Positions 1-62,314 of a stretch of 62,314 bases of DNA are shown piece after piece. The position numbers and the translations under genes are program-made. Source of the DNA: Synergistaceae bacterium (GTDB lineage Bacteria > Synergistota > Synergistia > Synergistales > Aminobacteriaceae); NCBI GenBank assembly GCA_031272035.1, contig JAISUO010000069.1, forward strand, positions 1-62,314. Direction: 5' to 3'. Under the pieces are notes generated by a model. That model was not told where the DNA came from and ran no database searches. It saw nothing but the letters and a program-made list of their open reading frames with translations. Numbering within the stretch: the stretch's first letter is position 1; each line of letters opens with the position of its first letter.

Positions 1-1194
1 TGAAACGTAACGGACTCGCAGCACGCCAGATTTTTCGATCAGGTTTTTCATGAGGTCATATTTTTTCCGAAAATGAGCGCGCAATTTTTCTAAATACACC
101 GACATCTTCCCTTTTCGCAGAAAACGTTCAAAACACTGCTGTTGTAAGTCGGGAGATGAAATATCGGAATAAAATTTCGCGGAAACGACCCGATCGACCA
201 GTTTTTTGGGCAGGATCATGCAACCCAGACGCAATCCTGGCATAAGAATTTTTGAAAATGATTTCAGGTAAACGACTCGATCGTTGGTGTCTCTGGATTT
301 TAAAAGTGCATGAGGTTTCTCGTCAAAGTAAATTTCTGACTGGCAGTCGTCTTCGATGATAAGAAAATTGTGTCTTTCCGCAAGTTCCATCAATCGAAAG
401 CTGTTTGCTTCAGAGAGACATACGCTGGTGGGGCATTGAAAAACGGGCATACAGTATAAAAAATGTATTTTTCTTTTCTCCAGTATTCTCTCCAGGCTCT
501 TTATGTCCATTCCTTCTTCGTTTACCGGTATGGAAAGAATTGTCGCTCCCGCTCTCGTAAAGGTATTGAGCGCTACCGTATAACTGGGATTTTCTGCCAG
601 CATGACGCTGCTGGGGTCAATTATCGATTTGCACAGCAGGTCGATCCCCTGTTGGCTGCCGTTTAATATCTGTATACATTCCGGTTGGGTTTTCACCCCC
701 TGTTCCTCGAAATATTCCCGAAGCCGCTGACGCAGATGATAGTTCCCCTGAGCTTCACGATAGGCGAAACTCTTAGAAAGCCCTGATTTTGCCAGCTCGA
801 TGAGAATTTCCTCGAAGTCGTGGGTTGGATAAATGTCGATGTACGGCGTCGCACTGGAAAAGTTGATTAAAGGCTGTTCGAATACCTGACCTTTATTGAA
901 GTTCTCCAGCACAATTTTCTCGGAGAAAAAATGAGAGCGGTGGAGGGCCTTGACGTAACAGCCGCTTCCCTGAACAATACTGATGATGCCCGTTTCTTCC
1001 AGCATTTCGTAAGCGTGAATGACAGTCGAAATGTTTATTCCGTATCTTTGCGCAGTTCTCCTGTAAGAAGGCAGTTTATCCCCCGGACGCAGCGTTCCGT
1101 TGATGATTTCGCGCTCAATGTTGTTATGGAGCTGTAGATACAGACTGTCATTTTTTGTTTTATGCGCACTGGAGTCCAAATGAGAAAACATCAT
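1..1194 (-). CDS. MocR/GntR-family transcriptional regulator with aminotransferase-like domain (partial)
   Basis: Reading the minus strand from ATG-ATG at 1194 gives 398 codons without a stop; the 3' end lies beyond the left edge. Residues about 15-80 form a GntR winged-helix domain (LYLQLHNNIEREIINGTLRPGDKLPS is its opening stretch in meaning: a short, regularly spaced helix followed by the RPGDKLPS turn). The rest is a fold-type I PLP aminotransferase domain with an IIEDDC segment and a SFSKILMPGLRLG segment whose Lys is the expected PLP lysine. MocR proteins use PLP or an amino-compound ligand to control nearby genes. It diverges from the TRAP operon starting at 1439, so it is the probable regulator of that operon (inference). 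Confidence 0.88.
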   Translation of the reverse strand, partial: MMFSHLDSSAHKTKNDSLYLQLHNNIEREIINGTLRPGDKLPSYRRTAQRYGINISTVIHAYEMLEETGIISIVQGSGCYVKALHRSHFFSEKIVLENFNKGQVFEQPLINFSSATPYIDIYPTHDFEEILIELAKSGLSKSFAYREAQGNYHLRQRLREYFEEQGVKTQPECIQILNGSQQGIDLLCKSIIDPSSVMLAENPSYTVALNTFTRAGATILSIPVNEEGMDIKSLERILEKRKIHFLYCMPVFQCPTSVCLSEANSFRLMELAERHNFLIIEDDCQSEIYFDEKPHALLKSRDTNDRVVYLKSFSKILMPGLRLGCMILPKKLVDRVVSAKFYSDISSPDLQQQCFERFLRKGKMSVYLEKLRAHFRKKYDLMKNLIEKSGVLRVRYVS

Positions 1195-1438
1195 ACACCC
1201 CCAAGAAGCGTTGCTTTAAATTTCTGACCTCCGATTTGGCAAGAGTTGTTGTTTTGTTATTATGCACTGGAAAAATTGTATCGAAACACTTTCTAGTTTT
1301 GAATTCTTGAAAATATATAAAAATAGTATAGAGTTATCATTGGAAAATATCTATAAATAAGTGACCTGTGCTTACCCGCTTTATCATAATGATGTCAATT
1401 TATTATCTAAAAAACAAATGGGGAAAGGGTGAAAGTGT
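1195..1438. promoter_or_regulatory. Divergent control region between the MocR gene and the TRAP operon
   Basis: This AT-rich spacer must hold both promoters and the regulator site. A perfect 11-base palindrome ATCATAATGAT lies at 1383-1393, about 45 bases before the dctP start. A GGGGAAAGGG ribosome site sits just before the GTG at 1439. No promoter with both boxes close to consensus could be chosen with confidence. Confidence 0.45.
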
Positions 1439-2428
1439 GTGAAGAAATTAATCGCTCTGATGGTTGTGTGTTCGAGTTTTATGTTCGGTATTTCCAGCAG
1501 CAGTGCGGCGCCTGTCGTTATTAAAATTTCCAATCCGGTTACCGAAAATTCAACGTGGTACAAGGGACTCCTCAAATTCAAAGAGATTATCGAAGAAAAA
1601 ACCAGCGGAAAATACGAAGTGCAGATTTACAACAGCGATCAGTTGACAGCGGGAAACCAGACCCAGGCTCTGGAAATGATCCAAATGGGCGCCACGGATT
1701 TTGATTGCCGCGGTATGGTTATTCATACCGTTCTCGATGATCGCTTTACGGTGGTGAACATGCCCTTTATCCTGCCTGACCTTGAAACCGTCGATAAAAT
1801 TCTTTCCGGTTCCGGCAAAGAGGCTTTGTTTCAATTCGCTTCCGAAAATGGTTTGCACCCCCTGGCTCTGGGTGAGTCCGGCTATCGCCAAATCACCAGC
1901 GGCCCTAAAGCCATCCGCGTTCCGGCGGACATGAAAAACCTGAAAGTCCGGATTCCCTCCATGCCCATGTTTTTTGACCTGTTCGAAATTCTTGGGGCAA
2001 ACCCGACCACCATTAACATGAGCGAGGTATTTACGGCTTTGCAGCAGGGAGTCATCGACGCCCATGAAAATCCTCTGGATGTTTCCAGGTCGTATAAAAT
2101 CAATGAAGTGCAAAAATACATCACTTTATGGAATGCCGTCTACGACCCCATTTTGTTCTGTTGCAGCGAGCAGTTCTGGGCCCGCCTTTCCGATGAAGAA
2201 AAGACTCTTTTCCAGAATGCCTCCTATGAAGCGTTGAACTATCATAAACAACTGGTTCGTTCGTAAAACGACTCCATTCTCAAACTTTTCAGTGAAACAA
2301 TGGAAATCATCAGGCCGACGGAGGAAGAAATGGCTCAGTGGAAAGCGGCGGTGCAACCTGTATATGAAAAATGGTATGGCAAAATTGACCCGAAAATTTG
2401 GGCGGCTTTTGGTTATACCAAAAAATAA
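1439..2428 (+). pseudogene. dctP: TRAP transporter substrate-binding protein DctP, interrupted by an in-frame TAA
   Basis: This is the periplasmic solute-binding subunit of a TRAP transporter, starting at GTG 1439 after a GGGGAAAGGG site. It has a signal peptide (about residues 1-24, ending SSSAAP) and the DctP fold, including the TLETVDKIL and LKVRIPSMP regions. A TAA at 2264-2266 stops it at 275 residues. The same frame then continues for 53 more codons (NDSILKLFSE... to AAFGYTKK) to a TAA at 2426-2428, and these encode the normal C-terminal helices; the total of about 329 residues is the usual family length. A single base change (for example AAA to TAA) would explain it. It could be a true nonsense mutation, a sequencing error in a draft genome, or readthrough; dctQ and dctM look intact. 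Confidence 0.85.
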
Positions 2429-2628
2429 CATTGTTGACAGGTGTTTATAATCACTGCTCCCTGCCGGCGGCACTTCAACGGCAGGGAGTATTTTGAGTTC
2501 GATTTCGCCCCCGCCGGTGGGGTGTGTCTGTCTTTTCCAAAAGCAGAATTTCCGCTTCGTTTTTTATTGTTTTTCATTGTCTTTCATTGAAAAATTCTTC
2601 AAAAAGATCGTTCACAGGAGGCGTGTTT

Positions 2629-3117
2629 ATGACCGTTGTAAAAATGCTGGCGTATTTCGTCCGCCACCTGGAGGAGATCGTAATCGGCCTCAGCATGATC
2701 GTTATGATCGTCATCAATTTTGGGAACGTGCTTTGCCGATACGTGATCAATTTTTCTTTCGGATTTACGGAAGAATTATGTGTGATGCTGTTTATTCTTG
2801 TCAGCTTCATGGGGGCGGCCATGGCAGCCAGATACCGGAACCATCTGGGATTTGACATGTTACTCGAAAAATTTCCGCCTAAGATGAGAAAAGCTGTGGA
2901 AACCGCTACTCTGGTTCTTACCCTGGCTCTCATGGGCATTATGTTCTATTACGGACTGAGCCGATGTCGAAATTTATACAGGTATAAAAGTGTCAGCGCC
3001 TCCATGAGAATCCCTGAGTGGATTCCAGGGCTGATTATCCCGGCAGGCAGCATTGCCATTGGTATTCGAACAATACAGGCTTATCTGGAAAAATATCGAC
3101 GGGATAAAACGCGGTAG
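2629..3117 (+). CDS. dctQ: TRAP transporter small membrane subunit DctQ
   Basis: A 162-residue protein with four predicted membrane helices (around residues 17-37, 52-70, 90-112 and 133-150), matching the DctQ/YiaM small permease subunit. That subunit bridges the binding protein and the DctM transport subunit in the inner membrane. ATG 2629 is chosen because of a CAGGAGG ribosome site at 2614-2622; in-frame codons further upstream lack one. The 200-base gap after dctP is unusual for a TRAP operon but contains no other gene. Confidence 0.9.
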   Translation: MTVVKMLAYFVRHLEEIVIGLSMIVMIVINFGNVLCRYVINFSFGFTEELCVMLFILVSFMGAAMAARYRNHLGFDMLLEKFPPKMRKAVETATLVLTLALMGIMFYYGLSRCRNLYRYKSVSASMRIPEWIPGLIIPAGSIAIGIRTIQAYLEKYRRDKTR

Positions 3118-3142
3118 GCTGGAACAGGGAGGAAAGAAACGG

Positions 3143-4423
3143 ATGACCATAATCTTATTCGGCTGTTTTGTTCTCTTTGTATTTTTGGGAATGCCCATTG
3201 CCATATGTTTAGGGCTCTCGTCTGTGGGAGCTATTCTGTACAACAATATTCAACTGGTGATCGTTCCCAACATCATGTACTCCGGTACCGGCAAGTACAG
3301 CCTTCTGGCTATCCCTTTTTTTGTGCTGGCTGGCGTTATCATGGAGAAAGCGGGAATATCTCAAAGACTGATCAAATTTGCCTCGGTGATGGTGGGGCAT
3401 ATTTTTGGCGGTTTGGCTATAGTTACCGTTCTCGTTTCCTGCTTTTTTGCCGCTATTTCCGGTTCCGGCCCGGCAACGGTGGCGGCCCTGGGCCCCGTAC
3501 TCATTCCGGCCATGTTTAACGCCGGTTACGAAAAAGACTGGGCGGCCGCGTTGGTGGCCAACGGGGGTAATATAGGCATTATCATTCCTCCCAGCGTCGT
3601 TTTCGTCATCTATGGCGTGCTGGCGGAAGTGTCCATCGGCAGGTTATTCACAGCCGGCATCATTCCGGGAATTTTGTTTGGCGCTGCTTTGATTTTCTGT
3701 TCTCTGTTCTCCCTGCGGAATGAAACAAAACTGAAAACTTTATCAAGAGCCACTGCGCGGGAGCGCTGGAAGGCTTTCAAAGATGCCTTCTGGGGATTGA
3801 TGACGCCGGTTATTATTTTGGGCGGAATTTACGGAGGCTTCGTCACCCCTACGGAAGCGGCCGGCATTGCCGCGGTATACGGACTTCTGGTGGGTGTTTT
3901 TATTTATAGAGAAATCAAACTGAAAGATTTGTGGCGACTGTTCGTTGATGCGGGCATTTCTTCAGCTGTGATCATGTTTGTCATAGCCAACGCTTCGGTG
4001 TTTGCCTGGATTCTCACCACCAGCCAGCTGGCAGCCAGGATTGCCCAGAATTTGATCGGACTTACCAACAGCAGCGTATTAATGCTGCTTCTTATCAATC
4101 TGATTCTGCTGCTTGCCGGTTGTTTTTTGGATACGGGGTCCGCGATGTATATTTTTATTCCTATTTTATTGCCGGTCGTCAGGCATTTTGGCATTGATCC
4201 GCTGCATTTCGGAGTGATTGCGACAGTCAACCTGGCTATCGGAATGGCTACTCCGCCGGTGGGACTTGACCTGTTTGTGGCCTGCAACATTTCCGGAGTG
4301 GGACTGAAGGAAATCTCTTATCAAACCCTTCGATTTGTGTTCAGCAGCCTCATTTCTCTGTTGCTCATCACTTATCTGCCCTTCCTCAGTACATGGCTGC
4401 CTGAAGCGGTTCGAGTGAAGTGA
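3143..4423 (+). CDS. dctM: TRAP transporter large permease subunit DctM
   Basis: A 426-residue protein with about 12 hydrophobic segments. It shows typical DctM sequences: FLGMPIAICLGLSS near the start, AAISGSGPATVAALGPV, GNIGIIIPPS, VTPTEAAG and ATPPVGLDLFV. It is the channel-forming subunit that drives uptake of the ligand held by DctP with an ion gradient. ATG 3143 follows a GGGAGGAAAG ribosome site. The substrate cannot be told from sequence; the family mostly carries C4-dicarboxylates, other organic acids and sialic acid. Confidence 0.94.
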   Translation: MTIILFGCFVLFVFLGMPIAICLGLSSVGAILYNNIQLVIVPNIMYSGTGKYSLLAIPFFVLAGVIMEKAGISQRLIKFASVMVGHIFGGLAIVTVLVSCFFAAISGSGPATVAALGPVLIPAMFNAGYEKDWAAALVANGGNIGIIIPPSVVFVIYGVLAEVSIGRLFTAGIIPGILFGAALIFCSLFSLRNETKLKTLSRATARERWKAFKDAFWGLMTPVIILGGIYGGFVTPTEAAGIAAVYGLLVGVFIYREIKLKDLWRLFVDAGISSAVIMFVIANASVFAWILTTSQLAARIAQNLIGLTNSSVLMLLLINLILLLAGCFLDTGSAMYIFIPILLPVVRHFGIDPLHFGVIATVNLAIGMATPPVGLDLFVACNISGVGLKEISYQTLRFVFSSLISLLLITYLPFLSTWLPEAVRVK

Positions 4424-4424
4424 G

Positions 4425-4952
4425 ATGAGAAGTCTTATTCATCACAAAGAAGGCTGCCTGTTCCTTGTGCAGACGGATCACCTGTCAGGCGAGGATATTG
4501 GTGTTGCTATCGGTATTCTCTATGAATCCGGCGCGCGAAACGTGCAGGTCATTCCCACAATCACGAAAAAGAATCGACCGGCTTACATTTTTTTGATTGA
4601 CGCTTCCCAGGCCGAAACGGAAAATCTGGAGGAAGCCATCGTGCGGGAGTTGAGCGTAACGGGCTGGCATCGCCTGAATTCAGATCATTGTTATATTCCG
4701 GCTAAGGAGATGAAGCGAACTTTTTGCGTAAGTACTCCCGGCAGTTCTTTTTCATTTGTCGCCAGGGCAAAATGGGATGAGGGAGCGGCGCAGTGGCGGC
4801 CGGAACAGGAAGATTGCCTTTCACTCAGATTATTGCTGAAAGCCGGACTTGTTTCCCTCCCTGGAGTCATTGAAATCAAACGCAAATTGTCCGCGGCGTT
4901 TTCTTCGGAAGAAAAAGAACCTTCTATAGAGTTCGGCTCTCGTTCTGCGTGA
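4425..4952 (+). CDS. LarC C-terminal-domain-like protein (DUF111 family)
   Basis: 175 residues starting one base after dctM, so co-transcribed. Residues about 15-60 (TDHLSGEDIGVAIGILYESG, then a VxxxPTxxKKNRPAY run) resemble the C-terminal part of LarC, the CTP-dependent enzyme that inserts nickel into the pincer cofactor of lactate racemase. The N-terminal LarC half is absent and no larA, larB or larE is in the window. It could be a stand-alone cofactor or nickel accessory for the 600-residue protein next door, or a repurposed domain. Similarity judged by eye; function unproven. Confidence 0.55.
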   Translation: MRSLIHHKEGCLFLVQTDHLSGEDIGVAIGILYESGARNVQVIPTITKKNRPAYIFLIDASQAETENLEEAIVRELSVTGWHRLNSDHCYIPAKEMKRTFCVSTPGSSFSFVARAKWDEGAAQWRPEQEDCLSLRLLLKAGLVSLPGVIEIKRKLSAAFSSEEKEPSIEFGSRSA

Positions 4953-4991
4953 AAGTGTGCCAAAACTGCACTGAAGATGAGGAGGATCGAC

Positions 4992-6794
4992 ATGAAGAAC
5001 ATGGACAGGGATAAAATTATATCCGCGGCGGTGATGGCGACGGCAGCAGATGTCTGCAACATGACCTGCGACCGGATCGAATCTCTGAAGGCCGGGCACG
5101 GTATGCTGAATTTGGCCATTCACACGACAGGCAACGTTATCGCGGAGTCCATTTTGAGCGGAATGGACACAAAACTGAGCAATGCGAACGTACAGACTCT
5201 TCCTTTGGACGACGTGATGAAAAAAGTCGTTCAGACAGCGAAAGATTCCGGATGCGACGGAGCCAACGCCGCTCTGATCTCCGCTGTGATGATCTACATG
5301 GCCGGGACGGCGGCTCAGGTCGGAATACCCGCCGGCAACAGAAAACTGGGAGCCATAGCGAGAATTGCCGCAGGGGCGGACCGGTGCGGGGTGGCTACGA
5401 TCCCTACGGCAAAAATGGGGAGTAAAATTTCCGGATTTGCGGCAGTTCAGGCGATTTATCAGGCCATGTGGGAGGGGAAACTGACGCGGATCAACGGATA
5501 TAAATTGCCTTTAAATGTAGGTGTAAGCCCATTTTATGGTCACAGTGCCCTGGGAGAAGATTATTGTTTTCCGGATTTGGCAATCAATGGCGCTAAAATC
5601 GGAACCAAAGCCATGATGGATGCCTGTGCCGGAGCCGGGATGGCTCCTCACGCCTTCACCTGCGCGTTGTTCGGCGCGGCCGCCATTCTGGAGATCGTCC
5701 ATCCCGATGCGGAAGTGGCGGAAGAACACGGCGTTTACGGCAAAATCAATACAGCTTATCTTGCGGGCAAGACCGCGGCGGAAACCGCAGGTTTGCCCGA
5801 AAAACTTCACATTAAGGGAATCGATGAAGAATATGACACGGCGAGGCTTATCGGCGATTTGGGTTTGATTTTGAAAGATGTCGGAGGACCTTCCGTCATT
5901 GGCATGATGGCACTGAGCGAGATCATGGCGGCGTTCAGAGAGGGAATTGCCGGTTCTTCCGGGGGTGCGGGAAATTCTCCCCTGGGACATCTGGGAGGGT
6001 ATGCGGTGGTGGCAATGAAAGCTCTGCTGCATTTCAGGGGAGATAAGGAAGCGGCGAAAAAAGCCTGGGTGGAAGAACGAATCGGCAGCAATATGAGCCC
6101 CGAGCACGCGTTGTGCAACATTTATTTTGTAGCGAAAAAAGCTGCGGAAATCAAACCGGGGCCTGTGACGGACGTATTGTTGGATGGCGCTTACCCTGCG
6201 CTCGCTCAGGGAATTTTCCGCCGGGCTTCTTTTGCTTATGACGAACTCTCCTCCGGTAAAAAATTGGAGGAAGTGGTCGCCTCGCTGGAAGCGGAGCGGA
6301 AAGCAACTATCGAGGCCGGAGCCGCAAAAATTCTTTCCGAAAAACTGGGAAAAAAGATCTCCGTCAAAATTCTCACGATTCGTCCGGCAGCCAGAAGAAA
6401 AATCAGCAAACTGGCAACCCGCTATCTGTCTTTCGACCCCTATTTTGATATTGAAGTCACAGCAGACGGAAAAACGACTGTGCTGAAGGGCCTGGCCAAC
6501 GACATCATCCCGAAAGCGGTCCTTGGAGAACTGCCGGACTTACTGTGGGCCATTCCGCCTGCCTGTCCTCCCTGTGCGGAAATTGTACTCAGCGGCAACA
6601 ATCTGTTGAACATCGTAGTTCCGGTAGCGGTGGCCTGTGTTTTGAAGTTGCATGAACCTGCGGAAGCTGCGGAAATTGCAGAAAAGGCCGCCTATATTAC
6701 AGCCTCCATTCCCGGTGCAAAAGCTCCGGCCCGTAAAATCGGAGAACTGGCCGTGAATATTATGAATTTTACGTTATCGGGTTCCGTTTCATAA
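4992..6794 (+). CDS. Conserved protein of unknown function, 600 residues, in the TRAP operon
   Basis: I do not recognise the family. ATG 4992 is preferred over ATG 4977 because the latter lies inside the GAGGAGG ribosome site at 4979-4985. The N-terminal 430 residues are Gly/Ala-rich with several short hydrophobic stretches but no signal peptide. Noticeable blocks are NLAIHTTGNVIAESIL, GIPAGNRKLGAIARI, GVSPFYGHSALGEDYCFPD and AGSSGGAGNSPLGHLGGY. After a charged linker near 420-450, the last 150 residues form a second domain containing an AIPPACPPCAEI cysteine pair. The conserved-looking Gly, His and Cys blocks suggest an enzyme. It is flanked by a LarC-like protein and a DUF169 protein behind a TRAP transporter, so a role in breaking down the imported compound is likely (inference). 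Confidence 0.6.
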   Translation: MKNMDRDKIISAAVMATAADVCNMTCDRIESLKAGHGMLNLAIHTTGNVIAESILSGMDTKLSNANVQTLPLDDVMKKVVQTAKDSGCDGANAALISAVMIYMAGTAAQVGIPAGNRKLGAIARIAAGADRCGVATIPTAKMGSKISGFAAVQAIYQAMWEGKLTRINGYKLPLNVGVSPFYGHSALGEDYCFPDLAINGAKIGTKAMMDACAGAGMAPHAFTCALFGAAAILEIVHPDAEVAEEHGVYGKINTAYLAGKTAAETAGLPEKLHIKGIDEEYDTARLIGDLGLILKDVGGPSVIGMMALSEIMAAFREGIAGSSGGAGNSPLGHLGGYAVVAMKALLHFRGDKEAAKKAWVEERIGSNMSPEHALCNIYFVAKKAAEIKPGPVTDVLLDGAYPALAQGIFRRASFAYDELSSGKKLEEVVASLEAERKATIEAGAAKILSEKLGKKISVKILTIRPAARRKISKLATRYLSFDPYFDIEVTADGKTTVLKGLANDIIPKAVLGELPDLLWAIPPACPPCAEIVLSGNNLLNIVVPVAVACVLKLHEPAEAAEIAEKAAYITASIPGAKAPARKIGELAVNIMNFTLSGSVS

Positions 6795-6845
6795 TTTGTT
6801 GAGAAAGGCCTGTTCTTATCGTCAGTTCAAAAGGAGGGGATTTTT

Positions 6846-7637
6846 GTGTCTGATATTTGTGAGGAAATGAACAGAATGGTCAGCGAGTATCTGCGTACAG
6901 CAACCTTTCCGGTCGCCGTCAAAGTGTACAGGAAAGGGGAGTCCGTGCCGCCGGAATGCAGAGCGAAGGCCCCGCTGAAGGATTTCGGGCATCGACTGGC
7001 GGTTTGTCAGGCCGTTACGATGGCGCGGAAACTGGGCAGCGTGATTCAGTTGTCCAAAAAGGACCAGGCCTGTCCGCTGGCTCAGGTCATTCTGGGATAT
7101 GCGGAAGAGCCGGATTTCATTAAGGACGGCAGCGTGGTCTATCCTCTTTATGTCAGCAATATGGAGGCGGCGAAAAGGACTCAGGAGACGACGCCTAAAA
7201 TGCCGAAAGCGGATACCGGCGCGATCCTTGTGGCCCCGCTGCATCGAGCCGCCTTCGAGCCGGACGTGATCATCCTCTACGGTAACGCCGCTCAGATCGT
7301 CCGCATGGTGCAGGGCGCGCTCTACCACGAAGGCGGGTACATCGAATCGCGTTTTTCCGGACGGGGAGCCTGCGGAGGCGAAATAACCGTACCTCTGACG
7401 CAGCAGAAATGCAACGTCATCGCTCCGGGAGGAGGCGAACGGGTCTTTGCTCTCACTTCCGACGAGGAACTGGCTTTTGCGGTTCCATCCTCACAGTTTC
7501 AGTCATTCATTGAGGGCGTTATCGAGACGCACAAAGGCGGCGTGGCTCGAATTCCCACACCCATAGCGGGCGTCAACCTGGAGCCCAGGTGGCCCTCCAC
7601 CTACGAAAAGCTCGCAGCGTACATGGAGTCGCAGTGA
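6846..7637 (+). CDS. DUF169 family protein
   Basis: 263 residues, GTG start at 6846 after AAAGGAGGGG at 6829-6838. It matches the DUF169 family: an N-terminal PVAVKVYRKGESVP strand, a CQAVTMAR cysteine and a KDQACPLA cysteine, a PDVIILYGNAAQIVRMVQGA block, and a GRGACGGEITVPL block. The conserved cysteines suggest metal or Fe-S binding. DUF169 has no settled function. It is the last gene of the TRAP-linked operon, 50 bases after the 600-residue protein. Confidence 0.85.
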   Translation: MSDICEEMNRMVSEYLRTATFPVAVKVYRKGESVPPECRAKAPLKDFGHRLAVCQAVTMARKLGSVIQLSKKDQACPLAQVILGYAEEPDFIKDGSVVYPLYVSNMEAAKRTQETTPKMPKADTGAILVAPLHRAAFEPDVIILYGNAAQIVRMVQGALYHEGGYIESRFSGRGACGGEITVPLTQQKCNVIAPGGGERVFALTSDEELAFAVPSSQFQSFIEGVIETHKGGVARIPTPIAGVNLEPRWPSTYEKLAAYMESQ

Positions 7638-7681
7638 TAAAGTGTGAATTACAGTAAAAGCTGGAACGGTTTTTAATAATT

Positions 7682-7744
7682 TTCCTCACCGAAAAATGAG
7701 CTTTTTGGTGAAACCATTCACCGAATAGCTTGATATTTGGTGAA
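7682..7744. repeat. TCACC/GGTGA iterated repeats before the DUF4143 ATPase gene
   Basis: Four copies of a short motif lie within 63 bases in alternating orientation: CCTCACCGA at 7684-7692, TTGGTGAA at 7705-7712, TTCACCGAA at 7717-7725 and TTGGTGAA at 7737-7744. Adjacent copies can pair (TCACCGAAAAA with TTTTTGGTGA). The block lies just before the ATG at 7769. The 11-mer TTCCTCACCGA at 7682-7692 recurs beyond the gene at 8916-8926. It could be an operator for autoregulation or a boundary of a mobile cassette. Confidence 0.6.
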
Positions 7745-7768
7745 TGAAGCTGATAAAATACCCTCATT

Positions 7769-8908
7769 ATGGAAATATATTCGAGGGATTTGGAAAAAAG
7801 CATCAGGAACCGCCTGTTCGAGAACGGGAAAATCATCGTCCTTTACGGGCCGCGGCAGACGGGCAAGACGACGCTGGCGAAAAAAATCCTGCGCGAGTGC
7901 GGCGACGAAAAAAATTTTTTCAACTGCGAAGACTCGTCCGTCGCCGAGACGCTCGCCTCGCACAGCGCCGCGCGGATGAAAAATTTCTTCGGCACGGGGG
8001 ACGTGATCGTGCTGGACGAAGCGCAGACCGTGCAGAACATCGGTCGCGCCCTCAAGATTTTTGTCGACGCGTACCCGGAAACGCACATCATCGCCACAGG
8101 GTCGTCGAGCTTCGACCTGGCGAACAAAATAAACGAACCACTGACCGGACGTCACTACGAATACTTTTTGTATCCGCTCAGCTTCAACGAAATAGCTCAG
8201 ACGTCCGGCAACCGCGTCCTGTTTGAAAACCTGGAGAGCCGCCTGATCTATGGAAACTATCCCGAGATAGTCACGGCAAAATCTTTCGCCGACGCGCGGG
8301 AAAAACTCACCGCGCTGGCAACGAGCTATATGTACCGCGATGTTTTCAAATTCGGCAGCGTCAAAAACCCGGAGGTCCTCTCGAACATTCTGCGCGCGCT
8401 CGCCTTTCAGGCGGGGAGTGAAATCTCCCTGACGGAAATCGGCGGTTTGACCGGCGCGGACAAAAACACCGTGGCGAGTTACATCCGTCTCCTGGAGCAG
8501 GCGTTCATCGTTTTCCGCCTTCCGTCGTTCAGTCGAAATATGCGGAACGAAATCAAAAAAGGCAAAAAGATTTATTTCTTCGACAACGGAATCATTTCCG
8601 CCCTCACAGGCAATTTCGCCGCCCCTGAAACTGGCCGCGACGTGGGCGGTTTGTGGGAAAATCTGATGATGAGCGAACGGTTGAAATACAACCAGAACCA
8701 TCAGCTTTACAAGACGCTGTATTTCTGGCGCCGGAAAGGAGCGGGGGAGATCGATCTGGTAGAAGAACACGACGGCGCGCTTTATCCTTACGAGTTCAAA
8801 TGGAACAAAAACAAAATCTCCGCCGGCGCGCGTTCTTTTGTGGAAAATTACGGGACGCGCCAGGTCGAAATCGTCAACAGGACGAACTTTATCGACTTCG
8901 TGCGGTGA
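7769..8908 (+). CDS. AAA ATPase with C-terminal DUF4143 domain
   Basis: 379 residues. The N-terminal AAA_14 domain has Walker A (YGPRQTGKTT, about residues 26-35), Walker B (VIVLDEAQ, about 78-85) and a sensor TGSS. The C-terminal half is the DUF4143 domain, with the nuclease-like FWRRKGAGEIDLVEEHDG stretch seen in this family. Such ATPases are numerous in many anaerobe genomes and are not tied to a known pathway. Base use (many CGC/GCG, runs of A) differs somewhat from its neighbours, and the gene is bracketed by a short direct repeat, which together hint at acquisition as a unit. Confidence 0.88.
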   Translation: MEIYSRDLEKSIRNRLFENGKIIVLYGPRQTGKTTLAKKILRECGDEKNFFNCEDSSVAETLASHSAARMKNFFGTGDVIVLDEAQTVQNIGRALKIFVDAYPETHIIATGSSSFDLANKINEPLTGRHYEYFLYPLSFNEIAQTSGNRVLFENLESRLIYGNYPEIVTAKSFADAREKLTALATSYMYRDVFKFGSVKNPEVLSNILRALAFQAGSEISLTEIGGLTGADKNTVASYIRLLEQAFIVFRLPSFSRNMRNEIKKGKKIYFFDNGIISALTGNFAAPETGRDVGGLWENLMMSERLKYNQNHQLYKTLYFWRRKGAGEIDLVEEHDGALYPYEFKWNKNKISAGARSFVENYGTRQVEIVNRTNFIDFVR

Positions 8909-8915
8909 ACTGCCA

Positions 8916-8926
8916 TTCCTCACCGA
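8916..8926. repeat. Right copy of the TTCCTCACCGA direct repeat
   Basis: The same 11 bases as at 7682-7692, in the same orientation, 8 bases after the stop of the DUF4143 ATPase gene. Similarity continues weakly (GAAAAATGA on the left, GACAATGA on the right). The remaining spacer to miaA (8927-9164) holds only a small CCTCC/GGAGG hairpin near 8965-8983. Confidence 0.55.
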
Positions 8927-9164
8927 CAATGATCCCAAATGAGGCCCAGCGGCAGTCATGAACCTCCAACGCAGTCGGAGGACTGTTTGTCCCCGCCGGA
9001 AAAAGAAAATCAGGGAAAGAAAACTGAACTGAATCCGAAAAACCGCACTTGCGTGAAAGAGCTTTATATACTAAGGTGAAGCAAGTTTTTGTTCCTGAAA
9101 GAGTTTTTTGAATCAGTTTTTTTGGGGGATGAGTTTTGAAAGCTTTTGAAGGACGAATTTTCAG

Positions 9165-10115
9165 ATGATGGATCGCTTTCCCGCGGTTGCCGTTATAGGG
9201 CCGACGGCTGTGGGAAAAACGATGTTGAGTCTGGACCTTGCGCGGGAACTGGGCGCGGAGATCATTTCGGTGGATTCGCGTCAGGTCTATCGTTATATGG
9301 ATGTGGGAACGGACAAAATTTCCCGTGAGGTCCGCCGCGAAATTCTGCATCACGGCATCGACGTGGCGGATCCCGACGAAACCTTCACAGTGGCGTCTTT
9401 TGTGACCCTGGCGGAATCGGCGGTCCGACGCATTCGAGAGAGAGGGCATGTCCCTCTGTTTGTGGGGGGAACGCCCTTTTACTACAACGCCCTCTTTCAC
9501 GGGGTGCTGAACGCGGACTTGCCCGCCGATCCCCGGATTCGGGGCCGTTTCGAGGCAATGGCGGAGACGGACGGGCCGGAAAACCTGCATCGGCTGCTCG
9601 CCTCCGTGGATGCGGTCACAGCGGAGCGACTTCATCCCAACGACGTGAGGCGGGTTTCCCGGGCGCTGGAAATTTACGAGCTGACGGGGCGGCCTCCTTC
9701 GAAGCTCTACGAGGAAGGGGAGAAAACCCGTTCTTCCATGGATGTGCTGTACATTGGCCTGAACCGGCCCCGGGAGGAGCTCTTCGAAAACATCGCGGCC
9801 CGGGTGCGGCAGCAGTTCGCATCGGGATATCCCGAGGAGGTGGCCTGGCTGATCGAAAAGGGATTCGACGAGCGATTCCCCTCGATGCAGGGGTTCGGTT
9901 ACAGGGAACTTGCCGCCTGGTATCGCGGGACGATGACGATGGAGGAGGCCCTTGAGGGGGACATTCGGAGGACGAAGGCATTTTGTCGCAGACAGATGAC
10001 CTGGTTTGGTAAATTTAGCCCCGCCTTGTGGTATGATACTTCTGCTTTAAACGGCAGCGAATTGATGCGCCGTATTTTAGAAGAGATGTCGAGACATCTG
10101 GAAGGCAAAACTTAA
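9165..10115 (+). CDS. miaA: tRNA dimethylallyltransferase MiaA
   Basis: 316 residues, the normal length. It transfers a dimethylallyl group to A37 of tRNAs that read UNN codons. The P-loop GPTAVGKT lies near residue 11, followed by DSRQVYRYMDVGTDK and VGGTPFYYNALFHG, all MiaA signatures. ATG-ATG at 9165 lies behind a GAAGGA ribosome site. It is followed without a gap by ispH; both depend on DMAPP chemistry (IspH makes DMAPP, MiaA uses it), which gives the pairing metabolic sense. Confidence 0.96.
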   Translation: MMDRFPAVAVIGPTAVGKTMLSLDLARELGAEIISVDSRQVYRYMDVGTDKISREVRREILHHGIDVADPDETFTVASFVTLAESAVRRIRERGHVPLFVGGTPFYYNALFHGVLNADLPADPRIRGRFEAMAETDGPENLHRLLASVDAVTAERLHPNDVRRVSRALEIYELTGRPPSKLYEEGEKTRSSMDVLYIGLNRPREELFENIAARVRQQFASGYPEEVAWLIEKGFDERFPSMQGFGYRELAAWYRGTMTMEEALEGDIRRTKAFCRRQMTWFGKFSPALWYDTSALNGSELMRRILEEMSRHLEGKT

Positions 10116-10955
10116 GTGAAAGAAGTTATCGTTGCCGATCACGCCGGATTTTGTTTTGGCGTGCGTCGGGCAGTAGACGCGATTGTATATGCGCTGGCGG
10201 CGAAAGAGGAGGTTTGGTCGATCGGTATGCCGATCCACAATGCCCAGGAGGTGGCCCGTCTTTCGGAGATGGGGCTGAAGGTGGCGGAAACGGTGGATGA
10301 CATTCCTCCCGGAGTGACGGTTCTTGTACGCGCCCACGGAGAACCCCGCGCGGTTTTTGAATCGCTTCGGGAAAAGGGCCTGCAGGTGGTCGATATGACC
10401 TGTCCTTTCGTGCGCAAGGCGCAGATGTATGCCGAAAAACTTTCCTCGGAGGGTTTTCATGTCGTTCTTCTGGGAGATGCGCGGCATCCTGAAATACGCT
10501 CGATTATGGGCTATGTCGATGGTTCGATCGAAGTGATAACCGATGTTTCCGAGGCAGAGAATCTTTCCCCGCGTCCGCGAATTGCTTTGATTTCCCAGAC
10601 AACCCAAAAAGAAGAAAACCTTACCGAGGCCGCTTCCGTTCTCGTGCGGAAAACAAAGGAATTATACGTCTGCAACACCATTTGCAGGGCCACGGTGGAG
10701 CGGCAGACCGCGGTGCGCAGTCTGTCGGAGGACGCAGTAGATGGAATCGTTATCGTCGGCGGACGGGACAGCGCCAATACGGCAAAATTACGGGATATTG
10801 CCCAAACCGGCGATGTGGACGTTATTTGGATAGAAAGCAGCGAAGAGCTGGACGGGAGGTGGGCAGAAGGGAAAGACCGCATAGGAATTGCCGCGGGGGC
10901 GAGTACGCCTCAGTGGCTCATTAACGAAGTTCGTAACAAAATCGCGAGAATGTAG
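10116..10955 (+). CDS. ispH: 4-hydroxy-3-methylbut-2-enyl diphosphate reductase IspH (LytB)
   Basis: 279 residues, GTG start directly after the miaA stop. It catalyses the last step of the MEP pathway, giving IPP and DMAPP, using a [4Fe-4S] cluster. The three cluster cysteines are visible in DHAGFCFGVRRAVD, MTCPFVRKAQ and VCNTICRATVERQ. The family sequences RAHGEP and AGASTPQWLI are also present. It is followed by rpsA, as in many Firmicutes and Synergistota; in some clostridia the two are fused, but here they are separate. Confidence 0.97.
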   Translation: MKEVIVADHAGFCFGVRRAVDAIVYALAAKEEVWSIGMPIHNAQEVARLSEMGLKVAETVDDIPPGVTVLVRAHGEPRAVFESLREKGLQVVDMTCPFVRKAQMYAEKLSSEGFHVVLLGDARHPEIRSIMGYVDGSIEVITDVSEAENLSPRPRIALISQTTQKEENLTEAASVLVRKTKELYVCNTICRATVERQTAVRSLSEDAVDGIVIVGGRDSANTAKLRDIAQTGDVDVIWIESSEELDGRWAEGKDRIGIAAGASTPQWLINEVRNKIARM

Positions 10956-10978
10956 GCAATCAGGGGGGCTGGGTGGCA

Positions 10979-12484
10979 ATGGATCAGGTCATGGATAACG
11001 AAACGGTACACGAGTCGGCGGCACAGGAAACGATGGAAAGTATGATGGAGCAGATTGCTCTGTCGGATCTTCATAAGGGTGAAGTAAGGACGGGTACCGT
11101 CATTGGAGAAACAGAAAACGGATGGCTGGTAGACGTCAGTTACAAATGCGAAGGGTATCTTCCCGCGAAGGAGTGGACCCACCGTATTTTGGTCGGAGAT
11201 GCTGAAAAACCGAAAGTTGGCGACAGCATCGAGGTTCAGGTGGTCAGCATCCGCGAGGGAGAAGAGGCGCAACTTCTGTTGAGCCGCTGGCGCCATGAAT
11301 TTGACCGGCGGTGGGCTGAATTTGAAGATAAACTCGCCCAGAACGAGGTTATACAGGTCAAAGCCCTTCGTAAGGTCAAGGGAGGGTTGATGGTCGACTG
11401 CTGCGGTCTGGAGGGCTTCATCCCCATCTCTCATCTCGCTGCTGACGGTCGGGGTGTGAACCTCAACAAATTTGTGGGCGAGGTTTTCGATGTTAAATTG
11501 CTTGAAAAAGATCGCCGAAAACACCGAATCGTCTTCTCCAGAAAATCTCTGGTGGAGAAGGAAATGGCCCAGCAGCGCGCAAAGTTTTACGAGGAAGTGG
11601 CGGAGGGCAGCGTCATCGAGGGAGAAGTCAGCAGCCTGACGGACTTTGGCGTATTTGTCAACATCGGCGCGGTGGACGGCCTCGTGCATATGAGCGAAAT
11701 TTCCTGGAAGCGCAGCGTGCGCATCAAGGACGCTTTCCGGAAGGGAGACAAAGTCACCGTCAAAGTGATCGGCATCGACCGCGAGAGCGACCGCATTTCC
11801 CTGAGCATGAAGCAGGTGGGCGGCGACCCCTGGAACACGGTGGTGGAGCGCCTCAAAAAGGGCGAGGTCATCCTTGGCCCCGTCACGAACGTCACCGATT
11901 TTGGCGCTTTTGTCGAGATCGAACCCGGAGTGGAGGGACTTGTTCACATCGGAGACATCAGCTGGGCCCGAATTCGCCATCCGAAGGAAGTCTTCCGGAA
12001 GGGGCAGGAGGTTCAGGTTCAGGTGCTGGACGTGGATGTGGACAAGCGCCGGATCAGTCTGGGTTACAAGCAGCTCAACGACCCCTGGAAGGATATCGAC
12101 CAGCGTTACTCCAAAGGACAGGAGCTTCAGGTTAAAGTCGTGCGTCTGGCTGACTTTGGCGCTTTTGTCGAAGTCGAGGACGGCGTGGAGGGCCTGATCC
12201 ATATTTCTCAGCTCAGCACGAAGCGCGTGGAAAAGCCCGGCGACGTTCTGCAGGAGAAACAGGACGTGGTGGCGCGCATTATTGAAATCAGCCCCGAGCA
12301 GCGGAGAATGCGTTTATCCATCAGCGCCATCGAGGAAGAAGGGCTTCGCGCCTCCCGGGAGGAAGAGAATAAAAAACGTGCGGCGGCCCGGACCGAGCAG
12401 GAGAAACACAATCGGGTTCTGCAGGAAGAAGAAGCCAACTACACCATGGCGGATCTCTTCAAGGACCAGAATATCACGCAGTGA
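10979..12484 (+). CDS. rpsA: 30S ribosomal protein S1 (five S1 domains)
   Basis: About 501 residues. Five S1 RNA-binding repeats are visible, beginning near GEVRTGTVIG, NEVIQVKALR, GSVIEGEVSS, GEVILGPVTN and GQELQVKVVR; the last three carry the classic TDFGVFV/ADFGAFV motif. The E. coli protein has six. The C-terminal 50 residues are charged and helical. Either GTG 10973 or ATG 10979 could start it; ATG gives the better spacing to the AGGGGGG site at 10962-10968. A strong terminator follows. Confidence 0.94.
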   Translation: MDQVMDNETVHESAAQETMESMMEQIALSDLHKGEVRTGTVIGETENGWLVDVSYKCEGYLPAKEWTHRILVGDAEKPKVGDSIEVQVVSIREGEEAQLLLSRWRHEFDRRWAEFEDKLAQNEVIQVKALRKVKGGLMVDCCGLEGFIPISHLAADGRGVNLNKFVGEVFDVKLLEKDRRKHRIVFSRKSLVEKEMAQQRAKFYEEVAEGSVIEGEVSSLTDFGVFVNIGAVDGLVHMSEISWKRSVRIKDAFRKGDKVTVKVIGIDRESDRISLSMKQVGGDPWNTVVERLKKGEVILGPVTNVTDFGAFVEIEPGVEGLVHIGDISWARIRHPKEVFRKGQEVQVQVLDVDVDKRRISLGYKQLNDPWKDIDQRYSKGQELQVKVVRLADFGAFVEVEDGVEGLIHISQLSTKRVEKPGDVLQEKQDVVARIIEISPEQRRMRLSISAIEEEGLRASREEENKKRAAARTEQEKHNRVLQEEEANYTMADLFKDQNITQ

Positions 12485-12567
12485 CACCCGGCTTGCGTTC
12501 AATCGGAACCTTTAATCGATATTGAACGGCGGTATAAAAAATTTCGGCAGTTCAGCCATAAGAAGCG

Positions 12568-12593
12568 AAACGGCGGCCTCAAGCCGCCGTTTT
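12568..12593. terminator. Intrinsic terminator after rpsA, shared with the convergent methyltransferase gene
   Basis: A perfect 10-base stem, AAACGGCGGC then loop CTCAA then GCCGCCGTTT, followed by T. It can serve both strands and touches the stop codon of the convergent gene at 12593. Confidence 0.88.
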
Positions 12594-13630
12594 CATGATG
12601 TCAGGACCCTGGATTCCTTCACCGTCTTGGTCATCGCGCGGATATTTTCTATCGGGGACGATGTGCTGAGTCCGCAGGCGGGCGCCACGATATCGACGCT
12701 CTCCCGCACCAGACGTCCGGTCTGTTCCACAATGTTTTCCGGCGTCTGGAATTCCAGCGCGTAAGTGCTCACATTGCCCATTGTAACGAGCTGCGGATAA
12801 TCATCTTTCAATTTTTTCAGGTTGACGACAGCGTCGGTGGATATGGCCTGTGAGCGTATTTCCGGTATATATTGGCGAACTGTCCTGATATCGCCGCATA
12901 TATGAACTATAACCCTTGCACCGGCCTCGTTCAGTGCGCCGACAAGCCTGTTAAGGCATGGAACGGCATATTTTTTGAATGAGGCCGGCCCCATTATTTC
13001 ACCCGTGGCGGTAGGGTCGGCGATCGAAATGAATGAAGCTCCGCTTTCTATCAACGCGCATCCGTAAGCAATCAGAAAATCCGTGACGTAATCCAAAAGC
13101 CTGGCTGAATTATCCCTGTCCTTTATCAAACCTTTCAGAAAAGTCATGGGTTCAACGATGGAAGCCGCGGTACTCACCGGCCCCGTCAGATTCCCTATGA
13201 CGGGAATATCACCGTGCTTCCCCGCCAGGTAATGGACAGCCCGCGTGACCGTTCCCACCCGGCCCGACTCGAGGGCTGTCCTGATATTCAGCCGTTCCAC
13301 TGAACCCGCGCTGGCGTATCTTTCCTCCCGTATTTTGGGCTCGCAGCCGAGCGTTCCGAAGTTTATCGCGCTGCCCAACACCTCCGCCTCCACAGTCATA
13401 CAGAACGGAAGTCCGTAATTTTCAAAACCGGTGAACTCGTTTACGTCCTCCGCCAAAGACGCCATCATCCGGTCGTCGTGATGCGCTTCCGGGAGAGTGT
13501 GCCCTCCTTTTTTCATAACGTCCACGACCGCGGCGTTCATCATTCCGCCGGGGCAAATGACAGGAGGACGGTCGGCCGTTTCCCTGTCGAGTACGCGGGC
13601 AAGTCGCTCTTTCGGACTGATGTCAGTCAT
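12593..13630 (-). CDS. MtaA/MtbA-type corrinoid:cofactor methyltransferase (uroporphyrinogen decarboxylase family)
   Basis: 345 residues. This family moves a methyl group between a corrinoid protein and a second acceptor (coenzyme M in methanogens, tetrahydrofolate or unknown in bacteria). The zinc ligands expected in MtbA are visible as His and Cys in VHICGD and Cys in VAPACGLSTSSP. Other family blocks are GNLTGPVSTAASIV and SIADPTATGEIMGP. It overlaps no neighbour and starts one base after the corrinoid protein gene (stop at 13632), so the two form an operon. No substrate-specific MtxB gene lies with them on this strand. Confidence 0.85.
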   Translation of the reverse strand: MTDISPKERLARVLDRETADRPPVICPGGMMNAAVVDVMKKGGHTLPEAHHDDRMMASLAEDVNEFTGFENYGLPFCMTVEAEVLGSAINFGTLGCEPKIREERYASAGSVERLNIRTALESGRVGTVTRAVHYLAGKHGDIPVIGNLTGPVSTAASIVEPMTFLKGLIKDRDNSARLLDYVTDFLIAYGCALIESGASFISIADPTATGEIMGPASFKKYAVPCLNRLVGALNEAGARVIVHICGDIRTVRQYIPEIRSQAISTDAVVNLKKLKDDYPQLVTMGNVSTYALEFQTPENIVEQTGRLVRESVDIVAPACGLSTSSPIENIRAMTKTVKESRVLTS

Positions 13631-13631
13631 C

Positions 13632-14315
13632 TTACTTTACCACCGGCGCACCGCACAAATTTCCGGCGAGTTTCACAGCTTCAGTCGCGTTTCCGGCATA
13701 ACCGTCCGCGCCTATTTTATCGGCGTACGCTTTCGAAACGGGACCTCCGCCCACCATGACCTTGAAACGCTCCCTGATATTCCGCGCATTCAATAAATCT
13801 ACCACTTTTCTCATTCCGGGCAGCGTTGTCGTCATCAGCGTCGAAAGGGCGATCACGTCCGCTTCGTTTTTTAGAGCTTCGTCAATGAACAGGTCCGGAG
13901 GAATATCGCGCCCGAGGTCCAGCACGTCGAAACCCGCCGCCTCCAGCATGATTTTCACGAGATTCTTGCCGATATCGTGCGTATCCCCCTCGACCACTCC
14001 TATGACAATCCTGCGTCTGACTCCGGCGCCGCTGCGTCTGATGTGCGGTTGGAGTATATTCAATCCGGCATACATGGCGTCGGAGCACATCAAAAGTTCG
14101 GGAACGAAATATTCTTCGTTTTCGAACAAATCTCCCGCCCGCCGCATTCCGTCCGAGAGACCTCTGTCTATGGCTTCATAGGCGTCGACGTTCTGGTCGA
14201 GGGCTTCGCGGGCCAGTTCGACGGTCGTGTCCTCATCCATACCGACGACCGCGTTCGACAGTCGGGCAAAAATATTTTCAGCGTCATCCGTCATGTTGTC
14301 ATCCATCATGTTCAT
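13632..14315 (-). CDS. Methyltransferase cognate corrinoid protein (B12-binding)
   Basis: 227 residues with the MtmC/MtbC layout. Residues about 15-90 form the helical cap domain. After them comes a Rossmann-like B12 domain with the base-off/His-on motif D-T-H-D-I-G (GVVEGDTHDIGKNLV), whose His binds cobalt, then VIALSTLMTTT and VMVGGGPVSKAYADKIGADGY. The first gene of the minus operon, it starts at ATG 14315 after GGGAGAG. Its promoter lies at 14388-14415, back to back with that of the plus operon. Confidence 0.92.
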   Translation of the reverse strand: MNMMDDNMTDDAENIFARLSNAVVGMDEDTTVELAREALDQNVDAYEAIDRGLSDGMRRAGDLFENEEYFVPELLMCSDAMYAGLNILQPHIRRSGAGVRRRIVIGVVEGDTHDIGKNLVKIMLEAAGFDVLDLGRDIPPDLFIDEALKNEADVIALSTLMTTTLPGMRKVVDLLNARNIRERFKVMVGGGPVSKAYADKIGADGYAGNATEAVKLAGNLCGAPVVK

Positions 14316-14387
14316 TGTCTCTCCCGTCGATTCCCGCAGCGGCAGGTATCACCACTATAATACATATCAAAATAATATATTTTATAA

Positions 14388-14415
14388 ATTATATAAATAT
14401 TTTTTTTCGTGTCAA
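14388..14415 (-). promoter_or_regulatory. Consensus sigma-70 promoter for the minus corrinoid operon
   Basis: On the minus strand, TTGACA (14415-14410), a 16-base spacer, then TATAAT (14393-14388). Both boxes match consensus exactly. The -35 box is one arm of the palindrome TGTCAA-CTA-TTGACA at 14410-14424. Confidence 0.75.
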
Positions 14416-14418
14416 CTA

Positions 14419-14446
14419 TTGACAAATTTTAAAAGCAAGATATTAT
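14419..14446 (+). promoter_or_regulatory. Sigma-70 promoter for the riboswitch-led MtmB-like operon
   Basis: TTGACA (14419-14424), a 16-base spacer, then TATTAT (14441-14446). The -35 box is the other arm of the palindrome at 14410-14424. A second perfect palindrome, AGATAT-T-ATATCT (14438-14450), covers the -10 region. The predicted start lies about 80 bases before the riboswitch. Confidence 0.7.
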
Positions 14447-14535
14447 ATCTAATAATTCATATTATTATTATATGATATATATAATATACTTAAGTTTGTT
14501 GGAATCTCCTGCTGAGATAAGTAATAAAAATATGA

Positions 14536-14705
14536 CGTATTAATTTTTTCAGGGAAGCCGGTGAAAATCCGGAGCAGCCCCGCTACTGTAATCGGAACGA
14601 AACTGCAGCATGTCATTGGCGTAATACGTAAAAGCCGAGAAGACGCGGGAGTAGGAAAAGAAAGAACGCCGTAAGCCAGGAAACCTGCCGCTCAAATTCC
14701 ACCCG
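14536..14705 (+). ncRNA. Cobalamin riboswitch upstream of the MtmB-like methyltransferase operon
   Basis: It contains the conserved cobalamin-aptamer blocks in order: GGGAAGCCGGTGAAAATCCGG at its core (paired CCGG...CCGG), AGCAGCCCCGCTACTGTAA, then a variable arm, GAGTAGGAAAAGAAAG-like material, and AAGCCAGGAAACCTGCC at the 3' side. Adenosyl- or methylcobalamin binding normally turns such RNAs off. It reads on the plus strand towards the corrinoid gene at 15094, nearly 400 bases away. No clean terminator with a U-run follows directly. Confidence 0.9.
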
Positions 14706-15093
14706 AGGGAACCCTGTTTAACATGGATATTTTATGGATATTTTTCGGTTTGTCAGCGCTTTTATCGATGTCTGTTTGTTTTGTGCGCCGAAATTTTCGC
14801 ACGTTACGCCAGATTGAATGTACGGCGCGCAAATCAGCAGAACAATCAATAATAGCCGGGAGGTGGGTTTTTTGTATCTGAGCGGTTTATTCTACCGGTT
14901 GAATATAATCAAGATTTTCCAAATATGTACCGATTGACGCATATTGTCCGCTTTTTCGGACGGATGCGGCGAAACGCGGTGCCTGTTTTATGAAAAGGGA
15001 CCCCGCATGCGGGGCAGCGTCCGGCATTTACGAATTTCCGGACGTGGTAAAAACCACGAAATAATCAACAACACGGAGAGGGGGTATTTTTAT
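14706..15093 (+). promoter_or_regulatory. Long structured leader between riboswitch and corrinoid gene
   Basis: No convincing gene lies here, but there are four consecutive perfect hairpins close to the ribosome site: GTCCG/CGGAC at 14946-14961, CCCCGCATGCGGGG at 15001-15014, CGTCCGG/CCGGACG at 15018-15044 and CGTGGT/ACCACG at 15043-15058. The last two overlap by two bases, so they compete at their junction. None has a U-run, which argues for control of translation or RNA stability. A 21-codon reading frame (TTG 14872 to TGA 14937) sits behind GGGAGGTGGG and might be a leader peptide. Confidence 0.5.
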
Positions 15094-15750
15094 ATGGCAA
15101 GGGACGAAAAGCAGCTTATCAGCGATATCAGCCAGGCCATTCTGGACTTTGACGAAGATGCCGCCATCAAGGCGGCAAAGGAAATCATCGCGGCGGGAGC
15201 AGACCCGGTAAAGGCTGTTTCGGCGATGGGAGACGCCCTTAACAGCCTCGGGGACCAGTTCCAGAAAATGGAGGTTTTCCTGCCCGAAATTATCCTGGCG
15301 TCCGACGCATTGAAGGCGGGACTTACCATTCTTGAACCGGAAATTCTGAAAAAACAGACCAACTCAGAATCCAGACCGGTAGTTATCATAGGCACCGTCA
15401 AGGGAGACGTGCATCAGGTAGGCAAGGATATGGTGTCCACAATGCTTCTCACAGCCGGATACGACGTTCGCGATCTCGGAGTGGACGTCGCGCCTTCCAG
15501 GTTTCTGGAAGAAGCCAATAAATTCGACGCGAAGGTCATAGCGGCTTCGGCGCTGATGTCTACCACGCTTCCGGTGCAAAAGGACCTGATCGATTTTCTC
15601 GAAGCCAAAAACGTGCGCAGGAACTATAAAGTGATTGTTGGCGGCGGCGTCGCGACGAAAGAATGGGCGGCCCGCATCGGAGCCGACGGCTACTCGCAGG
15701 ATGCGATCGGCGCTGTGCAGGTCGTGAATCAGCTTCTGGGGAGGTCGTAA
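15094..15750 (+). CDS. Methyltransferase cognate corrinoid protein, MtmC-like
   Basis: 218 residues, the usual MtmC length. It has the helical cap domain (about 1-85) and a B12 domain with D-V-H-Q-V-G (GTVKGDVHQVGKDMV), whose His is the lower cobalt ligand, then VIAASALMSTTLP and VIVGGGVATKEWAARIGADGY. ATG 15094 follows GGAGAGGGGG at 15075-15084; the open frame extends upstream to 14944 but through the structured leader and without homology. It lies three bases before the MtmB-like gene and is its probable partner, carrying the methyl group on cobalt. Confidence 0.94.
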   Translation: MARDEKQLISDISQAILDFDEDAAIKAAKEIIAAGADPVKAVSAMGDALNSLGDQFQKMEVFLPEIILASDALKAGLTILEPEILKKQTNSESRPVVIIGTVKGDVHQVGKDMVSTMLLTAGYDVRDLGVDVAPSRFLEEANKFDAKVIAASALMSTTLPVQKDLIDFLEAKNVRRNYKVIVGGGVATKEWAARIGADGYSQDAIGAVQVVNQLLGRS

Positions 15751-15753
15751 AAG

Positions 15754-17166
15754 ATGGGACACGGAACGAAAGGAAAATTCATAGAATATTGGGGACGCGG
15801 GGAAACGGGTCCCATAGCTTTTCAAAAAGAATTCGACACGAAGATCTTTTGGCCCAGACTGAAAGAACTCACTAAAAAATACAGAATCGAATTCGACCCC
15901 AAGCGAACGGTTCCGACCGACGATGACGAGTTGGACGCGATTTGGAAGGCCGGCTACGAACTTCTGCTGGACGTGGGTATTTTGAACACCACAACGGAAA
16001 GAATAATTAAGTTCAGCCCGGAAGAGGTAGACACCGCGCTGAAAAACCTTCCGAGTTCCGCCACGATAGGCGAGGGCAGCGATTCCATCACGGTCGGCCA
16101 CCGAGGGTTCGAAGACTACGACAGCGGGCCGACTCCGGTAGGGACGATGGGACGCATCCTGGGGCCTATTTCCGAGGACCTTTATGCCAAGATAGCGCTG
16201 AGTTTCGCGCAGGAACCTCTGGTGGACTACGTTCATTTTCAGGGCGTCACTCCCGAGATAAACGGAGTGCCCGTAAAACCGGGGTCGCCCTTCGAACTGA
16301 TTGCCGAAATCAACCGTGTGGCTACCGTCAAGGATGTTCTTCGCAGAGTGGGCAGACCGGGTTTGAGCGACGGAGCGAGCACGCCCGTCAACCTTCAGGC
16401 TGAAATAGCGGCCGCCAATATCAACTGGGGAGTCGGAAAGGGCGACGTGCGTCACGTTTACGTGATGCCGCATCTGAAAACCGACTATGACCAGATGACA
16501 CGCGCTTATTTCTGGCACCAGTACGGAGCAAACCTGTGGGGTATTCTCCAGGCTTACATCGGCGGTGCGGCGGGAGGTCCGGCAACATCAGTCGTCAACG
16601 GAGTCGCGGACCTGATAGCCTACACTGTGCTCTACGAACCTACCCAGCTCGGCACTTGGCCAACCGACGCGCTCTATTTCAGCAATTCCAGCAAATACGC
16701 GCTGTATGTCGCCAATTTCGGCGGCGCGGCGTTCTCGAAACATACCAACTTCACCGCCCTCATCGGCGCGGCGTGGCAGATGACGGCGGGAATAGGCAGC
16801 GAGGAGTACTTCTGGGAAACGGCCGCCGGAGCGATCGGCAGCGCCACGTTGGGCTTCTGGGTCGCCGGGGGAACCGGACATCAGAGCGGAGGGCTCGACC
16901 AAGCCGGAGGGCTCGGCGCCAGGTTCGCGGCGGAAGTGGGCCGGGCGGTCGGCAAAGCGCGCTTCACGAGGGCGAGGGCCAACGAGCTCGTTCAGAAGAT
17001 TCTGCCAAAATATCAGCCCTACATCGACGATCGTACGCTCCACACGAGAGGCGGCGATTTCAGGGAAGTGTACGATCTGAAGACCGTTCAGCCGAAGCCG
17101 GAATATTTGGCCATATACAATAAAGTCAAGGCGGAGCTGAGAGATCTGGGGCTTCCGATCGACTGA
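15754..17166 (+). CDS. MtmB-family (monomethylamine methyltransferase-like) protein without pyrrolysine
   Basis: 470 residues. It aligns over its whole length, by eye, with methanogen MtmB: VPTDDDELDAIWKAGYELLL (MtmB has IPTDKDMMEKLFKAGFEMLL), the GRPG turn before the active site, and the C-terminal YDLKTVQPKPEY...LRDLGL (MtmB YDVKTVTPTEEY...LEDLGL). In MtmB the GRPGMGV motif is followed by pyrrolysine (residue 202, amber codon); here the equivalent GRPGLSD is followed by Gly207 and the gene has no in-frame TAG. Non-pyrrolysine homologues of MttB demethylate quaternary amines such as glycine betaine; a non-pyrrolysine MtmB must use a different substrate or chemistry. The corrinoid protein lies upstream and the activator downstream. 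Confidence 0.85.
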   Translation: MGHGTKGKFIEYWGRGETGPIAFQKEFDTKIFWPRLKELTKKYRIEFDPKRTVPTDDDELDAIWKAGYELLLDVGILNTTTERIIKFSPEEVDTALKNLPSSATIGEGSDSITVGHRGFEDYDSGPTPVGTMGRILGPISEDLYAKIALSFAQEPLVDYVHFQGVTPEINGVPVKPGSPFELIAEINRVATVKDVLRRVGRPGLSDGASTPVNLQAEIAAANINWGVGKGDVRHVYVMPHLKTDYDQMTRAYFWHQYGANLWGILQAYIGGAAGGPATSVVNGVADLIAYTVLYEPTQLGTWPTDALYFSNSSKYALYVANFGGAAFSKHTNFTALIGAAWQMTAGIGSEEYFWETAAGAIGSATLGFWVAGGTGHQSGGLDQAGGLGARFAAEVGRAVGKARFTRARANELVQKILPKYQPYIDDRTLHTRGGDFREVYDLKTVQPKPEYLAIYNKVKAELRDLGLPID

Positions 17167-17173
17167 GGGACGA

Positions 17174-19135
17174 ATGTCCGGCGTACGGAACGAACATCAT
17201 GTGACCTTCCAGCCCTCGGGCATACGGGGAACGGTTGCGGAAGGAAAAACGCTGTTGCGGGCGGCTCAGGACCTCGGTGTTTTCATCGAAGCCGCCTGCG
17301 GCGGCGATAAAAAGTGCGGCAAATGTCGAGTGACAGCGGAAAACGGATGCCAGGGCGCGCTCTCGCCGGTAACTCCGGAGGAAACCCGTCTGTTGAGTGC
17401 AGATGAGCTTATGGCGGGCTACCGTCTGGCGTGCTGCGCCCGGATAACCGGCAGCGTATCGGTCACGGTACCGGAGGAAAGCCGCGGAACCAAACAGACG
17501 GTTCTGGAGAACGGCAGTTTGAGAAACTACAGGGTAAACCCGGCGGTGAGGAACTATTACGTAACGATGGAACCTCCCAGCCTCGAAGATTCGTTGTCCG
17601 ATCGGGCGCGGCTCGTCGCGGCGCTGTCGAGTCAGCATGGCGTGGGTGGGGTTTCCGTGGACTTTGTGACGCTCAGGTCTCTGCCGGGAGCGTTGCGCGA
17701 CGGCGATTGGAAGGTTACGGCGACGGTCTGGCAGGGCAGGGAAATTATCCGCGTCACCCCAGGAACCGCGCCCGACGCTTTCGGCGTCGCCTTCGACATC
17801 GGAACCACAACCGTCGTCGCCTTCCTGTGCAACCTGCGAACCGGGGAGGTTTTGGCCCAGGCCTCCCGGATGAACCCGCAAATCGTATACGGAGAGGACG
17901 TCCTGGCGCGTATCGCGTACATAATGAATCAGGAGGATGGACTGTCGATACTCAGGAAAGCCATCCTTGAAGCCGTCGACGATCTTTTGTCCGAATTGGC
18001 GGAGCAGGCCGGAATCGTCGCTGAACAGATAGACGAAGCCGTTCTGGTTTACAACACCGTCATGCATCATATCGCCCTCGGCATCGACCCGTCTTACGTT
18101 GGCCGGCTGCCGTTCGTGCCAGCGGAAAACGCGCCTCTCGACGTAAAAGCCCGGGATTTCGGGATCAAAATCAATCCGGCCGGCAATGTTCATTCGCTGC
18201 CGATAGAGGCCGGTTTCGTCGGTCCGGACAACGTGGCTGTGCTGATTGCCGAGGAGCCCTACAGGAGCGGCGAAACGCAATTGATAATAGATATCGGCAC
18301 CAACGGGGAATTGGATCTGGGGAACAGAGACCGTTTGCTCTGCACTTCATGCGCAACCGGTCCCGCTTTCGAGGGAGCGCAGATCAGGTTCGGTATGCGC
18401 GCCGCGAATGGCGCTATCGAGCACGTCCGGATAGATCCGGCGACTCTTGAACCGGAATATAAGGTCATAGGCAGCGACGAATGGTTTCCGCGAAGCGGAG
18501 AGACAGGCGCCAGGGGTATCTGCGGGTCGGGCATCATCGACGCGATAGCCGAGATGTTCAAAACGGGAATCATTCTTCCGTCCGGACGATTGAACATGGA
18601 GGCGAGGACCGCACGGGTGAGAAAAGGGGACGATGGAAAATCCGAATATGTGCTGGCCCGGGCGGAGGAAACATCGACAGGCAAAGATATCTCCGTCACT
18701 CAGGCGGACGTGCGAGCCGTGCAGCTCGCGAAGGCAGCCATATACACAGGAGCGGCGTACCTGATGGAAAAATTCGGGGGTGGTCGCATATCCAGCGTTA
18801 AACTGGCGGGGGCTTTCGGAAGTTACATAAATCAGGAGAGCGCCCGCCTGATAGGGATGTTTCCCGACTGCCCGCCGGAAAACGTCACAGCTGTGGGAAA
18901 CGCGGCCGGAGACGGGGCGAAGCTGGCCCTTCTGGACAGGGACAAACGGGATGAAGCGGCGCGGACGGCCCGACGCGTCGAATTTGTCGAAACAGCGGCG
19001 GAACCGGATTTCCAGCGCCGCTTTATGGACGCGATGACGTTCCCTCACGCGAAAGACAGGTTTCCCCATCTGGAAAACATACTTCAAAATATTCCGTCTT
19101 TCGGAGCGGAGCGCAAACGAGAGGCGAAACGATGA
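17174..19135 (+). CDS. Corrinoid-activating ATPase with N-terminal 2Fe-2S domain (RACo/RamA functional type)
   Basis: 653 residues. Residues about 8-105 form a plant-type ferredoxin domain with the 2Fe-2S ligands C42, C48, C51 (ACGGDKKCGKC) and C87 (RLACCARI). The rest is the ASKHA-type domain of the DUF4445 family, with the nucleotide-binding loops GVAFDIGTTTVVAF and LIIDIGTNGELDLG and the KLAGAFGSYIN region. Such proteins use ATP to push an electron onto inactive cob(II)alamin, restoring cob(I)alamin in corrinoid proteins. Methanogen RamA carries 4Fe-4S ferredoxin motifs instead; this one resembles the RACo type. It starts seven bases after the MtmB-like gene. Confidence 0.92.
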   Translation: MSGVRNEHHVTFQPSGIRGTVAEGKTLLRAAQDLGVFIEAACGGDKKCGKCRVTAENGCQGALSPVTPEETRLLSADELMAGYRLACCARITGSVSVTVPEESRGTKQTVLENGSLRNYRVNPAVRNYYVTMEPPSLEDSLSDRARLVAALSSQHGVGGVSVDFVTLRSLPGALRDGDWKVTATVWQGREIIRVTPGTAPDAFGVAFDIGTTTVVAFLCNLRTGEVLAQASRMNPQIVYGEDVLARIAYIMNQEDGLSILRKAILEAVDDLLSELAEQAGIVAEQIDEAVLVYNTVMHHIALGIDPSYVGRLPFVPAENAPLDVKARDFGIKINPAGNVHSLPIEAGFVGPDNVAVLIAEEPYRSGETQLIIDIGTNGELDLGNRDRLLCTSCATGPAFEGAQIRFGMRAANGAIEHVRIDPATLEPEYKVIGSDEWFPRSGETGARGICGSGIIDAIAEMFKTGIILPSGRLNMEARTARVRKGDDGKSEYVLARAEETSTGKDISVTQADVRAVQLAKAAIYTGAAYLMEKFGGGRISSVKLAGAFGSYINQESARLIGMFPDCPPENVTAVGNAAGDGAKLALLDRDKRDEAARTARRVEFVETAAEPDFQRRFMDAMTFPHAKDRFPHLENILQNIPSFGAERKREAKR

Positions 19136-19809
19136 GAGCGGCGGCGCGCACGAAGATCCTGGCCTGCGAGGTCATGAAAAAAGAGCTCGAAAAAATCGCG
19201 CGCGAAAAAAATCTGAACGCCGATATCAGTTTCATCGAGCTCGGTTTGCACCTCGTACCGAAAAAACTGCACAACAAACTCCAGGAAGCGCTGGACACCT
19301 GTTCAGGGTACGATCGCGTCATCCTCGCTTTTGGGTTGTGCGGCGGCTCGGCGAGCGGCATCCGGAACGGCTGCGCCTCTCTGATCATCCCGAAATTCCA
19401 CGACTGCGTTCCAATACTGTTGGGAAGCTTGGTGCAATTCGAACGGTATCAGAAAGAAGAACCTGGCACTTACTACTTATGTCGGGGATGGGTGGAGGGT
19501 GGACAGGGAATTTTACACGAATACGAAGCCTGGCGCGATAAATACGGTGAGGAGAAGGCGAAAAAATTGCAAAAAATCATGTACGCGAATTATCGGCGGC
19601 TGATATATATTCATTCCCCCGTCGCCTGTGGGACGGATTTACGCAGTCACGCCGGAGAATCGGCCCGAATGCTGAATTTGGAATACGGCGAAACTGTCGG
19701 GGACTTGGGAATCATGGAAAAAATTCTCGCCGGACCGTGGGACGACCCGGATTTGTTCGTCAACATAAGTCCTCACGGCGTCGTCACGGAAGAACATTTC
19801 GGAATATGA
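19132..19809 (+). CDS. DUF1638 family protein
   Basis: 225 residues, overlapping the activator gene by four bases. It matches DUF1638: KILACEVMKKEL at the start, FIELGLHLVPKKLHNKLQEA, VILAFGLCGGSASGI, and HDCVPILLGS. The cysteines in ACEV, GLCGG, HDC and LCRGW could bind a metal or a methyl group. DUF1638 genes are often found with corrinoid methyltransferases, but the role is unknown. Its place inside the MtmB-like operon supports a function in that methyl-transfer pathway. Confidence 0.88.
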   Translation: MRAAARTKILACEVMKKELEKIAREKNLNADISFIELGLHLVPKKLHNKLQEALDTCSGYDRVILAFGLCGGSASGIRNGCASLIIPKFHDCVPILLGSLVQFERYQKEEPGTYYLCRGWVEGGQGILHEYEAWRDKYGEEKAKKLQKIMYANYRRLIYIHSPVACGTDLRSHAGESARMLNLEYGETVGDLGIMEKILAGPWDDPDLFVNISPHGVVTEEHFGI

Positions 19810-20840
19810 ACGCATCGACGAAAAGAGTTCTGGCGGCTTTACGCAATGAAACGACGGATTGTACGCCGGTAATAAGCGTGTGCCAGCACGCGACCTACGA
19901 CGTTATGGAACGGGTGAACGCTCCCTGGCCCCAGGCTCACGGCGACCCGGAAATGATGGCGGCTTTATCGGGCGCCGGAGCTGAAATACTGGGGCTGGAC
20001 GCCGTGCGCGTTCCGTATTGTCAAACCGTTGAGGCTGAGGCGTTGGGAGCCGTGATAAAAAGCGGCGGAGCTCTCCATCTGCCCAGTATCGCGGAACACC
20101 CGTTCAAAATTGGAGACGATCCGGAATTTCCCCGGGACTTTTTGCAATTGGGCAGGATCCCTGTCGTTCTCAGGGCTGTCGAACTTATCAAAAAACGTTT
20201 TGACGGCAGCGCTGCCGTCATGGCCGGGTTGTGCGGACCTTTCAGCATCGCCGCCAGTCTTCTGGGTATCACTGTGCTGCTGAAAACAGCATATAAAAAA
20301 CCGGAAGCGATAACCCCGTTTCTCGAACTGGGACTGAAATGCGGATCGGCCCTCGCCGAAGCTTACAGGCAGGCTGGCGCAGATGTCATAGTGATTGAGG
20401 ATATGATGGCCTCGCTGGACATGATAAGCCCAAAAATGTACCGGGAAATCGTTGCCGGATACGAAACCAGGCTGGAGGAAGCCGTTAAATTGCCATCCAT
20501 CATCCACATCTGCGGCAAACTGGACGGTATCATAGCCGATGTAGCTCGGACAGGAGCGAACGCCGTCAGTGTGGAGTCCTCCGTAAACATTCCCGCGGCA
20601 CGGGAAACGCTCGCGGGATACGGGCTCTGTACCTCCATAGCCGGAGCGGTGCATCCTATGGAGGTTTTGCTTGAAGGTACGCCCGAGGATGTGACTTCGG
20701 CCGTAGAGAGCTCCATTGAGGACGGCGCGGCGCTGATTTCACCCGGATGCGCCGTGGCGCCGGGCACGCCGACTGAAAATTTGATCGCGATGGTAGAAGC
20801 GGGACACAGATACCGCCTTCGTTTCACGGAAACGAAATAA
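19806..20840 (+). CDS. MtbA/MtaA-type methyltransferase (uroporphyrinogen decarboxylase family)
   Basis: 344 residues from ATG 19806, which overlaps the DUF1638 stop by four bases. This is the second such gene of the island. The zinc ligands are visible as His and Cys in IIHICGKLDG and Cys in ISPGCAVAPGTPTEN; other family blocks are AGLCGPFSIAASL and VIVIEDMMASLDMISP. In the simplest reading it takes the methyl group from the corrinoid protein of this operon and passes it to a pterin or thiol acceptor. Last gene of the riboswitch-led operon; the next riboswitch starts about 155 bases on. Confidence 0.88.
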   Translation: MNASTKRVLAALRNETTDCTPVISVCQHATYDVMERVNAPWPQAHGDPEMMAALSGAGAEILGLDAVRVPYCQTVEAEALGAVIKSGGALHLPSIAEHPFKIGDDPEFPRDFLQLGRIPVVLRAVELIKKRFDGSAAVMAGLCGPFSIAASLLGITVLLKTAYKKPEAITPFLELGLKCGSALAEAYRQAGADVIVIEDMMASLDMISPKMYREIVAGYETRLEEAVKLPSIIHICGKLDGIIADVARTGANAVSVESSVNIPAARETLAGYGLCTSIAGAVHPMEVLLEGTPEDVTSAVESSIEDGAALISPGCAVAPGTPTENLIAMVEAGHRYRLRFTETK

Positions 20841-20995
20841 GCAAACAGACTGTTGAGCCGAGAGAAAGCTGTTTTCTGCCAGCTGCATACTGGCGGGCTG
20901 GCCGCATTCATAAGATTGTACTTTGCAGAGACTTTAAATCAAAAATACGTATCCTGAAGAAGTCTCTGTGATGATAGAATGGTGTACAACAAAAC

Positions 20996-21150
20996 AGGAA
21001 CGCGTTTCGACAAAGGGAATCCGGTGCGAATCCGGAGCGGCCCCGCCACTGTAAACAGGACGAAATCGCGAAAAATCACTGCCTGGATAAACCAGGCGGG
21101 AAGATGCGAGAGTAGGATGAGTGAAAGTCAGGAGACCGGTCGAGATGTTT
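20996..21150 (+). ncRNA. Cobalamin riboswitch upstream of the B12 uptake operon
   Basis: A close match to the cobalamin aptamer: GGGAATCCGGTGCGAATCCGG, AGCGGCCCCGCCACTGTAA, CACTGCCTGGATAAACCAGGCGGG-type arm, GAGTAGGATGAGTGAAAG-type block, and GTCAGGAGACCGG at the 3' end. It controls btuFDC-exbBD-tonB-btuB. An 8-base inverted repeat AGAGACTT/AAGTCTCT (20927-20967) lies just before it. Confidence 0.95.
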
Positions 21151-21175
21151 TGCCTTAAAATTGCGCGTGGGCGTA

Positions 21176-21243
21176 AGAGGCTTTTTGAATCTGTCCGGTT
21201 TTTATCGATGGAGAAGCCTCTCAGGAAGCTTCTTTTTATTTTG
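21176..21243 (+). terminator. Riboswitch expression platform: antiterminator and terminator
   Basis: AGAGGCTT (21176-21183) is a perfect complement of AAGCCTCT (21214-21221). The latter contains most of the 5' arm of a terminator, AGAAGC (21212-21217) with GCTTCT (21228-21233), which is followed by TTTTATTTT. The two helices exclude each other, as expected of an off-switch that aborts transcription when cobalamin is bound. Confidence 0.8.
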
Positions 21244-21266
21244 TTTTCTGATTGAGGGAGTGAATT

Positions 21267-22229
21267 ATGAATCGTATTCGACGTTGGACTCTCTGCTTCG
21301 CTTTTCTGTTGATGACGACCGGACCGGTTTTTTCAGCGATTCCGGAACGCATTATTTCCATGTCGCCGGCCGCAACGGAAATTCTTTTCGCTCTTTCTCT
21401 GGGGGAACGCCTCGTTGGAATCACCCGATTCTGCGACTATCCGCCGGAGGCCGCAAAAATCCCAAAAGTCGCCAGTCTGCTGGACATCAACCTGGAAACT
21501 CTTTTGAGCATTGCCCCCGATTTCATGGTTCTGGACAACCTGAACGAAAGCCTGAAGGAGAGGATAGAGCGGCTGGGGATCACCACTTTCGTCCTGCATC
21601 ACGAAACTCTGAAAGAACTTTGCGACTCGATTGAGGAGCTGGCGGCGGCCTGTTCCGTTTTCGAAAGAGGTAAAATTCTGGCGGATTCCATGCGGGCCCG
21701 GTTCTTTCAGGCGGAGGCGCTTACCCGGTCTCTTCCCCGTCCCAAAGTGGTGGCCGCCGTGGACCGCGACATCACGGATCCGGTCATTCGTTCCCTTTAC
21801 ATCGCGGGGAAAAACTCCTTTTACGACGAGCTGATCTACCTGGCCGGCGGACGCAACGCTTTCACCATCGAAGGGCTTTCCTATCCCAGGCTGACGGCGG
21901 AGGGGCTGATCGGCCTCGACCCGGATTTGATCATCGACATCGTGGGGGACCACGGCTTTCGCGATGGAGTGAGACCTGACAATCTTCTCACCCAGTGGGA
22001 CAGCCGTCCGGAGCTGCGGGCGGTGAAGGAAAAACACATTTACCTGCTGGCGGGGAATTACGCGCTCCACCCGGGGCCCCGTCTCGTTCTGCTGCTTCAG
22101 GATTTTCTGACTTTCATTCATCCGGAACTGAAACTTTCAGATCCGAAACCTTCAGATCCAGCCCCAGCACCTTCCGAGCCGAAACTCACGGAGCTGGCTT
22201 ACTCGGACCGAATTCCTCCGGCGAAGTGA
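21267..22229 (+). CDS. btuF: Vitamin B12 ABC transporter substrate-binding protein BtuF
   Basis: 320 residues with a signal peptide (cleavage after about residue 25, PVFSA). It has the class III binding-protein fold with the family start RIISMSPAATEILFALGL-like block (here SLSLGERLVGITRFCDYPPEA), APDFMVLDNL and DPDLIIDIVG. It catches cobalamin in the periplasm for BtuCD. The C-terminal 35 residues are a Pro/Ser/Glu-rich tail not usual for BtuF. ATG 21267 follows GAGGGAG. The riboswitch upstream supports cobalamin rather than iron siderophore as the ligand. Confidence 0.9.
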   Translation: MNRIRRWTLCFAFLLMTTGPVFSAIPERIISMSPAATEILFALSLGERLVGITRFCDYPPEAAKIPKVASLLDINLETLLSIAPDFMVLDNLNESLKERIERLGITTFVLHHETLKELCDSIEELAAACSVFERGKILADSMRARFFQAEALTRSLPRPKVVAAVDRDITDPVIRSLYIAGKNSFYDELIYLAGGRNAFTIEGLSYPRLTAEGLIGLDPDLIIDIVGDHGFRDGVRPDNLLTQWDSRPELRAVKEKHIYLLAGNYALHPGPRLVLLLQDFLTFIHPELKLSDPKPSDPAPAPSEPKLTELAYSDRIPPAK

Positions 22230-23096
22230 ATGTCCGTCCGGTTCAGAGAAAAAGAAATGGAAGAAAAAGGCGGTCCTGCGCTGAAAGTGGAAAATCTTAC
22301 GTTTCCCGTCAACGGCGAAGCGATATTGAAGAACCTCAGTTTCAGCCTGGGCAGGGGAGAGTTTGTAGCCATCGTGGGGCCCAACGGCGCTGGAAAGAGC
22401 ACCCTTTTGAAGTGCATTGACCGCATTTTTCCCCGTTATCGGGGTGAGATTTTTCTGGACTCGAAGTCCGCCCGGCGGTTTTCTCAAAAAGAGCTGGCCC
22501 GAAAGATGGCCTATGTGCCGCAGCTCACCGATGGTTTTTCCGGCTTTACCGTTCAGCAGTTCGTGGAGCAGGGACGTTATCCCTGGAAGAAATCCTTCGA
22601 GATGGAGTCCGCGGAGGATCTTCGGGTGGTGGAAGAGGCCATGAGGCTTGTGAGAATGGAGGGGCTGGAAGGACGTTTCGTGGACTCCCTGAGCGGCGGA
22701 GAGCGTCAGAGAGTTCTGATCGCCGCCGCTCTGGCCCAGAGCTCGCAGTTGTTATTGCTGGACGAACCCACCACGTATCTGGATTATCGCCACCAGGTCG
22801 AGATGCTGGAGCTGATTCGTTTTGTCCATCAGCGGAAAAAACTCACGATACTGGCGGTAACTCACGATTTGAATTTTGCGCTGCAGTCGGCGGATCGGCT
22901 GATCGTCCTGTCAAAGGGCTCGATCGTCTGGGAGGGAAGCGCCGCCGCCCTGGCCAGGCCCGGGTTGCTGGAGCGGCTTTTCGAGACGGATTTTTTGCGC
23001 TTCGAGGGAGCGATGGACAGAGAACAGGCCCCTCTGGTGGTTCCGGCGGCTTTCGCTTCGAGGGTGACGATTCGAGAAGAGAGCAGACGTCCATGA
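22230..23096 (+). CDS. btuD: Vitamin B12 ABC transporter ATP-binding protein BtuD
   Basis: 288 residues. It has Walker A GPNGAGKST, Q-loop VPQLTDGF, signature LSGGERQRV, Walker B LLLLDEPTTYLD and the switch His in VTHDLNF. It is the cytoplasmic ATPase of the FecCD/BtuCD type, powering import through BtuC. ATG directly follows the btuF stop, and the gene ends in a four-base ATGA overlap with btuC, so they are translationally coupled. Confidence 0.95.
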   Translation: MSVRFREKEMEEKGGPALKVENLTFPVNGEAILKNLSFSLGRGEFVAIVGPNGAGKSTLLKCIDRIFPRYRGEIFLDSKSARRFSQKELARKMAYVPQLTDGFSGFTVQQFVEQGRYPWKKSFEMESAEDLRVVEEAMRLVRMEGLEGRFVDSLSGGERQRVLIAAALAQSSQLLLLDEPTTYLDYRHQVEMLELIRFVHQRKKLTILAVTHDLNFALQSADRLIVLSKGSIVWEGSAAALARPGLLERLFETDFLRFEGAMDREQAPLVVPAAFASRVTIREESRRP

Positions 23097-24094
23097 CAGG
23101 AATATTGGATAGGCAAAGGAGCCGTCTGCTTCTCGTGATTGTGGTCCTGGGGACTCTGGTGCTGCTCCTGGCTCCGTTTTGCGGCCCGGAAAGTCTTTCC
23201 TGGGAGGACATCCTGAAGCGCGGGGCGACGACGAAGAGCGGTCGGATTTTCTGGGACCTGAGAGTCCCCCGGGTGCTCCTGGCCTGGCTTTGCGGCGCGA
23301 CACTGGGGCTTTGCGGCATGATTTTTCAGGCGCTTTTTCGCAATCCCCTGGCGGAACCCACCATGCTCGGCGTGGCCAGCGGGGCCTCCTTTGGAGCGGC
23401 TTTCTGCATCTACATGGGTTGGAACTTTTCGCTGTTTGGACTTTCGGGAACGGCGATCAGCGCCTTTGCAGGGTCTTTTTGCTGTGTGCTGGCTCTGCAG
23501 GCCATCGCGGATCTGAAGCTGGATTCCGGAGGGGTGGCGCTTCTTCTGGCGGGAGTGGCCTTCAATTTTTTCTTTTCCAGTCTCGTCATGATCGTCCAGT
23601 ATATAGGGGCCTATCATGACTCCTTCCGGCTTCTGCGCTGGACTTTGGGGGGAATACAGGTCATCGGCCTGGAGGAGGGCGTTCGGCTTCTGCCGTTTTT
23701 TTTGCTGGCCGCCGGAGTCTCCATCGGATTTGCCCGGGAATTGGATCTGTTGCTCTGCGACCCCGAAATCGCGGTTTCCCGTGGGGTGAACCTGGGACGG
23801 ACCAGGAGGATTTTATTTCCGGTCGTCTCTTTGTGCGTGGCCGCCTGCGTGGCTCTCTGCGGTCCCATTGCGTTTGTGGGGCTGGTGGTTCCTCACCTGT
23901 GCCGCCTCATGGTGGGAGTCTCCCATCGGAAGCTGGCGGCAGCCTCGATTTTTTTCGGAGGGGCCTTTCTGACGGCCTGTGATACGACCTCCCGAACGCT
24001 CTGGGCTCCCATGGAACTCCCCGTGGGGATCATCACCTCTTTTCTGGGGGCCCCGTTTTTTCTGTGGCTGCTGCTGCGCCGCCGGCCCTGCTGA
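23093..24094 (+). CDS. btuC: Vitamin B12 ABC transporter permease BtuC
   Basis: 333 residues with about nine to ten membrane helices, FecCD family. Family blocks are LRVPRVLLAWLCGATLGLCG, FRNPLAEPTMLGVASGASFG, LLRWTLGG and GPIAFVGLVVPHLCRLMVG, followed by the ELPVGIITSFLGAPFFLWLL end. It forms the inner-membrane channel for cobalamin. It overlaps btuD by four bases. Confidence 0.95.
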   Translation: MTGILDRQRSRLLLVIVVLGTLVLLLAPFCGPESLSWEDILKRGATTKSGRIFWDLRVPRVLLAWLCGATLGLCGMIFQALFRNPLAEPTMLGVASGASFGAAFCIYMGWNFSLFGLSGTAISAFAGSFCCVLALQAIADLKLDSGGVALLLAGVAFNFFFSSLVMIVQYIGAYHDSFRLLRWTLGGIQVIGLEEGVRLLPFFLLAAGVSIGFARELDLLLCDPEIAVSRGVNLGRTRRILFPVVSLCVAACVALCGPIAFVGLVVPHLCRLMVGVSHRKLAAASIFFGGAFLTACDTTSRTLWAPMELPVGIITSFLGAPFFLWLLLRRRPC

Positions 24095-24095
24095 G

Positions 24096-24122
24096 GGCGT
24101 CTTTTTTAGTACACGATTACGC
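24096..24122 (+). repeat. 27-base intergenic repeat, copy A
   Basis: This stretch begins GGCG, has a run of six T, and ends TTACGC. It matches 34510-34536 on the same strand at 23 of 27 positions; all four differences are transitions. It starts right after the btuC stop codon, before exbB. Confidence 0.5.
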
Positions 24123-24184
24123 GAAATTAAAATTAATATCTGAAATCAGTATTTGAAAAGGGAAATTGAAAAGGGAGAGTTTTT

Positions 24185-24700
24185 ATGAGCCAGTTCATGT
24201 TTTATATGGATGCGGGGGGGCCGATCATGTGGGTCATTCTGGGGTTGTCCCTGACGGGTGTGGCCCTTCTGGCGGAACGTTTTCTTTTTTTCACCCTTGC
24301 CGGCGGCAGAGCGTTTTCCCCGCCTGAAACGGAGAAGGATCTCGACGGCGATGACCTCCAGGTGCTTGCGGACCGTTGCGTTCGGGCGGAGATGTTCGTC
24401 TGGCAGAAGCACCTCGGCCTGTTGGAGATTATCGTTCGGGTCACGCCGATGCTGGGACTTCTGGGGACCGTTCTGGGTATGGTGGAGATGTTTCGGGTTC
24501 TGACCCTGGGGACGGGAATCGATGTGACAAAAGTGACCGGCGGTATTCGGGTGGCCCTTTTCACCACGGTGGCGGGGCTGTGTTGTGCTGTTCCCCTTCT
24601 GGTTGCCAGCGGGTTTTTGAACGCCGCGGTGGACCGGCAGGAAGAGCGTCTGAACCGGCAGGCCGACGCCTGGATTCAGGAAAAGCTGAGGAGAAAATGA
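24185..24700 (+). CDS. exbB: ExbB/TolQ-family proton channel protein
   Basis: 171 residues with three membrane helices (about 12-32, 75-100 and 118-140), shorter than E. coli ExbB. Family blocks are TPMLGLLGTVLGMVEMF and GIRVALFTTVAGLCCAVP. With ExbD it converts the proton gradient into movement of TonB. ATG 24185 follows GGGAGAG. Encoded in the B12 operon, it probably serves the BtuB-like receptor. Confidence 0.93.
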   Translation: MSQFMFYMDAGGPIMWVILGLSLTGVALLAERFLFFTLAGGRAFSPPETEKDLDGDDLQVLADRCVRAEMFVWQKHLGLLEIIVRVTPMLGLLGTVLGMVEMFRVLTLGTGIDVTKVTGGIRVALFTTVAGLCCAVPLLVASGFLNAAVDRQEERLNRQADAWIQEKLRRK

Positions 24701-25185
24701 AAAAAGCCCGAAGGAGGGGAAACGGCGCGGACATCGACATCACCCCGCTGATTGATATTCTGTTCATGCTGATCATTTTTTTTGTCCTCGCCAGTACCTT
24801 CATTCAGGGACGCCTGACGGTGGACCTTCCCCAGGGGACCGGGGAACCGGTGAACGACGGCAATCCCTTTCTGGTGACTCTGACCCGTGAGGGAAAGGTT
24901 TTTTGGGCGGATTTTCCTCAGCCGGTCACCTCTGAGGACCTTTACCGCCTTGTACGGGAAAATGCCGGTAAACGGGAAATTCTGGTGGCGGGAGACAGGG
25001 ACGCTCCCTACGGGGAAGTGGCGGGGCTGCTGGATGAGCTGCAGAGCGCGGGAGCGGAGCGCGTGGGGCTGGTTCTGCGGGGAAAATCCCGAACTGCGAG
25101 CCGGACGGATGTTTCTCACGAGTCGACGCCCTCTGCGGCGACGTCGCCTTCAAAGACGGGCTCGGCGTTTTCTCATGTTCCCTGA
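24697..25185 (+). CDS. exbD: ExbD/TolR-family protein
   Basis: 162 residues. A short cytoplasmic start leads to a single membrane helix with the key Asp in IDITPLIDILFMLIIFFVLA, then a periplasmic domain. ATG 24697 overlaps the exbB stop (ATGA). The C-terminal 25 residues are Ser/Thr-rich and lie over the start of tonB; this tail may only result from the overlap. Confidence 0.92.
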   Translation: MKKARRRGNGADIDITPLIDILFMLIIFFVLASTFIQGRLTVDLPQGTGEPVNDGNPFLVTLTREGKVFWADFPQPVTSEDLYRLVRENAGKREILVAGDRDAPYGEVAGLLDELQSAGAERVGLVLRGKSRTASRTDVSHESTPSAATSPSKTGSAFSHVP

Positions 25186-25930
25186 GGCCGGCTCCAAAAT
25201 TGAATCTGCCCGCTGGGCCGCGGCCCTGCTCTTCAGTGTCGCCGTGCATACGGCGATTCTGGGGATTTTGCCCGGAGAGAGAGAGGCGGCGGATATTGCG
25301 TCCTCACCGGTGGTGACCGTGACGCTGCGTCGCATGGCGGAACCTCAGGCGCCGGCAGAAGCAGAAACAAAAACGAAAGCGAAAACGGAGGACTCGAAGG
25401 ACTCGCAAAAATTTTCCGAAGCGAAAAACCTGGAAAAAATTCCGGAGGTGACACGGCCTGTTCCCCCCTCGAAGCCGCAAAAAAAACGGAAAACGGCTCC
25501 GGAAAAATCCCCGGCCAAACGACCTGAACCTCCTGCTTCGGAAAAACGGCCGGAATTGGCCTCGATGCCGTCGTCATCGGCAATAACGACATCGACAGCG
25601 TCATCGACATCGGCTGCTGCCTCAGCTTCGGCGGCGGCCTCGACATCGGCGCGGTCCTCTTCGTCCGCGATTTTGGATATATCGAGTCTCAGGGTTCTGA
25701 ACAGGGTCAGGCCGGATTATCCCGCCATTGCCCGCAGGCGTGGAGACGAAGGGACGGTCACGCTGCTGATCACTCTGGAGGGAAGCAGCGTCTCGGGGGT
25801 TTCGGTGGAAAAGAGCAGCGGTTCTCCGGTTTTGGATCAGGCCGCCGTGTCCGCGGTTCGAAAATGGAAGTTCGAAAACGCCGGCAGGACGCGGGCACGG
25901 GTTCCGGTGACGTTTCGTCTGAATCGATAA
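25175..25930 (+). CDS. tonB: TonB energy-transducing protein
   Basis: 251 residues from ATG 25175, overlapping exbD by 11 bases. One N-terminal membrane anchor (about 13-32) is followed by a Lys/Pro/Glu-rich spacer (about 50-130), then a low-complexity Ser/Ala/Thr run (about 130-165) and the C-terminal TonB domain (VRPDYPAIARRRGDEGTVTL to WKFENAG). It spans the periplasm and pulls on the TonB box of outer-membrane receptors. The Ser/Ala run comes from repeated TCG/GCA-type codons and may vary in length between strains. Confidence 0.93.
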   Translation: MFPEAGSKIESARWAAALLFSVAVHTAILGILPGEREAADIASSPVVTVTLRRMAEPQAPAEAETKTKAKTEDSKDSQKFSEAKNLEKIPEVTRPVPPSKPQKKRKTAPEKSPAKRPEPPASEKRPELASMPSSSAITTSTASSTSAAASASAAASTSARSSSSAILDISSLRVLNRVRPDYPAIARRRGDEGTVTLLITLEGSSVSGVSVEKSSGSPVLDQAAVSAVRKWKFENAGRTRARVPVTFRLNR

Positions 25931-25984
25931 TCCGCGGTTTTTTGATTTTATGAATAAATCATCATTTGTATTGGAGGTCATGAT

Positions 25985-27202
25985 ATGAGAAAACGCGTAA
26001 AAATGTTTTTGCCTGCGGTGTGCCTGCTGCTGTCGCTCTGTGGGGAGGCGACGGCAAACACAGTCTATACGACGGTGGATTTCAGTTACACTTCAGGGTT
26101 GCTGGGACTGGTGGACGAGACCCTGACCGCCTCCGCGCTCGTTCCCAATCTGACGGGAGACAGCGCGGTCTTTTCCTTCTTTCACAATTCGGAGTCCCGT
26201 GTGGCGGTTGTGGACCGATCCAACTACGCGGTGGGGGACAGGATTATGATTTACGCCCCGGCTCAGGGATGGGAGGTCCCTCTGGCGAACGAATCCTGGG
26301 AGAGCGTCGTCAACATTCACAGTATGGCGGCCTCGGGAAACAGGCTTTACGCGGCCGGCTTCGGCGCGGTGGGGAGCGTAGCGGGAAAAATTGTCGAGGC
26401 CTCTCTTCCCGACGGAAAACTCACCGGCAGAGAATATGCTCTGCTCGCATCCTCGGACTTCACGGCTCACGCGGAGGAAGTTTTGGTGAAAGACGGGTTT
26501 GTTTACGCCCTTTTCACCCAGGAGAAGGGGGAGTATCCCAATTATATCTACGGCCCCAGTAAAGTCGTGAAGCTGACCCTGGATTTGACTCCGGTCTCGG
26601 AAAGTGACGCGGGCAAAAACTCCACGGATATGGCTCTGTGGGGGGATAAAATCGTCATCGCCGGCTGGGGAGGCCCTCAGGGGTTCGGCACCTCCGGCGG
26701 CGTGGACGTTCTCGATTTGGCCACCGGAACCGTAACGCCTCTGCTGGGGGACTCCTTTTCCGAGGGCGTCTCGGCCGTGTGCAGCGCCGGAGGGACCCTG
26801 TACTTCACAGGGCAGACCTACCTGACGGCAGAGGATTTCTTCCCCGTCAGCACCCTGTATAAATGGACGGGAACGGCGGTGGAGAAGGTTCGGGATATTT
26901 CATCCCGGTCGGGCTATACATTCCAGCTCGCCTGGGACGGCGACAACAACGCCCTCGTGACGGCGGCGGGAGACATTCTGCTCCTTTTCAACCCGGCCGA
27001 CAACTCTCTGAAAAAGACGCTGCTCACTCCGGAACTGGGAGGCAATCTCTACTCTGTGGCGGTGATTCCCAATATCTCCAAACCGAACGGAGATAACGAC
27101 AGCGACAGCGACAAAGACGGCGGCGGAGGCTGCAACTCGGTGACGGGAGCTTTGGTTTTGATTCTCTTTCTGCCTCTGGGGATGCTGCGCGGGAGAAAGT
27201 GA
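25985..27202 (+). CDS. Propeller-like surface protein with Synerg-CTERM sorting tail, beside btuB
   Basis: 405 residues. A signal peptide (about 1-25, ending EATANT) is followed by about 330 residues of repeated short beta-strand blocks, such as GNRLYAAGFG, DGFVYALF, GDKIVIAGWG, GGTLYFTGQ and DNALVTAAGDILLLF, a beta-propeller pattern. A linker of alternating Asn/Asp/Ser follows, then GGGGCNSVTGALVLILFL and a basic end, the Synerg-CTERM pattern for surface anchoring. It sits between tonB and the BtuB-like receptor in a cobalamin-riboswitch operon. In Bacteroides the propeller lipoprotein BtuG captures B12 on top of BtuB; this protein may be an independent equivalent (inference). Confidence 0.75.
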   Translation: MRKRVKMFLPAVCLLLSLCGEATANTVYTTVDFSYTSGLLGLVDETLTASALVPNLTGDSAVFSFFHNSESRVAVVDRSNYAVGDRIMIYAPAQGWEVPLANESWESVVNIHSMAASGNRLYAAGFGAVGSVAGKIVEASLPDGKLTGREYALLASSDFTAHAEEVLVKDGFVYALFTQEKGEYPNYIYGPSKVVKLTLDLTPVSESDAGKNSTDMALWGDKIVIAGWGGPQGFGTSGGVDVLDLATGTVTPLLGDSFSEGVSAVCSAGGTLYFTGQTYLTAEDFFPVSTLYKWTGTAVEKVRDISSRSGYTFQLAWDGDNNALVTAAGDILLLFNPADNSLKKTLLTPELGGNLYSVAVIPNISKPNGDNDSDSDKDGGGGCNSVTGALVLILFLPLGMLRGRK

Positions 27203-27209
27203 CGAGAGC

Positions 27210-29213
27210 ATGAAGGCCGGACGGAGAACACGGATTGCGATTATTCTCGTTTTATGGGGGAGCGTTTTTTTGCCGTCTCCCTCCGCGGCGGCGCCTGTAG
27301 AACTGGAAGAGGAAGTGGTGTCCGCTTCGGCCTTCGAGGAAGACCGCGACAAATCTCCGGGGAGTGTGACGGTGATCCATGCCGATGAGATGAAAGGAGA
27401 GATGCGGTCGCTTCCCGAGTTGCTGGAGCGCGCGCCGGGACTGCACGTGATCCGGGCCAGAGGCCGGGGAGCCTATACCGTGACCTCCATACGGGGCAGC
27501 ACTTCGGCGCAGGTGGCGGTGTACCTTGACGGCGTTCTGCAGAACCTGGGAAGCGAGGCCGCGGTGGACCTTTCCGCCGTCCCCGCCGCGGAGGTGAGCC
27601 GGATCGAGGTTTATAAGGGGTATATTCCATCTCGTTTTCCGGAGGCGGGGATGGGCGGAGTCGTCAACATCGTCACCCGGGCGCCGGAGGCCAAAAAGCG
27701 AACGACCCTCACCCTGGGCGTCGAATCTTTCGGCGCGAAGGAGGGCAGAATCGCTCAGTCCGGCCCTCTGGGGAGGGGGAAATATCTCGCCTCGGCGGGA
27801 TACCGTGGCAGTGACGGAAATTTCCCCTACCGCAACGATAACGGCACGCCCTACAACGAAAAGGACGACTACGACGCGAAGCGCAGCGGCAACGGATACG
27901 GAATGACCGACCTTCTTTTCAAATGGGAGGACGACCACTGGGACGGACGTTTCTCCTGGAGCCGCCAGGATCGCGACCTTCCCTCTCCCGCGCCAGGCAT
28001 GGACAAATCGAATTCACCCCGGGGAGCCCGTCTGGATACCGACAAATGGGACCTGTCCCTGTCCCGCAGGCAGAAATGGGGAGCGGTGCTCTGGGGCTGG
28101 AGGCTGGAATATCTGGCTCAGAACAGAGTATGGGACAATCCGGACAACATTCTGGGGGGAATGGGGGAGCGTCACAACGAATATCGGGCCAAACGGTTTT
28201 CCGGTTCTCTGGACGCCTCCTGGACCTGGGGAACGCGGCATTTTTTCGAGGCGACGGTCTCGGGAAGCAATGAGTCACTGGACGTGGAAGGCGACGTGGT
28301 GACGGTGTTCCAGGGACGGCGCTCCTTTGATCGTGCCACCTGGAAGGCCGTGCTGCAGGACTCCATAAGCCTGACCCCCGATGGCTCCCTGCTGTTGACT
28401 CCCTCCTTCCGGTGGGACGCCGCGGGAAACGAGGGGAAAACGGCCTGGAGCGTGGCCGCCGCGAAGCAGATTGGAAGCGAATGGATTCTCAGGGCGGGGT
28501 ACGGCTCTTATTCCCGGGCCCCGAACCTGTACGAACGCTACGGCGACGGAGCCACGATCCGCCCGAACGATAAACTGAAATGGGAAACGGGAACCCAGTG
28601 GGACTTCGGCGTCTCCTGGAACAACCTGAAGCGTGAGCGAAAAAACGCGGATGTGGCGCTGATGCTGACGGCTTTCGGGCGTGAGACGGAGGAGCTGATC
28701 GAGTTCATCATGGCCAGCCCCCGGTATGGAGTCTATGAGAATATCGCCCGGGCCCGGGTGTATGGACTGGAGCTGGAGGGAAGCATCGACAGCCCCCTCT
28801 GGAAGCTGGCCTTTTCCGGTACCTGGATGCGGGCGAAAAACGAAACTCCCGACAACTTCAGAGAGGGCAGACGTCTGCCCAATGCCCCGGAATGGACCTG
28901 GAGCGTCCGGCTGACCCGGCGTTTTCCCGACCGGAAGGGAAACGTCCGTCTGTGGGCTTTCGTGGAAGGACAGTTCACCGGCGACAACTACTTCGACCAG
29001 GCCGGAACGGTACGGTACGACGACCTGTTTCTGCTGAACATGGGAATGAAATGGCGTATTCAGGAGGATATGGAACTGGCCTTCGGCGTCCGGGACGTAC
29101 TGGACAACGGCCCGGACGTCAAACTGAAAGCGGTTGGCGGCGGGCTCGACCGCATGAGCTGGTACCCGCTTCCCGGTCGGAGTTTTTACGCCTCGCTTTC
29201 CAGGGTTTTCTGA
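27210..29213 (+). CDS. btuB: TonB-dependent outer-membrane receptor, BtuB-like
   Basis: 667 residues. Signal peptide to about residue 27 (PSAAAP), TonB-box-like EEEVVSASAFEED, plug domain with LPELLERAPGLHVI, SIRGSTSAQVAVYLDGV and IEVYKGYIPSRFPEAGMGGVVNI, then a 22-strand-type barrel ending in a C-terminal Phe (SLSRVF). Plug and length agree with BtuB. The cobalamin riboswitch and btuFDC in the same operon make B12 the likely ligand. It starts eight bases after the propeller gene and ends 17 bases from the convergent kinase gene, with no clear terminator between them. Confidence 0.9.
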   Translation: MKAGRRTRIAIILVLWGSVFLPSPSAAAPVELEEEVVSASAFEEDRDKSPGSVTVIHADEMKGEMRSLPELLERAPGLHVIRARGRGAYTVTSIRGSTSAQVAVYLDGVLQNLGSEAAVDLSAVPAAEVSRIEVYKGYIPSRFPEAGMGGVVNIVTRAPEAKKRTTLTLGVESFGAKEGRIAQSGPLGRGKYLASAGYRGSDGNFPYRNDNGTPYNEKDDYDAKRSGNGYGMTDLLFKWEDDHWDGRFSWSRQDRDLPSPAPGMDKSNSPRGARLDTDKWDLSLSRRQKWGAVLWGWRLEYLAQNRVWDNPDNILGGMGERHNEYRAKRFSGSLDASWTWGTRHFFEATVSGSNESLDVEGDVVTVFQGRRSFDRATWKAVLQDSISLTPDGSLLLTPSFRWDAAGNEGKTAWSVAAAKQIGSEWILRAGYGSYSRAPNLYERYGDGATIRPNDKLKWETGTQWDFGVSWNNLKRERKNADVALMLTAFGRETEELIEFIMASPRYGVYENIARARVYGLELEGSIDSPLWKLAFSGTWMRAKNETPDNFREGRRLPNAPEWTWSVRLTRRFPDRKGNVRLWAFVEGQFTGDNYFDQAGTVRYDDLFLLNMGMKWRIQEDMELAFGVRDVLDNGPDVKLKAVGGGLDRMSWYPLPGRSFYASLSRVF

Positions 29214-29230
29214 AATTCACCTCTGCTTCC

Positions 29231-32065
29231 TCAGGAGGGCAGAGGCAGTTTTTCCAGAACCTCCGCGAATTCGACCCTGTCGATCCGCTCCCTGAGCCAG
29301 ACCACCATGTCCGCCTGATATTCGTAATCATAGCGTTCCAGCTCCTCCAGAATTTCGTCCGCCGCATCCATGCTGAAATGCAGACAGGCCTCTCTCAGCC
29401 GGTTCAGGAGCTCTTCGTCCGGCCTTCCCTTTTTGATGCGGGGCTCCGATTGCAGTCCGGACTCCGAAGTTTGAGCGAGCAGACGGGACAGGTCTTTGAT
29501 CAGCTGTTCCGTAAGGGCGATGAAGGACTCGCCGTTGGCCGCGAGGTAAGCTCTGTCTCCTTCCCGGGCGGCGTGTTCCAGATATTCCGCCCTTCTGCCT
29601 GCCTCGTCGGCGCTTATGCTGTAGCTGCTGCCTTTGATTCCATGCACGGCAATGATGTATTGGGATAAATCGTCCGCCGTCTGATGAAGACGCGCCTGCT
29701 CCAGCAGATGGGGCGTGTTGAGGACATAAGAGCGGAGAACCTTCATCAGCGTTTTTTCGTCCCCGCCAAACAGGCTCAGGGCTTTTTCCAGGTCAACCCC
29801 TCGAATCTTCCGTCCGGGTTTTTCCCAGGACGGACTGTTCTCGTCGAAGATCGGGCTCGGCGCAATTTGTTCTGGCTGATCCCGATAGCCTTTGTCCCGC
29901 ACCCACTGCCGTATGATCTGATCCAGGCGCATGATGTCGATGGGTTTCGAAAGAAAGGCCTGAAATCCCTTTTCCAGGAATTTTTCCTCGCTGCCGATGA
30001 GAGCATTGGCGGTCAGGGCGATAATGGGCACCGTTTCCGCGTATCGGGAGCCGATCTCGCTGCGGATGATTTGCGTGGCTTCCACTCCGTCCATTTCCGG
30101 CATCATGTGGTCCATGAAAATGGCGCTGTACCTGACGTCCGCTTTCCGAACCAGCTCGACGGCTTTTTGGCCGCTGGTGACGCAGTCGATGTGCATTCCG
30201 TAGGGTTTCATCATCCCTTTGGCCACGTCGAGGTTGGTGGGAACGTCGTCCACCACCAGAACCCGGGCGTGAGGGAGGCTGATTCGGACCAGAGTCGAAT
30301 TGCGGTCGCGGCGGGTGTCGGCATAGCGGAAACTGCGGAGATTTTGCGCAATTGCTTCGCCAATGACCTCGTCCGACACAAATTTTTGCCGGAGGCGAAC
30401 TCTGAATACGCTGCCCCGTCCATATTCGCTTTCCACCGTTATGGTCCCGTCCATCAGCTCGGTCAGTCGTTTGGTGATGGACAGGCCGAGACCGGTTCCC
30501 TCTATGAATTTGTTGAGCTTCGTGTCCACCTGGCTGTAGTCGGAAAACAGACGTTCAAGGTCCTCTTTCCGTATTCCGATGCCGGAGTCCCGCACCTCGG
30601 AAATGAGCCAGAGGTCTTCTCCCTCTCGTTCGCAGGCGATATACCAGTCCACCGTGCCTTCCTTCGTATATTTGAAGGCGTTGCTCAGAAGGTTGTTGAA
30701 GATCTGCCGTATTCTCAACTCGTCGCCCAGGAGGCTGACCGGCAGGGTTTCGTCCAGGTGCAGATGGAACCGGACGGGTTTTCCTCCGATGCGAATGACG
30801 TTCAGAGCCGCAGTGTCGTTGATCAGACTGGGGACGTCGTAAACGGCCGGGATCAGTTCGAACTTTCCCGACTCTATTTTCGAAATATCCAGAATGTCGT
30901 TTATGGTTCCAAGAAGAGTTCTTCCCGCGTTGTGAATTTTCTTCAGATAGTCCTCCGACTCCTGTCCCGAAGCATCGGTCAGGGCCAGTTCGCTCAGGCC
31001 GATGATGGCGTTGAGGGGCGTCCGCATTTCATGACTCATGCCGGCCAGAAAATCGCTCTTGGCCCTTGAGGCGCGTTCGGCGGTCTCTCTGAGTTCCTCA
31101 AGATGGACGTTCTGTTCGTCGATTTTTTGGATGGGACGGGCGATTTGGTTTGCCGCGAAAACAGCGGCCAGTATGCCCAGCAGCAAAAACACTCCTCCGG
31201 TGAGCAGCAGTCCATGTTTCAGGGCGGTTATGGGGGTTTCCGCGATGGGGGCCGCGACTCCCAGAGACCAGCCCGTTTTCGAGCTGCTGATAGGGCTGTA
31301 GGCGCAGATGCGTTCAAAACCAAGGAAGTTATACCGACCGACGCCTTTTTCTCCCTCCGTCATTCGTTTATGAAAAGCCGCGGTTTTCCGCATTTCCTTC
31401 TCGTCCTCCGGTGGAACGGACTGAGTGGACTGAAGTTTGGGTCTTTTGATGAAATTCCATCGGTCCCGGATAATGTTCCGGTCCCCGTGGGCGATAAAAG
31501 TCCCGCTCTCATCGAGAATGAAAATACTTCCGGTTTGCCATATTTTAAATTTTGAAATGATATCGCTGAAAAAATAACCTGAAATGGTTCCAACCAGAAC
31601 GCGATCGCCGGAAGGGACGCAGATTCGGAAGACGAGTTCTCCGTTCGGAGCCGTTTCCGTGGTGGAAATGATCTGTTCTCCCTCGAAGGCCCGCCTGCAG
31701 TATTTATTGAGGAAAAAGTCGGGGAGGGGAGCGGCCGTTCCATAGGAGACGATGGTCCTTTCGTCCCTGTTCAGAAGCGCCAGAGACAGGTAAAGCTCGT
31801 TGATTTCGGTCTGGGCCTTCAGCACGTCGGATATTCTGGAGTCGGAAACCCGGTTCAGCAGAGTGGCAACAGCGTTCAGATTCGCCTTTAGCAGAGCGAT
31901 TTCTCTGGAGAGCAGATTATCCGCAATTTCTCTGACCAGAACCATGTCTCCTTCAATGGTTTTCAGACCCTCGTTTTGATAAACAAACAGCCCCGCGGCC
32001 GTACTGGATATGGCGATTACTGCAACGATCGAAACGATGACGAGAATTATCCGCATCCGTAACAT
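29231..32065 (-). CDS. Membrane hybrid sensor histidine kinase (sensor, HisKA, HATPase, receiver, HPt)
   Basis: 944 residues from ATG 32065, chosen for the GGAGG site upstream; the frame is open to 32110. It has a membrane helix near the start, a Cache-like extracellular sensor of about 250 residues, and a second membrane helix. Then come HisKA (SDFLAGMSHEMRTPLN, phospho-acceptor His), HATPase (GIGIRKEDLERLFSDYSQVD, GTGLGLSI), a receiver domain (VLVVDDVPTN, FMDHMMPEMDG) and a C-terminal HPt domain (HGIKGSSYSI). This is a full internal phosphorelay of the BarA type. The nearest candidate partner is the receiver protein at 32471-32893; no output domain is encoded nearby. Confidence 0.93.
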   Translation of the reverse strand: MLRMRIILVIVSIVAVIAISSTAAGLFVYQNEGLKTIEGDMVLVREIADNLLSREIALLKANLNAVATLLNRVSDSRISDVLKAQTEINELYLSLALLNRDERTIVSYGTAAPLPDFFLNKYCRRAFEGEQIISTTETAPNGELVFRICVPSGDRVLVGTISGYFFSDIISKFKIWQTGSIFILDESGTFIAHGDRNIIRDRWNFIKRPKLQSTQSVPPEDEKEMRKTAAFHKRMTEGEKGVGRYNFLGFERICAYSPISSSKTGWSLGVAAPIAETPITALKHGLLLTGGVFLLLGILAAVFAANQIARPIQKIDEQNVHLEELRETAERASRAKSDFLAGMSHEMRTPLNAIIGLSELALTDASGQESEDYLKKIHNAGRTLLGTINDILDISKIESGKFELIPAVYDVPSLINDTAALNVIRIGGKPVRFHLHLDETLPVSLLGDELRIRQIFNNLLSNAFKYTKEGTVDWYIACEREGEDLWLISEVRDSGIGIRKEDLERLFSDYSQVDTKLNKFIEGTGLGLSITKRLTELMDGTITVESEYGRGSVFRVRLRQKFVSDEVIGEAIAQNLRSFRYADTRRDRNSTLVRISLPHARVLVVDDVPTNLDVAKGMMKPYGMHIDCVTSGQKAVELVRKADVRYSAIFMDHMMPEMDGVEATQIIRSEIGSRYAETVPIIALTANALIGSEEKFLEKGFQAFLSKPIDIMRLDQIIRQWVRDKGYRDQPEQIAPSPIFDENSPSWEKPGRKIRGVDLEKALSLFGGDEKTLMKVLRSYVLNTPHLLEQARLHQTADDLSQYIIAVHGIKGSSYSISADEAGRRAEYLEHAAREGDRAYLAANGESFIALTEQLIKDLSRLLAQTSESGLQSEPRIKKGRPDEELLNRLREACLHFSMDAADEILEELERYDYEYQADMVVWLRERIDRVEFAEVLEKLPLPS

Positions 32066-32470
32066 GACGATATTGCCTCCAGACTTCTCCGATTCTCCTT
32101 CATAAAACATGCAAATTCACGTACGCTTCCGCCTCTGACGGCGTTTTGCCCTCATCAGGTTGAGAAAAATTTCTATTTTCTTTTGTTGGAATATTTATAT
32201 CTTAAAGAGAGGACTGGAGAAATCAGTTTTATTGCATAGTAAAGTAGATGTATATTTACCTAATTCTTGTGTTATCTGCCCCAGGCGCGACCTGAGGAAA
32301 TGTTGAGGGAATATTGAAGAAATGTTGAAAAAATGAGCTCGTCCCTGCGGCTTTTCGAGCCACGGTTTTTCAAATCAAAGGTACAGGAAGCGCATTTGAT
32401 TCAGAATTGACAAGAGACAGTTCTCTCCTGTCGTTTACAGCTTTTGTAACGCCAGAAAATGGCGTTTTGT
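32066..32470. other. Gap between receiver gene and histidine kinase gene
   Basis: About 400 bases, AT-rich in the middle. No gene is seen. A short stem AACGCC/GGCGTT at 32449-32466 lies directly after the receiver gene and may end its transcript. The rest presumably holds the kinase promoter. Confidence 0.4.
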
Positions 32471-32893
32471 CTACGCTTCCTGCAGGGCGTCCTGAACCAT
32501 CCTTGTCAGTTTCTCGCGATCGTAGGGTTTTATGAGGTATCCCTTCGCTCCCGCCTCTTTGGCTCGGAGGACAAAGTCCCCCGTCGCGTGAGACGTCACA
32601 AAAATAACCGGAATCTTTTTCGTATCCTCCCCGCGATTGATGGCTTCCAGCAAATCCAGGCCGGACACGCCGGGCATCTCGATGTCGAGGAGCACCAGGT
32701 CGATTTTTTCGCTCGTCATGATTTTGAGGGCCGCCATGGCCGACTTCGCGATTCTGACGTCATAATCCGGGGAAAGGACTTCGTTGATTCTCATGAGATG
32801 CAGTCGAATGTCATCCACCGCAAGGATAACCTTTTTTTGAACGACCCTGAAAACGGTTTTGTCCTCTGTGCTTTCTTCTTTGGCAAGAACCAT
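32471..32893 (-). CDS. Stand-alone response-regulator receiver protein (CheY-like)
   Basis: 140 residues from ATG 32893 (behind GAGGAGAGGG; ATG 32926 is possible). After a 20-residue charged start comes one receiver domain: ILAVDDIRLH with the acidic pair, phospho-acceptor Asp in LVLLDIEMPGVSG, Thr in FVTSHA, and Lys in YLIKPYD. There is no DNA-binding or enzyme domain, so it works by protein contact or as a relay. It is transcribed towards the hybrid kinase gene, a possible phosphotransfer partner. Confidence 0.9.
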   Translation of the reverse strand: MVLAKEESTEDKTVFRVVQKKVILAVDDIRLHLMRINEVLSPDYDVRIAKSAMAALKIMTSEKIDLVLLDIEMPGVSGLDLLEAINRGEDTKKIPVIFVTSHATGDFVLRAKEAGAKGYLIKPYDREKLTRMVQDALQEA

Positions 32894-33286
32894 TGCGCTT
32901 CGTCCCTCTCCTCTGGTTTGGCCCACCTCTGATTCAAACCACTGATGATCGTTTCAGGTTCATTTCTTACGATAAAATACTCCAGGAAAAAGGAGGCGCT
33001 CCTGTCCAAGCTCTGTTCCCCGCTCAGGAGTATACCCAGTGTATTTACATAATCATTATTGGGCTTTTTTACTTAAATTGCTCATTATGTTATGCCATGG
33101 AGAGGGAGATCTGTCAAGACCTCTCTGAAAAATTGAGACCTGCAAAGCCGCGCGTGACGGTTGTCATAAAGAACATCCTCCGCCGTTTCGTCGGACAGGT
33201 TGAACCAGGCCCCGCGGCAGGCCCAGACGTAACGTGAGTTCGATTTCACGGAGGAGGACGTTTTAAAATGAGGACGTCTTAAAATG
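32894..33286. other. Gap between MFS transporter gene and receiver gene
   Basis: No gene is seen in these 390 bases. The stretch at 33250-33320 is rich in short repeats of GTTACGCG and GAGGACGT. Both flanking genes are on the minus strand, so the receiver promoter should lie here. Confidence 0.35.
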
Positions 33287-34477
33287 TTACGCGATGCCCT
33301 CCGGGGTAACGCGTGAGGCGCGCTCGCTGAAAAGCAGCATACCGATCGTCATCACCAGCAGGAACCAGGGTAAAATGGACATGGTCAGCGTTTTTGAGCA
33401 TATTCCCACCAAAAGGGGGACAAAAGTGCCGCTGATGTAGGCGCTGGCCAGTTGCAGCCCTATGACGGCCTGAGAAAATTTTTCTCCGAAGCGCGCGGGA
33501 GTGTTCTGCAGCGTGGCCGGGACGAAGGGGGCGCAGCCCAGCCCCAACAGGATAATGCCCGTCAGGGTGGCTGACCTGGACAGAGGAAGTATCAGGAGGA
33601 CGACTCCGGCAATGCAGGTACAGCAGCCCAAACGTATAATTTGAGCGCTCTGCAGTTTGATCATCAAAAAACCGGAGATGCACCGCCCGGCGGTGATGCT
33701 GGCGTAATAGAAAGAGGTCCACATGGCCGCCGTTATGGGGGACATGTGGTGCTGTTCAACGAGGTAACTGGCGATCCATAGAGCGGCGGATGCCTCACAG
33801 GCGCTGTCGCAAACCAAAGAAAAGATACTGTCCCTGATGCCGGGAAGCCTCAGCGCCTCTCTGTTGGTGACGGGACGCCGCTCCTGGTCCTTTGAGTTTC
33901 TGTCGGAAGCGGCGGTCTGACGTCCGCTCATCCTTTTCCACAGAGGGAAAGAGCCCAGCAGGATGAGAACGAGGACGAACAACAGCGCCGAGACGGCCGC
34001 GTATCCGCCTCTCCAGCTCATTCCGCCTTCCAGAAACCCGGACATGACCATGGGGCCAAGGGTGGCGCCAATACCCCAGAAACAATGAAGCCAGCTCAGA
34101 TGCCTCGCCTTGTAATGCAAAGCGATGTAATTGTTGATCGCTGGGTCTATGAAGCCGGAACAGACCCCGAGAACGGCGGACCAGAGGCAAAGCTGCAGCA
34201 GAGAAACGGCGCCTGACGTGCCCAGCAGGGAGATGGCTGCCATCAGAAGGCTCAACAAAATGACTTTTTCCGTTTTTAAGTTGAAAATAACCCGATTGCT
34301 GTTGAGCGAGGAAAGAATGCCGCTTCCTCGCATGATCAGAGCGATGAATCCTGCGGCGGAGGCGGGAGCGATGACATCAAATCGCATGACAGGCCATATG
34401 GCGGAAAACAGGGAGCTCCACAGGCCAAAACCGATAAACGCTATATAGATTAAAATCAGCAAAACTATCATGAACAT
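33287..34477 (-). CDS. Major facilitator superfamily transporter
   Basis: 396 residues with about 12 membrane helices and a charged central loop (about residues 190-215). Features are an N-terminal GFGLWSSLFSAIWP helix, GVCSGFIDPAINNYIA and HCFWGIGATLGPMVMSG; these resemble fucose/sugar-type MFS permeases. Last gene of an operon with beta-phosphoglucomutase and a GH3 glycosidase, so a sugar or oligosaccharide is a reasonable substrate (inference). Confidence 0.88.
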   Translation of the reverse strand: MFMIVLLILIYIAFIGFGLWSSLFSAIWPVMRFDVIAPASAAGFIALIMRGSGILSSLNSNRVIFNLKTEKVILLSLLMAAISLLGTSGAVSLLQLCLWSAVLGVCSGFIDPAINNYIALHYKARHLSWLHCFWGIGATLGPMVMSGFLEGGMSWRGGYAAVSALLFVLVLILLGSFPLWKRMSGRQTAASDRNSKDQERRPVTNREALRLPGIRDSIFSLVCDSACEASAALWIASYLVEQHHMSPITAAMWTSFYYASITAGRCISGFLMIKLQSAQIIRLGCCTCIAGVVLLILPLSRSATLTGIILLGLGCAPFVPATLQNTPARFGEKFSQAVIGLQLASAYISGTFVPLLVGICSKTLTMSILPWFLLVMTIGMLLFSERASRVTPEGIA

Positions 34478-34509
34478 CTCTCCAAAATTTTCACCACTTA
34501 CCAGCGTCA

Positions 34510-34536
34510 GGCGCCTTTTTTGGTACGCGGTTACGC
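34510..34536 (+). repeat. 27-base intergenic repeat, copy B
   Basis: Matches 24096-24122 at 23 of 27 positions on the same strand, all differences being transitions. It lies in the short spacer between pgmB and the MFS gene. Confidence 0.5.
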
Positions 34537-34542
34537 AATCCG

Positions 34543-35235
34543 CTATAAACCCGTCTGCGAGCAGTCACGAATGTCAATGACGACGCAAAACTTGCCGCCG
34601 TCCATCAACGTCAGTAATTCCTTCAGCGACGCGATTCTCAAATCCGCCCTGGGATACTTTGCGGCGTCGCCGATTCCGATGGCGTAAAATCCACCGTTCT
34701 TTGCCGCATCGATGCCTGCTGCGGCGTCTTCCACAACGGCGCACTCCGAGGGAGACAGGCCGATAAACGCCGCCGCCTTTAAAAACACCTCCGGATCGGG
34801 TTTAGGGCGCGATATATTGTTGCCGTTCGATACCGCGTCGAAATACTCCGTCAGCCCTGTTTTCTCCAGTATCAGAGGCGCATTTTTGCTGGAAGAGCCG
34901 ATCGCCAGCTTTATCCCGTGGCTCCGCAAAATTTTCAGCGTTTCCCTCGTGTCCGGATCAATGGATGCCGGAGAAAGCTCACTCAAAAGAAAACGATAGA
35001 TCTCGTTTTTCACAAAGGCGATGTTTTCTCTTTTTTCGGGAGACAAATCCAGCCCCGCGTTGCTCAAAATGATGTTCAGGCTCTCCATGCGGGACACGCC
35101 GCGCAGACGGTTATTCAACACTTCGTCAAAAGGTGCGTTGAGCCTCTCCGCGACCATTTTCCAGGCCTTGTAGTGGAATTTATCGGTAAAGGCGATAACG
35201 CCGTCCAAATCAAAAACAATGCCATTGATCACCAT
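34543..35235 (-). CDS. pgmB: Beta-phosphoglucomutase
   Basis: 230 residues, HAD family. It converts beta-glucose-1-phosphate to glucose-6-phosphate after a disaccharide phosphorylase or similar step. The nucleophile motif FDLDGVIAFTDKFHYKAW lies near residue 8 and carries the two Asp; next come the RLRGVSRMESL cap sequence, GSSSKNA and PKPDPEVFL, with AVVEDAAAGIDAA at the end. These are specific to PgmB rather than to general HAD phosphatases. It sits between the GH3 and MFS genes. Confidence 0.93.
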   Translation of the reverse strand: MVINGIVFDLDGVIAFTDKFHYKAWKMVAERLNAPFDEVLNNRLRGVSRMESLNIILSNAGLDLSPEKRENIAFVKNEIYRFLLSELSPASIDPDTRETLKILRSHGIKLAIGSSSKNAPLILEKTGLTEYFDAVSNGNNISRPKPDPEVFLKAAAFIGLSPSECAVVEDAAAGIDAAKNGGFYAIGIGDAAKYPRADLRIASLKELLTLMDGGKFCVVIDIRDCSQTGL

Positions 35236-35313
35236 GATTTCACCTTATTTGCGATATTGTCCTGCCGGGTCGTTCTTTCGGAGGAACGGGAACGGTTGGT
35301 TCCGCTTCACCGG

Positions 35314-37011
35314 TCAGAACCGCGTTTCCCACCGGCCCAGAAACGCGTCCACAGGGCTTTTTCCCTTAAATTCAGATTTGCCCGTGAGCTTGTCCAGAAG
35401 TGCGTCCACCACCACGTCGCTGGCGCCGAAGGTGTTGATATAGGTCTTGACGCGGGGCACGTCCAGCAGGTGATAGGGGTTTTCCAGGGAGATGAAAATC
35501 GATGGGACGGCGTTGATGAACATCGGGACGTTCGCCCCCATGGGCTGAGCCCACTCCATACGCACGGTGGTCTGGTTGGACTTTGTGGCCAGGTTCGCAG
35601 AGTAAATCAGCAGGTCGTACCGGTCTACCGTTTCGGAGTAGCCCGCCGCCAGTCCCTCGAAGGTCGGCGTCGGTTCAAAAATGTCCACGTGGAAGCCGCG
35701 TTCCCTCAGTTTCGTTACAAAAATCTCGTTGTTTTTGTTGTCCCCGAACATGCTGATTCCGTTTGGATCAATGGGAAAGAACAGGACGTGTTTGTATTTT
35801 TCAGGGCTGAGGGGCAGAACGTCCTGAATGTTTTTCTCCAGAGTGATGCTCCGGTCGGCTACCTCCCGCGCAATGGCCTTATGGGCCTCGCAGCCGACCA
35901 CAGACGCCATTTCCGCCGGATCCGGCACGAGTTTCCTTTTATGGAGCCCGATTGCCGCTTTTGTCGCCAAAATTCTCGTCACCGCTTCGTTCAGACGCTC
36001 CTGGGAGATCGTCCCGTCTTTGATGCCCTCGCGCATATAACCAAAATCCTCTTCCAGATTTTTGGTGAAAAGGAACATGTCACAGCCCGCCGCGATGGTC
36101 AGGGGCACGGCCTTCTTCCGGTGCATCGGGATCGAAAAACCGTTCATGGTTGTGGCGTCGGTGACGATCATCCCGTTAAATCCCAGCTTTTCTCTCAGAA
36201 GCCCGTTCAGCAGTTCCGAGGCCAGGGTCGCGGGCAGAATATCCTCGTCCTTCAGCGACGGGTTCAGGGCCTTGGAACAGGCGGGCTGCATAATATGGCC
36301 GATCATCACCGTCAAAGCCCCCGCTTCGATGGAGGCTTTGTAGACTTCTCCATAGGTTCTCTCCCAGTCCTCGACGCTCATGTCGTTGATGGATGTGACA
36401 AGATGCTGATCCCGCTCGTCGCGGCCGTCGCCGGGGAAGTGCTTGATGGATGCCGCCACGCCGTGGGACTGTACGGCTTTGGTATATTCCGCTCCGCAGC
36501 GCCGGACCATTTCGGGGTCTGAACCGTAGGTGCGGGTTGCCGTGATGGGGTTGCGGAAGTTGTAATCGATGTCTATAACCGGAGCGAAGGCCCAGTTTCC
36601 CCCGGCCGCCCGGGCTTCGGCTCCGACCACGTCTCCCAGAGCGTAAGCGTATTTTGGGTCGTTTGCAGCCGCGATTTGCATTTGTGAACCGACTTTTGTC
36701 CCCTGGAGGGTCAGACCGTTGCCTCCGGCCTCCAGGTTCGCCGCGATGAACATGGGGATTTTGGAGTTCTCCTGCAGGATTTTAACAACGGAGAGAAGTT
36801 CTTCGTTACTCTCCATGGGACGGCACATGAGCCCTCCGATATGTAAATCGCTGGCAAAGCGCTTCAGCATCTCGTTGTCGTCCCTGTACGCCACAAGGCA
36901 GAAAATTTGTCCTAATTTTTCTTCTTCCGTCATGCCCGCCAGTGTCTCATTTACCCATTTCACGCTTTCCGCATCAAGGTTGAACGGTTTCGCCGTCAAA
37001 TTAATTTTCAC
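35314..37011 (-). CDS. Glycoside hydrolase family 3 (beta-N-acetylhexosaminidase-like)
   Basis: 565 residues without a signal peptide, so probably cytoplasmic. The NagZ-like His-Asp block is KHFPGDGRDERDQH (usual form KHFPGHGxxxxDSH), and the nucleophile Asp is in MIVTDATTMNGF. The N-terminal barrel is followed by the second alpha/beta domain (residues about 370-560). It cleaves beta-linked sugars; the His-Asp block points to N-acetylglucosaminidase or GlcNAc phosphorylase activity. The pgmB gene next to it would fit a phosphorolytic glucosidase in the same family (inference). First gene of the operon. Confidence 0.88.
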   Translation of the reverse strand: MKINLTAKPFNLDAESVKWVNETLAGMTEEEKLGQIFCLVAYRDDNEMLKRFASDLHIGGLMCRPMESNEELLSVVKILQENSKIPMFIAANLEAGGNGLTLQGTKVGSQMQIAAANDPKYAYALGDVVGAEARAAGGNWAFAPVIDIDYNFRNPITATRTYGSDPEMVRRCGAEYTKAVQSHGVAASIKHFPGDGRDERDQHLVTSINDMSVEDWERTYGEVYKASIEAGALTVMIGHIMQPACSKALNPSLKDEDILPATLASELLNGLLREKLGFNGMIVTDATTMNGFSIPMHRKKAVPLTIAAGCDMFLFTKNLEEDFGYMREGIKDGTISQERLNEAVTRILATKAAIGLHKRKLVPDPAEMASVVGCEAHKAIAREVADRSITLEKNIQDVLPLSPEKYKHVLFFPIDPNGISMFGDNKNNEIFVTKLRERGFHVDIFEPTPTFEGLAAGYSETVDRYDLLIYSANLATKSNQTTVRMEWAQPMGANVPMFINAVPSIFISLENPYHLLDVPRVKTYINTFGASDVVVDALLDKLTGKSEFKGKSPVDAFLGRWETRF

Positions 37012-37136
37012 GTAAACTGCCTCCTCCGGTGTTTATACCTGTTTAGTGATAGCATGACATACATCTTTCACTTCACCATCCATATTTATCAATAATTACA
37101 TGCAATGTCAAAGTTTAAATACGCATATATACATAC

Positions 37137-37151
37137 GTAAACACTGTTTAC
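37137..37151. promoter_or_regulatory. Operator-like palindrome upstream of the GH3-pgmB-MFS operon
   Basis: A perfect inverted repeat GTAAACA-C-TGTTTAC in an AT-rich spacer, 126 bases before the GH3 start. Size and position suit a LacI-type repressor site, but no such regulator is encoded nearby. The rest of the spacer (37012-37290) is AT-rich with no gene. Confidence 0.5.
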
Positions 37152-37291
37152 ATATCTATTTATTGTATTTTACAATTATTCACGAATTAATAAATTTAAA
37201 CATAATAACAATTTATGCTGATTGAATTTTGGTAAGGATTGGAATGAAATAATTTGGGATTGCATATATCGTGAATCAGGCAAATGGGCAT

Positions 37292-37320
37292 AAAAAAACG
37301 GCCCCTGATTCGGGAGCCGC
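37292..37320 (-). terminator. Intrinsic terminator after rpsI
   Basis: On the minus strand a CGGC(T)CCC/GGGGCCG stem with loop GAATCA is followed by seven T. It ends the rplM-rpsI transcript. Confidence 0.88.
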
Positions 37321-37366
37321 CTCTTGCATATTTCATGTATAGGGGGACATAAAAATCCCGCAGAAA

Positions 37367-37762
37367 TTAACGCTTCGAGTACTGCCTCTTGCCTCTCGCG
37401 CCTTTCTGACCAAACTTTTTGCGCTCGACCATACGGGGATCGCGGGTCAGAAGTCCTTCTTTCTTCAGGGTGGGGCGCAGTTCGGGATTCAACTGGATCA
37501 GCGCGCGAGCGATGCCCATTTTGACGGCTCCCGCCTGTCCTGTAAGACCGCCGCCGGAAGCGCGGACGAAAACGTCCACCTTGCCCTCCAGACTGGCGGT
37601 TTTCAGAGAGAGTAAAACCTGAGACTGCCAGACCAGACGGGGGAAATAATCTTCCACGGAACGGTCGTTGATTTTGATTTCACCGGTGCCTGGCCGAACT
37701 CTGACCCGGGCCAGGGCGTTTTTGCGTCTGCCGGTTCCCCAAAAATAACTGTTATCCTGCAT
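37367..37762 (-). CDS. rpsI: 30S ribosomal protein S9
   Basis: 131 residues. Typical S9 blocks: GTGRRKNALARVRVRPGTG near the start, GGGLTGQAGAVKMGIARAL, and the basic end LTRDPRMVERKKFGQKGARG...QYSKR, which reaches into the ribosomal P site. It follows rplM by 19 bases, the universal L13-S9 pair. Confidence 0.98.
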   Translation of the reverse strand: MQDNSYFWGTGRRKNALARVRVRPGTGEIKINDRSVEDYFPRLVWQSQVLLSLKTASLEGKVDVFVRASGGGLTGQAGAVKMGIARALIQLNPELRPTLKKEGLLTRDPRMVERKKFGQKGARGKRQYSKR

Positions 37763-37781
37763 TTATTCTTCCTCCTGCTTC

Positions 37782-38213
37782 CTACAGATCCAGCGCTGTG
37801 GGCGACTGGGCGGAGTGGGGATGAGTGGCGCCCGCGTAGACCTTCAGCTTGCGCTGATATTTAAGCCGTGTTTTGGGCAACATGCCTTTTACGACGTGCT
37901 CGAAAAGAAACTCCGGTTTTTTCTCCAGCATGACGCTCCAGGGAATCGAGCGATAACCGCCGCTGTGCCCCGTATGATAATGATAATGGGACTGGGCGCC
38001 CTTTTGACCGTTCAGACGGACTTTGGAGGCGTTGATGACGATAACGAAGTCGCCTGTGTCCACATGGGGAGTAAAAGTGGGTTTGTGTTTTCCCGTCAAT
38101 ATACGCGCGATCTGTGCCGCGAGACGTCCAATGGGTCTGTCCGCAGCGTCGACGACAAACCACTCTCTTTCTGTTTTTTCGGCTTTTGCAAGCCAGGAAC
38201 CACTGCCTGCCAT
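37782..38213 (-). CDS. rplM: 50S ribosomal protein L13
   Basis: 143 residues with the L13 blocks REWFVVDAADRPIGRLAAQIA, LTGKHKPTFTPHVDTGD, and AVKGMLPKTRLKY-like VVKGMLPKTRLKYQRKLKVY. ATG 38213 follows GAGGAGGAAA. The 200-base spacer before it (38214-38412) presumably holds the promoter and leader; no gene was seen there. Confidence 0.98.
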   Translation of the reverse strand: MAGSGSWLAKAEKTEREWFVVDAADRPIGRLAAQIARILTGKHKPTFTPHVDTGDFVIVINASKVRLNGQKGAQSHYHYHTGHSGGYRSIPWSVMLEKKPEFLFEHVVKGMLPKTRLKYQRKLKVYAGATHPHSAQSPTALDL

Positions 38214-38412
38214 TCTGTTTCCTCCTCGAATAGACGTAGAAAGTTCATATAAACCAATCCTGTGCTCTCACGGAAAAACTTCCTCCGTCCGGAAATGTGG
38301 CAGGGGGCCTTTCCAAACGAATACTTCCGCGTTCCGTACAGCGGTGATTTACATCCTCTCTCCGACAAACTCCCTTATTTTATATGAACGAAATAATCGT
38401 TTACAAGCCCTT

Positions 38413-38634
38413 TTATTTTATAAGAATCAAAAGAATGGAGGTCAGCATAAAAAAGGCCGCCAGGATGACGGTGATACGCGTCAGGGCCGTGAATCGCTGC
38501 CACTGCCCCACGTCCGCCTGCGTGCCGCCGCCGAACGCTCCGCCAAATCCGCCCTGTTTGCGGTGCTGCATCAGAACCACCGCGGACAAAACGACACAGA
38601 GCACTATATGAATAACGGAAATCAACATTCTCAT
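38413..38634 (-). CDS. secG: Preprotein translocase subunit SecG
   Basis: 73 residues with two membrane helices flanking a Gly-rich loop (KQGGFGGAFGGGTQADVGQWQRF), the SecG pattern. It assists SecYE in moving proteins across the inner membrane. It lies about 115 bases after rdgB; that spacer holds no gene. Confidence 0.93.
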   Translation of the reverse strand: MRMLISVIHIVLCVVLSAVVLMQHRKQGGFGGAFGGGTQADVGQWQRFTALTRITVILAAFFMLTSILLILIK

Positions 38635-38750
38635 ACCGTAAGAATCCTCCTAATCTATACTGCCGTAGACGGCCGGAAACCGGATAACTATTTTACCATG
38701 AAAAATCCCATTTTCGAATTCTTTTTTGATTTTTTTCTAAGAAACTTCAT

Positions 38751-39350
38751 TCAAAATCTTGCATCAAAATCTTGCCTCAAAATTTCAAGGAGGGTTTCCG
38801 TCGCTTTCGCCCTGTGGGAAATTTTATTTTTGAGGGCGGGGGAGACCTCCGCCAGAGTCGCGTCATACCCGTCGGGAATGAAAAGGGGATCATAGCCGAA
38901 ACCGCCGCCGCCGGCTCCGTCTTCAGCCAAACGCCCAGAGCAGACCCCCTCGCAGACCAGCGCCCACTGATTCGGAACCACCAGGGCCAGTGCTGCGACG
39001 AAGTGAGCGCGGCGGTTGGAGCGTCCCCGCATCTGCTCAAGAAGCCATCGATTGCGGTCGGCATCGCTGCCTTCCACTATTCGGGCGGATCGCACCCCCG
39101 GCCTCCAGGCGAGGGCTTCCAGTTCAATACCGCTGTCGTCCGCCAGGGAGGGGAGGCCCGAGGCTTCAGCCCAGGCCTGGGCTTTCAGAATGGCGTTCAT
39201 GGCGTAAGTTGTTCCTGTTTCGTCCACCTCCAGAGGCGCGACTTTCGGAGCGAAAACAAGCTCTTTCACCAGGTCCTTCGGGAGAAGTTCAAGAAACTCC
39301 TGATATTTGTGACGGTTGCCGGAGGCCAGCAAAAGGCGGTCAAAAAGCAA
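38751..39350 (-). CDS. rdgB: Non-canonical purine NTP pyrophosphatase (RdgB/HAM1)
   Basis: 199 residues, usual length. It removes ITP, XTP and dITP from the nucleotide pool. Signature blocks: LLASGNRHKYQEF at the start, SLADDSGIELEAL, and GFGYDPLFIPDGYDATLAEV. It overlaps rph by 11 bases; the rph-rdgB pair is common in bacteria. Confidence 0.96.
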   Translation of the reverse strand: MLFDRLLLASGNRHKYQEFLELLPKDLVKELVFAPKVAPLEVDETGTTYAMNAILKAQAWAEASGLPSLADDSGIELEALAWRPGVRSARIVEGSDADRNRWLLEQMRGRSNRRAHFVAALALVVPNQWALVCEGVCSGRLAEDGAGGGGFGYDPLFIPDGYDATLAEVSPALKNKISHRAKATETLLEILRQDFDARF

Positions 39351-40140
39351 GGCTGCTCTTTTCCTCCGTCGAAAAATCCAGGACCTCCAGTTGAATCCTT
39401 CGGATCTCGTTACATCCCTGTTCGCAGAGGTCCAGAATCCGGTTCATTTCCCTTCGGGAGAAAAAACCATCTTCTCCCGTTCCCTGCATCTCCACGAAAT
39501 CTCCCCTGTGGTTCATGACGACGTTGAAATCCACCTCTGCCGCGCGATCTTCTCCGCTGTCCAGGTCCAGGTAAATTTCGTTTTCGAGGTTTTCCGTTTT
39601 GAGTTTTCCCGCGCTGACGGCGGAAATGACGGAAATCAGCGGAAGCTGACGGAGAACGCCGTTTTGCACGAGAAGCCTCAGGGCATCCGCCAGAGCCACG
39701 AATCCTCCGTTGATCGCCGCCGTTCGTGTCCCTCCGTCGGCCTGAAGAACGTCGCAGTCGACGGTGATCGTTCGAGGCCCCAGTTGGCTCAGGTCCACCC
39801 CCGCCCTCAGAGAGCGGCCGATCAGACGCTGGATTTCCGCGCTTCGGCCGCTGATTTTCCCGGAGGAAGGGCGCGGAGTTCGCCGGTCGGTGGCTCGGGG
39901 CAGCATGGCGTATTCCGCGGTGATCCATCCCCGGTCCGTCCCCTTCAGGAAAATCGGGGCTTTTTCCTCGACCGAAGCGGTGCACAGCACCCGGGTCTCC
40001 CCCCAGACGACCAGAACGGAGCCCTCCGCGTAACGGGTATAGCGCCTCTCGAAGGACAGAGGGCGCAGCCGGTCGATGGGGCGTCCGGCCTGACGTTTCC
40101 CGGAAGAGGATGTCGGAGGAGAATTTTCCGAAATGTTCAT
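39340..40140 (-). CDS. rph: Ribonuclease PH
   Basis: 266 residues, about 20 longer than usual because of an N-terminal Ser/Pro-rich extension. It trims tRNA 3' ends with phosphate. Visible blocks: RYAEGSVLVVWGETRVLCTA, GRSLRAGVDL, TITVDCDVLQADGGTRTAAI and EVDFNVVMNHRGDFVEMQGT. ATG 40140 lies ten bases after the GerMN gene. Confidence 0.97.
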   Translation of the reverse strand: MNISENSPPTSSSGKRQAGRPIDRLRPLSFERRYTRYAEGSVLVVWGETRVLCTASVEEKAPIFLKGTDRGWITAEYAMLPRATDRRTPRPSSGKISGRSAEIQRLIGRSLRAGVDLSQLGPRTITVDCDVLQADGGTRTAAINGGFVALADALRLLVQNGVLRQLPLISVISAVSAGKLKTENLENEIYLDLDSGEDRAAEVDFNVVMNHRGDFVEMQGTGEDGFFSRREMNRILDLCEQGCNEIRRIQLEVLDFSTEEKSSLAF

Positions 40141-40150
40141 CCAGCAATCC

Positions 40151-40888
40151 TCACTGAGGCAGCTGCCAGGTGGCGGTCAGATCCACGGGAGCCCCTGCGG
40201 TGGTGATTTGGGAGTCCACCATGAAGCGCACTTTTTTTATGGGGGGAAAGTTATCCCGCAGCGTACGGACGACGCCTGTAATAAACAGAGTGCTGGGTTT
40301 TACTCCGACGGCGGAGAGTGCGGGAATGAAGGCCCCCGAAAAATCCAGGAACACCGTATCCACGTTGCGAAAAACGTGCAGCAGCCGAATTTCTCCCTCC
40401 GGGAAACCGCTCAGAGTCAGCAGTTTGCGAATCGCGTCCTGAATATTTTCCTCCTGTGTGCCCGGCAGAATTTCAGCCCTCTCCTCCGCCAGATTTTCTC
40501 CTTTGGGGTAAAACAGAGCCAGCTTCGTCCTGGGAAGTTCTGAGCGGGACGGGGACTCCGCCGGAGTTTCAGAGCCGAGAAGCGCGCGGAGTTCCTCCTG
40601 GTTTTGGACTCTGCCCTCCGGTTTGAGCAGGCTCTGGGTGTCGAGCATGTGCAGCATGTAGGAGGTTCCCACATAGCCGGCCACAAAGCAGAGTAAAATA
40701 ACTCCGCACCATGCCAGAACGCGCAGCAGAATAGGAGCTTTCTCCTTTTCAGCGCGTTCAGAGGCTTTTCGTGGATCAGAAGAGGGACCGGACCGTCTGC
40801 GTCTGGCCTCTACTCTTTCCTCGAACTCTCTTTCCGAAAAATCGTCCCGATAACGTTCGGGTGAACTGCTCTCTTTGCGGCGAGCCAT
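40151..40888 (-). CDS. GerMN-domain membrane protein
   Basis: 245 residues. A highly charged cytoplasmic start (about 55 residues, Arg/Glu/Ser-rich) leads to one membrane helix (VLAWCGVILLCFVAGYVGTS) and an extracytoplasmic GerMN domain (about 115-240), with FYPKGENL, IQDAIRKLLTL and VFLDFSGAFIPAL. GerMN domains occur in spore-germination and cell-wall proteins. This organism group is not known for spores, so a cell-wall role beside amiC is likely. It starts 26 bases after the amiC stop. Confidence 0.88.
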   Translation of the reverse strand: MARRKESSSPERYRDDFSEREFEERVEARRRRSGPSSDPRKASERAEKEKAPILLRVLAWCGVILLCFVAGYVGTSYMLHMLDTQSLLKPEGRVQNQEELRALLGSETPAESPSRSELPRTKLALFYPKGENLAEERAEILPGTQEENIQDAIRKLLTLSGFPEGEIRLLHVFRNVDTVFLDFSGAFIPALSAVGVKPSTLFITGVVRTLRDNFPPIKKVRFMVDSQITTAGAPVDLTATWQLPQ

Positions 40889-40914
40889 TTCCTCATTCCT
40901 TCCTCCGAGCCGGC

Positions 40915-42621
40915 TTATTTCAGATACGTATAAATACCGTTGGCCATGGCTTCGGCAATTTTTTGCTGGTAGCCGGGGTGCGCGAGAAGTTTAGCTTCCC
41001 GGGCGTTCGTAATGAATCCCGTTTCCAGAAGAACAGCGGGCATTCCCGCTCCCCGCAGAACAAAAAACGGAGCCTGAGCTACGCGTTTCATGGGCAGGGA
41101 CGCCGCGTTTCCCGCTTTGAGAAGCACTTCCGCGACGGTGGTACTCTCGCTGATTTTGTTGTTTTGCTGCATGTCTCCCAGAATTTTCAGAAGAACTTCG
41201 GTTCGGCGGTCCGATGCCGCGCCGCTGGCGTTTTTGTCCTCCAGATATTCCCGGTTTTCTATTTTTGCCAGGTTGAGGGCGTCTTTGTCCGTGGGCAACG
41301 CCATCAGGTAAATCTCGAACCCCGTGGAATTTTTCCCCGGGGGCAGGGCGTTGACGTGGATACTGACAAACATGTCCGCGTTGGATTGATTTGCAATATC
41401 CGTCCGTTCCTGAAGGGTCAGATAAACGTCCGTATTGCGGGTCATAATGACGTTGAAGCCCTTTGCCTTCAGAGCTTTTTCCATCTGCAGGCCGATGTTG
41501 AGGGTGATGTCCTTCTCCCTGAAACCGTTGCCCACGGCTCCGGGATCCTTGCCTCCATGTCCCGGATCCAGAACCACCAGCATTTTCTCTTTTTTCCCGG
41601 AGGTCGTTCCCGCTTTTCCGTTTTTCTCCCGGGAAACGACGGGGGCGGTGCTTTCCGGCCGCTTCACCTCTTTGATCCTGCCCGGAGAGTCGAAAATGAA
41701 ATCGAAAACGATCCGCCTGGGCTTGTCCAGAACGAATTTTTCGATTCTGACGCCGGAGACGGAGAAGGTGAGAGTCACGAGATTGGTTCCCTGCACAAGT
41801 TCGGCGTCCACATTTTCGTAAGGCGAGGGGATGCCCTCCAAACCGTCCACAATACGGCGGAAATTCATCGAGATTTTTCCGGCGGCGATTTTTACCTCCG
41901 GGTTTGAATCATCGGAGCAGTCGATGACGGCGCGTATCTTTTCCCGTGAGGTACTCCATCGAAGCGCGCGAATTTCCCCCGAAGCGGGAGTGGAAGCAGG
42001 GGTCGGGGAGGTGCCTGCGCCGGAGACGGCAGGGGGAGACGACGGAGTTTCCTTTGGAGCGTTCATTGAGGTGACCGTCAGCTCGCCCTCCGGCGGCGTC
42101 TGAGTCTTTACGGAGGGAGCGGGTGCGGGGGCCCTTGCGGTCTTTTCCTCTTTGGCCGGAGGAGCCGTCCGCACTTCTTCGAGACGCAGCCGGTCGTCCT
42201 TTTTATTGCCGGCGAAACGTTGCAGAAGGCTCATCAGAGAGGGAACGTCCAGCCACCATCGGCCGTCCTGAATCCGTCCCGGGCCGTACAGGGGGATAAG
42301 CTGATTGTTGTACCAGGCCGCCACGGCTTCCGGAACGATTCGAAGCCGATTTCCTCCCCGGGTCAGCAGAAGCTCCTCTCCCGCGAGAGATGCTTCCAGT
42401 CCCAGCAGGGCTCCCGCGTCCGCGATGGAAACCGCGTAGCCGTCCGGTCCGTCCCTCACCGGAACCTGCCCCAGCTCGGAGTCCCCTTTATAGAGAACGG
42501 CCACCCCGGCCTGGGCGGGAACGGATAAAATCCCCGTCAAAAAGATAAAAGCCAGGGTAACGAAAAACAGGAGCGTCGAAAACACTCCTGCCCGCTCTGA
42601 ATCAGGCCGATGCCAACTCAT
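40915..42621 (-). CDS. amiC: N-acetylmuramoyl-L-alanine amidase (AMIN plus Amidase_3)
   Basis: 568 residues. It is exported (signal-type helix about 16-38) and begins with a copper-amine-oxidase-N-like region (about 40-140). A Pro/Ser-rich linker follows, then an AMIN domain (about 205-300) and the zinc amidase domain (about 345-565), with zinc ligands in LVVLDPGHGGKDPG, the Glu in REKDITLNIG, FVSIHVNA, and LLETGFITN. It cuts the peptide from peptidoglycan, mostly during cell division. It overlaps the ltaE stop by four bases (ATGA). Confidence 0.95.
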   Translation of the reverse strand: MSWHRPDSERAGVFSTLLFFVTLAFIFLTGILSVPAQAGVAVLYKGDSELGQVPVRDGPDGYAVSIADAGALLGLEASLAGEELLLTRGGNRLRIVPEAVAAWYNNQLIPLYGPGRIQDGRWWLDVPSLMSLLQRFAGNKKDDRLRLEEVRTAPPAKEEKTARAPAPAPSVKTQTPPEGELTVTSMNAPKETPSSPPAVSGAGTSPTPASTPASGEIRALRWSTSREKIRAVIDCSDDSNPEVKIAAGKISMNFRRIVDGLEGIPSPYENVDAELVQGTNLVTLTFSVSGVRIEKFVLDKPRRIVFDFIFDSPGRIKEVKRPESTAPVVSREKNGKAGTTSGKKEKMLVVLDPGHGGKDPGAVGNGFREKDITLNIGLQMEKALKAKGFNVIMTRNTDVYLTLQERTDIANQSNADMFVSIHVNALPPGKNSTGFEIYLMALPTDKDALNLAKIENREYLEDKNASGAASDRRTEVLLKILGDMQQNNKISESTTVAEVLLKAGNAASLPMKRVAQAPFFVLRGAGMPAVLLETGFITNAREAKLLAHPGYQQKIAEAMANGIYTYLK

Positions 42622-43655
42622 TGCTGACGGTTGAACTCTTCTGTGATGATTGTGGCGGCTTGGACGGCCTCTTCACGGCTGACGTCCAGATGAGTCACCA
42701 GGCGGAAGGTGTCCGGAGCCGTTTTGTTGAAGAGGACCTGACGTTTTTTGCAGGCCTCAAGAAGCCGGTCCGCGCTTCGTTCATCCGCCGTTCCGAAGTA
42801 AACCATGTTTGTAGGGCGCCGGACTTCCTCCGTACGCAGACCGCCCTTTTGAAGTATTTCCTTTATCCGGCGGGCGTTTTCATGGTCCTCCGCCAGCCGG
42901 TCGATGTTGTGTTCGAAAGCGTAGATTCCCGCTGCGGCCACAATTCCCGCCTGACGCAGCCCTCCTCCGACCTTTTTTCTCCAGTAGCGGGCGCGTTCGA
43001 TGAAATCTTTCGAGGCGCAGATCAGGCTGCCCATGGGGGCGCCCAATCCCTTCGAAAGACAGATCTGCACGGAATCGACGGCTCTGACGATTTCCGCGGG
43101 TTTTACGCCCAGAGCCGTGGACGCGTTGAAGAGCCGCGCCCCGTCGAGATGGACGGACAGGCCCTGTTCATGAGCCCAGGAAGCCCGTTCGTAAATTTCT
43201 TCCGGCGTGGAGGCGTGGCCGCCTCCGCTGTTATGGGTATTTTCGAGGCAAAGCAGTTTGGGATAGGCGAGGTGGACGTTTCCCTTCGGTTTCATGACGT
43301 GATTCAGATCCGCCAGAGCGGGAAGCCCTTTTTCGTCCTTCACCGGAATGGGAACCATACCGCCGAGAGCGCAGAGACCGCCTCCCTCGGAGTTCAGAAC
43401 GTGAGCGCCCTGCCCGACAAGAACGCCGTCGCCCCGACCGCAGTGAGTCAGGAGAGCCACCAGATTTCCCTGGGTTCCCGAGGTGACGTAAAGAGCGTCT
43501 TCTTTGCCCAACAGTTCCGCGGCCATGACTTCAAGGCGCCGGACAGTGGGATCTTCTCCGTAAACGTCATCTCCCACCTCCGCTGCGTACATCGCCTTCC
43601 GCATTTCCTCACTCGGCTTCGTTACCGTATCGCTTTTCAAATCTATGGGAAACAC
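42618..43655 (-). CDS. ltaE: Low-specificity L-threonine aldolase
   Basis: 345 residues from GTG 43655, which follows GGAGGT by seven bases; ATG 43670 is the alternative. It is a PLP enzyme splitting threonine or allo-threonine to glycine and acetaldehyde. Family blocks: IDLKSDTVTKPSEEMRKAM near the start, GDDVYGEDPTV, ENTHNSGGG, HLDGARLFNASTALG, and the PLP Lys in CLSKGLGAPMGS. Confidence 0.95.
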   Translation of the reverse strand: MFPIDLKSDTVTKPSEEMRKAMYAAEVGDDVYGEDPTVRRLEVMAAELLGKEDALYVTSGTQGNLVALLTHCGRGDGVLVGQGAHVLNSEGGGLCALGGMVPIPVKDEKGLPALADLNHVMKPKGNVHLAYPKLLCLENTHNSGGGHASTPEEIYERASWAHEQGLSVHLDGARLFNASTALGVKPAEIVRAVDSVQICLSKGLGAPMGSLICASKDFIERARYWRKKVGGGLRQAGIVAAAGIYAFEHNIDRLAEDHENARRIKEILQKGGLRTEEVRRPTNMVYFGTADERSADRLLEACKKRQVLFNKTAPDTFRLVTHLDVSREEAVQAATIITEEFNRQQ

Positions 43656-43685
43656 CAAAGCCACCTCCATCTCTTTTCGGGATTT

Positions 43686-44516
43686 TTACTGCAATCCCCC
43701 GCAAAACCGGGCCCAGGGCAAAAGACTTTCTTCCACCACCACTCCCACTCCATGGGCGGTATGATCCCCTCCATGAAAATCGGAGCCGGCCGTGGGGTAA
43801 AGCCCAAAACGATCCGCTGTCCCGAGAGTCCGGTAGATCTCCCCGGGGCTGCTGCCCGATGCCCAGCACTCAAGACCCCACAGCCCGTAATCTTTCAGCT
43901 TTTCCAAAAGGGGTGGGAGGTCGTCGAGATCGGGCGTCGTCTGAAGAGGGTGCGCCATAACAGGCAATCCTCCCGCTCCCCGTATGAGCCGGATGCACTC
44001 TTCAGGCGGCAGGAGAGGGCGAGGCGCGTAAGCCGCTCCGCCTTTTTTCAGATATTTATCGAAGGCTTCCTTAAGACTGGACGCGTATCCCCTGTTTACC
44101 ATCAGACGCGCCAAATGAGGACGCCCAATCACATCCGATCCGGCCAGAGCGCGAACATCCTCCAAATTCACGTCAAAACCGAGATTTCGCAAATTCTGAC
44201 AGATTTGAAGGTTGCGTTCATGCCGGGCCCGTTTGTTCTTATCGAGAGCAGCCTTCAACGCAGCGTCTTCAATGTCGAAACGATAACCCAGTATATGAAG
44301 TATCCCGTCATGCCGGGCCGAAAATTCGACCCCGCTCACGGCACGAATTGCCCTTTTGCGACAGGACGCCAGAAAAAGGGCGACGCCGTCGACGGAATCA
44401 TGGTCCGTCAGACTGGCCACCGAAACCTTTGCCCGGGCGAGCTTATCCGTCAGTGCCTTCGGAGAGAAAATTCCATCCGAAAAAGTACTGTGAAGATGAA
44501 GATCAATTCTGAGCAA
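43686..44516 (-). CDS. PHP-domain metal-dependent phosphoesterase
   Basis: 276 residues from TTG 44516. This start puts RIDLHLHSTFSDG at the N-terminus, as usual, and leaves 14 bases after the cheW stop; the ATG at 44624 would run deep into cheW. PHP metal ligands are visible in DLHLHSTFSDG, SLTDHDSVDGV, PVMAHPLQT and GSDFHG. Relatives include the YciV/RNase AM group acting on 3',5'-nucleoside bisphosphates and 5' RNA ends, a likely activity here. Confidence 0.9.
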   Translation of the reverse strand: MLRIDLHLHSTFSDGIFSPKALTDKLARAKVSVASLTDHDSVDGVALFLASCRKRAIRAVSGVEFSARHDGILHILGYRFDIEDAALKAALDKNKRARHERNLQICQNLRNLGFDVNLEDVRALAGSDVIGRPHLARLMVNRGYASSLKEAFDKYLKKGGAAYAPRPLLPPEECIRLIRGAGGLPVMAHPLQTTPDLDDLPPLLEKLKDYGLWGLECWASGSSPGEIYRTLGTADRFGLYPTAGSDFHGGDHTAHGVGVVVEESLLPWARFCGGLQ

Positions 44517-44530
44517 ATGGTCTTCCCTGT

Positions 44531-45076
44531 TTATGCTTCTTCGACCAGGATTTGATCCAGATCGAAGAGCGATGAAATATCCAGCAGCAGAATGAGGCGA
44601 CCGTCCGCCGGTTTTGCCACCCACGTGACGTAACGCTTGTCCATAGCGGAAGAAAGCCGGGTGGCGGCCTCCAGCTGAGACTCGTAAATCGTACGGACTT
44701 CCCGCACGGAGTTGACGATGATCCCAAACATGATGTCGCTTACGGAAAGAACCACAATCCGCGCTTCCTCCGTCAGAGGAGTCGAGGGCATGTCAATTTT
44801 GAGCTGAGTGTCGAACACGGGCACGATGGTTCCCCGCAGGTTGATGACACCCCGTATGTAACTCGGCGCGTTGGGAACGCGGGTAATGAAAGGAGGAACC
44901 CGAACGATTTCCCGTACGATATTGACGTCCACTCCAAAATCCTCGTTGCCCAGAGCGAAAACCAGATTGATATGCTCTTCCCCCAAAGCCTCCAGATTGA
45001 CGTCTTTCTGGTTGGCTTCCTTCTGATTGATCTCCTTTTGCGAGGTGCTGACGACCTCTCCCGTCTGCACAGCCAT
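44531..45076 (-). CDS. cheW: CheW-like chemotaxis coupling protein
   Basis: 181 residues from ATG 45076, preceded by AGGAGGT at ideal spacing; earlier in-frame ATG codons lack this. After 30 charged residues comes the CheW fold: INLVFALGNEDFGVDVNIV, VPNAPSYIRGVINLRGTIVP and the ILLLDISSLF end. CheW links chemoreceptors to the CheA kinase. No other chemotaxis gene lies in the window, so it may join a distant cluster. First gene of the run down to rdgB. Confidence 0.92.
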   Translation of the reverse strand: MAVQTGEVVSTSQKEINQKEANQKDVNLEALGEEHINLVFALGNEDFGVDVNIVREIVRVPPFITRVPNAPSYIRGVINLRGTIVPVFDTQLKIDMPSTPLTEEARIVVLSVSDIMFGIIVNSVREVRTIYESQLEAATRLSSAMDKRYVTWVAKPADGRLILLLDISSLFDLDQILVEEA

Positions 45077-45242
45077 CTGCTCGACCTCCTGTGTGTCGTT
45101 TACTTTCGATCCGATACCTGCCATTCGACGTCTTCCGTTCGATGCTTTAAATAAACGTTCTTCAGAGCCACATATCTTCACGATCCGGCGTTCCTGAAAT
45201 CCGACTGCACCAGGGCGGAAATTTCATCGAATTCAACTGTTT

Positions 45243-45271
45243 ATTATAGCAGGAGAAGATACACAACAAAA
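45243..45271 (-). promoter_or_regulatory. Sigma-70 promoter upstream of cheW
   Basis: On the minus strand TTTTGT (45271-45266), a 17-base spacer and TATAAT (45248-45243). It lies about 165 bases before the cheW start and probably drives the cheW-PHP-ltaE-amiC run. Confidence 0.5.
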
Positions 45272-45313
45272 TCGTAATTACCGAAGTCTCTTCTTACTGG
45301 ACGCACAAACCTC

Positions 45314-46300
45314 TTATGGGCGCACAACCTCGGTTTTCATTTCTTTTAAAAGCGCGGTGACGCTGGTGGAGAACAGGGGAGCCGCGTCCACGTACTGTCC
45401 CCCCAGGCTGAGACCGTAGTGCAGATGGGGGCCGGTGATGCGTCCTGTAGCTCCGGTTTTGCCGATGATCTGCCCTTTTTCGATAAAATCTCCCTTTTTC
45501 ACGTCGATCTCGCTCATGTGAAAGAAGAGGCTGATCACGCCGTTGCCGGAATCGATGTACACGCTTTTCCCCGCGTAGTAATGATCTCCCGTCAGAACCA
45601 CGGTTCCAGCAAAGGGGGCGCGAATCTGCGTCCCCACGGCGGCGCGAAAATCCGTTCCCCCATGGTAACCCCCCGGGACGCCGTTGTAAATGCGCCGGTA
45701 TCCGTATCGACTCGTAAAAACCCCCGGAACGGGCCGCGTTGGAGGAGTTGTCCAGAGGCGCTTCGCAGTCATGGTACGCCGGGCGGCCGCTGTCAGCCGG
45801 CTTTCCTGTTTGATTCGCTCCAGTTCGCTTTTTGGAGGGTTGATCATTTTGTTCGCGACCTTCAGTTCTTCTTCGGGATACTTTCGATTTTTGAGAGCGA
45901 TGCTGCATTTTACGCGAAAAAGCCGATTATCCTGGGTGAAATCAAAGTTCAGCGGATGATTGCCGGCCTTGACGTCGCGGACGTGGGCCCCCAAAAGCGC
46001 GTAGGAGACGTAGCCTTCCCGTCCGGGCTCCACGTCAAGGGAGATCACCCGGCCCTGCCAGGTGACGGAAGGATTTTCAAAGGGCCTGTGTGAAGAAAGG
46101 GCCACCACGAAGGCCTGCCCCAGGTCCCAGCTTTCCGGAAAGGTGACGCTGGTGGAGGCATAAAGCGGACGGGCGGCGAAAAACGCCCACAGAGAAAAAA
46201 CAAGGGCGCTGAAAATTTTTGTTCCCCGTTGGAAAGGAGTTTTTCGGTTCGTGCTTTCGGGGAAAAATGTTCGGTTTTCAGATAAAACGGCCTGGATCAT
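45314..46300 (-). CDS. M23-family peptidoglycan endopeptidase (LytM-type)
   Basis: 328 residues. An N-terminal membrane or signal segment (about 26-48, ending LYAST) is followed by an Ig-like domain (about 50-140), a linker, and an M23 domain (about 200-310). The zinc motifs are HGGTD (HxxxD), HMSE and GPHLHYG. It cleaves cross-links in the periplasmic cell wall. It starts eight bases after the punA stop. Confidence 0.95.
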   Translation of the reverse strand: MIQAVLSENRTFFPESTNRKTPFQRGTKIFSALVFSLWAFFAARPLYASTSVTFPESWDLGQAFVVALSSHRPFENPSVTWQGRVISLDVEPGREGYVSYALLGAHVRDVKAGNHPLNFDFTQDNRLFRVKCSIALKNRKYPEEELKVANKMINPPKSELERIKQESRLTAAARRTMTAKRLWTTPPTRPVPGVFTSRYGYRRIYNGVPGGYHGGTDFRAAVGTQIRAPFAGTVVLTGDHYYAGKSVYIDSGNGVISLFFHMSEIDVKKGDFIEKGQIIGKTGATGRITGPHLHYGLSLGGQYVDAAPLFSTSVTALLKEMKTEVVRP

Positions 46301-46308
46301 GAACGTCT

Positions 46309-47157
46309 TTACAGCCTTTCGTCACTGAGAGTTCTCATCAGGGCGCGCAGCAGTGCGGCGATGCGGTCGGAGGCGGCCTGCATGGCCGACAGAACTTCCT
46401 CTTCGGTCAGGATTTCGTCGGAGAGTCCGGCGGCCTTGTTTCCCACGCAGGAAATAACCGCTGTTTCCATCCCCATGGCGTTGGCGACGATGACCTCCGG
46501 AACGGTGGACATACCCACCACCGAAGCGCCCAGAACCCTGGCCATCCGGATTTCCGCCGGCGTTTCATAGGAGGGGCCGGAAAAGGCGATATACACTCCG
46601 CGGTGAACCTGGACTCCCGCGGCCGCGGCGGCCCGTTCGCAGAGCTTCAGCAGGCGTGGGGAGTAGGCGTGGGTCATGTCGGGGAAGCGGACTCCCCATT
46701 TGCTCTCGTGAGAGCCGATCAGAGGATTGGTCCCCATGTGGTTGATATGATCCTGAACCAGAACCACATCCCCCGCATTCAGGGCGGCGTCGATGCAACC
46801 CGACGCGTTGGTCCCGATGTACTGGCGCACCTTCCACATCCCCAGAACCCGGGTTGAAAAGGTGACCTGTCTCATATCGTAACCCTCGTAATAATGGACG
46901 CGCCCCTTCAGAAGGGCCACCGGGCGTCCCTCGACGGTTCCCAGGACGATTTGTCCCGCGTGACCCGGGGCAGTCGATCGAGGCCAGTGGGGAATGTCCT
47001 TTGTCTCAATGATTCGCGGTTCCTGGACCGCCTCGGCGACGTTTCCCAGCCCGGAGCCCAGCACAATGGCCGTGGCGGGCTGGAAATCTCCGGCGATGGA
47101 GCGGATAAAGGCCAGGGCTTCCGCGACTTTTTCATAGTAATGTTCGTTGTTGGACAT
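46309..47157 (-). CDS. punA: Purine nucleoside phosphorylase
   Basis: 282 residues, the trimeric PNP length. It splits inosine and guanosine with phosphate. Family blocks: ATAIVLGSGLGNVAEAV (phosphate Ser), RVHYYEGY, NASGCIDAALNAGDVVLVQDHIN, FSGPSYETPAEIRMARVLGA and VGMSTVPEVIVANAMG. It lies about 40 bases after xerD. Confidence 0.97.
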   Translation of the reverse strand: MSNNEHYYEKVAEALAFIRSIAGDFQPATAIVLGSGLGNVAEAVQEPRIIETKDIPHWPRSTAPGHAGQIVLGTVEGRPVALLKGRVHYYEGYDMRQVTFSTRVLGMWKVRQYIGTNASGCIDAALNAGDVVLVQDHINHMGTNPLIGSHESKWGVRFPDMTHAYSPRLLKLCERAAAAAGVQVHRGVYIAFSGPSYETPAEIRMARVLGASVVGMSTVPEVIVANAMGMETAVISCVGNKAAGLSDEILTEEEVLSAMQAASDRIAALLRALMRTLSDERL

Positions 47158-47197
47158 TGTCTCTGTACAACACCTTTCCTGTTTTTTTCTTTTTACT

Positions 47198-48133
47198 TTA
47201 TGCTCTCGGGTGAAAACGGTCGTAGGCGTCTCGAATTTCCCCGTCGAAATGGGAGTACATCTGAGTCGTCAGGAGGGAGACGTGGCCCAGCATCTCCTGC
47301 AGAGTGCGCATGTCCATTCCTCTCGACAGAAGGTGGGTGGCGAAGCTGTGCCTCAAAATGTGGGGATACAGCCGGGAGGCCGTAATTCCCGCCTGTCTGC
47401 CGTGCTTTTTCAGAATACGCCATAGGTCCTGACGGCTCAGAGGGCGTCCCGAAAAGGAGAGAAAGACCCTTTTCAACCCTCTGCGGTTCAGGGCGGGGCG
47501 CACGGTGTCGAGGTAGATTCTCACGCTTCGGGCCGTTTCTCCCATGAAGGGGACCAGCCGTTCCTTGTCGCCCTTCCCCAGGGTTCTCAGAAGTTTTGAG
47601 TCGAAGTCCAGGTCCAGAACCTCCAGTGCGCAAATTTCACTGGCCCGCAATCCGCAGCCGTAACCGATCTCGAAAATGGCCCGATCCCGGATGAGCAGCG
47701 GTTTGCTTCCCGTGCAGACACTGAACAGACGCTTGATTTCAGCCTCATTCAGAATGCGCGGTTCCAGGCGCGTCTTCTCCGGAAGCTCGGGCATGACGAG
47801 ATCCAGGTCCTCGGACTCTTCCAGCTCGATGAAGTGAATCCAGGAACGCAGGGCCGCGATACAGCGCTGCTGGGTAGAACGACGCTTGCCCTGATCGTCC
47901 ATTTGACGCCGAAATTCACTGACGCCGGCCAGAGAGGGGGGAAACGGCGGATGGCCGGCCGCCTCGCAGAATTTCAGCCACTGTTTTAAATCAGATGTGT
48001 AGCTCTCGGCGGTGAGCGGGCTTCGTCCCCGTTCTCCCAAAAGATAAAGACGAAAGCGGGCCAGAAGTTTTTCGGCTTCGGCGATGCTCAGTTCGTTCCG
48101 AATTTTAACTGACTTCTGTCCCATGACCTTCAT
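47198..48133 (-). CDS. xerD: Tyrosine recombinase XerD-like
   Basis: 311 residues. It has an N-terminal SAM-like domain (about 15-110) and a catalytic domain with the expected residues: Arg in CGLRASEICALEV, Lys in RTLGKGDKERLVP, HxxR in HILRHSFATHLL, His in LGHVSLLTTQMYSHF and the nucleophile Tyr in the same stretch. It resolves chromosome dimers at dif. Its housekeeping neighbours (purB, punA) argue against a mobile-element integrase. Confidence 0.93.
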   Translation of the reverse strand: MKVMGQKSVKIRNELSIAEAEKLLARFRLYLLGERGRSPLTAESYTSDLKQWLKFCEAAGHPPFPPSLAGVSEFRRQMDDQGKRRSTQQRCIAALRSWIHFIELEESEDLDLVMPELPEKTRLEPRILNEAEIKRLFSVCTGSKPLLIRDRAIFEIGYGCGLRASEICALEVLDLDFDSKLLRTLGKGDKERLVPFMGETARSVRIYLDTVRPALNRRGLKRVFLSFSGRPLSRQDLWRILKKHGRQAGITASRLYPHILRHSFATHLLSRGMDMRTLQEMLGHVSLLTTQMYSHFDGEIRDAYDRFHPRA

Positions 48134-48153
48134 CCTCTCACCGACGGGGGCGT

Positions 48154-49449
48154 TCAGAGCTGGAATCGTTCAAAAATCCGGTCCACGAAACGGGTATAGA
48201 ATTTCACGTCGAAGAGGGAGGCCAGCCTTGCTTCGTCGATAATGCCCTTCAGGCGGCTGTCGTTTTTCAGCAGGTCGAAAAAATTCCCCTCGCCGGCGGC
48301 CGTTCGCATGGCGTTTTCCTGAACGATTTTGTAGGCCGTTTCACGGGGGACCTTCAGTTCGTCGATGAGGTCCAGCATGACCCGCTGACTGTAGACCAGC
48401 CCTCCCGTACCGGCCAGGTTCTTTTGAATCCGGTCTTCATCCACTGCGAGTTTCCGGATCAGGTCCGCCATATCCAGCAGCATGAAATGCGCCGCGTGAA
48501 AGGCGTCCGGCCAGATCACCCGCTCCGTGGAGGAATGGCTGATGTCCCGCTCGTGCCACAGAGCGATGTTTTCCAGAGCGGTCATGGCGTATCCCCGCAG
48601 AAGCCGCGCCAATCCGCAGACACGCTCGCTGCGTATGGGGTTGCGCTTGTGGGGCATGGCGCTGGAGCCCTTCTGTGAACTCCCAAAGGGTTCGGAAATC
48701 TCTGAAACCTCGGTGCGCTGAAGGTGGCGAATTTCCGTGGCCATGCGTTCCAGACCGGCCCCCAGCAGGGCGATGGCGTTCAGGACGACGGCGTGCCGGT
48801 CCCTCTGGAGAATCTGATTGGAAACTCCGGCGGGGGTCAGGTTCAAAATCTCGCAGACCCGGGCTTCGATTTCAGGGGGGCAGAGCGCGTAGGTTCCCAC
48901 CGCTCCGGATATTTTACCAGCGGAGATCTGAGAGATGGCAAGGTCCAGACGGGCCAGATCCCGCTCCAGCTCGGCATGCCAGTTCAAAAACTTCAGTCCA
49001 AGGGTCATGGGTTCGGCGTGGATTCCATGAGTGCGGCCGATACAGGGGAGGTGCTTATACTGGCGGGCTTTTTCCGTCACGGCGGCGTCCAGGTCCAGCG
49101 TCGCTTTTTTGACGATCTGAAGCGACTCCCTCAGCATGATCGAAGACGCTGTGTCCAGAACGTCGCTGCTGGTGAGACCGATGTGGATGTAGCGTCCGCT
49201 TTCTCCCACCTTCTCGGCCACCGAGGAAACGAAGGCGATGACGTCATGGTGGACGGAGCTCTCAATTTCCCGGATGCGATTCAGGTCAAACGCGGCCCGG
49301 TTCAGAATTTCCTCCAGCGCCTCCGGGGGAATGCGTCCTTTTTCACTCCATGCCCTGCAGGCGGCAAGCTCCACCTGCAACATCACCTCGAAGCGATTTT
49401 CTTCGCTCCATATCGCAGACATTTCCCCGGTCATATAACGATCGATCAA
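48154..49449 (-). CDS. purB: Adenylosuccinate lyase
   Basis: 431 residues with a TTG start at 49449, supported by the family start MIDRYMTGEMSAIWSEENRF. It acts twice in purine synthesis, releasing fumarate from SAICAR and adenylosuccinate. The signature loop is GSSAMPHKRNPIRSE, and TSSDVLDTA and GRTHGIHAEP are also present. A small reading frame with a good ribosome site precedes it (49479-49514). Confidence 0.97.
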   Translation of the reverse strand: MIDRYMTGEMSAIWSEENRFEVMLQVELAACRAWSEKGRIPPEALEEILNRAAFDLNRIREIESSVHHDVIAFVSSVAEKVGESGRYIHIGLTSSDVLDTASSIMLRESLQIVKKATLDLDAAVTEKARQYKHLPCIGRTHGIHAEPMTLGLKFLNWHAELERDLARLDLAISQISAGKISGAVGTYALCPPEIEARVCEILNLTPAGVSNQILQRDRHAVVLNAIALLGAGLERMATEIRHLQRTEVSEISEPFGSSQKGSSAMPHKRNPIRSERVCGLARLLRGYAMTALENIALWHERDISHSSTERVIWPDAFHAAHFMLLDMADLIRKLAVDEDRIQKNLAGTGGLVYSQRVMLDLIDELKVPRETAYKIVQENAMRTAAGEGNFFDLLKNDSRLKGIIDEARLASLFDVKFYTRFVDRIFERFQL

Positions 49450-49478
49450 TTCGCCTTCCCCTTTCAGAAACCCGAGTA

Positions 49479-49514
49479 TCAGAAACTCAAAAAACGCATC
49501 GGGTACACGGTCAT
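49479..49514 (-). CDS. Possible leader peptide upstream of purB
   Basis: An 11-codon frame, ATG at 49514 to TGA, encoding MTVYPMRFLSF. It is preceded by AGGAGAG (49529-49523) at eight-base spacing, a better site than that of purB itself, whose TTG lies 29 bases downstream. It may tune purB translation or be chance. Confidence 0.3.
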   Translation of the reverse strand: MTVYPMRFLSF

Positions 49515-49598
49515 TTTGGAATCTCTCCTGTATATTACACGTGCGTGGGGCTTTTTTACAGGGAACGGAAGAAAAAATACGAAATTATTTTTTTCTCT

Positions 49599-50102
49599 TT
49601 ATTTTTTTCTTTCCCTGAGCCAGGACCGGCGCGCTTCGGAAAGAAAAGCGTCGTAAGCGCCTCCGGCAAAATCAGGGAACGTGTAGTCGAAGGAAACCCA
49701 TTTTCCGAACCGGTAGCGCAGCGTCACCTCGGCGTAAATCCGGTCCCGCAGGTAGATGCGGTGCGCGTGGTCCTTGGTGGAGGCCAGAACCAGCCGGGCT
49801 CCGTCCACATATCCCGGGTCGATGTTGACCGCCCGGGGCGTCCGGCTTCGGGCTTCGATCTGTCCGGAGGCCCGTTTCCAGTCGGCCAGCCCTCCGGCGT
49901 CGAAAAACCCCGGAAAACAGACGAAGCTGCGCAACAAACGCGGCGCGATGTCTCGGTAGTAGTCCGTATTCGTAAAGGGAAAAGGCCCCGCCTGAATCTC
50001 CGGTTTCCCCCAGAGTTCGGTCAGTTCCCCGATGGTCCAGTTCAGCCATTCCCCGTCAGGATGAAGAATACCGGCAATGAGTTTAACTCTGGAGTCACCC
50101 AT
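49599..50102 (-). CDS. DUF4416 family protein
   Basis: 167 residues. It matches DUF4416: VKLIAGILHPDGEWLNWTIGEL, then PFPFTNTDYYRDIAPRLLRSF, VNIDPGYVDGARLVLASTKDHAHRIYL and an EVTLRYRFGKW end. The function is unknown. It overlaps the 384-residue gene upstream by eight bases, so the two are coupled. Confidence 0.9.
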   Translation of the reverse strand: MGDSRVKLIAGILHPDGEWLNWTIGELTELWGKPEIQAGPFPFTNTDYYRDIAPRLLRSFVCFPGFFDAGGLADWKRASGQIEARSRTPRAVNIDPGYVDGARLVLASTKDHAHRIYLRDRIYAEVTLRYRFGKWVSFDYTFPDFAGGAYDAFLSEARRSWLRERKK

Positions 50103-51249
50103 CGTTTTTTTTCAGACTCCTTTTCGTTTGTCTGAGGCGCTCCGTTTTTTCAGGAGCGGCCGGACTGCCGGCGGAGAGGAAATTCGACTCCGGAGCCAGA
50201 AGCGCCATGGTCTGAGGTCCGAGAGCTCCAAGCGGATCCTTTTCTTTTTCCTCCGCGCTCCGCTTTCGTCTTTGTCGGGTTTCGCCCTGAGCGTTTCTCT
50301 GATGTGTTTTTGCCTCTCCGCGGGAGGAGTTTTTCGTCCCTTCGGGAACCGGGGATTTCTTTCCTCCTGTTCCACGTTCGGACGCGCTTCCTTTCACCTT
50401 CAAAGGACGCCGAGCGCGTTTTTCTTCGAGATTTTTTTCTCCTTCGGGGTCGCGTTTTGATGAGGAGGTTTTGTTTTTTTTCGTTTTGGGGTTTTCCACG
50501 CAGAAATAGCCCAGAAGCCGGCCTTCCCACTCGCAGGGCAGGATCGTGTCGTCCTCTCCCTGGAGAGCGGCGGCCTCCGATTCCGTACAGCGGCGGTAGC
50601 TTATCCGTTTTTCGTCCAGGGTGGCGGTCCAGGCCTTTCCGATGGAAGCCCACCAGGCGATGTCCTCCGCCAGCGCGGCGTCTCCCGTACTGTCCTCCAG
50701 CATGAAGGTGTGGGCATCGAGACGACGAAAGGTGAGAAGACAGGGGAAATTCGCCCCCTCCAGCTCCACCAGAAACTCGTCTTTATTGGGGAGCGTACAG
50801 GTGGCCATGCGTTTCAGGTTCGGCCCGAACAGAGCGTTGGCCGTGGGGTTGAAGTACAGTTTTTTTGAGAAAAACATCGCCAGAGGAATGGGAATCCCCC
50901 ACCATTCCGGGAAACTGGGCCCCATCAGGAGCGCTTCCCGAATGGAAGAGACGCTGGAACCGCCCTCTTCCACCAGAAGGACCCGTGTGTTCTCCGGCTC
51001 CGGAGGCGTCACGGGTTTGAAAAGCCCGCGGGCGGCGAGCCCGGGAAGGTCTTCTATGGAGGTGTCCGGACTGCTGCGTTCGATGAGAGAAATGAGCTGA
51101 TCTTTTGTAAAAATGAGGGCCTTGTCGGATTCTCCCGGTCCCCTCAGTACGCAGTAATCCAGCACCATTCTGTAAAGAGTCCTCAGCAGCACCAAAAGAC
51201 TGGATTGAGAGGAGAGAGACTGAAGCGACTGATCGTGAGCGGGGCTCAT
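50095..51249 (-). CDS. Unknown protein with a long basic tail
   Basis: 384 residues; family not recognised. The first 250 residues look globular, with hydrophobic strands and an FPEWWGIPIPLAMFFSKKLY stretch followed by LYFNPTANALFG, which recalls a PAS fold. The last 135 residues are disordered and dense in Lys, Arg, Glu and Ser. It lies between ftsY and DUF4416 on the same strand, 48 bases after ftsY. The neighbour-but-one RicT-like protein has a similar charged tail. Confidence 0.6.
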   Translation of the reverse strand: MSPAHDQSLQSLSSQSSLLVLLRTLYRMVLDYCVLRGPGESDKALIFTKDQLISLIERSSPDTSIEDLPGLAARGLFKPVTPPEPENTRVLLVEEGGSSVSSIREALLMGPSFPEWWGIPIPLAMFFSKKLYFNPTANALFGPNLKRMATCTLPNKDEFLVELEGANFPCLLTFRRLDAHTFMLEDSTGDAALAEDIAWWASIGKAWTATLDEKRISYRRCTESEAAALQGEDDTILPCEWEGRLLGYFCVENPKTKKNKTSSSKRDPEGEKNLEEKRARRPLKVKGSASERGTGGKKSPVPEGTKNSSRGEAKTHQRNAQGETRQRRKRSAEEKEKDPLGALGPQTMALLAPESNFLSAGSPAAPEKTERLRQTKRSLKKNDG

Positions 51250-51297
51250 GGCGATTTTTCTCCTTTCCTGTCGATGATCCTTTTACGTTTCATCACA

Positions 51298-52242
51298 TTA
51301 CGGCTCGTTGTCATCGAGGGTATCCGCTCCGCCCATAAGAGCGGCGGCGAATTCCGCGGGGTCGAAGGGACTCAGGTCTTCGATTCCCTCGCCCAGTCCG
51401 ATGTAGCGTATGGGAATTTTCAGCCCGGAGGCGATGGACAGCACGATGCCGCCTTTTGCCGTGTTGTCGTATTTTGAAAGGATCACGGAGGAGAGGGGCA
51501 AAACGCGGTTGAAGGTCTCCGCCTGGGCCAGGCCGTTCTGCCCCATGACCGCGTCCAGAACGAGGATGGATTGAATGTGCTCTGCTCCCGCTTCGCGCTC
51601 CAGGACTCTGTAGATTTTTTTAAGTTCTTCCATCAGGTTATGCTTTGCGTGCAGACGCCCTGCCGTGTCCACGATCAGAACGTCCCCGCCGGAGGCCCGC
51701 AGGGCCTGCCATGCGTCGAAAGCCACCGCTGCCGGATCACTGCCCTGTTTTTGGGCGACGACTCTGACTCCCGCCCGCTCTCCCCACACCTGCAGCTGTT
51801 CCGTGGCCGCGGCCCGAAAAGTGTCCGCGGCGGCCATGACGACCTTTTTCCCCTGGCTCAGAAACTGTGTGGCCAGCTTTCCGGCGGAGGTGGTTTTTCC
51901 GCTGCCGTTAACCCCGATCATCAGAAGCACCAGAGGAGGATCGTCCACCGTAAAGGGCCGCCCCATCCCCTCGATGGACGAAAGCCGCTCCGCTATCATG
52001 GAGACGAAGATTTCCCTGAGTTCATCGCTGGAGGTCACGTTTCGTTTTTTGACTTCCTGCTTCAGATCCGCCACGATTTTTTCGGACAGGTCCACCCCCA
52101 CGTCGCCGGAGATCAGTCGTTCTTCCAGTTCGTCCCAGAAGGCGTCGTCCACGGGAGCGGAGGTGAAGAGAGAAGCGATGCCGGCGCTCCAGCGGGCCCG
52201 AACCTCTTTGAGGCTGTTCCTCAGCTTGCTGAAAAAGGCCAT
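51298..52242 (-). CDS. ftsY: Signal recognition particle receptor FtsY
   Basis: 314 residues. An N-terminal four-helix N domain (about 1-95) precedes the SRP GTPase G domain: [15 protein letters not shown] (G1), [29 protein letters not shown] (G3), and the G4 motif, which reads [10 protein letters not shown] rather than the usual TKLD. It brings ribosome-SRP complexes to the membrane. It lacks the long acidic A domain of E. coli FtsY, as is common outside enterobacteria. ATG lies directly after the ricT-like stop. Confidence 0.96.
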
Positions 52243-53757
52243 TTATCCTTTCTCCTCTCCGGGATTTTCCGTTTTTTTCCGCCTCGCCTCGCCGGAAACA
52301 CGACGTCTGGACCGACGTCGGAGAGTTCCGGACTTTTCTTCGCCGCCGCCGCTTTCTCCGCCTGAGAGTTTCGGCGCGTCAGTACGGGGAGTTCTGCGGT
52401 TTTCCGGAGGACGGGGACGCTCTTTGCGGGAACCCTGGGCCTGGGGACCTCCGGATTTTTCCGGAGAGCGTGCGGGGCGCTGGTCCGATCTGCGTCGAGC
52501 CTGTTTGTTTCCGGCGCCATCCCGACCTCTGCTCTCCTTTTCCCGAGGTTCCTTCCCTTTGACTTCGTTGAGTTCTTTCTCTCCAGCCTTCTCTCCAGCT
52601 TTTTCTCCAGGGGCCTGATCTCTGCTTTCCTTTCGGGCCGCGAGCCTGTCCTTCAGGTTCCGGGGAGGAGCGGGACGCTCAATGGAGTCCTCGCGTTCCG
52701 CCAGGTGCTCCTCAATGGAGATTTTTTCCGGCTTGAGTTTTTTGTATTTTGGCGCGTCCTCCCGGGCAGCAGAAGAAGCAGAAGAAGAAAGGAGAGAGGA
52801 TTTTGTCGAAAGAGAACCGGGTTTTTTTGCGGAAAGCAGGGGAGGACGTCTGACCGGTTCCTCCGGAACGTTTTTCTCCCATGTTCCGCCATTCAGGACG
52901 ACTTCCCGAAAATTTTCAAACTCCGCGATGGCCACGGGAACTTCCCGCCCCTCGGGGAAGCGAATCAGGACGTTTTTCGACTGCAGGTCCACGCCCTCAA
53001 GGACAAAGTTCCCCTGAGGCGTTCGAATTTTGGAACCCGGACTGGGCAACGATTTCCAGAGTTCGCTGTAGGTGTTGTGTTCATAGGCCATACAGCACAT
53101 GAGCCTGCCGCAGATCCCCGAGATTTTTGTGGGATTGAGGGCGAGATTTTGCTCCTTCACCATTCGGATATTGATGGGAGTGAAGCGATGGAGCCAGTAA
53201 CTGCAACAGCAGGGACGTCCGCAGGGTGAGATTCCGTGGACGGTTTTGGCTTCGTCGCGAACGCCGATCTGACGCATTTCGATGCGTATGCGAAATTCTC
53301 TCGCCAGGTCCCGGACGTAGGCCCGAAAATCGATTCTCTGTTCGGAGGTGAAATAAAAAAACAGCTTCTTTCGGTCCATGGTGTACTCCACGTCCACCAG
53401 TTTCATCTGAAGCTGATGATTTTTCAGAATCTGACGGGCGCGAACGACCACGGTCTCTTCGTCCGCCCGCCGCAGAAAATATTCCTGAACCTGCAGTTCT
53501 CCCGCCTGTTCGACGAATTCCACTTCCTGCAGCATGGGCTCGGGAGTTCGGGTTTGTTCTTCCCCCGAGTCTTCGAGGCAGGACGCTTTGTACTTCGCCG
53601 CCTGCTCCTGGGAGAGGGAGCCGCCCAGCTGCCCCATTTCCAGTCCCCGCACCGTTTTCAGAACGACCCACCGTCCGGTCACCGGAGTGGCCGTGTCGGC
53701 GATGTTCACAAGACCGAGATACCGCGGTTTACCAAATATCGCCAGATATATATTCAA
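52243..53757 (-). CDS. PSP1-domain protein (RicT/YaaT-like) with a long charged C-terminal tail
   Basis: 504 residues, TTG start at 53757 behind GGGAGG, overlapping holB by 29 bases. The first 270 residues are the PSP1/RicT domain with its cysteine clusters [13 protein letters not shown] and [20 protein letters not shown]. In Bacillus, RicT with RicA and RicF binds Fe-S clusters and supports RNase Y. The remaining 230 residues are disordered, rich in Arg, Lys, Glu, Ser and Pro, and far longer than in Bacillus RicT, where the protein has about 275 residues. The tail may bind RNA (inference). The holB-ricT-ftsY order is partly conserved in Firmicutes. Confidence 0.9.
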
Positions 53758-54601
53758 AAGGAAGAGCCTCCCTGAGCGTCAAAATTAAAAGATCGCAAAT
53801 CATATTGCGTGAAAGTTTTTTTTGTTCAACAAGCAGTCGCAGTTTTTCCATGCGGGCCGCTTTCATCAGTCCATTGTTTTCTCTATTGTTTTCTCCATTG
53901 CTTTTTCCGTTGCTTTCTGTCTGCATGGCGTATGAAACCCAGTTGGAGAGGAGTTCCGAAATATCCGGCTCGTCCTCCTTCGCTCCTTCCATCTTCATTT
54001 TTTCCAGCCAGGCCAGCCACTCCACGTCATTGTCGGGGGCCGGCTTCGCGGAAAGGGAGAATGGAGCCGTCAAAACGGTAAAACGTGAACGGCTCCGCAG
54101 CGTTGGGAGAAAATCGTCGCCTTCCATGATAAAGAGAATACAGGCGTGGGAAGGCGGTTCTTCCGTGATTTTGAGAAGACTGTTGGCCGCCGCCGGCAGC
54201 AGTTTTTCCGCCGAGGGCAGAACTCCCAGGCGGCGTTTCGCTGTCACCGGTTTCAGCGGCAGCTCCTGGATCAGGGCTCTGCAGGCATCGATGCCAGCGG
54301 CTTTTTCAAAAGTCCCCGCCATGGTCAGGTCGGGGTGGGTTTCGCCCTTTTCCTCCGTGGCGCTCCAGGCCCGACACCCCGGACAGCCGTCGTTCCCCTT
54401 TCCGTTGTCGCAAAGATACAAATGGGACATGGCCTTCAGAATTTCTCCATGCCACCCGGCGGGAGCGCGGATCGCCCAGCAGTGGGGAATTTTCCCCACG
54501 AGAAAGTTTTTTTCGATTTCCCTCCAGGCGGGAAGTTCCCTGAAGGAGATTTCCTCTGTTCCCGCAATATTTTTTTCTAAAACAGGAGTGAGATCAGGCA
54601 T
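53729..54601 (-). CDS. holB: DNA polymerase III delta-prime-like subunit
   Basis: 290 residues from ATG 54601, which follows GGAGGAG. The clamp-loader fold is degenerate: CPGC, HPDL and a KRRLGVLPSAEKLLPAAANSLLKITEEPP block match HolB, but a P-loop is lacking (RAPAGWHGEIL in its place), as in non-ATPase delta-prime subunits. A CDNGKGNDGCPGC cluster probably holds zinc. A low-complexity Asn/Glu/Ser stretch (TESNGKSNGENNRENNG) interrupts the C-terminal domain. It lies in the tmk-yaaR-holB-ricT order typical of Bacillus. Confidence 0.85.
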   Translation of the reverse strand: MPDLTPVLEKNIAGTEEISFRELPAWREIEKNFLVGKIPHCWAIRAPAGWHGEILKAMSHLYLCDNGKGNDGCPGCRAWSATEEKGETHPDLTMAGTFEKAAGIDACRALIQELPLKPVTAKRRLGVLPSAEKLLPAAANSLLKITEEPPSHACILFIMEGDDFLPTLRSRSRFTVLTAPFSLSAKPAPDNDVEWLAWLEKMKMEGAKEDEPDISELLSNWVSYAMQTESNGKSNGENNRENNGLMKAARMEKLRLLVEQKKLSRNMICDLLILTLREALPFEYISGDIW

Positions 54602-55020
54602 CCTTTTATCTCCTCCAGAAGTTGAAGCGTGCGCGTTCTGTTGCTTTCCTGCGAGAATATCTGTTCCAGTTCCGCCATGGCGGCCTCCGCCTTCTCGACC
54701 GTGACGTAGGTGGCGCGGTCGCTGCGCCGCCATTTCAGATCCCGGCGCAGGTTGAATCCCTTCATGATTTTCTTCAAAAGTTCTCTGAGGATGGATTTGT
54801 ACTCCATCAACAGACCTTCGGCCGGAAAAACCGACAGTTTCAGAGTGACGGCGTCGAGGTGGTCCAGAAGGGCCTGAAGCTCCATTTCTTCCGTCATGTT
54901 CTCCATGGAGTCCGCGAAGGAAGCCCTCACCGGCGACAGAGACTGAGCGCCGGAGTGGTAACGTCCGCTCCCGCCGCTTTGATGCTCTACCTTGCTGTCC
55001 GTTCCCCGGCCGACCTTCAT
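54577..55020 (-). CDS. yaaR: YaaR family protein (DUF327)
   Basis: 147 residues, alpha-helical. It matches YaaR/DUF327: FADSMENMTEEMELQALLDHL, LLMEYKSILRELLKKI, and an RTLQLLEEIKGCLISLLF end. The function is unknown. Its place between tmk and holB is the same as in Bacillus. It overlaps holB by 25 bases. Confidence 0.88.
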   Translation of the reverse strand: MKVGRGTDSKVEHQSGGSGRYHSGAQSLSPVRASFADSMENMTEEMELQALLDHLDAVTLKLSVFPAEGLLMEYKSILRELLKKIMKGFNLRRDLKWRRSDRATYVTVEKAEAAMAELEQIFSQESNRTRTLQLLEEIKGCLISLLF

Positions 55021-55024
55021 TTCA

Positions 55025-55675
55025 TCATCCTCTGAGCGTTTCCAGGAGGGCCGTTACGTGTTCTCTCACGTTTTCCGCAACCTGTTCCACGCTTCGGCCC
55101 GCATCAACGGTGACGATTCGTTCGGGAGCCCTTTTCGCCAGCTCTCGAAAACCCTCGGCCACCCTGCCCATGAACGCCCTGCCGTCGGACTCGATGCGAT
55201 CTGTTCCGCCTCTTGCCGTCAGCCGGGAAAAAGCCGCGTCCAGGTCGATGTCCAGAAAAATCGTCAGGTCGGGGACCGGAAATCGGCACCACTGAAAAAG
55301 CGACTCCATCTCGCTGAAGGAACCTCCCCGGCCCCAGGACTGATAGGCAAAGGTGGAATCCGTATAACGTTCGCAAATCACCCACTGTTTTTGCCGGAGC
55401 GCCGGAAGAATCTCCGCGTCCAGGTGCCCGCTGCGGTCCGCCAGGAACAACAGCAGTTCCGTCCGCAGTCCCAGCGGAGTGTCTCCCAGCAGGAGGTCCC
55501 GCAGGAGCCTGCCGCCCTTCCATCCGCCTGGCTCGAAGGTTCTCAAAACGCCTTCCGCGCCGGGAGTTTTTTTCAGAAAAGCGGCCAGACGTTCCGCCTG
55601 AGTGCTTTTTCCGCAGCCGTCGATTCCCTCGAATGTGATAAAAACGCCCTGTCCGTTATCCCTGTTCGCCGCCAT
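55025..55675 (-). CDS. tmk: Thymidylate kinase
   Basis: 216 residues. It makes dTDP from dTMP. P-loop FEGIDGCGKSTQAERL near the start, the DR motif in LLFLADRSGHLD, and the lid region LTARGGTDRIES are visible. Five bases separate it from yaaR. Confidence 0.97.
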   Translation of the reverse strand: MAANRDNGQGVFITFEGIDGCGKSTQAERLAAFLKKTPGAEGVLRTFEPGGWKGGRLLRDLLLGDTPLGLRTELLLFLADRSGHLDAEILPALRQKQWVICERYTDSTFAYQSWGRGGSFSEMESLFQWCRFPVPDLTIFLDIDLDAAFSRLTARGGTDRIESDGRAFMGRVAEGFRELAKRAPERIVTVDAGRSVEQVAENVREHVTALLETLRG

Positions 55676-55693
55676 AAATTTTTCCCGCTCCGG

Positions 55694-57460
55694 TCAGTTT
55701 TCGCCCGCGACGTTGACTACGCGTTTCATGATGCCGTCCACCACGTACTCCGAGCGTGAAATGCGCAAAGTTCCCTCTTTAATCCGTCGGGCTTTCGTTT
55801 CACTGAGAAACTCTTTTTCTTCCGGCAGAAGCTCCGCGGAGCTCTTTTTTTCCTTCGCGGTCTGCCGGTCCTCCAGTGACCCGATCCGGTCGTGCAGCAG
55901 TTCCACGATAAGTTCGTTGTTGGCGTCCACCGCGGAAATCTCCTTCATCATTCGGGCAAAACCGTCGATGGACTTCCAGCCTCCCTCAATGGCCGTCTGG
56001 GTGAGGGAGTTTATTCCTCCCCCCCGAACCACCAGCTCACAGACTCCCGTGACGTCTTTGGGAACGGTGAGCTCGAATTTCTTTTTGACGGGAGAACGCC
56101 GCCAGGGGCGCAATGTGACCTCCACGTCCAGAGTATCGCCCGGTTTTACGTCGGAAGACACGTTGACGTCCTCGATGAGCAGGATTTTGGGCTCCTGTGT
56201 GGCGGAGACGTCGAGTCGAAATCCCACGGGGAAAATTTCCCTGAAGGGCTGCCGGAGAAAAAGTTCCATGATCGCGGCGGATTCCCGAAGAGCGACGCTG
56301 CTGGCGTCATTCTCCGAGAAAAACATGTTCGTCCGCGTCCACCCTTCCGTCATGCCCTGACCTTCCACCCGAAGCGTAACCATCAGGGTTCCCTGTCCCC
56401 GGCGCTGCCACTGATCGTCCAGGAGCCCTTTGTAAATGCCCTCCAGCAGTTTCGGTCCAAGGGTTTCGTCCGGCGCCATGCGAAATTTTTTTTCAGTTCG
56501 TTTCCCATTGCCGGCGTCCAGGTCCAAAAACGTCAGAGTCGCCGGAATAGAGGGCGTGAAGTATCCCATTCGCCCTCCGATGCCCTCATTCCGGTCCTGA
56601 GTGGCCGTGCCCGTCAGGGAAAGGGGAGAGGCAAGCTTGAAGGGAAACAGCCTGCTGGAGACGATGTCGTGGATATACGCCTTTCCCACGGGAAAATTCA
56701 CCGCTCCCCGATTCAGAAACGGATGTCCGAAAGCGAGAAAACGTCCGTCCTTTGACGTGGCTGTCACCGTTCCCGTGGCGGAAATTTCCACGTCTCCCCA
56801 GGCCAGAAGCACGGAGATGGCGTCTCCCGGGCGGAATTTTTCAGATTTCACCGGAAGATCCCCGGCGGCATCCCAGGGGACCGACTCCAGAGGAACTCCC
56901 AGCCGCTCTCCCAGATTCAGAGCGGATTCCTGACTCAGGCCTCCCGCTGTGAGGGTTGAGGACGACAGAAAAAGATCGGAAGCTCGATCGGAGGTTTTCT
57001 CCTGCCCGGAAGATTTGAGAAGCTTCGGCGCGTCGGGATGGGAAAAGACGCCGCGCATGGCCTCTATGGGGGTCACCAGCGCCGTTTTGTGGTCGCTGAA
57101 GTTCCAGCCTGTCCCGATGGCCCCGACCAGCCTGTCGTCAATGAAGACCGGAGAGCCGCTCATGCCCTGGGCGAAGCTGCCGGCCGCCCTGGAAGAAGAG
57201 GGCAGCACGCGTATCAGAACCGCGTTTTTCGCGGAGTCCTTTCGTGGAATGACGCTGACAATTTCCACCGGCAGACGCGCGGGTTTCGTCCCCTTCAGCA
57301 CCGTCAGCGCGTAGCCCCGCATTCCCGGACGCAAACGGCTCGCCGGCATGACGGGCTGTTCCGGGATGAATGCCGCGGGGGCGGCAAAGGACGCCTGAGA
57401 CAAAAACACCGAAAAAACAATAATGAAACTATATAAAAAACTCCGTTTTAAATAATTCAA
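55694..57460 (-). CDS. Exported SpoIVB-type (S55) peptidase domain protein
   Basis: 588 residues from TTG 57460 after GGAGTT. This start gives a clean signal peptide (LKRSFLYSFIIVFSVFLSQASFA); an ATG at 57559 would overlap prfB. The S55 catalytic Ser is in AQGMSGSPVFIDDRLVGAIG, and GHPFLNRGAVNFPVG and RPGMRGYALTVLKG match the family, with the His likely in DGRFLAFGHPF. SpoIVB in Bacillus is a spore signalling protease; outside spore-formers these proteins are probably envelope proteases of unknown target. The C-terminal 200 residues have no recognised domain. Confidence 0.88.
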   Translation of the reverse strand: MNYLKRSFLYSFIIVFSVFLSQASFAAPAAFIPEQPVMPASRLRPGMRGYALTVLKGTKPARLPVEIVSVIPRKDSAKNAVLIRVLPSSSRAAGSFAQGMSGSPVFIDDRLVGAIGTGWNFSDHKTALVTPIEAMRGVFSHPDAPKLLKSSGQEKTSDRASDLFLSSSTLTAGGLSQESALNLGERLGVPLESVPWDAAGDLPVKSEKFRPGDAISVLLAWGDVEISATGTVTATSKDGRFLAFGHPFLNRGAVNFPVGKAYIHDIVSSRLFPFKLASPLSLTGTATQDRNEGIGGRMGYFTPSIPATLTFLDLDAGNGKRTEKKFRMAPDETLGPKLLEGIYKGLLDDQWQRRGQGTLMVTLRVEGQGMTEGWTRTNMFFSENDASSVALRESAAIMELFLRQPFREIFPVGFRLDVSATQEPKILLIEDVNVSSDVKPGDTLDVEVTLRPWRRSPVKKKFELTVPKDVTGVCELVVRGGGINSLTQTAIEGGWKSIDGFARMMKEISAVDANNELIVELLHDRIGSLEDRQTAKEKKSSAELLPEEKEFLSETKARRIKEGTLRISRSEYVVDGIMKRVVNVAGEN

Positions 57461-57543
57461 ACTTATAACTCCAAATCTGTGGCTGTTGTATTTGCCCCCT
57501 GCGGAACCTGCGCGGAAAACGACGTCCTTCCGTCCTGAGGCTT

Positions 57544-58639
57544 CTATTGCCTGTTCCATCGCAGATAAGCCATAATAAAATCGTCGATGTCGCCGTCCAG
57601 AACGGCCTGCACGTTTCCCTTTTCCGTTCCCGTGCGATGATCCTTGACCAGCGTGTAAGGATGCAGCACGTAAGAACGGATCTGATTCCCCCAGGAGTTC
57701 TCTTTTTTGTCGCCCACGACGGCCGCCAGTTCTTCGCTGCGCTCCTGCATGGCGCGCTCGTACAGTCTGCTCTTCAGAACCTGCATGGCGACCTGACGGT
57801 TCATGTGCTGAGAGCGCTCATTCTGACAGCTTACCACAATTCCCGTGGGAATATGCGTAATCCGAACCGCCGAGTCCGTTCGGTTGACGTACTGCCCGCC
57901 CGCTCCGCTGGCCCGGAAGGTATCGACCCGCAGATCTTCGGGCCTTATTTCCACCTCCACGCTGTCCGGCAGTTCGGGGGAAACTCCCGCCGAGGCAAAG
58001 CTGGTGTGACGGCGATGGGCCGAATCGAAGGGAGAAATCCGCACCAGTCGGTGGACTCCCTTTTCGGATTTGAGATAGCCGTAGGCATATTCGCCCTCCA
58101 CAAGTACCGTAGCGCTCTTGATCCCCGCCTCTTCGTCCGAGGAGGCCTCAATGACCGTTGTTTTGAATCCGTCCCGCTCGGCCCATCTCAGATACATGCG
58201 GAGCATCATCTCCGCCCAGTCCTGAGAATCCAGCCCTCCCGATCCGGCGTGCACCGTCAAAATCGCGCTGGCGGCATCGTACTCCTCGTTCAGGAGGATC
58301 ATGAGCTGATGCCGGTCCAGAGCGCGGCGCAGTTCGGCCGTCCGGGCGTCAAATTCCTTTTGCAGTTCGCGGTCGTCGCCCTCCCGCAGCATTTCGTCGA
58401 GAACGTCCAGATCCTCCATTTCCCGACAGACCCGTTCCCATTCTCCGAGACGCTGCGTAATGCCGGAAAGTTCCTTTAAAGCATCCTGGCTGCCCTCCTG
58501 GGACCAGAAATCTTCCGCCGCCGTCGCCGCTTCCAGTTCGGAAGCCCTGTTTTTCAGAGCGGGCAGGTCAAAGACTGTCCTGCAGTTCCTGCTTCAGGGA
58601 CCGCAGTTCTTCCAATACGGAAACATTTGCCTGTATCAT
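57544..58639 (-). CDS. prfB: Peptide chain release factor 2 with programmed +1 frameshift
   Basis: Frame 1 runs from ATG 58639 (behind GGAGGT) for 23 codons to CTT-TGA-C; the TGA is at 58570-58568. Skipping the T at 58570 moves ribosomes to the frame that reads DLPALKNRASELE and goes on to the TAG ending at 57544. The product is 364 residues, the usual RF2 length. RF2 motifs: GGQ in RASGAGGQYVNRTDSAVRITH and the SPFDSAH stretch. TGA is read by RF2 itself, so low RF2 favours shifting. The internal Shine-Dalgarno of E. coli is only weakly echoed (CAGGAC just upstream). Confidence 0.96.
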
Positions 58640-58999
58640 TCAGTACCTCCACGAACGTAAATTGAAACACACGTCCTAATAATAACGTAATATCCCGAAA
58701 TACGGGAGGTCGCTTCGGAGCAAAAAACGGTTCTTTTCATCAAAAGGACAACGGGCGCGGCAGAAAAACGGCGACCAAAATCTGTGGAAAATGAATTTAT
58801 TTTCCGCGGATTGCTTTTCGGCTCTTGACCACAGGGCCGCAATGCGTTAAAAATAATGGGTATTTCTGATTTTGGGAGCGGCTTTTTTCCGGAAGTGTAT
58901 TTTTCGGAGGGCGAAGCGCTTTCGGCAACAGCAGCGATGTTTCGTGCAGAAGAACAGGGATATGTTGCAGGTATGAATGTTTTGAAGGAGGAGTCGAAA
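58640..58999. promoter_or_regulatory. Divergent spacer between prfB and hup
   Basis: No gene with known similarity lies in these 360 bases. A possible hup promoter is TTGACC (58825-58830), a 17-base spacer, TAAAAA (58848-58853). The frame of hup stays open back to 58856, but the added 48 residues do not look like HU. Confidence 0.4.
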
Positions 59000-59275
59000 A
59001 TGACAAAAACAGATTTGATCGAAAAGGTTGCGGAATCTGCGGGGATGACGAAGAAGGACGCGGGAGCTGCGGTGACGGCGGTGTTTGATGCCATAACCTC
59101 GGCCCTTTCCGGCGGCGATAAGGTACAGCTTATCGGGTTCGGTTCTTTTGAGGTGCGCCAGAGGGCCGCTCGTGACGGGCACGATCCCCAGGATCCCAAA
59201 AAAGTGATCCATATTCCCGCGAGGAAGGTTCCCGTATTCAAAGCCGGTAAGGCTCTCAAAGACAGCGTCGTCTGA
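59000..59275 (+). CDS. hup: HU-family DNA-binding protein
   Basis: 91 residues from ATG 59000 behind GAAGGAGGAG. Standard [22 protein letters not shown], then [17 protein letters not shown] and a [16 protein letters not shown] end. The Pro residue of the DNA-bending arm tip is in [13 protein letters not shown]. It coats and bends DNA as a dimer. A terminator follows 27 bases after the stop. Confidence 0.97.
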
Positions 59276-59301
59276 TTCCGCGGCTGGCTTCAAATTCAGA
59301 A

Positions 59302-59335
59302 AAAAAGGCGAGCCCGCAAAGGAACTCGTCTTTTT
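59302..59335 (+). terminator. Intrinsic terminator after hup
   Basis: An 11-base stem AAAAAGGCGAG with CTCGTCTTTTT (one G-U pair) and a 12-base loop, ending in a T run. Confidence 0.8.
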
Positions 59336-59368
59336 GGTGTTTGGAAGCGGCAGTAAAGGAAAATTGAA

Positions 59369-60064
59369 ATGAAACGATCGGTGAAATTTCTGGCGATTTT
59401 GGCGAAGATAACGCTCTGTGTTTTCCTGTTTGTTTCTTCTGCCGAGGCCGATTCCACGGCGAACAGTCTTATCGAAGATGCCATTGAGGTTTTGAACGAG
59501 ATGTCCCGGCAGGAGGACGCCAGCAGTATGGGAGAACTTCTGCAGGACGCCCGGGCTGTCGCTTTCGTGCCCGGTTTCGTGAAGGCGGGTTTCATCATCG
59601 GCGGCGAGTACGGCGAGGGGCTCATTCTGCGCAGAGAAGGAAAAAAATGGTACGGCCCCAGTTTCTATAACCTTGGCGGCGGGTCTGTGGGTTTGCAGAT
59701 CGGAGCGCAGAAAATTTCTTTCGTGCTGGTGATCACCAACGAGGCCGGCGTGGATGCTTTTCTGAAGAGCAGAACCAAGCTGGGCGGGGACGTGGCGATT
59801 GCCGCCGGCCCCGTGGGAAGGCGGGGAGAGGCGGCCACCGACGGTCAGATGAAAGCTTCCATATACAGCTATTCTCTGACGAAGGGCCTCTTCGCGGGTG
59901 TTTCCCTGGACGGCTCGGTCATCAGCGTCAGCGTCAAACGCAACAAGGAATACTGGAAGAAAGAAACGAGCGCGGATCAGGCTCTGAAAAATCCGGCGAC
60001 GGACAAACGTATCCAACCCCTGATTCGGGCGATTGAAAAGGTATCAAAGGCCAAAAAGAAATAA
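59369..60064 (+). CDS. SYLF-domain (YSC84/DUF500) exported protein
   Basis: 231 residues. A signal peptide (about 1-27, ending SSAEA) is followed by one SYLF domain: ARAVAFVPGFVKAGFIIGGEYGEG, KWYGPSFYNLGGGSVGLQIG, and YSYSLTKGLFAGVSLDGSV. SYLF domains bind lipids and are usually found in the periplasm or outer membrane of Gram-negative bacteria. The target is unknown. Monocistronic, with a convergent speE gene. Confidence 0.92.
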   Translation: MKRSVKFLAILAKITLCVFLFVSSAEADSTANSLIEDAIEVLNEMSRQEDASSMGELLQDARAVAFVPGFVKAGFIIGGEYGEGLILRREGKKWYGPSFYNLGGGSVGLQIGAQKISFVLVITNEAGVDAFLKSRTKLGGDVAIAAGPVGRRGEAATDGQMKASIYSYSLTKGLFAGVSLDGSVISVSVKRNKEYWKKETSADQALKNPATDKRIQPLIRAIEKVSKAKKK

Positions 60065-60148
60065 AGCAGGAATACGGAGTCTTCCTTAGATAAGATATTC
60101 CGTAGTGGTCTTCTTATTGCCGTTTTCCCTTCCTGTTTCGGAGCCGGA

Positions 60149-61015
60149 TCACTCCAGCAGTTCGGTCAGGAAGGGCGGAAGCACGAAGGCGGCGCGGTGG
60201 ATTGCGTCTGTGTAATAGCGAGTTCCCGTTACGTTCCGTAAAGGTGTCGAGGGGGCCGGTCCCAGGGAGGCCGCGCCGTAGGTCCACATTCCGGTAGGAT
60301 AGGTGGGAACCGCGCCCCAGTACATCTGAACGAGAGGAAAAACGGAGCGCATCTGTTTTATTGCCTGCCGCATGAGGGCCGTGTCGGCAAAGGGAGATTC
60401 CGTAAGTTCCGTCATTATTCCATGGGGATTTAAAATATCGCGGATGGCCCTGTAAAAAGGGGCCTGAAACAGACCGGCCGCGAAGTCCACGGGGTCCGTG
60501 CTGTCAACGATGACGACGTCGAAGCGGTCTTCGGTGGTTCTGATGTATTCCAAAGCGTCCATGCAGCGAATGTCCGCTCGTGGATTCTCCAGCTCGCAGC
60601 CTGTGGCGGGAAAATATTTTTTCGACGTGTCGATCACCTCTTTGTCGATGTCAACCAGGGTGCATCGCTCCACGCCGGAGTGGCGCAAAACCTCCCGGAG
60701 AATGGCCCCGTCGCCTCCGCCCACGATGAGAACCCGGACCGGATCGGGATGGGCGCACAGGGGGACGTGGGCCATCATCTCCGAGTAGCAGAATTCATCT
60801 CGTTCGGTCAGCTGTATGGCCCCGTCGAGGACAAGCGTCCGGCCGTACTCCGGGGTTTCGACCACGAGAATCTCCTGGTAGGGAGTTTTTTTCTGAAAAA
60901 GAATCCCGCTGGTTCTCAGGGACAGGCGCAAATTGTCGGTTTGCTCCTCCGTAAGCCAGAGTTCGTTTTTGCGTCGTGCCCGTACCACTGCAGTTGTCGA
61001 TGTTTCCGCCATCAA
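60149..61015 (-). CDS. speE: Spermidine synthase
   Basis: 288 residues. It adds the aminopropyl group from decarboxylated SAM to putrescine. Family blocks: LVLDGAIQLTERDEFCYSEMM, VLIVGGGDGAILREVLRH, LVDIDKEVIDTSKKYFP, FDVVIVDSTDP and YWGAVPTYPTGMWTYGAAS. No speD gene is in the window. The facing SYLF gene ends 85 bases away; a weak inverted repeat TACGGA/TCCGTA lies between. Confidence 0.96.
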   Translation of the reverse strand: MMAETSTTAVVRARRKNELWLTEEQTDNLRLSLRTSGILFQKKTPYQEILVVETPEYGRTLVLDGAIQLTERDEFCYSEMMAHVPLCAHPDPVRVLIVGGGDGAILREVLRHSGVERCTLVDIDKEVIDTSKKYFPATGCELENPRADIRCMDALEYIRTTEDRFDVVIVDSTDPVDFAAGLFQAPFYRAIRDILNPHGIMTELTESPFADTALMRQAIKQMRSVFPLVQMYWGAVPTYPTGMWTYGAASLGPAPSTPLRNVTGTRYYTDAIHRAAFVLPPFLTELLE

Positions 61016-61156
61016 AAGACCTCCGATCTCAAATCCAATTGTTTTATTAAAGCACTTTTTCCCGCCTGCGAATCGGTCATGCTCCTGAAATCCTCCCTGA
61101 TTCTTTTTCGGCGCGGAAAAACCTCCTCTGCAAATCCAGGCGGAAATATTTCTAAA

Positions 61157-61342
61157 CTAGACCGCGAATTTTTGTTGTTTCTTCGCCTCGAAGTGAGGTT
61201 GCATACCGTGATTCTCGAACATCAGCCGAACCTGCCGATCAATGTGCTCGTTGAGTTCGTCCGGCGTCATGTTTTTCGTTTCTTCGTAAAGCCGTACCCG
61301 CAAATCGCTTATATCCTCGTCGAACAGTCCCTGGTTAGTCAT
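61157..61342 (-). CDS. Small protein coupled to a PIN-domain gene
   Basis: 61 residues, overlapping the PIN gene stop by eight bases and following it on the same strand. It is acidic and helical (DISDLRVRLYEETKNMTPDELNEH is its central region in outline), with no DNA-binding motif that can be recognised. It may be the antitoxin of the pair; antitoxin genes usually come first, so the order is reversed. Confidence 0.55.
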   Translation of the reverse strand: MTNQGLFDEDISDLRVRLYEETKNMTPDELNEHIDRQVRLMFENHGMQPHFEAKKQQKFAV

Positions 61343-61805
61343 CTTCCAACACCTCCATAGGCGTGCAGATAAATATTTCTTTGTAGCCTTCTTTCAAATT
61401 CATGAGATTGATGAATTTTTTTGTTCTGATTTTGTTTATATGCTTGAAGTTGAAAGACAAAACGCAATCAAGCCCATATACCGAAGCGATTGCAATATGA
61501 GAACAATCCAATCTGTGATTTTCCGAGAGCAATCCGTTACGTATATAACTGTCCACGAGACGATTTACCTCGTCGGTATTTTGGACGACTCGAATCTCGT
61601 CGTTTTCAATGAGACGCAACATTTTACGCTGTTTGTCCGGCGGCGCATTCGTAATCTCATAGAGAGCGTAAATCGAAGTATACGCTTCCATTGCCCCATT
61701 TCTGATCGCCTCGAACAGCCTTACCGTTTCTGCATGTCCGAGACGATTTTCGTCAAAATAGTAGTTGAACACGGTAGTTTCGAGATACACGCGCAATCCT
61801 TTCAT
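61335..61805 (-). CDS. PIN-domain protein, probable RNase toxin
   Basis: 156 residues. The PIN-fold acidic residues are seen in VYLETTVFNYYFDE (near the start, Glu where many have Asp), YALYEITNAP and LDCSHIAIASVYGLDCVLSFNFKHI. PIN toxins of type II systems cut RNA. It overlaps the 61-residue gene by eight bases. ATG 61805 has no strong ribosome site in view. Confidence 0.8.
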   Translation of the reverse strand: MKGLRVYLETTVFNYYFDENRLGHAETVRLFEAIRNGAMEAYTSIYALYEITNAPPDKQRKMLRLIENDEIRVVQNTDEVNRLVDSYIRNGLLSENHRLDCSHIAIASVYGLDCVLSFNFKHINKIRTKKFINLMNLKEGYKEIFICTPMEVLEDD

Positions 61806-61859
61806 CGGAATCGCCCCCCGTCGAAAAAATCATAAACTGACCGCGCCCTCCAACCCTCA

Positions 61860-62012
61860 GTGCAGCCCTTTCTCCACTTCCCCATTGTAGCGCAGGCGGT
61901 TCAGTTCGGAAAGGCGGTGCAATACCTCAATCTGCGTCGGCTCGGAGATTTCGTGAAGCAACGGACACCCACAGTTCCTGCTGCCAAACCTGTCATGCCG
62001 GGCGCACCATTA
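61860..62012 (-). pseudogene. Possible remnant of a larger gene (C-terminal end only)
   Basis: On the minus strand one frame is open for about 50 codons with no start, ending ELNRLRYNGEVEKGLH and a TGA at 61860. The ending recalls C-termini of DNA methyltransferases or restriction enzymes of the Eco57I type, but that is from memory and weak. An upstream TAA cuts the frame at about 62012. It could be debris of a modification gene. Confidence 0.25.
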
Positions 62013-62014
62013 AC

Positions 62015-62040
62015 AGAGGGCGGCCCGAAGGCCGCCCTCT
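62015..62040 (-). terminator. Strong hairpin after the Synerg-CTERM gene
   Basis: A perfect 11-base stem AGAGGGCGGCC/GGCCGCCCTCT. On the minus strand the loop is TTCG closed by C-G, a very stable tetraloop. On the plus strand the hairpin is followed by TCTTTCTTTT, so it could end transcripts from either side. Confidence 0.7.
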
Positions 62041-62073
62041 CGTCTTTCTTTTAACGTTCTTTCAATTGTTCTT

Positions 62074-62314
62074 TCAGCGACGTTTCTTTCCCGTTCGCTC
62101 CAGAGTCAGGACCGGAATCAGCGCCAGCGTCATCAGGCTTAGTGAAAAAGCTGAAAAGCCCGCGTTGCACCCGCCGTGATGCTTTTTGCCGGTGTCGTCG
62201 TCGTCGATAATCACGTTCCTGTTGCCCGTGACGATCCAGGACCAGGTCACCGCCGGGTCCAAATCCTGCGCATGGTCGCTTCCGTCCGGCAGGCTCCACT
62301 CCACCCGGGGGACG
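62074..62314 (-). CDS. Synerg-CTERM surface protein, C-terminal part (partial)
   Basis: Only the last 79 codons are in the window; the frame is open to the right edge, so the in-frame GTG at 62304 is probably not the start. Visible are a VTWSWIVTGNRNVIIDDDD stretch of extracellular type, then HHGGCNAGFSAFSLSLMTL, a hydrophobic segment, and a KKRR end. This is the Synerg-CTERM sorting pattern (GGCNAGF), even closer to the family form than the protein at 25985. A hairpin terminator follows. Confidence 0.75.
   Translation of the reverse strand, partial: VPRVEWSLPDGSDHAQDLDPAVTWSWIVTGNRNVIIDDDDTGKKHHGGCNAGFSAFSLSLMTLALIPVLTLERTGKKRR

Follow-up and report, generated by a model that had tools for sequence, protein, structure and literature searches.

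The window analysed here, a 62,314-nucleotide contig of a Synergistaceae bacterium (JAISUO010000069.1, assembly GCA_031272035.1), carries a genuine class-I cobalamin riboswitch at positions 14500-14706 of the + strand, upstream of an operon for corrinoid-dependent methyl transfer. The sensor part is ordinary. The operon is a new target relative to the literature searched, and the expression platform is atypical and putative. Judging from the sequence, the riboswitch before this acquired operon is probably functional. In our preferred reading, to which we give a probability of about 0.45, it would be an adenosyl-corrinoid OFF-switch that acts at the level of translation, via a distal kissing loop, on a horizontally acquired operon.

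The first-pass annotation had placed a cobalamin riboswitch at 14536-15093, and a covariance-model scan bears this out. cmscan returns a full-length RF00174 match at 14502-14706 (+), with 88.3 bits (gathering score 31.5, E 1.8e-20, model positions 1-189). After clan competition RF00174 alone is kept at this site, RF01482 and RF01689 being out. Because RF00174 is the best of its clan, the aptamer is assigned to class I, which answers the question of class raised by the first reading. P1, read from the sequence, is a perfect 6-bp helix between UGGAAU (14500-14505) and AUUCCA (14696-14701). Since P1 and the cmscan match begin at 14500-14502, the true start lies about 35 nt before 14536. The L5 loop AGCCCC is found at 14576-14581 (+) and the B12 box at about 14674-14689 (+). 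Full-length aptamer, B12 box, P1 and kissing-type L5 AGCCCC are all as in RF00174 class-I riboswitches such as that of Bacillus subtilis btuF. A sigma-70-like promoter, TTGACA-16-TATTAT, is located at 14419-14446 (+), where 11 of 12 positions match the consensus by which it was identified. Scanning 14310-15140 for a second aptamer or another RNA family gave none credible. The genome holds three RF00174 elements: the present one, one at 20991-21158 (+, 95.3 bits) and one on contig C28, before mutAB. The element at 20991-21158 precedes btuF-btuD-btuC and tonB/btuB genes, and has a canonical P13 (TTGCGCGTGGGCGTAA) and a terminator-like hairpin with a U-tract.

Profile matches of all five operon products confirm the earlier proposal that the riboswitch stands before genes requiring B12. 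The first gene (15094-15750) encodes an MtgC/MtbC-like corrinoid protein (PF02310 and PF02607; NF047995/TIGR02370 below cut-off). It is followed, also on the + strand, by genes for a non-pyrrolysine MtmB-family methyltransferase (15754-17166; PF05369, E 1.6e-68; MtmB1, PDB 1tv2/1l2q, E about 4e-46), a RACo/RamA-type corrinoid reductive activase (17174-19135; PF14574, PF17651, PF17650 and Fer2), a DUF1638 protein (19132-19809; PF07796) and an MtaA/CmuA-family methyltransferase (19803-20840; NF004889 and TIGR01463 above cut-off). Because it encodes a corrinoid protein, an MtmB-family methyltransferase, an activase and an MtaA-like protein, the operon needs corrinoid. The MtmB-like reading frame contains no in-frame stop or UAG, and RPG-L-S-D-G occupies the pyrrolysine site (position 202). 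RPG(L/F/M)xD(G/K) is found there in the window protein and in all 18 aligned relatives. A bacterial clade of such non-Pyl MtmB-family methyltransferases (RPG-x-x-DG/DK) comprises one Synergistota genome, Selenomonadaceae, Nitrospira MAGs, Desulfovibrio and Ca. Formimonas (L008-L030). Its nearest neighbour with a demonstrated function in the literature searched is MtqB (tetramethylammonium/choline). MtqBC of Methanococcoides methylutens Q3c, a non-Pyl MtmB homologue, uses tetramethylammonium/choline (PMC13044021); in MtqBC, which is archaeal, as in the window, an MtmB-family methyltransferase lacking pyrrolysine lies beside its corrinoid protein. Divergently transcribed genes on the - strand encode a second corrinoid protein (13632-14315) and a second MtaA-like protein (12593-13630), both identified by profile matches. 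Their promoter, TTGACA-16-TATAAT (14415-14388, -), matches 12 of 12 consensus positions. The -35 TTGACA elements at 14415 (-) and 14419 (+) nearly touch, and these back-to-back, near-consensus promoters suggest that the two halves of the methyltransferase set are controlled together.

The long leader at 14707-15093 (+) is the putative expression platform. From the end of the aptamer to the ATG at 15094 there are 387 nt, in line with the roughly 390 bases given at first pass, and the Shine-Dalgarno (SD) sequence of the corrinoid-protein gene, GGAGAGGGGG, is at 15075-15084 (+). On the + strand, no terminator-like site was found in 14300-15100. A promoter bypassing the aptamer had been raised earlier as a concern; 14707-15093 contains no + strand promoter-like site. 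The four perfect hairpins described from the first reading all exist, within 14946-15058 (+): GTCCG/CGGAC (14946-14961), CCCCG-CATG-CGGGG (15001-15014), CGTCCGG/CCGGACG (15018-15044) and CGTGG/CCACG (15043-15058), of which the third and fourth share 2 nt. The view that this platform is unusual stands as regards its architecture, with neither a proximal P13/L13 nor an intrinsic terminator, but does not extend to its folding. Region 14707-15075 is about as stable as its dinucleotide shuffles (z -1.15, 16 of 100 shuffles as good), so its richness in hairpins does not by itself exceed chance. An insertion element was considered as the origin of the leader and rejected, as the window contains only one copy and 83 family genomes gave nothing beyond short, chance-level hits.

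A long leader without an intrinsic terminator would fit a uORF-coupled OFF-switch, as in Mycobacterium tuberculosis ppe2. The riboswitch would then control a 52-codon uORF (14723-14881), whose translation would permit downstream expression or prevent premature termination. A B12 riboswitch of such logic is known (PMC11260477), and an SD-like GAGGG (14708-14712) abuts the aptamer directly after P1. However, codon usage in the uORF scores -0.37 per codon, where the window genes score +0.2 to +0.4, and an ATG ORF of at least 53 aa turns up in 10% of shuffled leaders. We consider this coupling very unlikely. As a coding gene, the uORF (ATG start, hydrophobic N-terminus) was dropped, as it carries no codon-usage signal. 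The M. tuberculosis metE/ppe2 riboswitches with uORFs share with the window element an atypical platform, translational control (putative in the window) and a possible small leader ORF, but ppe2 is class IIb (PMC11260477) and the window uORF comes without coding evidence.

In class-I cobalamin switches, the expression platform contains a hairpin whose L13 forms a kissing contact with L5 (PMC9600662). The window element was compared with 37 family riboswitches having the same (G/A)GCCCC type of L5. In at least 33 of these 37, the L13 partner GGGC follows the aptamer by no more than 40 nt, and in 24 of the 33 it is part of a hairpin loop on a stem of 4 bp or more. Three of the four without GGGC (L081, L089 and L094) show a GGG-rich hairpin loop variant instead; the fourth (L124) is a sub-threshold aptamer. 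Downstream of the window aptamer there is no GGGC within 40 nt and no P13 in the first 150 nt. The comparison with other Synergistota leaders proposed at first pass thus sets this platform apart from the proximal-GGGC type of 33 of 37 relatives, but provides no homologous leader: 83 family genomes contain no homologue of 14707-15093 beyond chance-level short matches.

A candidate distal L13, GCGGGGC at 15009-15015 (+), is complementary to L5 GCCCCGC (14577-14583), with GGGGC at 15011-15015 as the predicted kissing core. This is the best L5 duplex in the leader, and its -19.2 kcal/mol is attained by 0.7% of dinucleotide shuffles. The complement at 15011-15015 lies about 305 nt from the aptamer, within the CCCCG/CGGGG hairpin and 60 nt before the SD. 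Class-I switches of the B. subtilis btuF kind differ from the window element in this respect, the latter having no P13/L13 just after P1, no terminator and its L5 complement some 305 nt away. The usual P1-P13 spacing is 5-16 nt, and a spacing of about 300 nt is without example among the relatives examined. Taken on its own, the proposal that the kissing-loop partner has moved some 300 nt downstream, as far as the ribosome binding site, and that L5 and L13 thereby form a long-range translational switch, possibly of the ON type, is quite doubtful.

The phylogenetic distribution of the operon points to a foreign origin. At E <= 1e-80, an MtmB orthologue is present in 1 of 188 phylum genomes searched, the one studied here. 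Selenomonas, Schwartzia and other Selenomonadaceae have an MtmB orthologue at 81-83% identity and, next to it, homologues of its partner genes in differing arrangements. None of these Selenomonadaceae operons has a cobalamin riboswitch. The upstream neighbour in the window is rpsA, which is followed by other genes in two congeners. By sequence, the closest aptamers belong to btu import riboswitches of the family, with 80% over 108 nt for L135. We infer that the operon was gained by horizontal transfer and then acquired a host-type riboswitch. In the literature searched, with subscription journals outside its scope, we found no report of a cobalamin riboswitch before corrinoid methyltransferases. 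The Selenomonadaceae leaders contain a conserved small hairpin of their own, GGCUGAUCAGAAAGACUGAAGG / AACUGACUGGAUAACCAGAGG, whose stem bases vary on both sides and which runs straight into a terminator-like hairpin. In L014, for example, it precedes the mtaA-like gene by about 100 nt, and in L008, L011-L013, L015, L017, L018 and L020 it lies 5' of the corrinoid gene; it has no Rfam 15 match at gathering score. Hairpin and terminator are possibly an undescribed attenuator of methyltransferase operons.

Such a history could also have left a decoupled aptamer, captured from a btu-type riboswitch, together with the promoter region, during rearrangement of the operon. Its fold would be kept with no working platform, and B12 would have little effect. 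The absence of a P13 where at least 33 of 37 comparable riboswitches have their GGGC, the chance-level structure of a leader unique to this genome, the donor-side operons free of cobalamin riboswitches and the resemblance to aptamers of btu import operons all favour this explanation. Yet the 88.3 bits are close to those of the other two elements in the genome (95.3 and 92.7) and P1 is perfect, whereas an idle aptamer should have decayed, given operon divergence to 81-83% from relatives. A significant L5 complement also adjoins the SD. We regard decoupling as rather unlikely.

In the OFF-switch that we prefer, binding of adenosyl-corrinoid would lower expression of the methyltransferase operon. 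In the bound aptamer, L5 GCCCC (14577-14581) would kiss GGGGC (15011-15015) about 300 nt downstream. The CCCCG-CATG-CGGGG hairpin would compete with this contact, and the kiss would open it and free CCCC at 15001-15004, which is also complementary to the SD. The freed CCCC could then pair with GGGGU (15081-15085) of the SD. Masking of the SD would reduce translation initiation of the corrinoid protein, the rest of the operon following by coupling. The logic would be cofactor-dose compensation, with more apo-protein made under corrinoid shortage and less under abundance. The genome encodes a cobalamin adenosyltransferase, so imported corrinoid can be adenosylated. In folding models, predicted SD unpairedness is 0.48 for the free RNA and 0.24 with the aptamer core enforced, where ACCCC and UUUCCG pair with the SD. 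Blocking both L5 and the distal L13, as a mimic of the kiss, gives 0.43. Because this value is near that of the free RNA, the model gives SD masking no clean support, and the three values lean weakly towards an OFF-switch. Pairing of the SD to the leader was not retained as a significant element, since 72% of shuffles are as good as its best pairing.

The opposite direction has also to be weighed. Adenosyl-corrinoid could raise expression via a non-canonical platform, the operon being made only if its cofactor is available. The operon does require corrinoid, and relatives have OFF-type platforms with P13 and a terminator, unlike the one here. When folded without constraints, the RNA has its SD about half paired and its B12 box in a duplex with 14860-14873, which leaves room for an ON-type rearrangement. 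However, the B12-box/14860-14873 duplex is matched by 20% of shuffles, and enforcing the aptamer makes the SD less accessible, not more. The anti-B12-box stem, CAGGAAACCUGCC with GGUGGGUUUUUUG at 14860-14873, was dropped as an ON mechanism on this shuffle result. Repression of a B12-dependent target, discussed below, also speaks against an ON-switch, which we judge unlikely.

The usual account of cobalamin riboswitches is that they shut off B12 synthesis, B12 import and B12-free isozymes. From the nature of the target, the first-pass annotation had considered an ON-switch or the sensing of another corrinoid state. This inference is not supported by similar cases. In seven genomes from five genera of the family, cobalamin riboswitches precede mutAB, encoding methylmalonyl-CoA mutase (L065, L068, L093, L110, L114, L122 and L123). 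L065 is the C28 element of the present genome and the six others are from family relatives. Their canonical P13 lies 10-16 nt past the aptamer and is of the same type as at B12 import genes. Several end in a terminator; in others the leader is short and runs right up to the ribosome site. The window element shares phylum, aptamer class and a B12-dependent target with these riboswitches, but not their canonical P13 or terminators. In Veillonella parvula, the mutA riboswitch is one of 38 through which corrinoids repressed GFP (Kennedy et al. 2022, PMC9600662). Together, the mutAB riboswitches and the V. parvula reporter provide precedent for repression of a B12-dependent enzyme. Both the V. parvula element and ours precede such an enzyme, although the former serves methylmalonyl-CoA mutase through a standard P13 platform and the latter a methylamine-type methyltransferase operon. 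In L066, L076 and L080, cobalamin riboswitches are also found before the B12-independent class III ribonucleotide reductase NrdD, the classical isozyme case.

In Listeria, B12 sensing is likewise tied to B12-dependent catabolism. At aspocR/pdu and eut the B12 riboswitch sits on a regulatory RNA, and induction by B12 is indirect, by way of an antisense or decoy RNA. The window aptamer instead lies directly upstream of its operon, on the same strand; the Listeria pdu case is mentioned in PMC11575231.

CbiC and CbiD are absent from the genome, and the bacterium is probably a corrinoid auxotroph that imports corrinoids. As two congeners have CbiD, behind cobalamin riboswitches, a recent loss of corrinoid synthesis is likely. 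With the window operon and mutAB, cobalamin riboswitches stand before B12-needing enzymes in a bacterium seemingly unable to make B12. A foreign operon appears to have been brought under a host-type riboswitch, which offers a clean test case for an L5-L13 contact working over 300 nt. If the switch represses, cofactor-dose compensation would be a wider use of cobalamin riboswitches; an activating switch would be a rare case of direct ON-switching by cobalamin.
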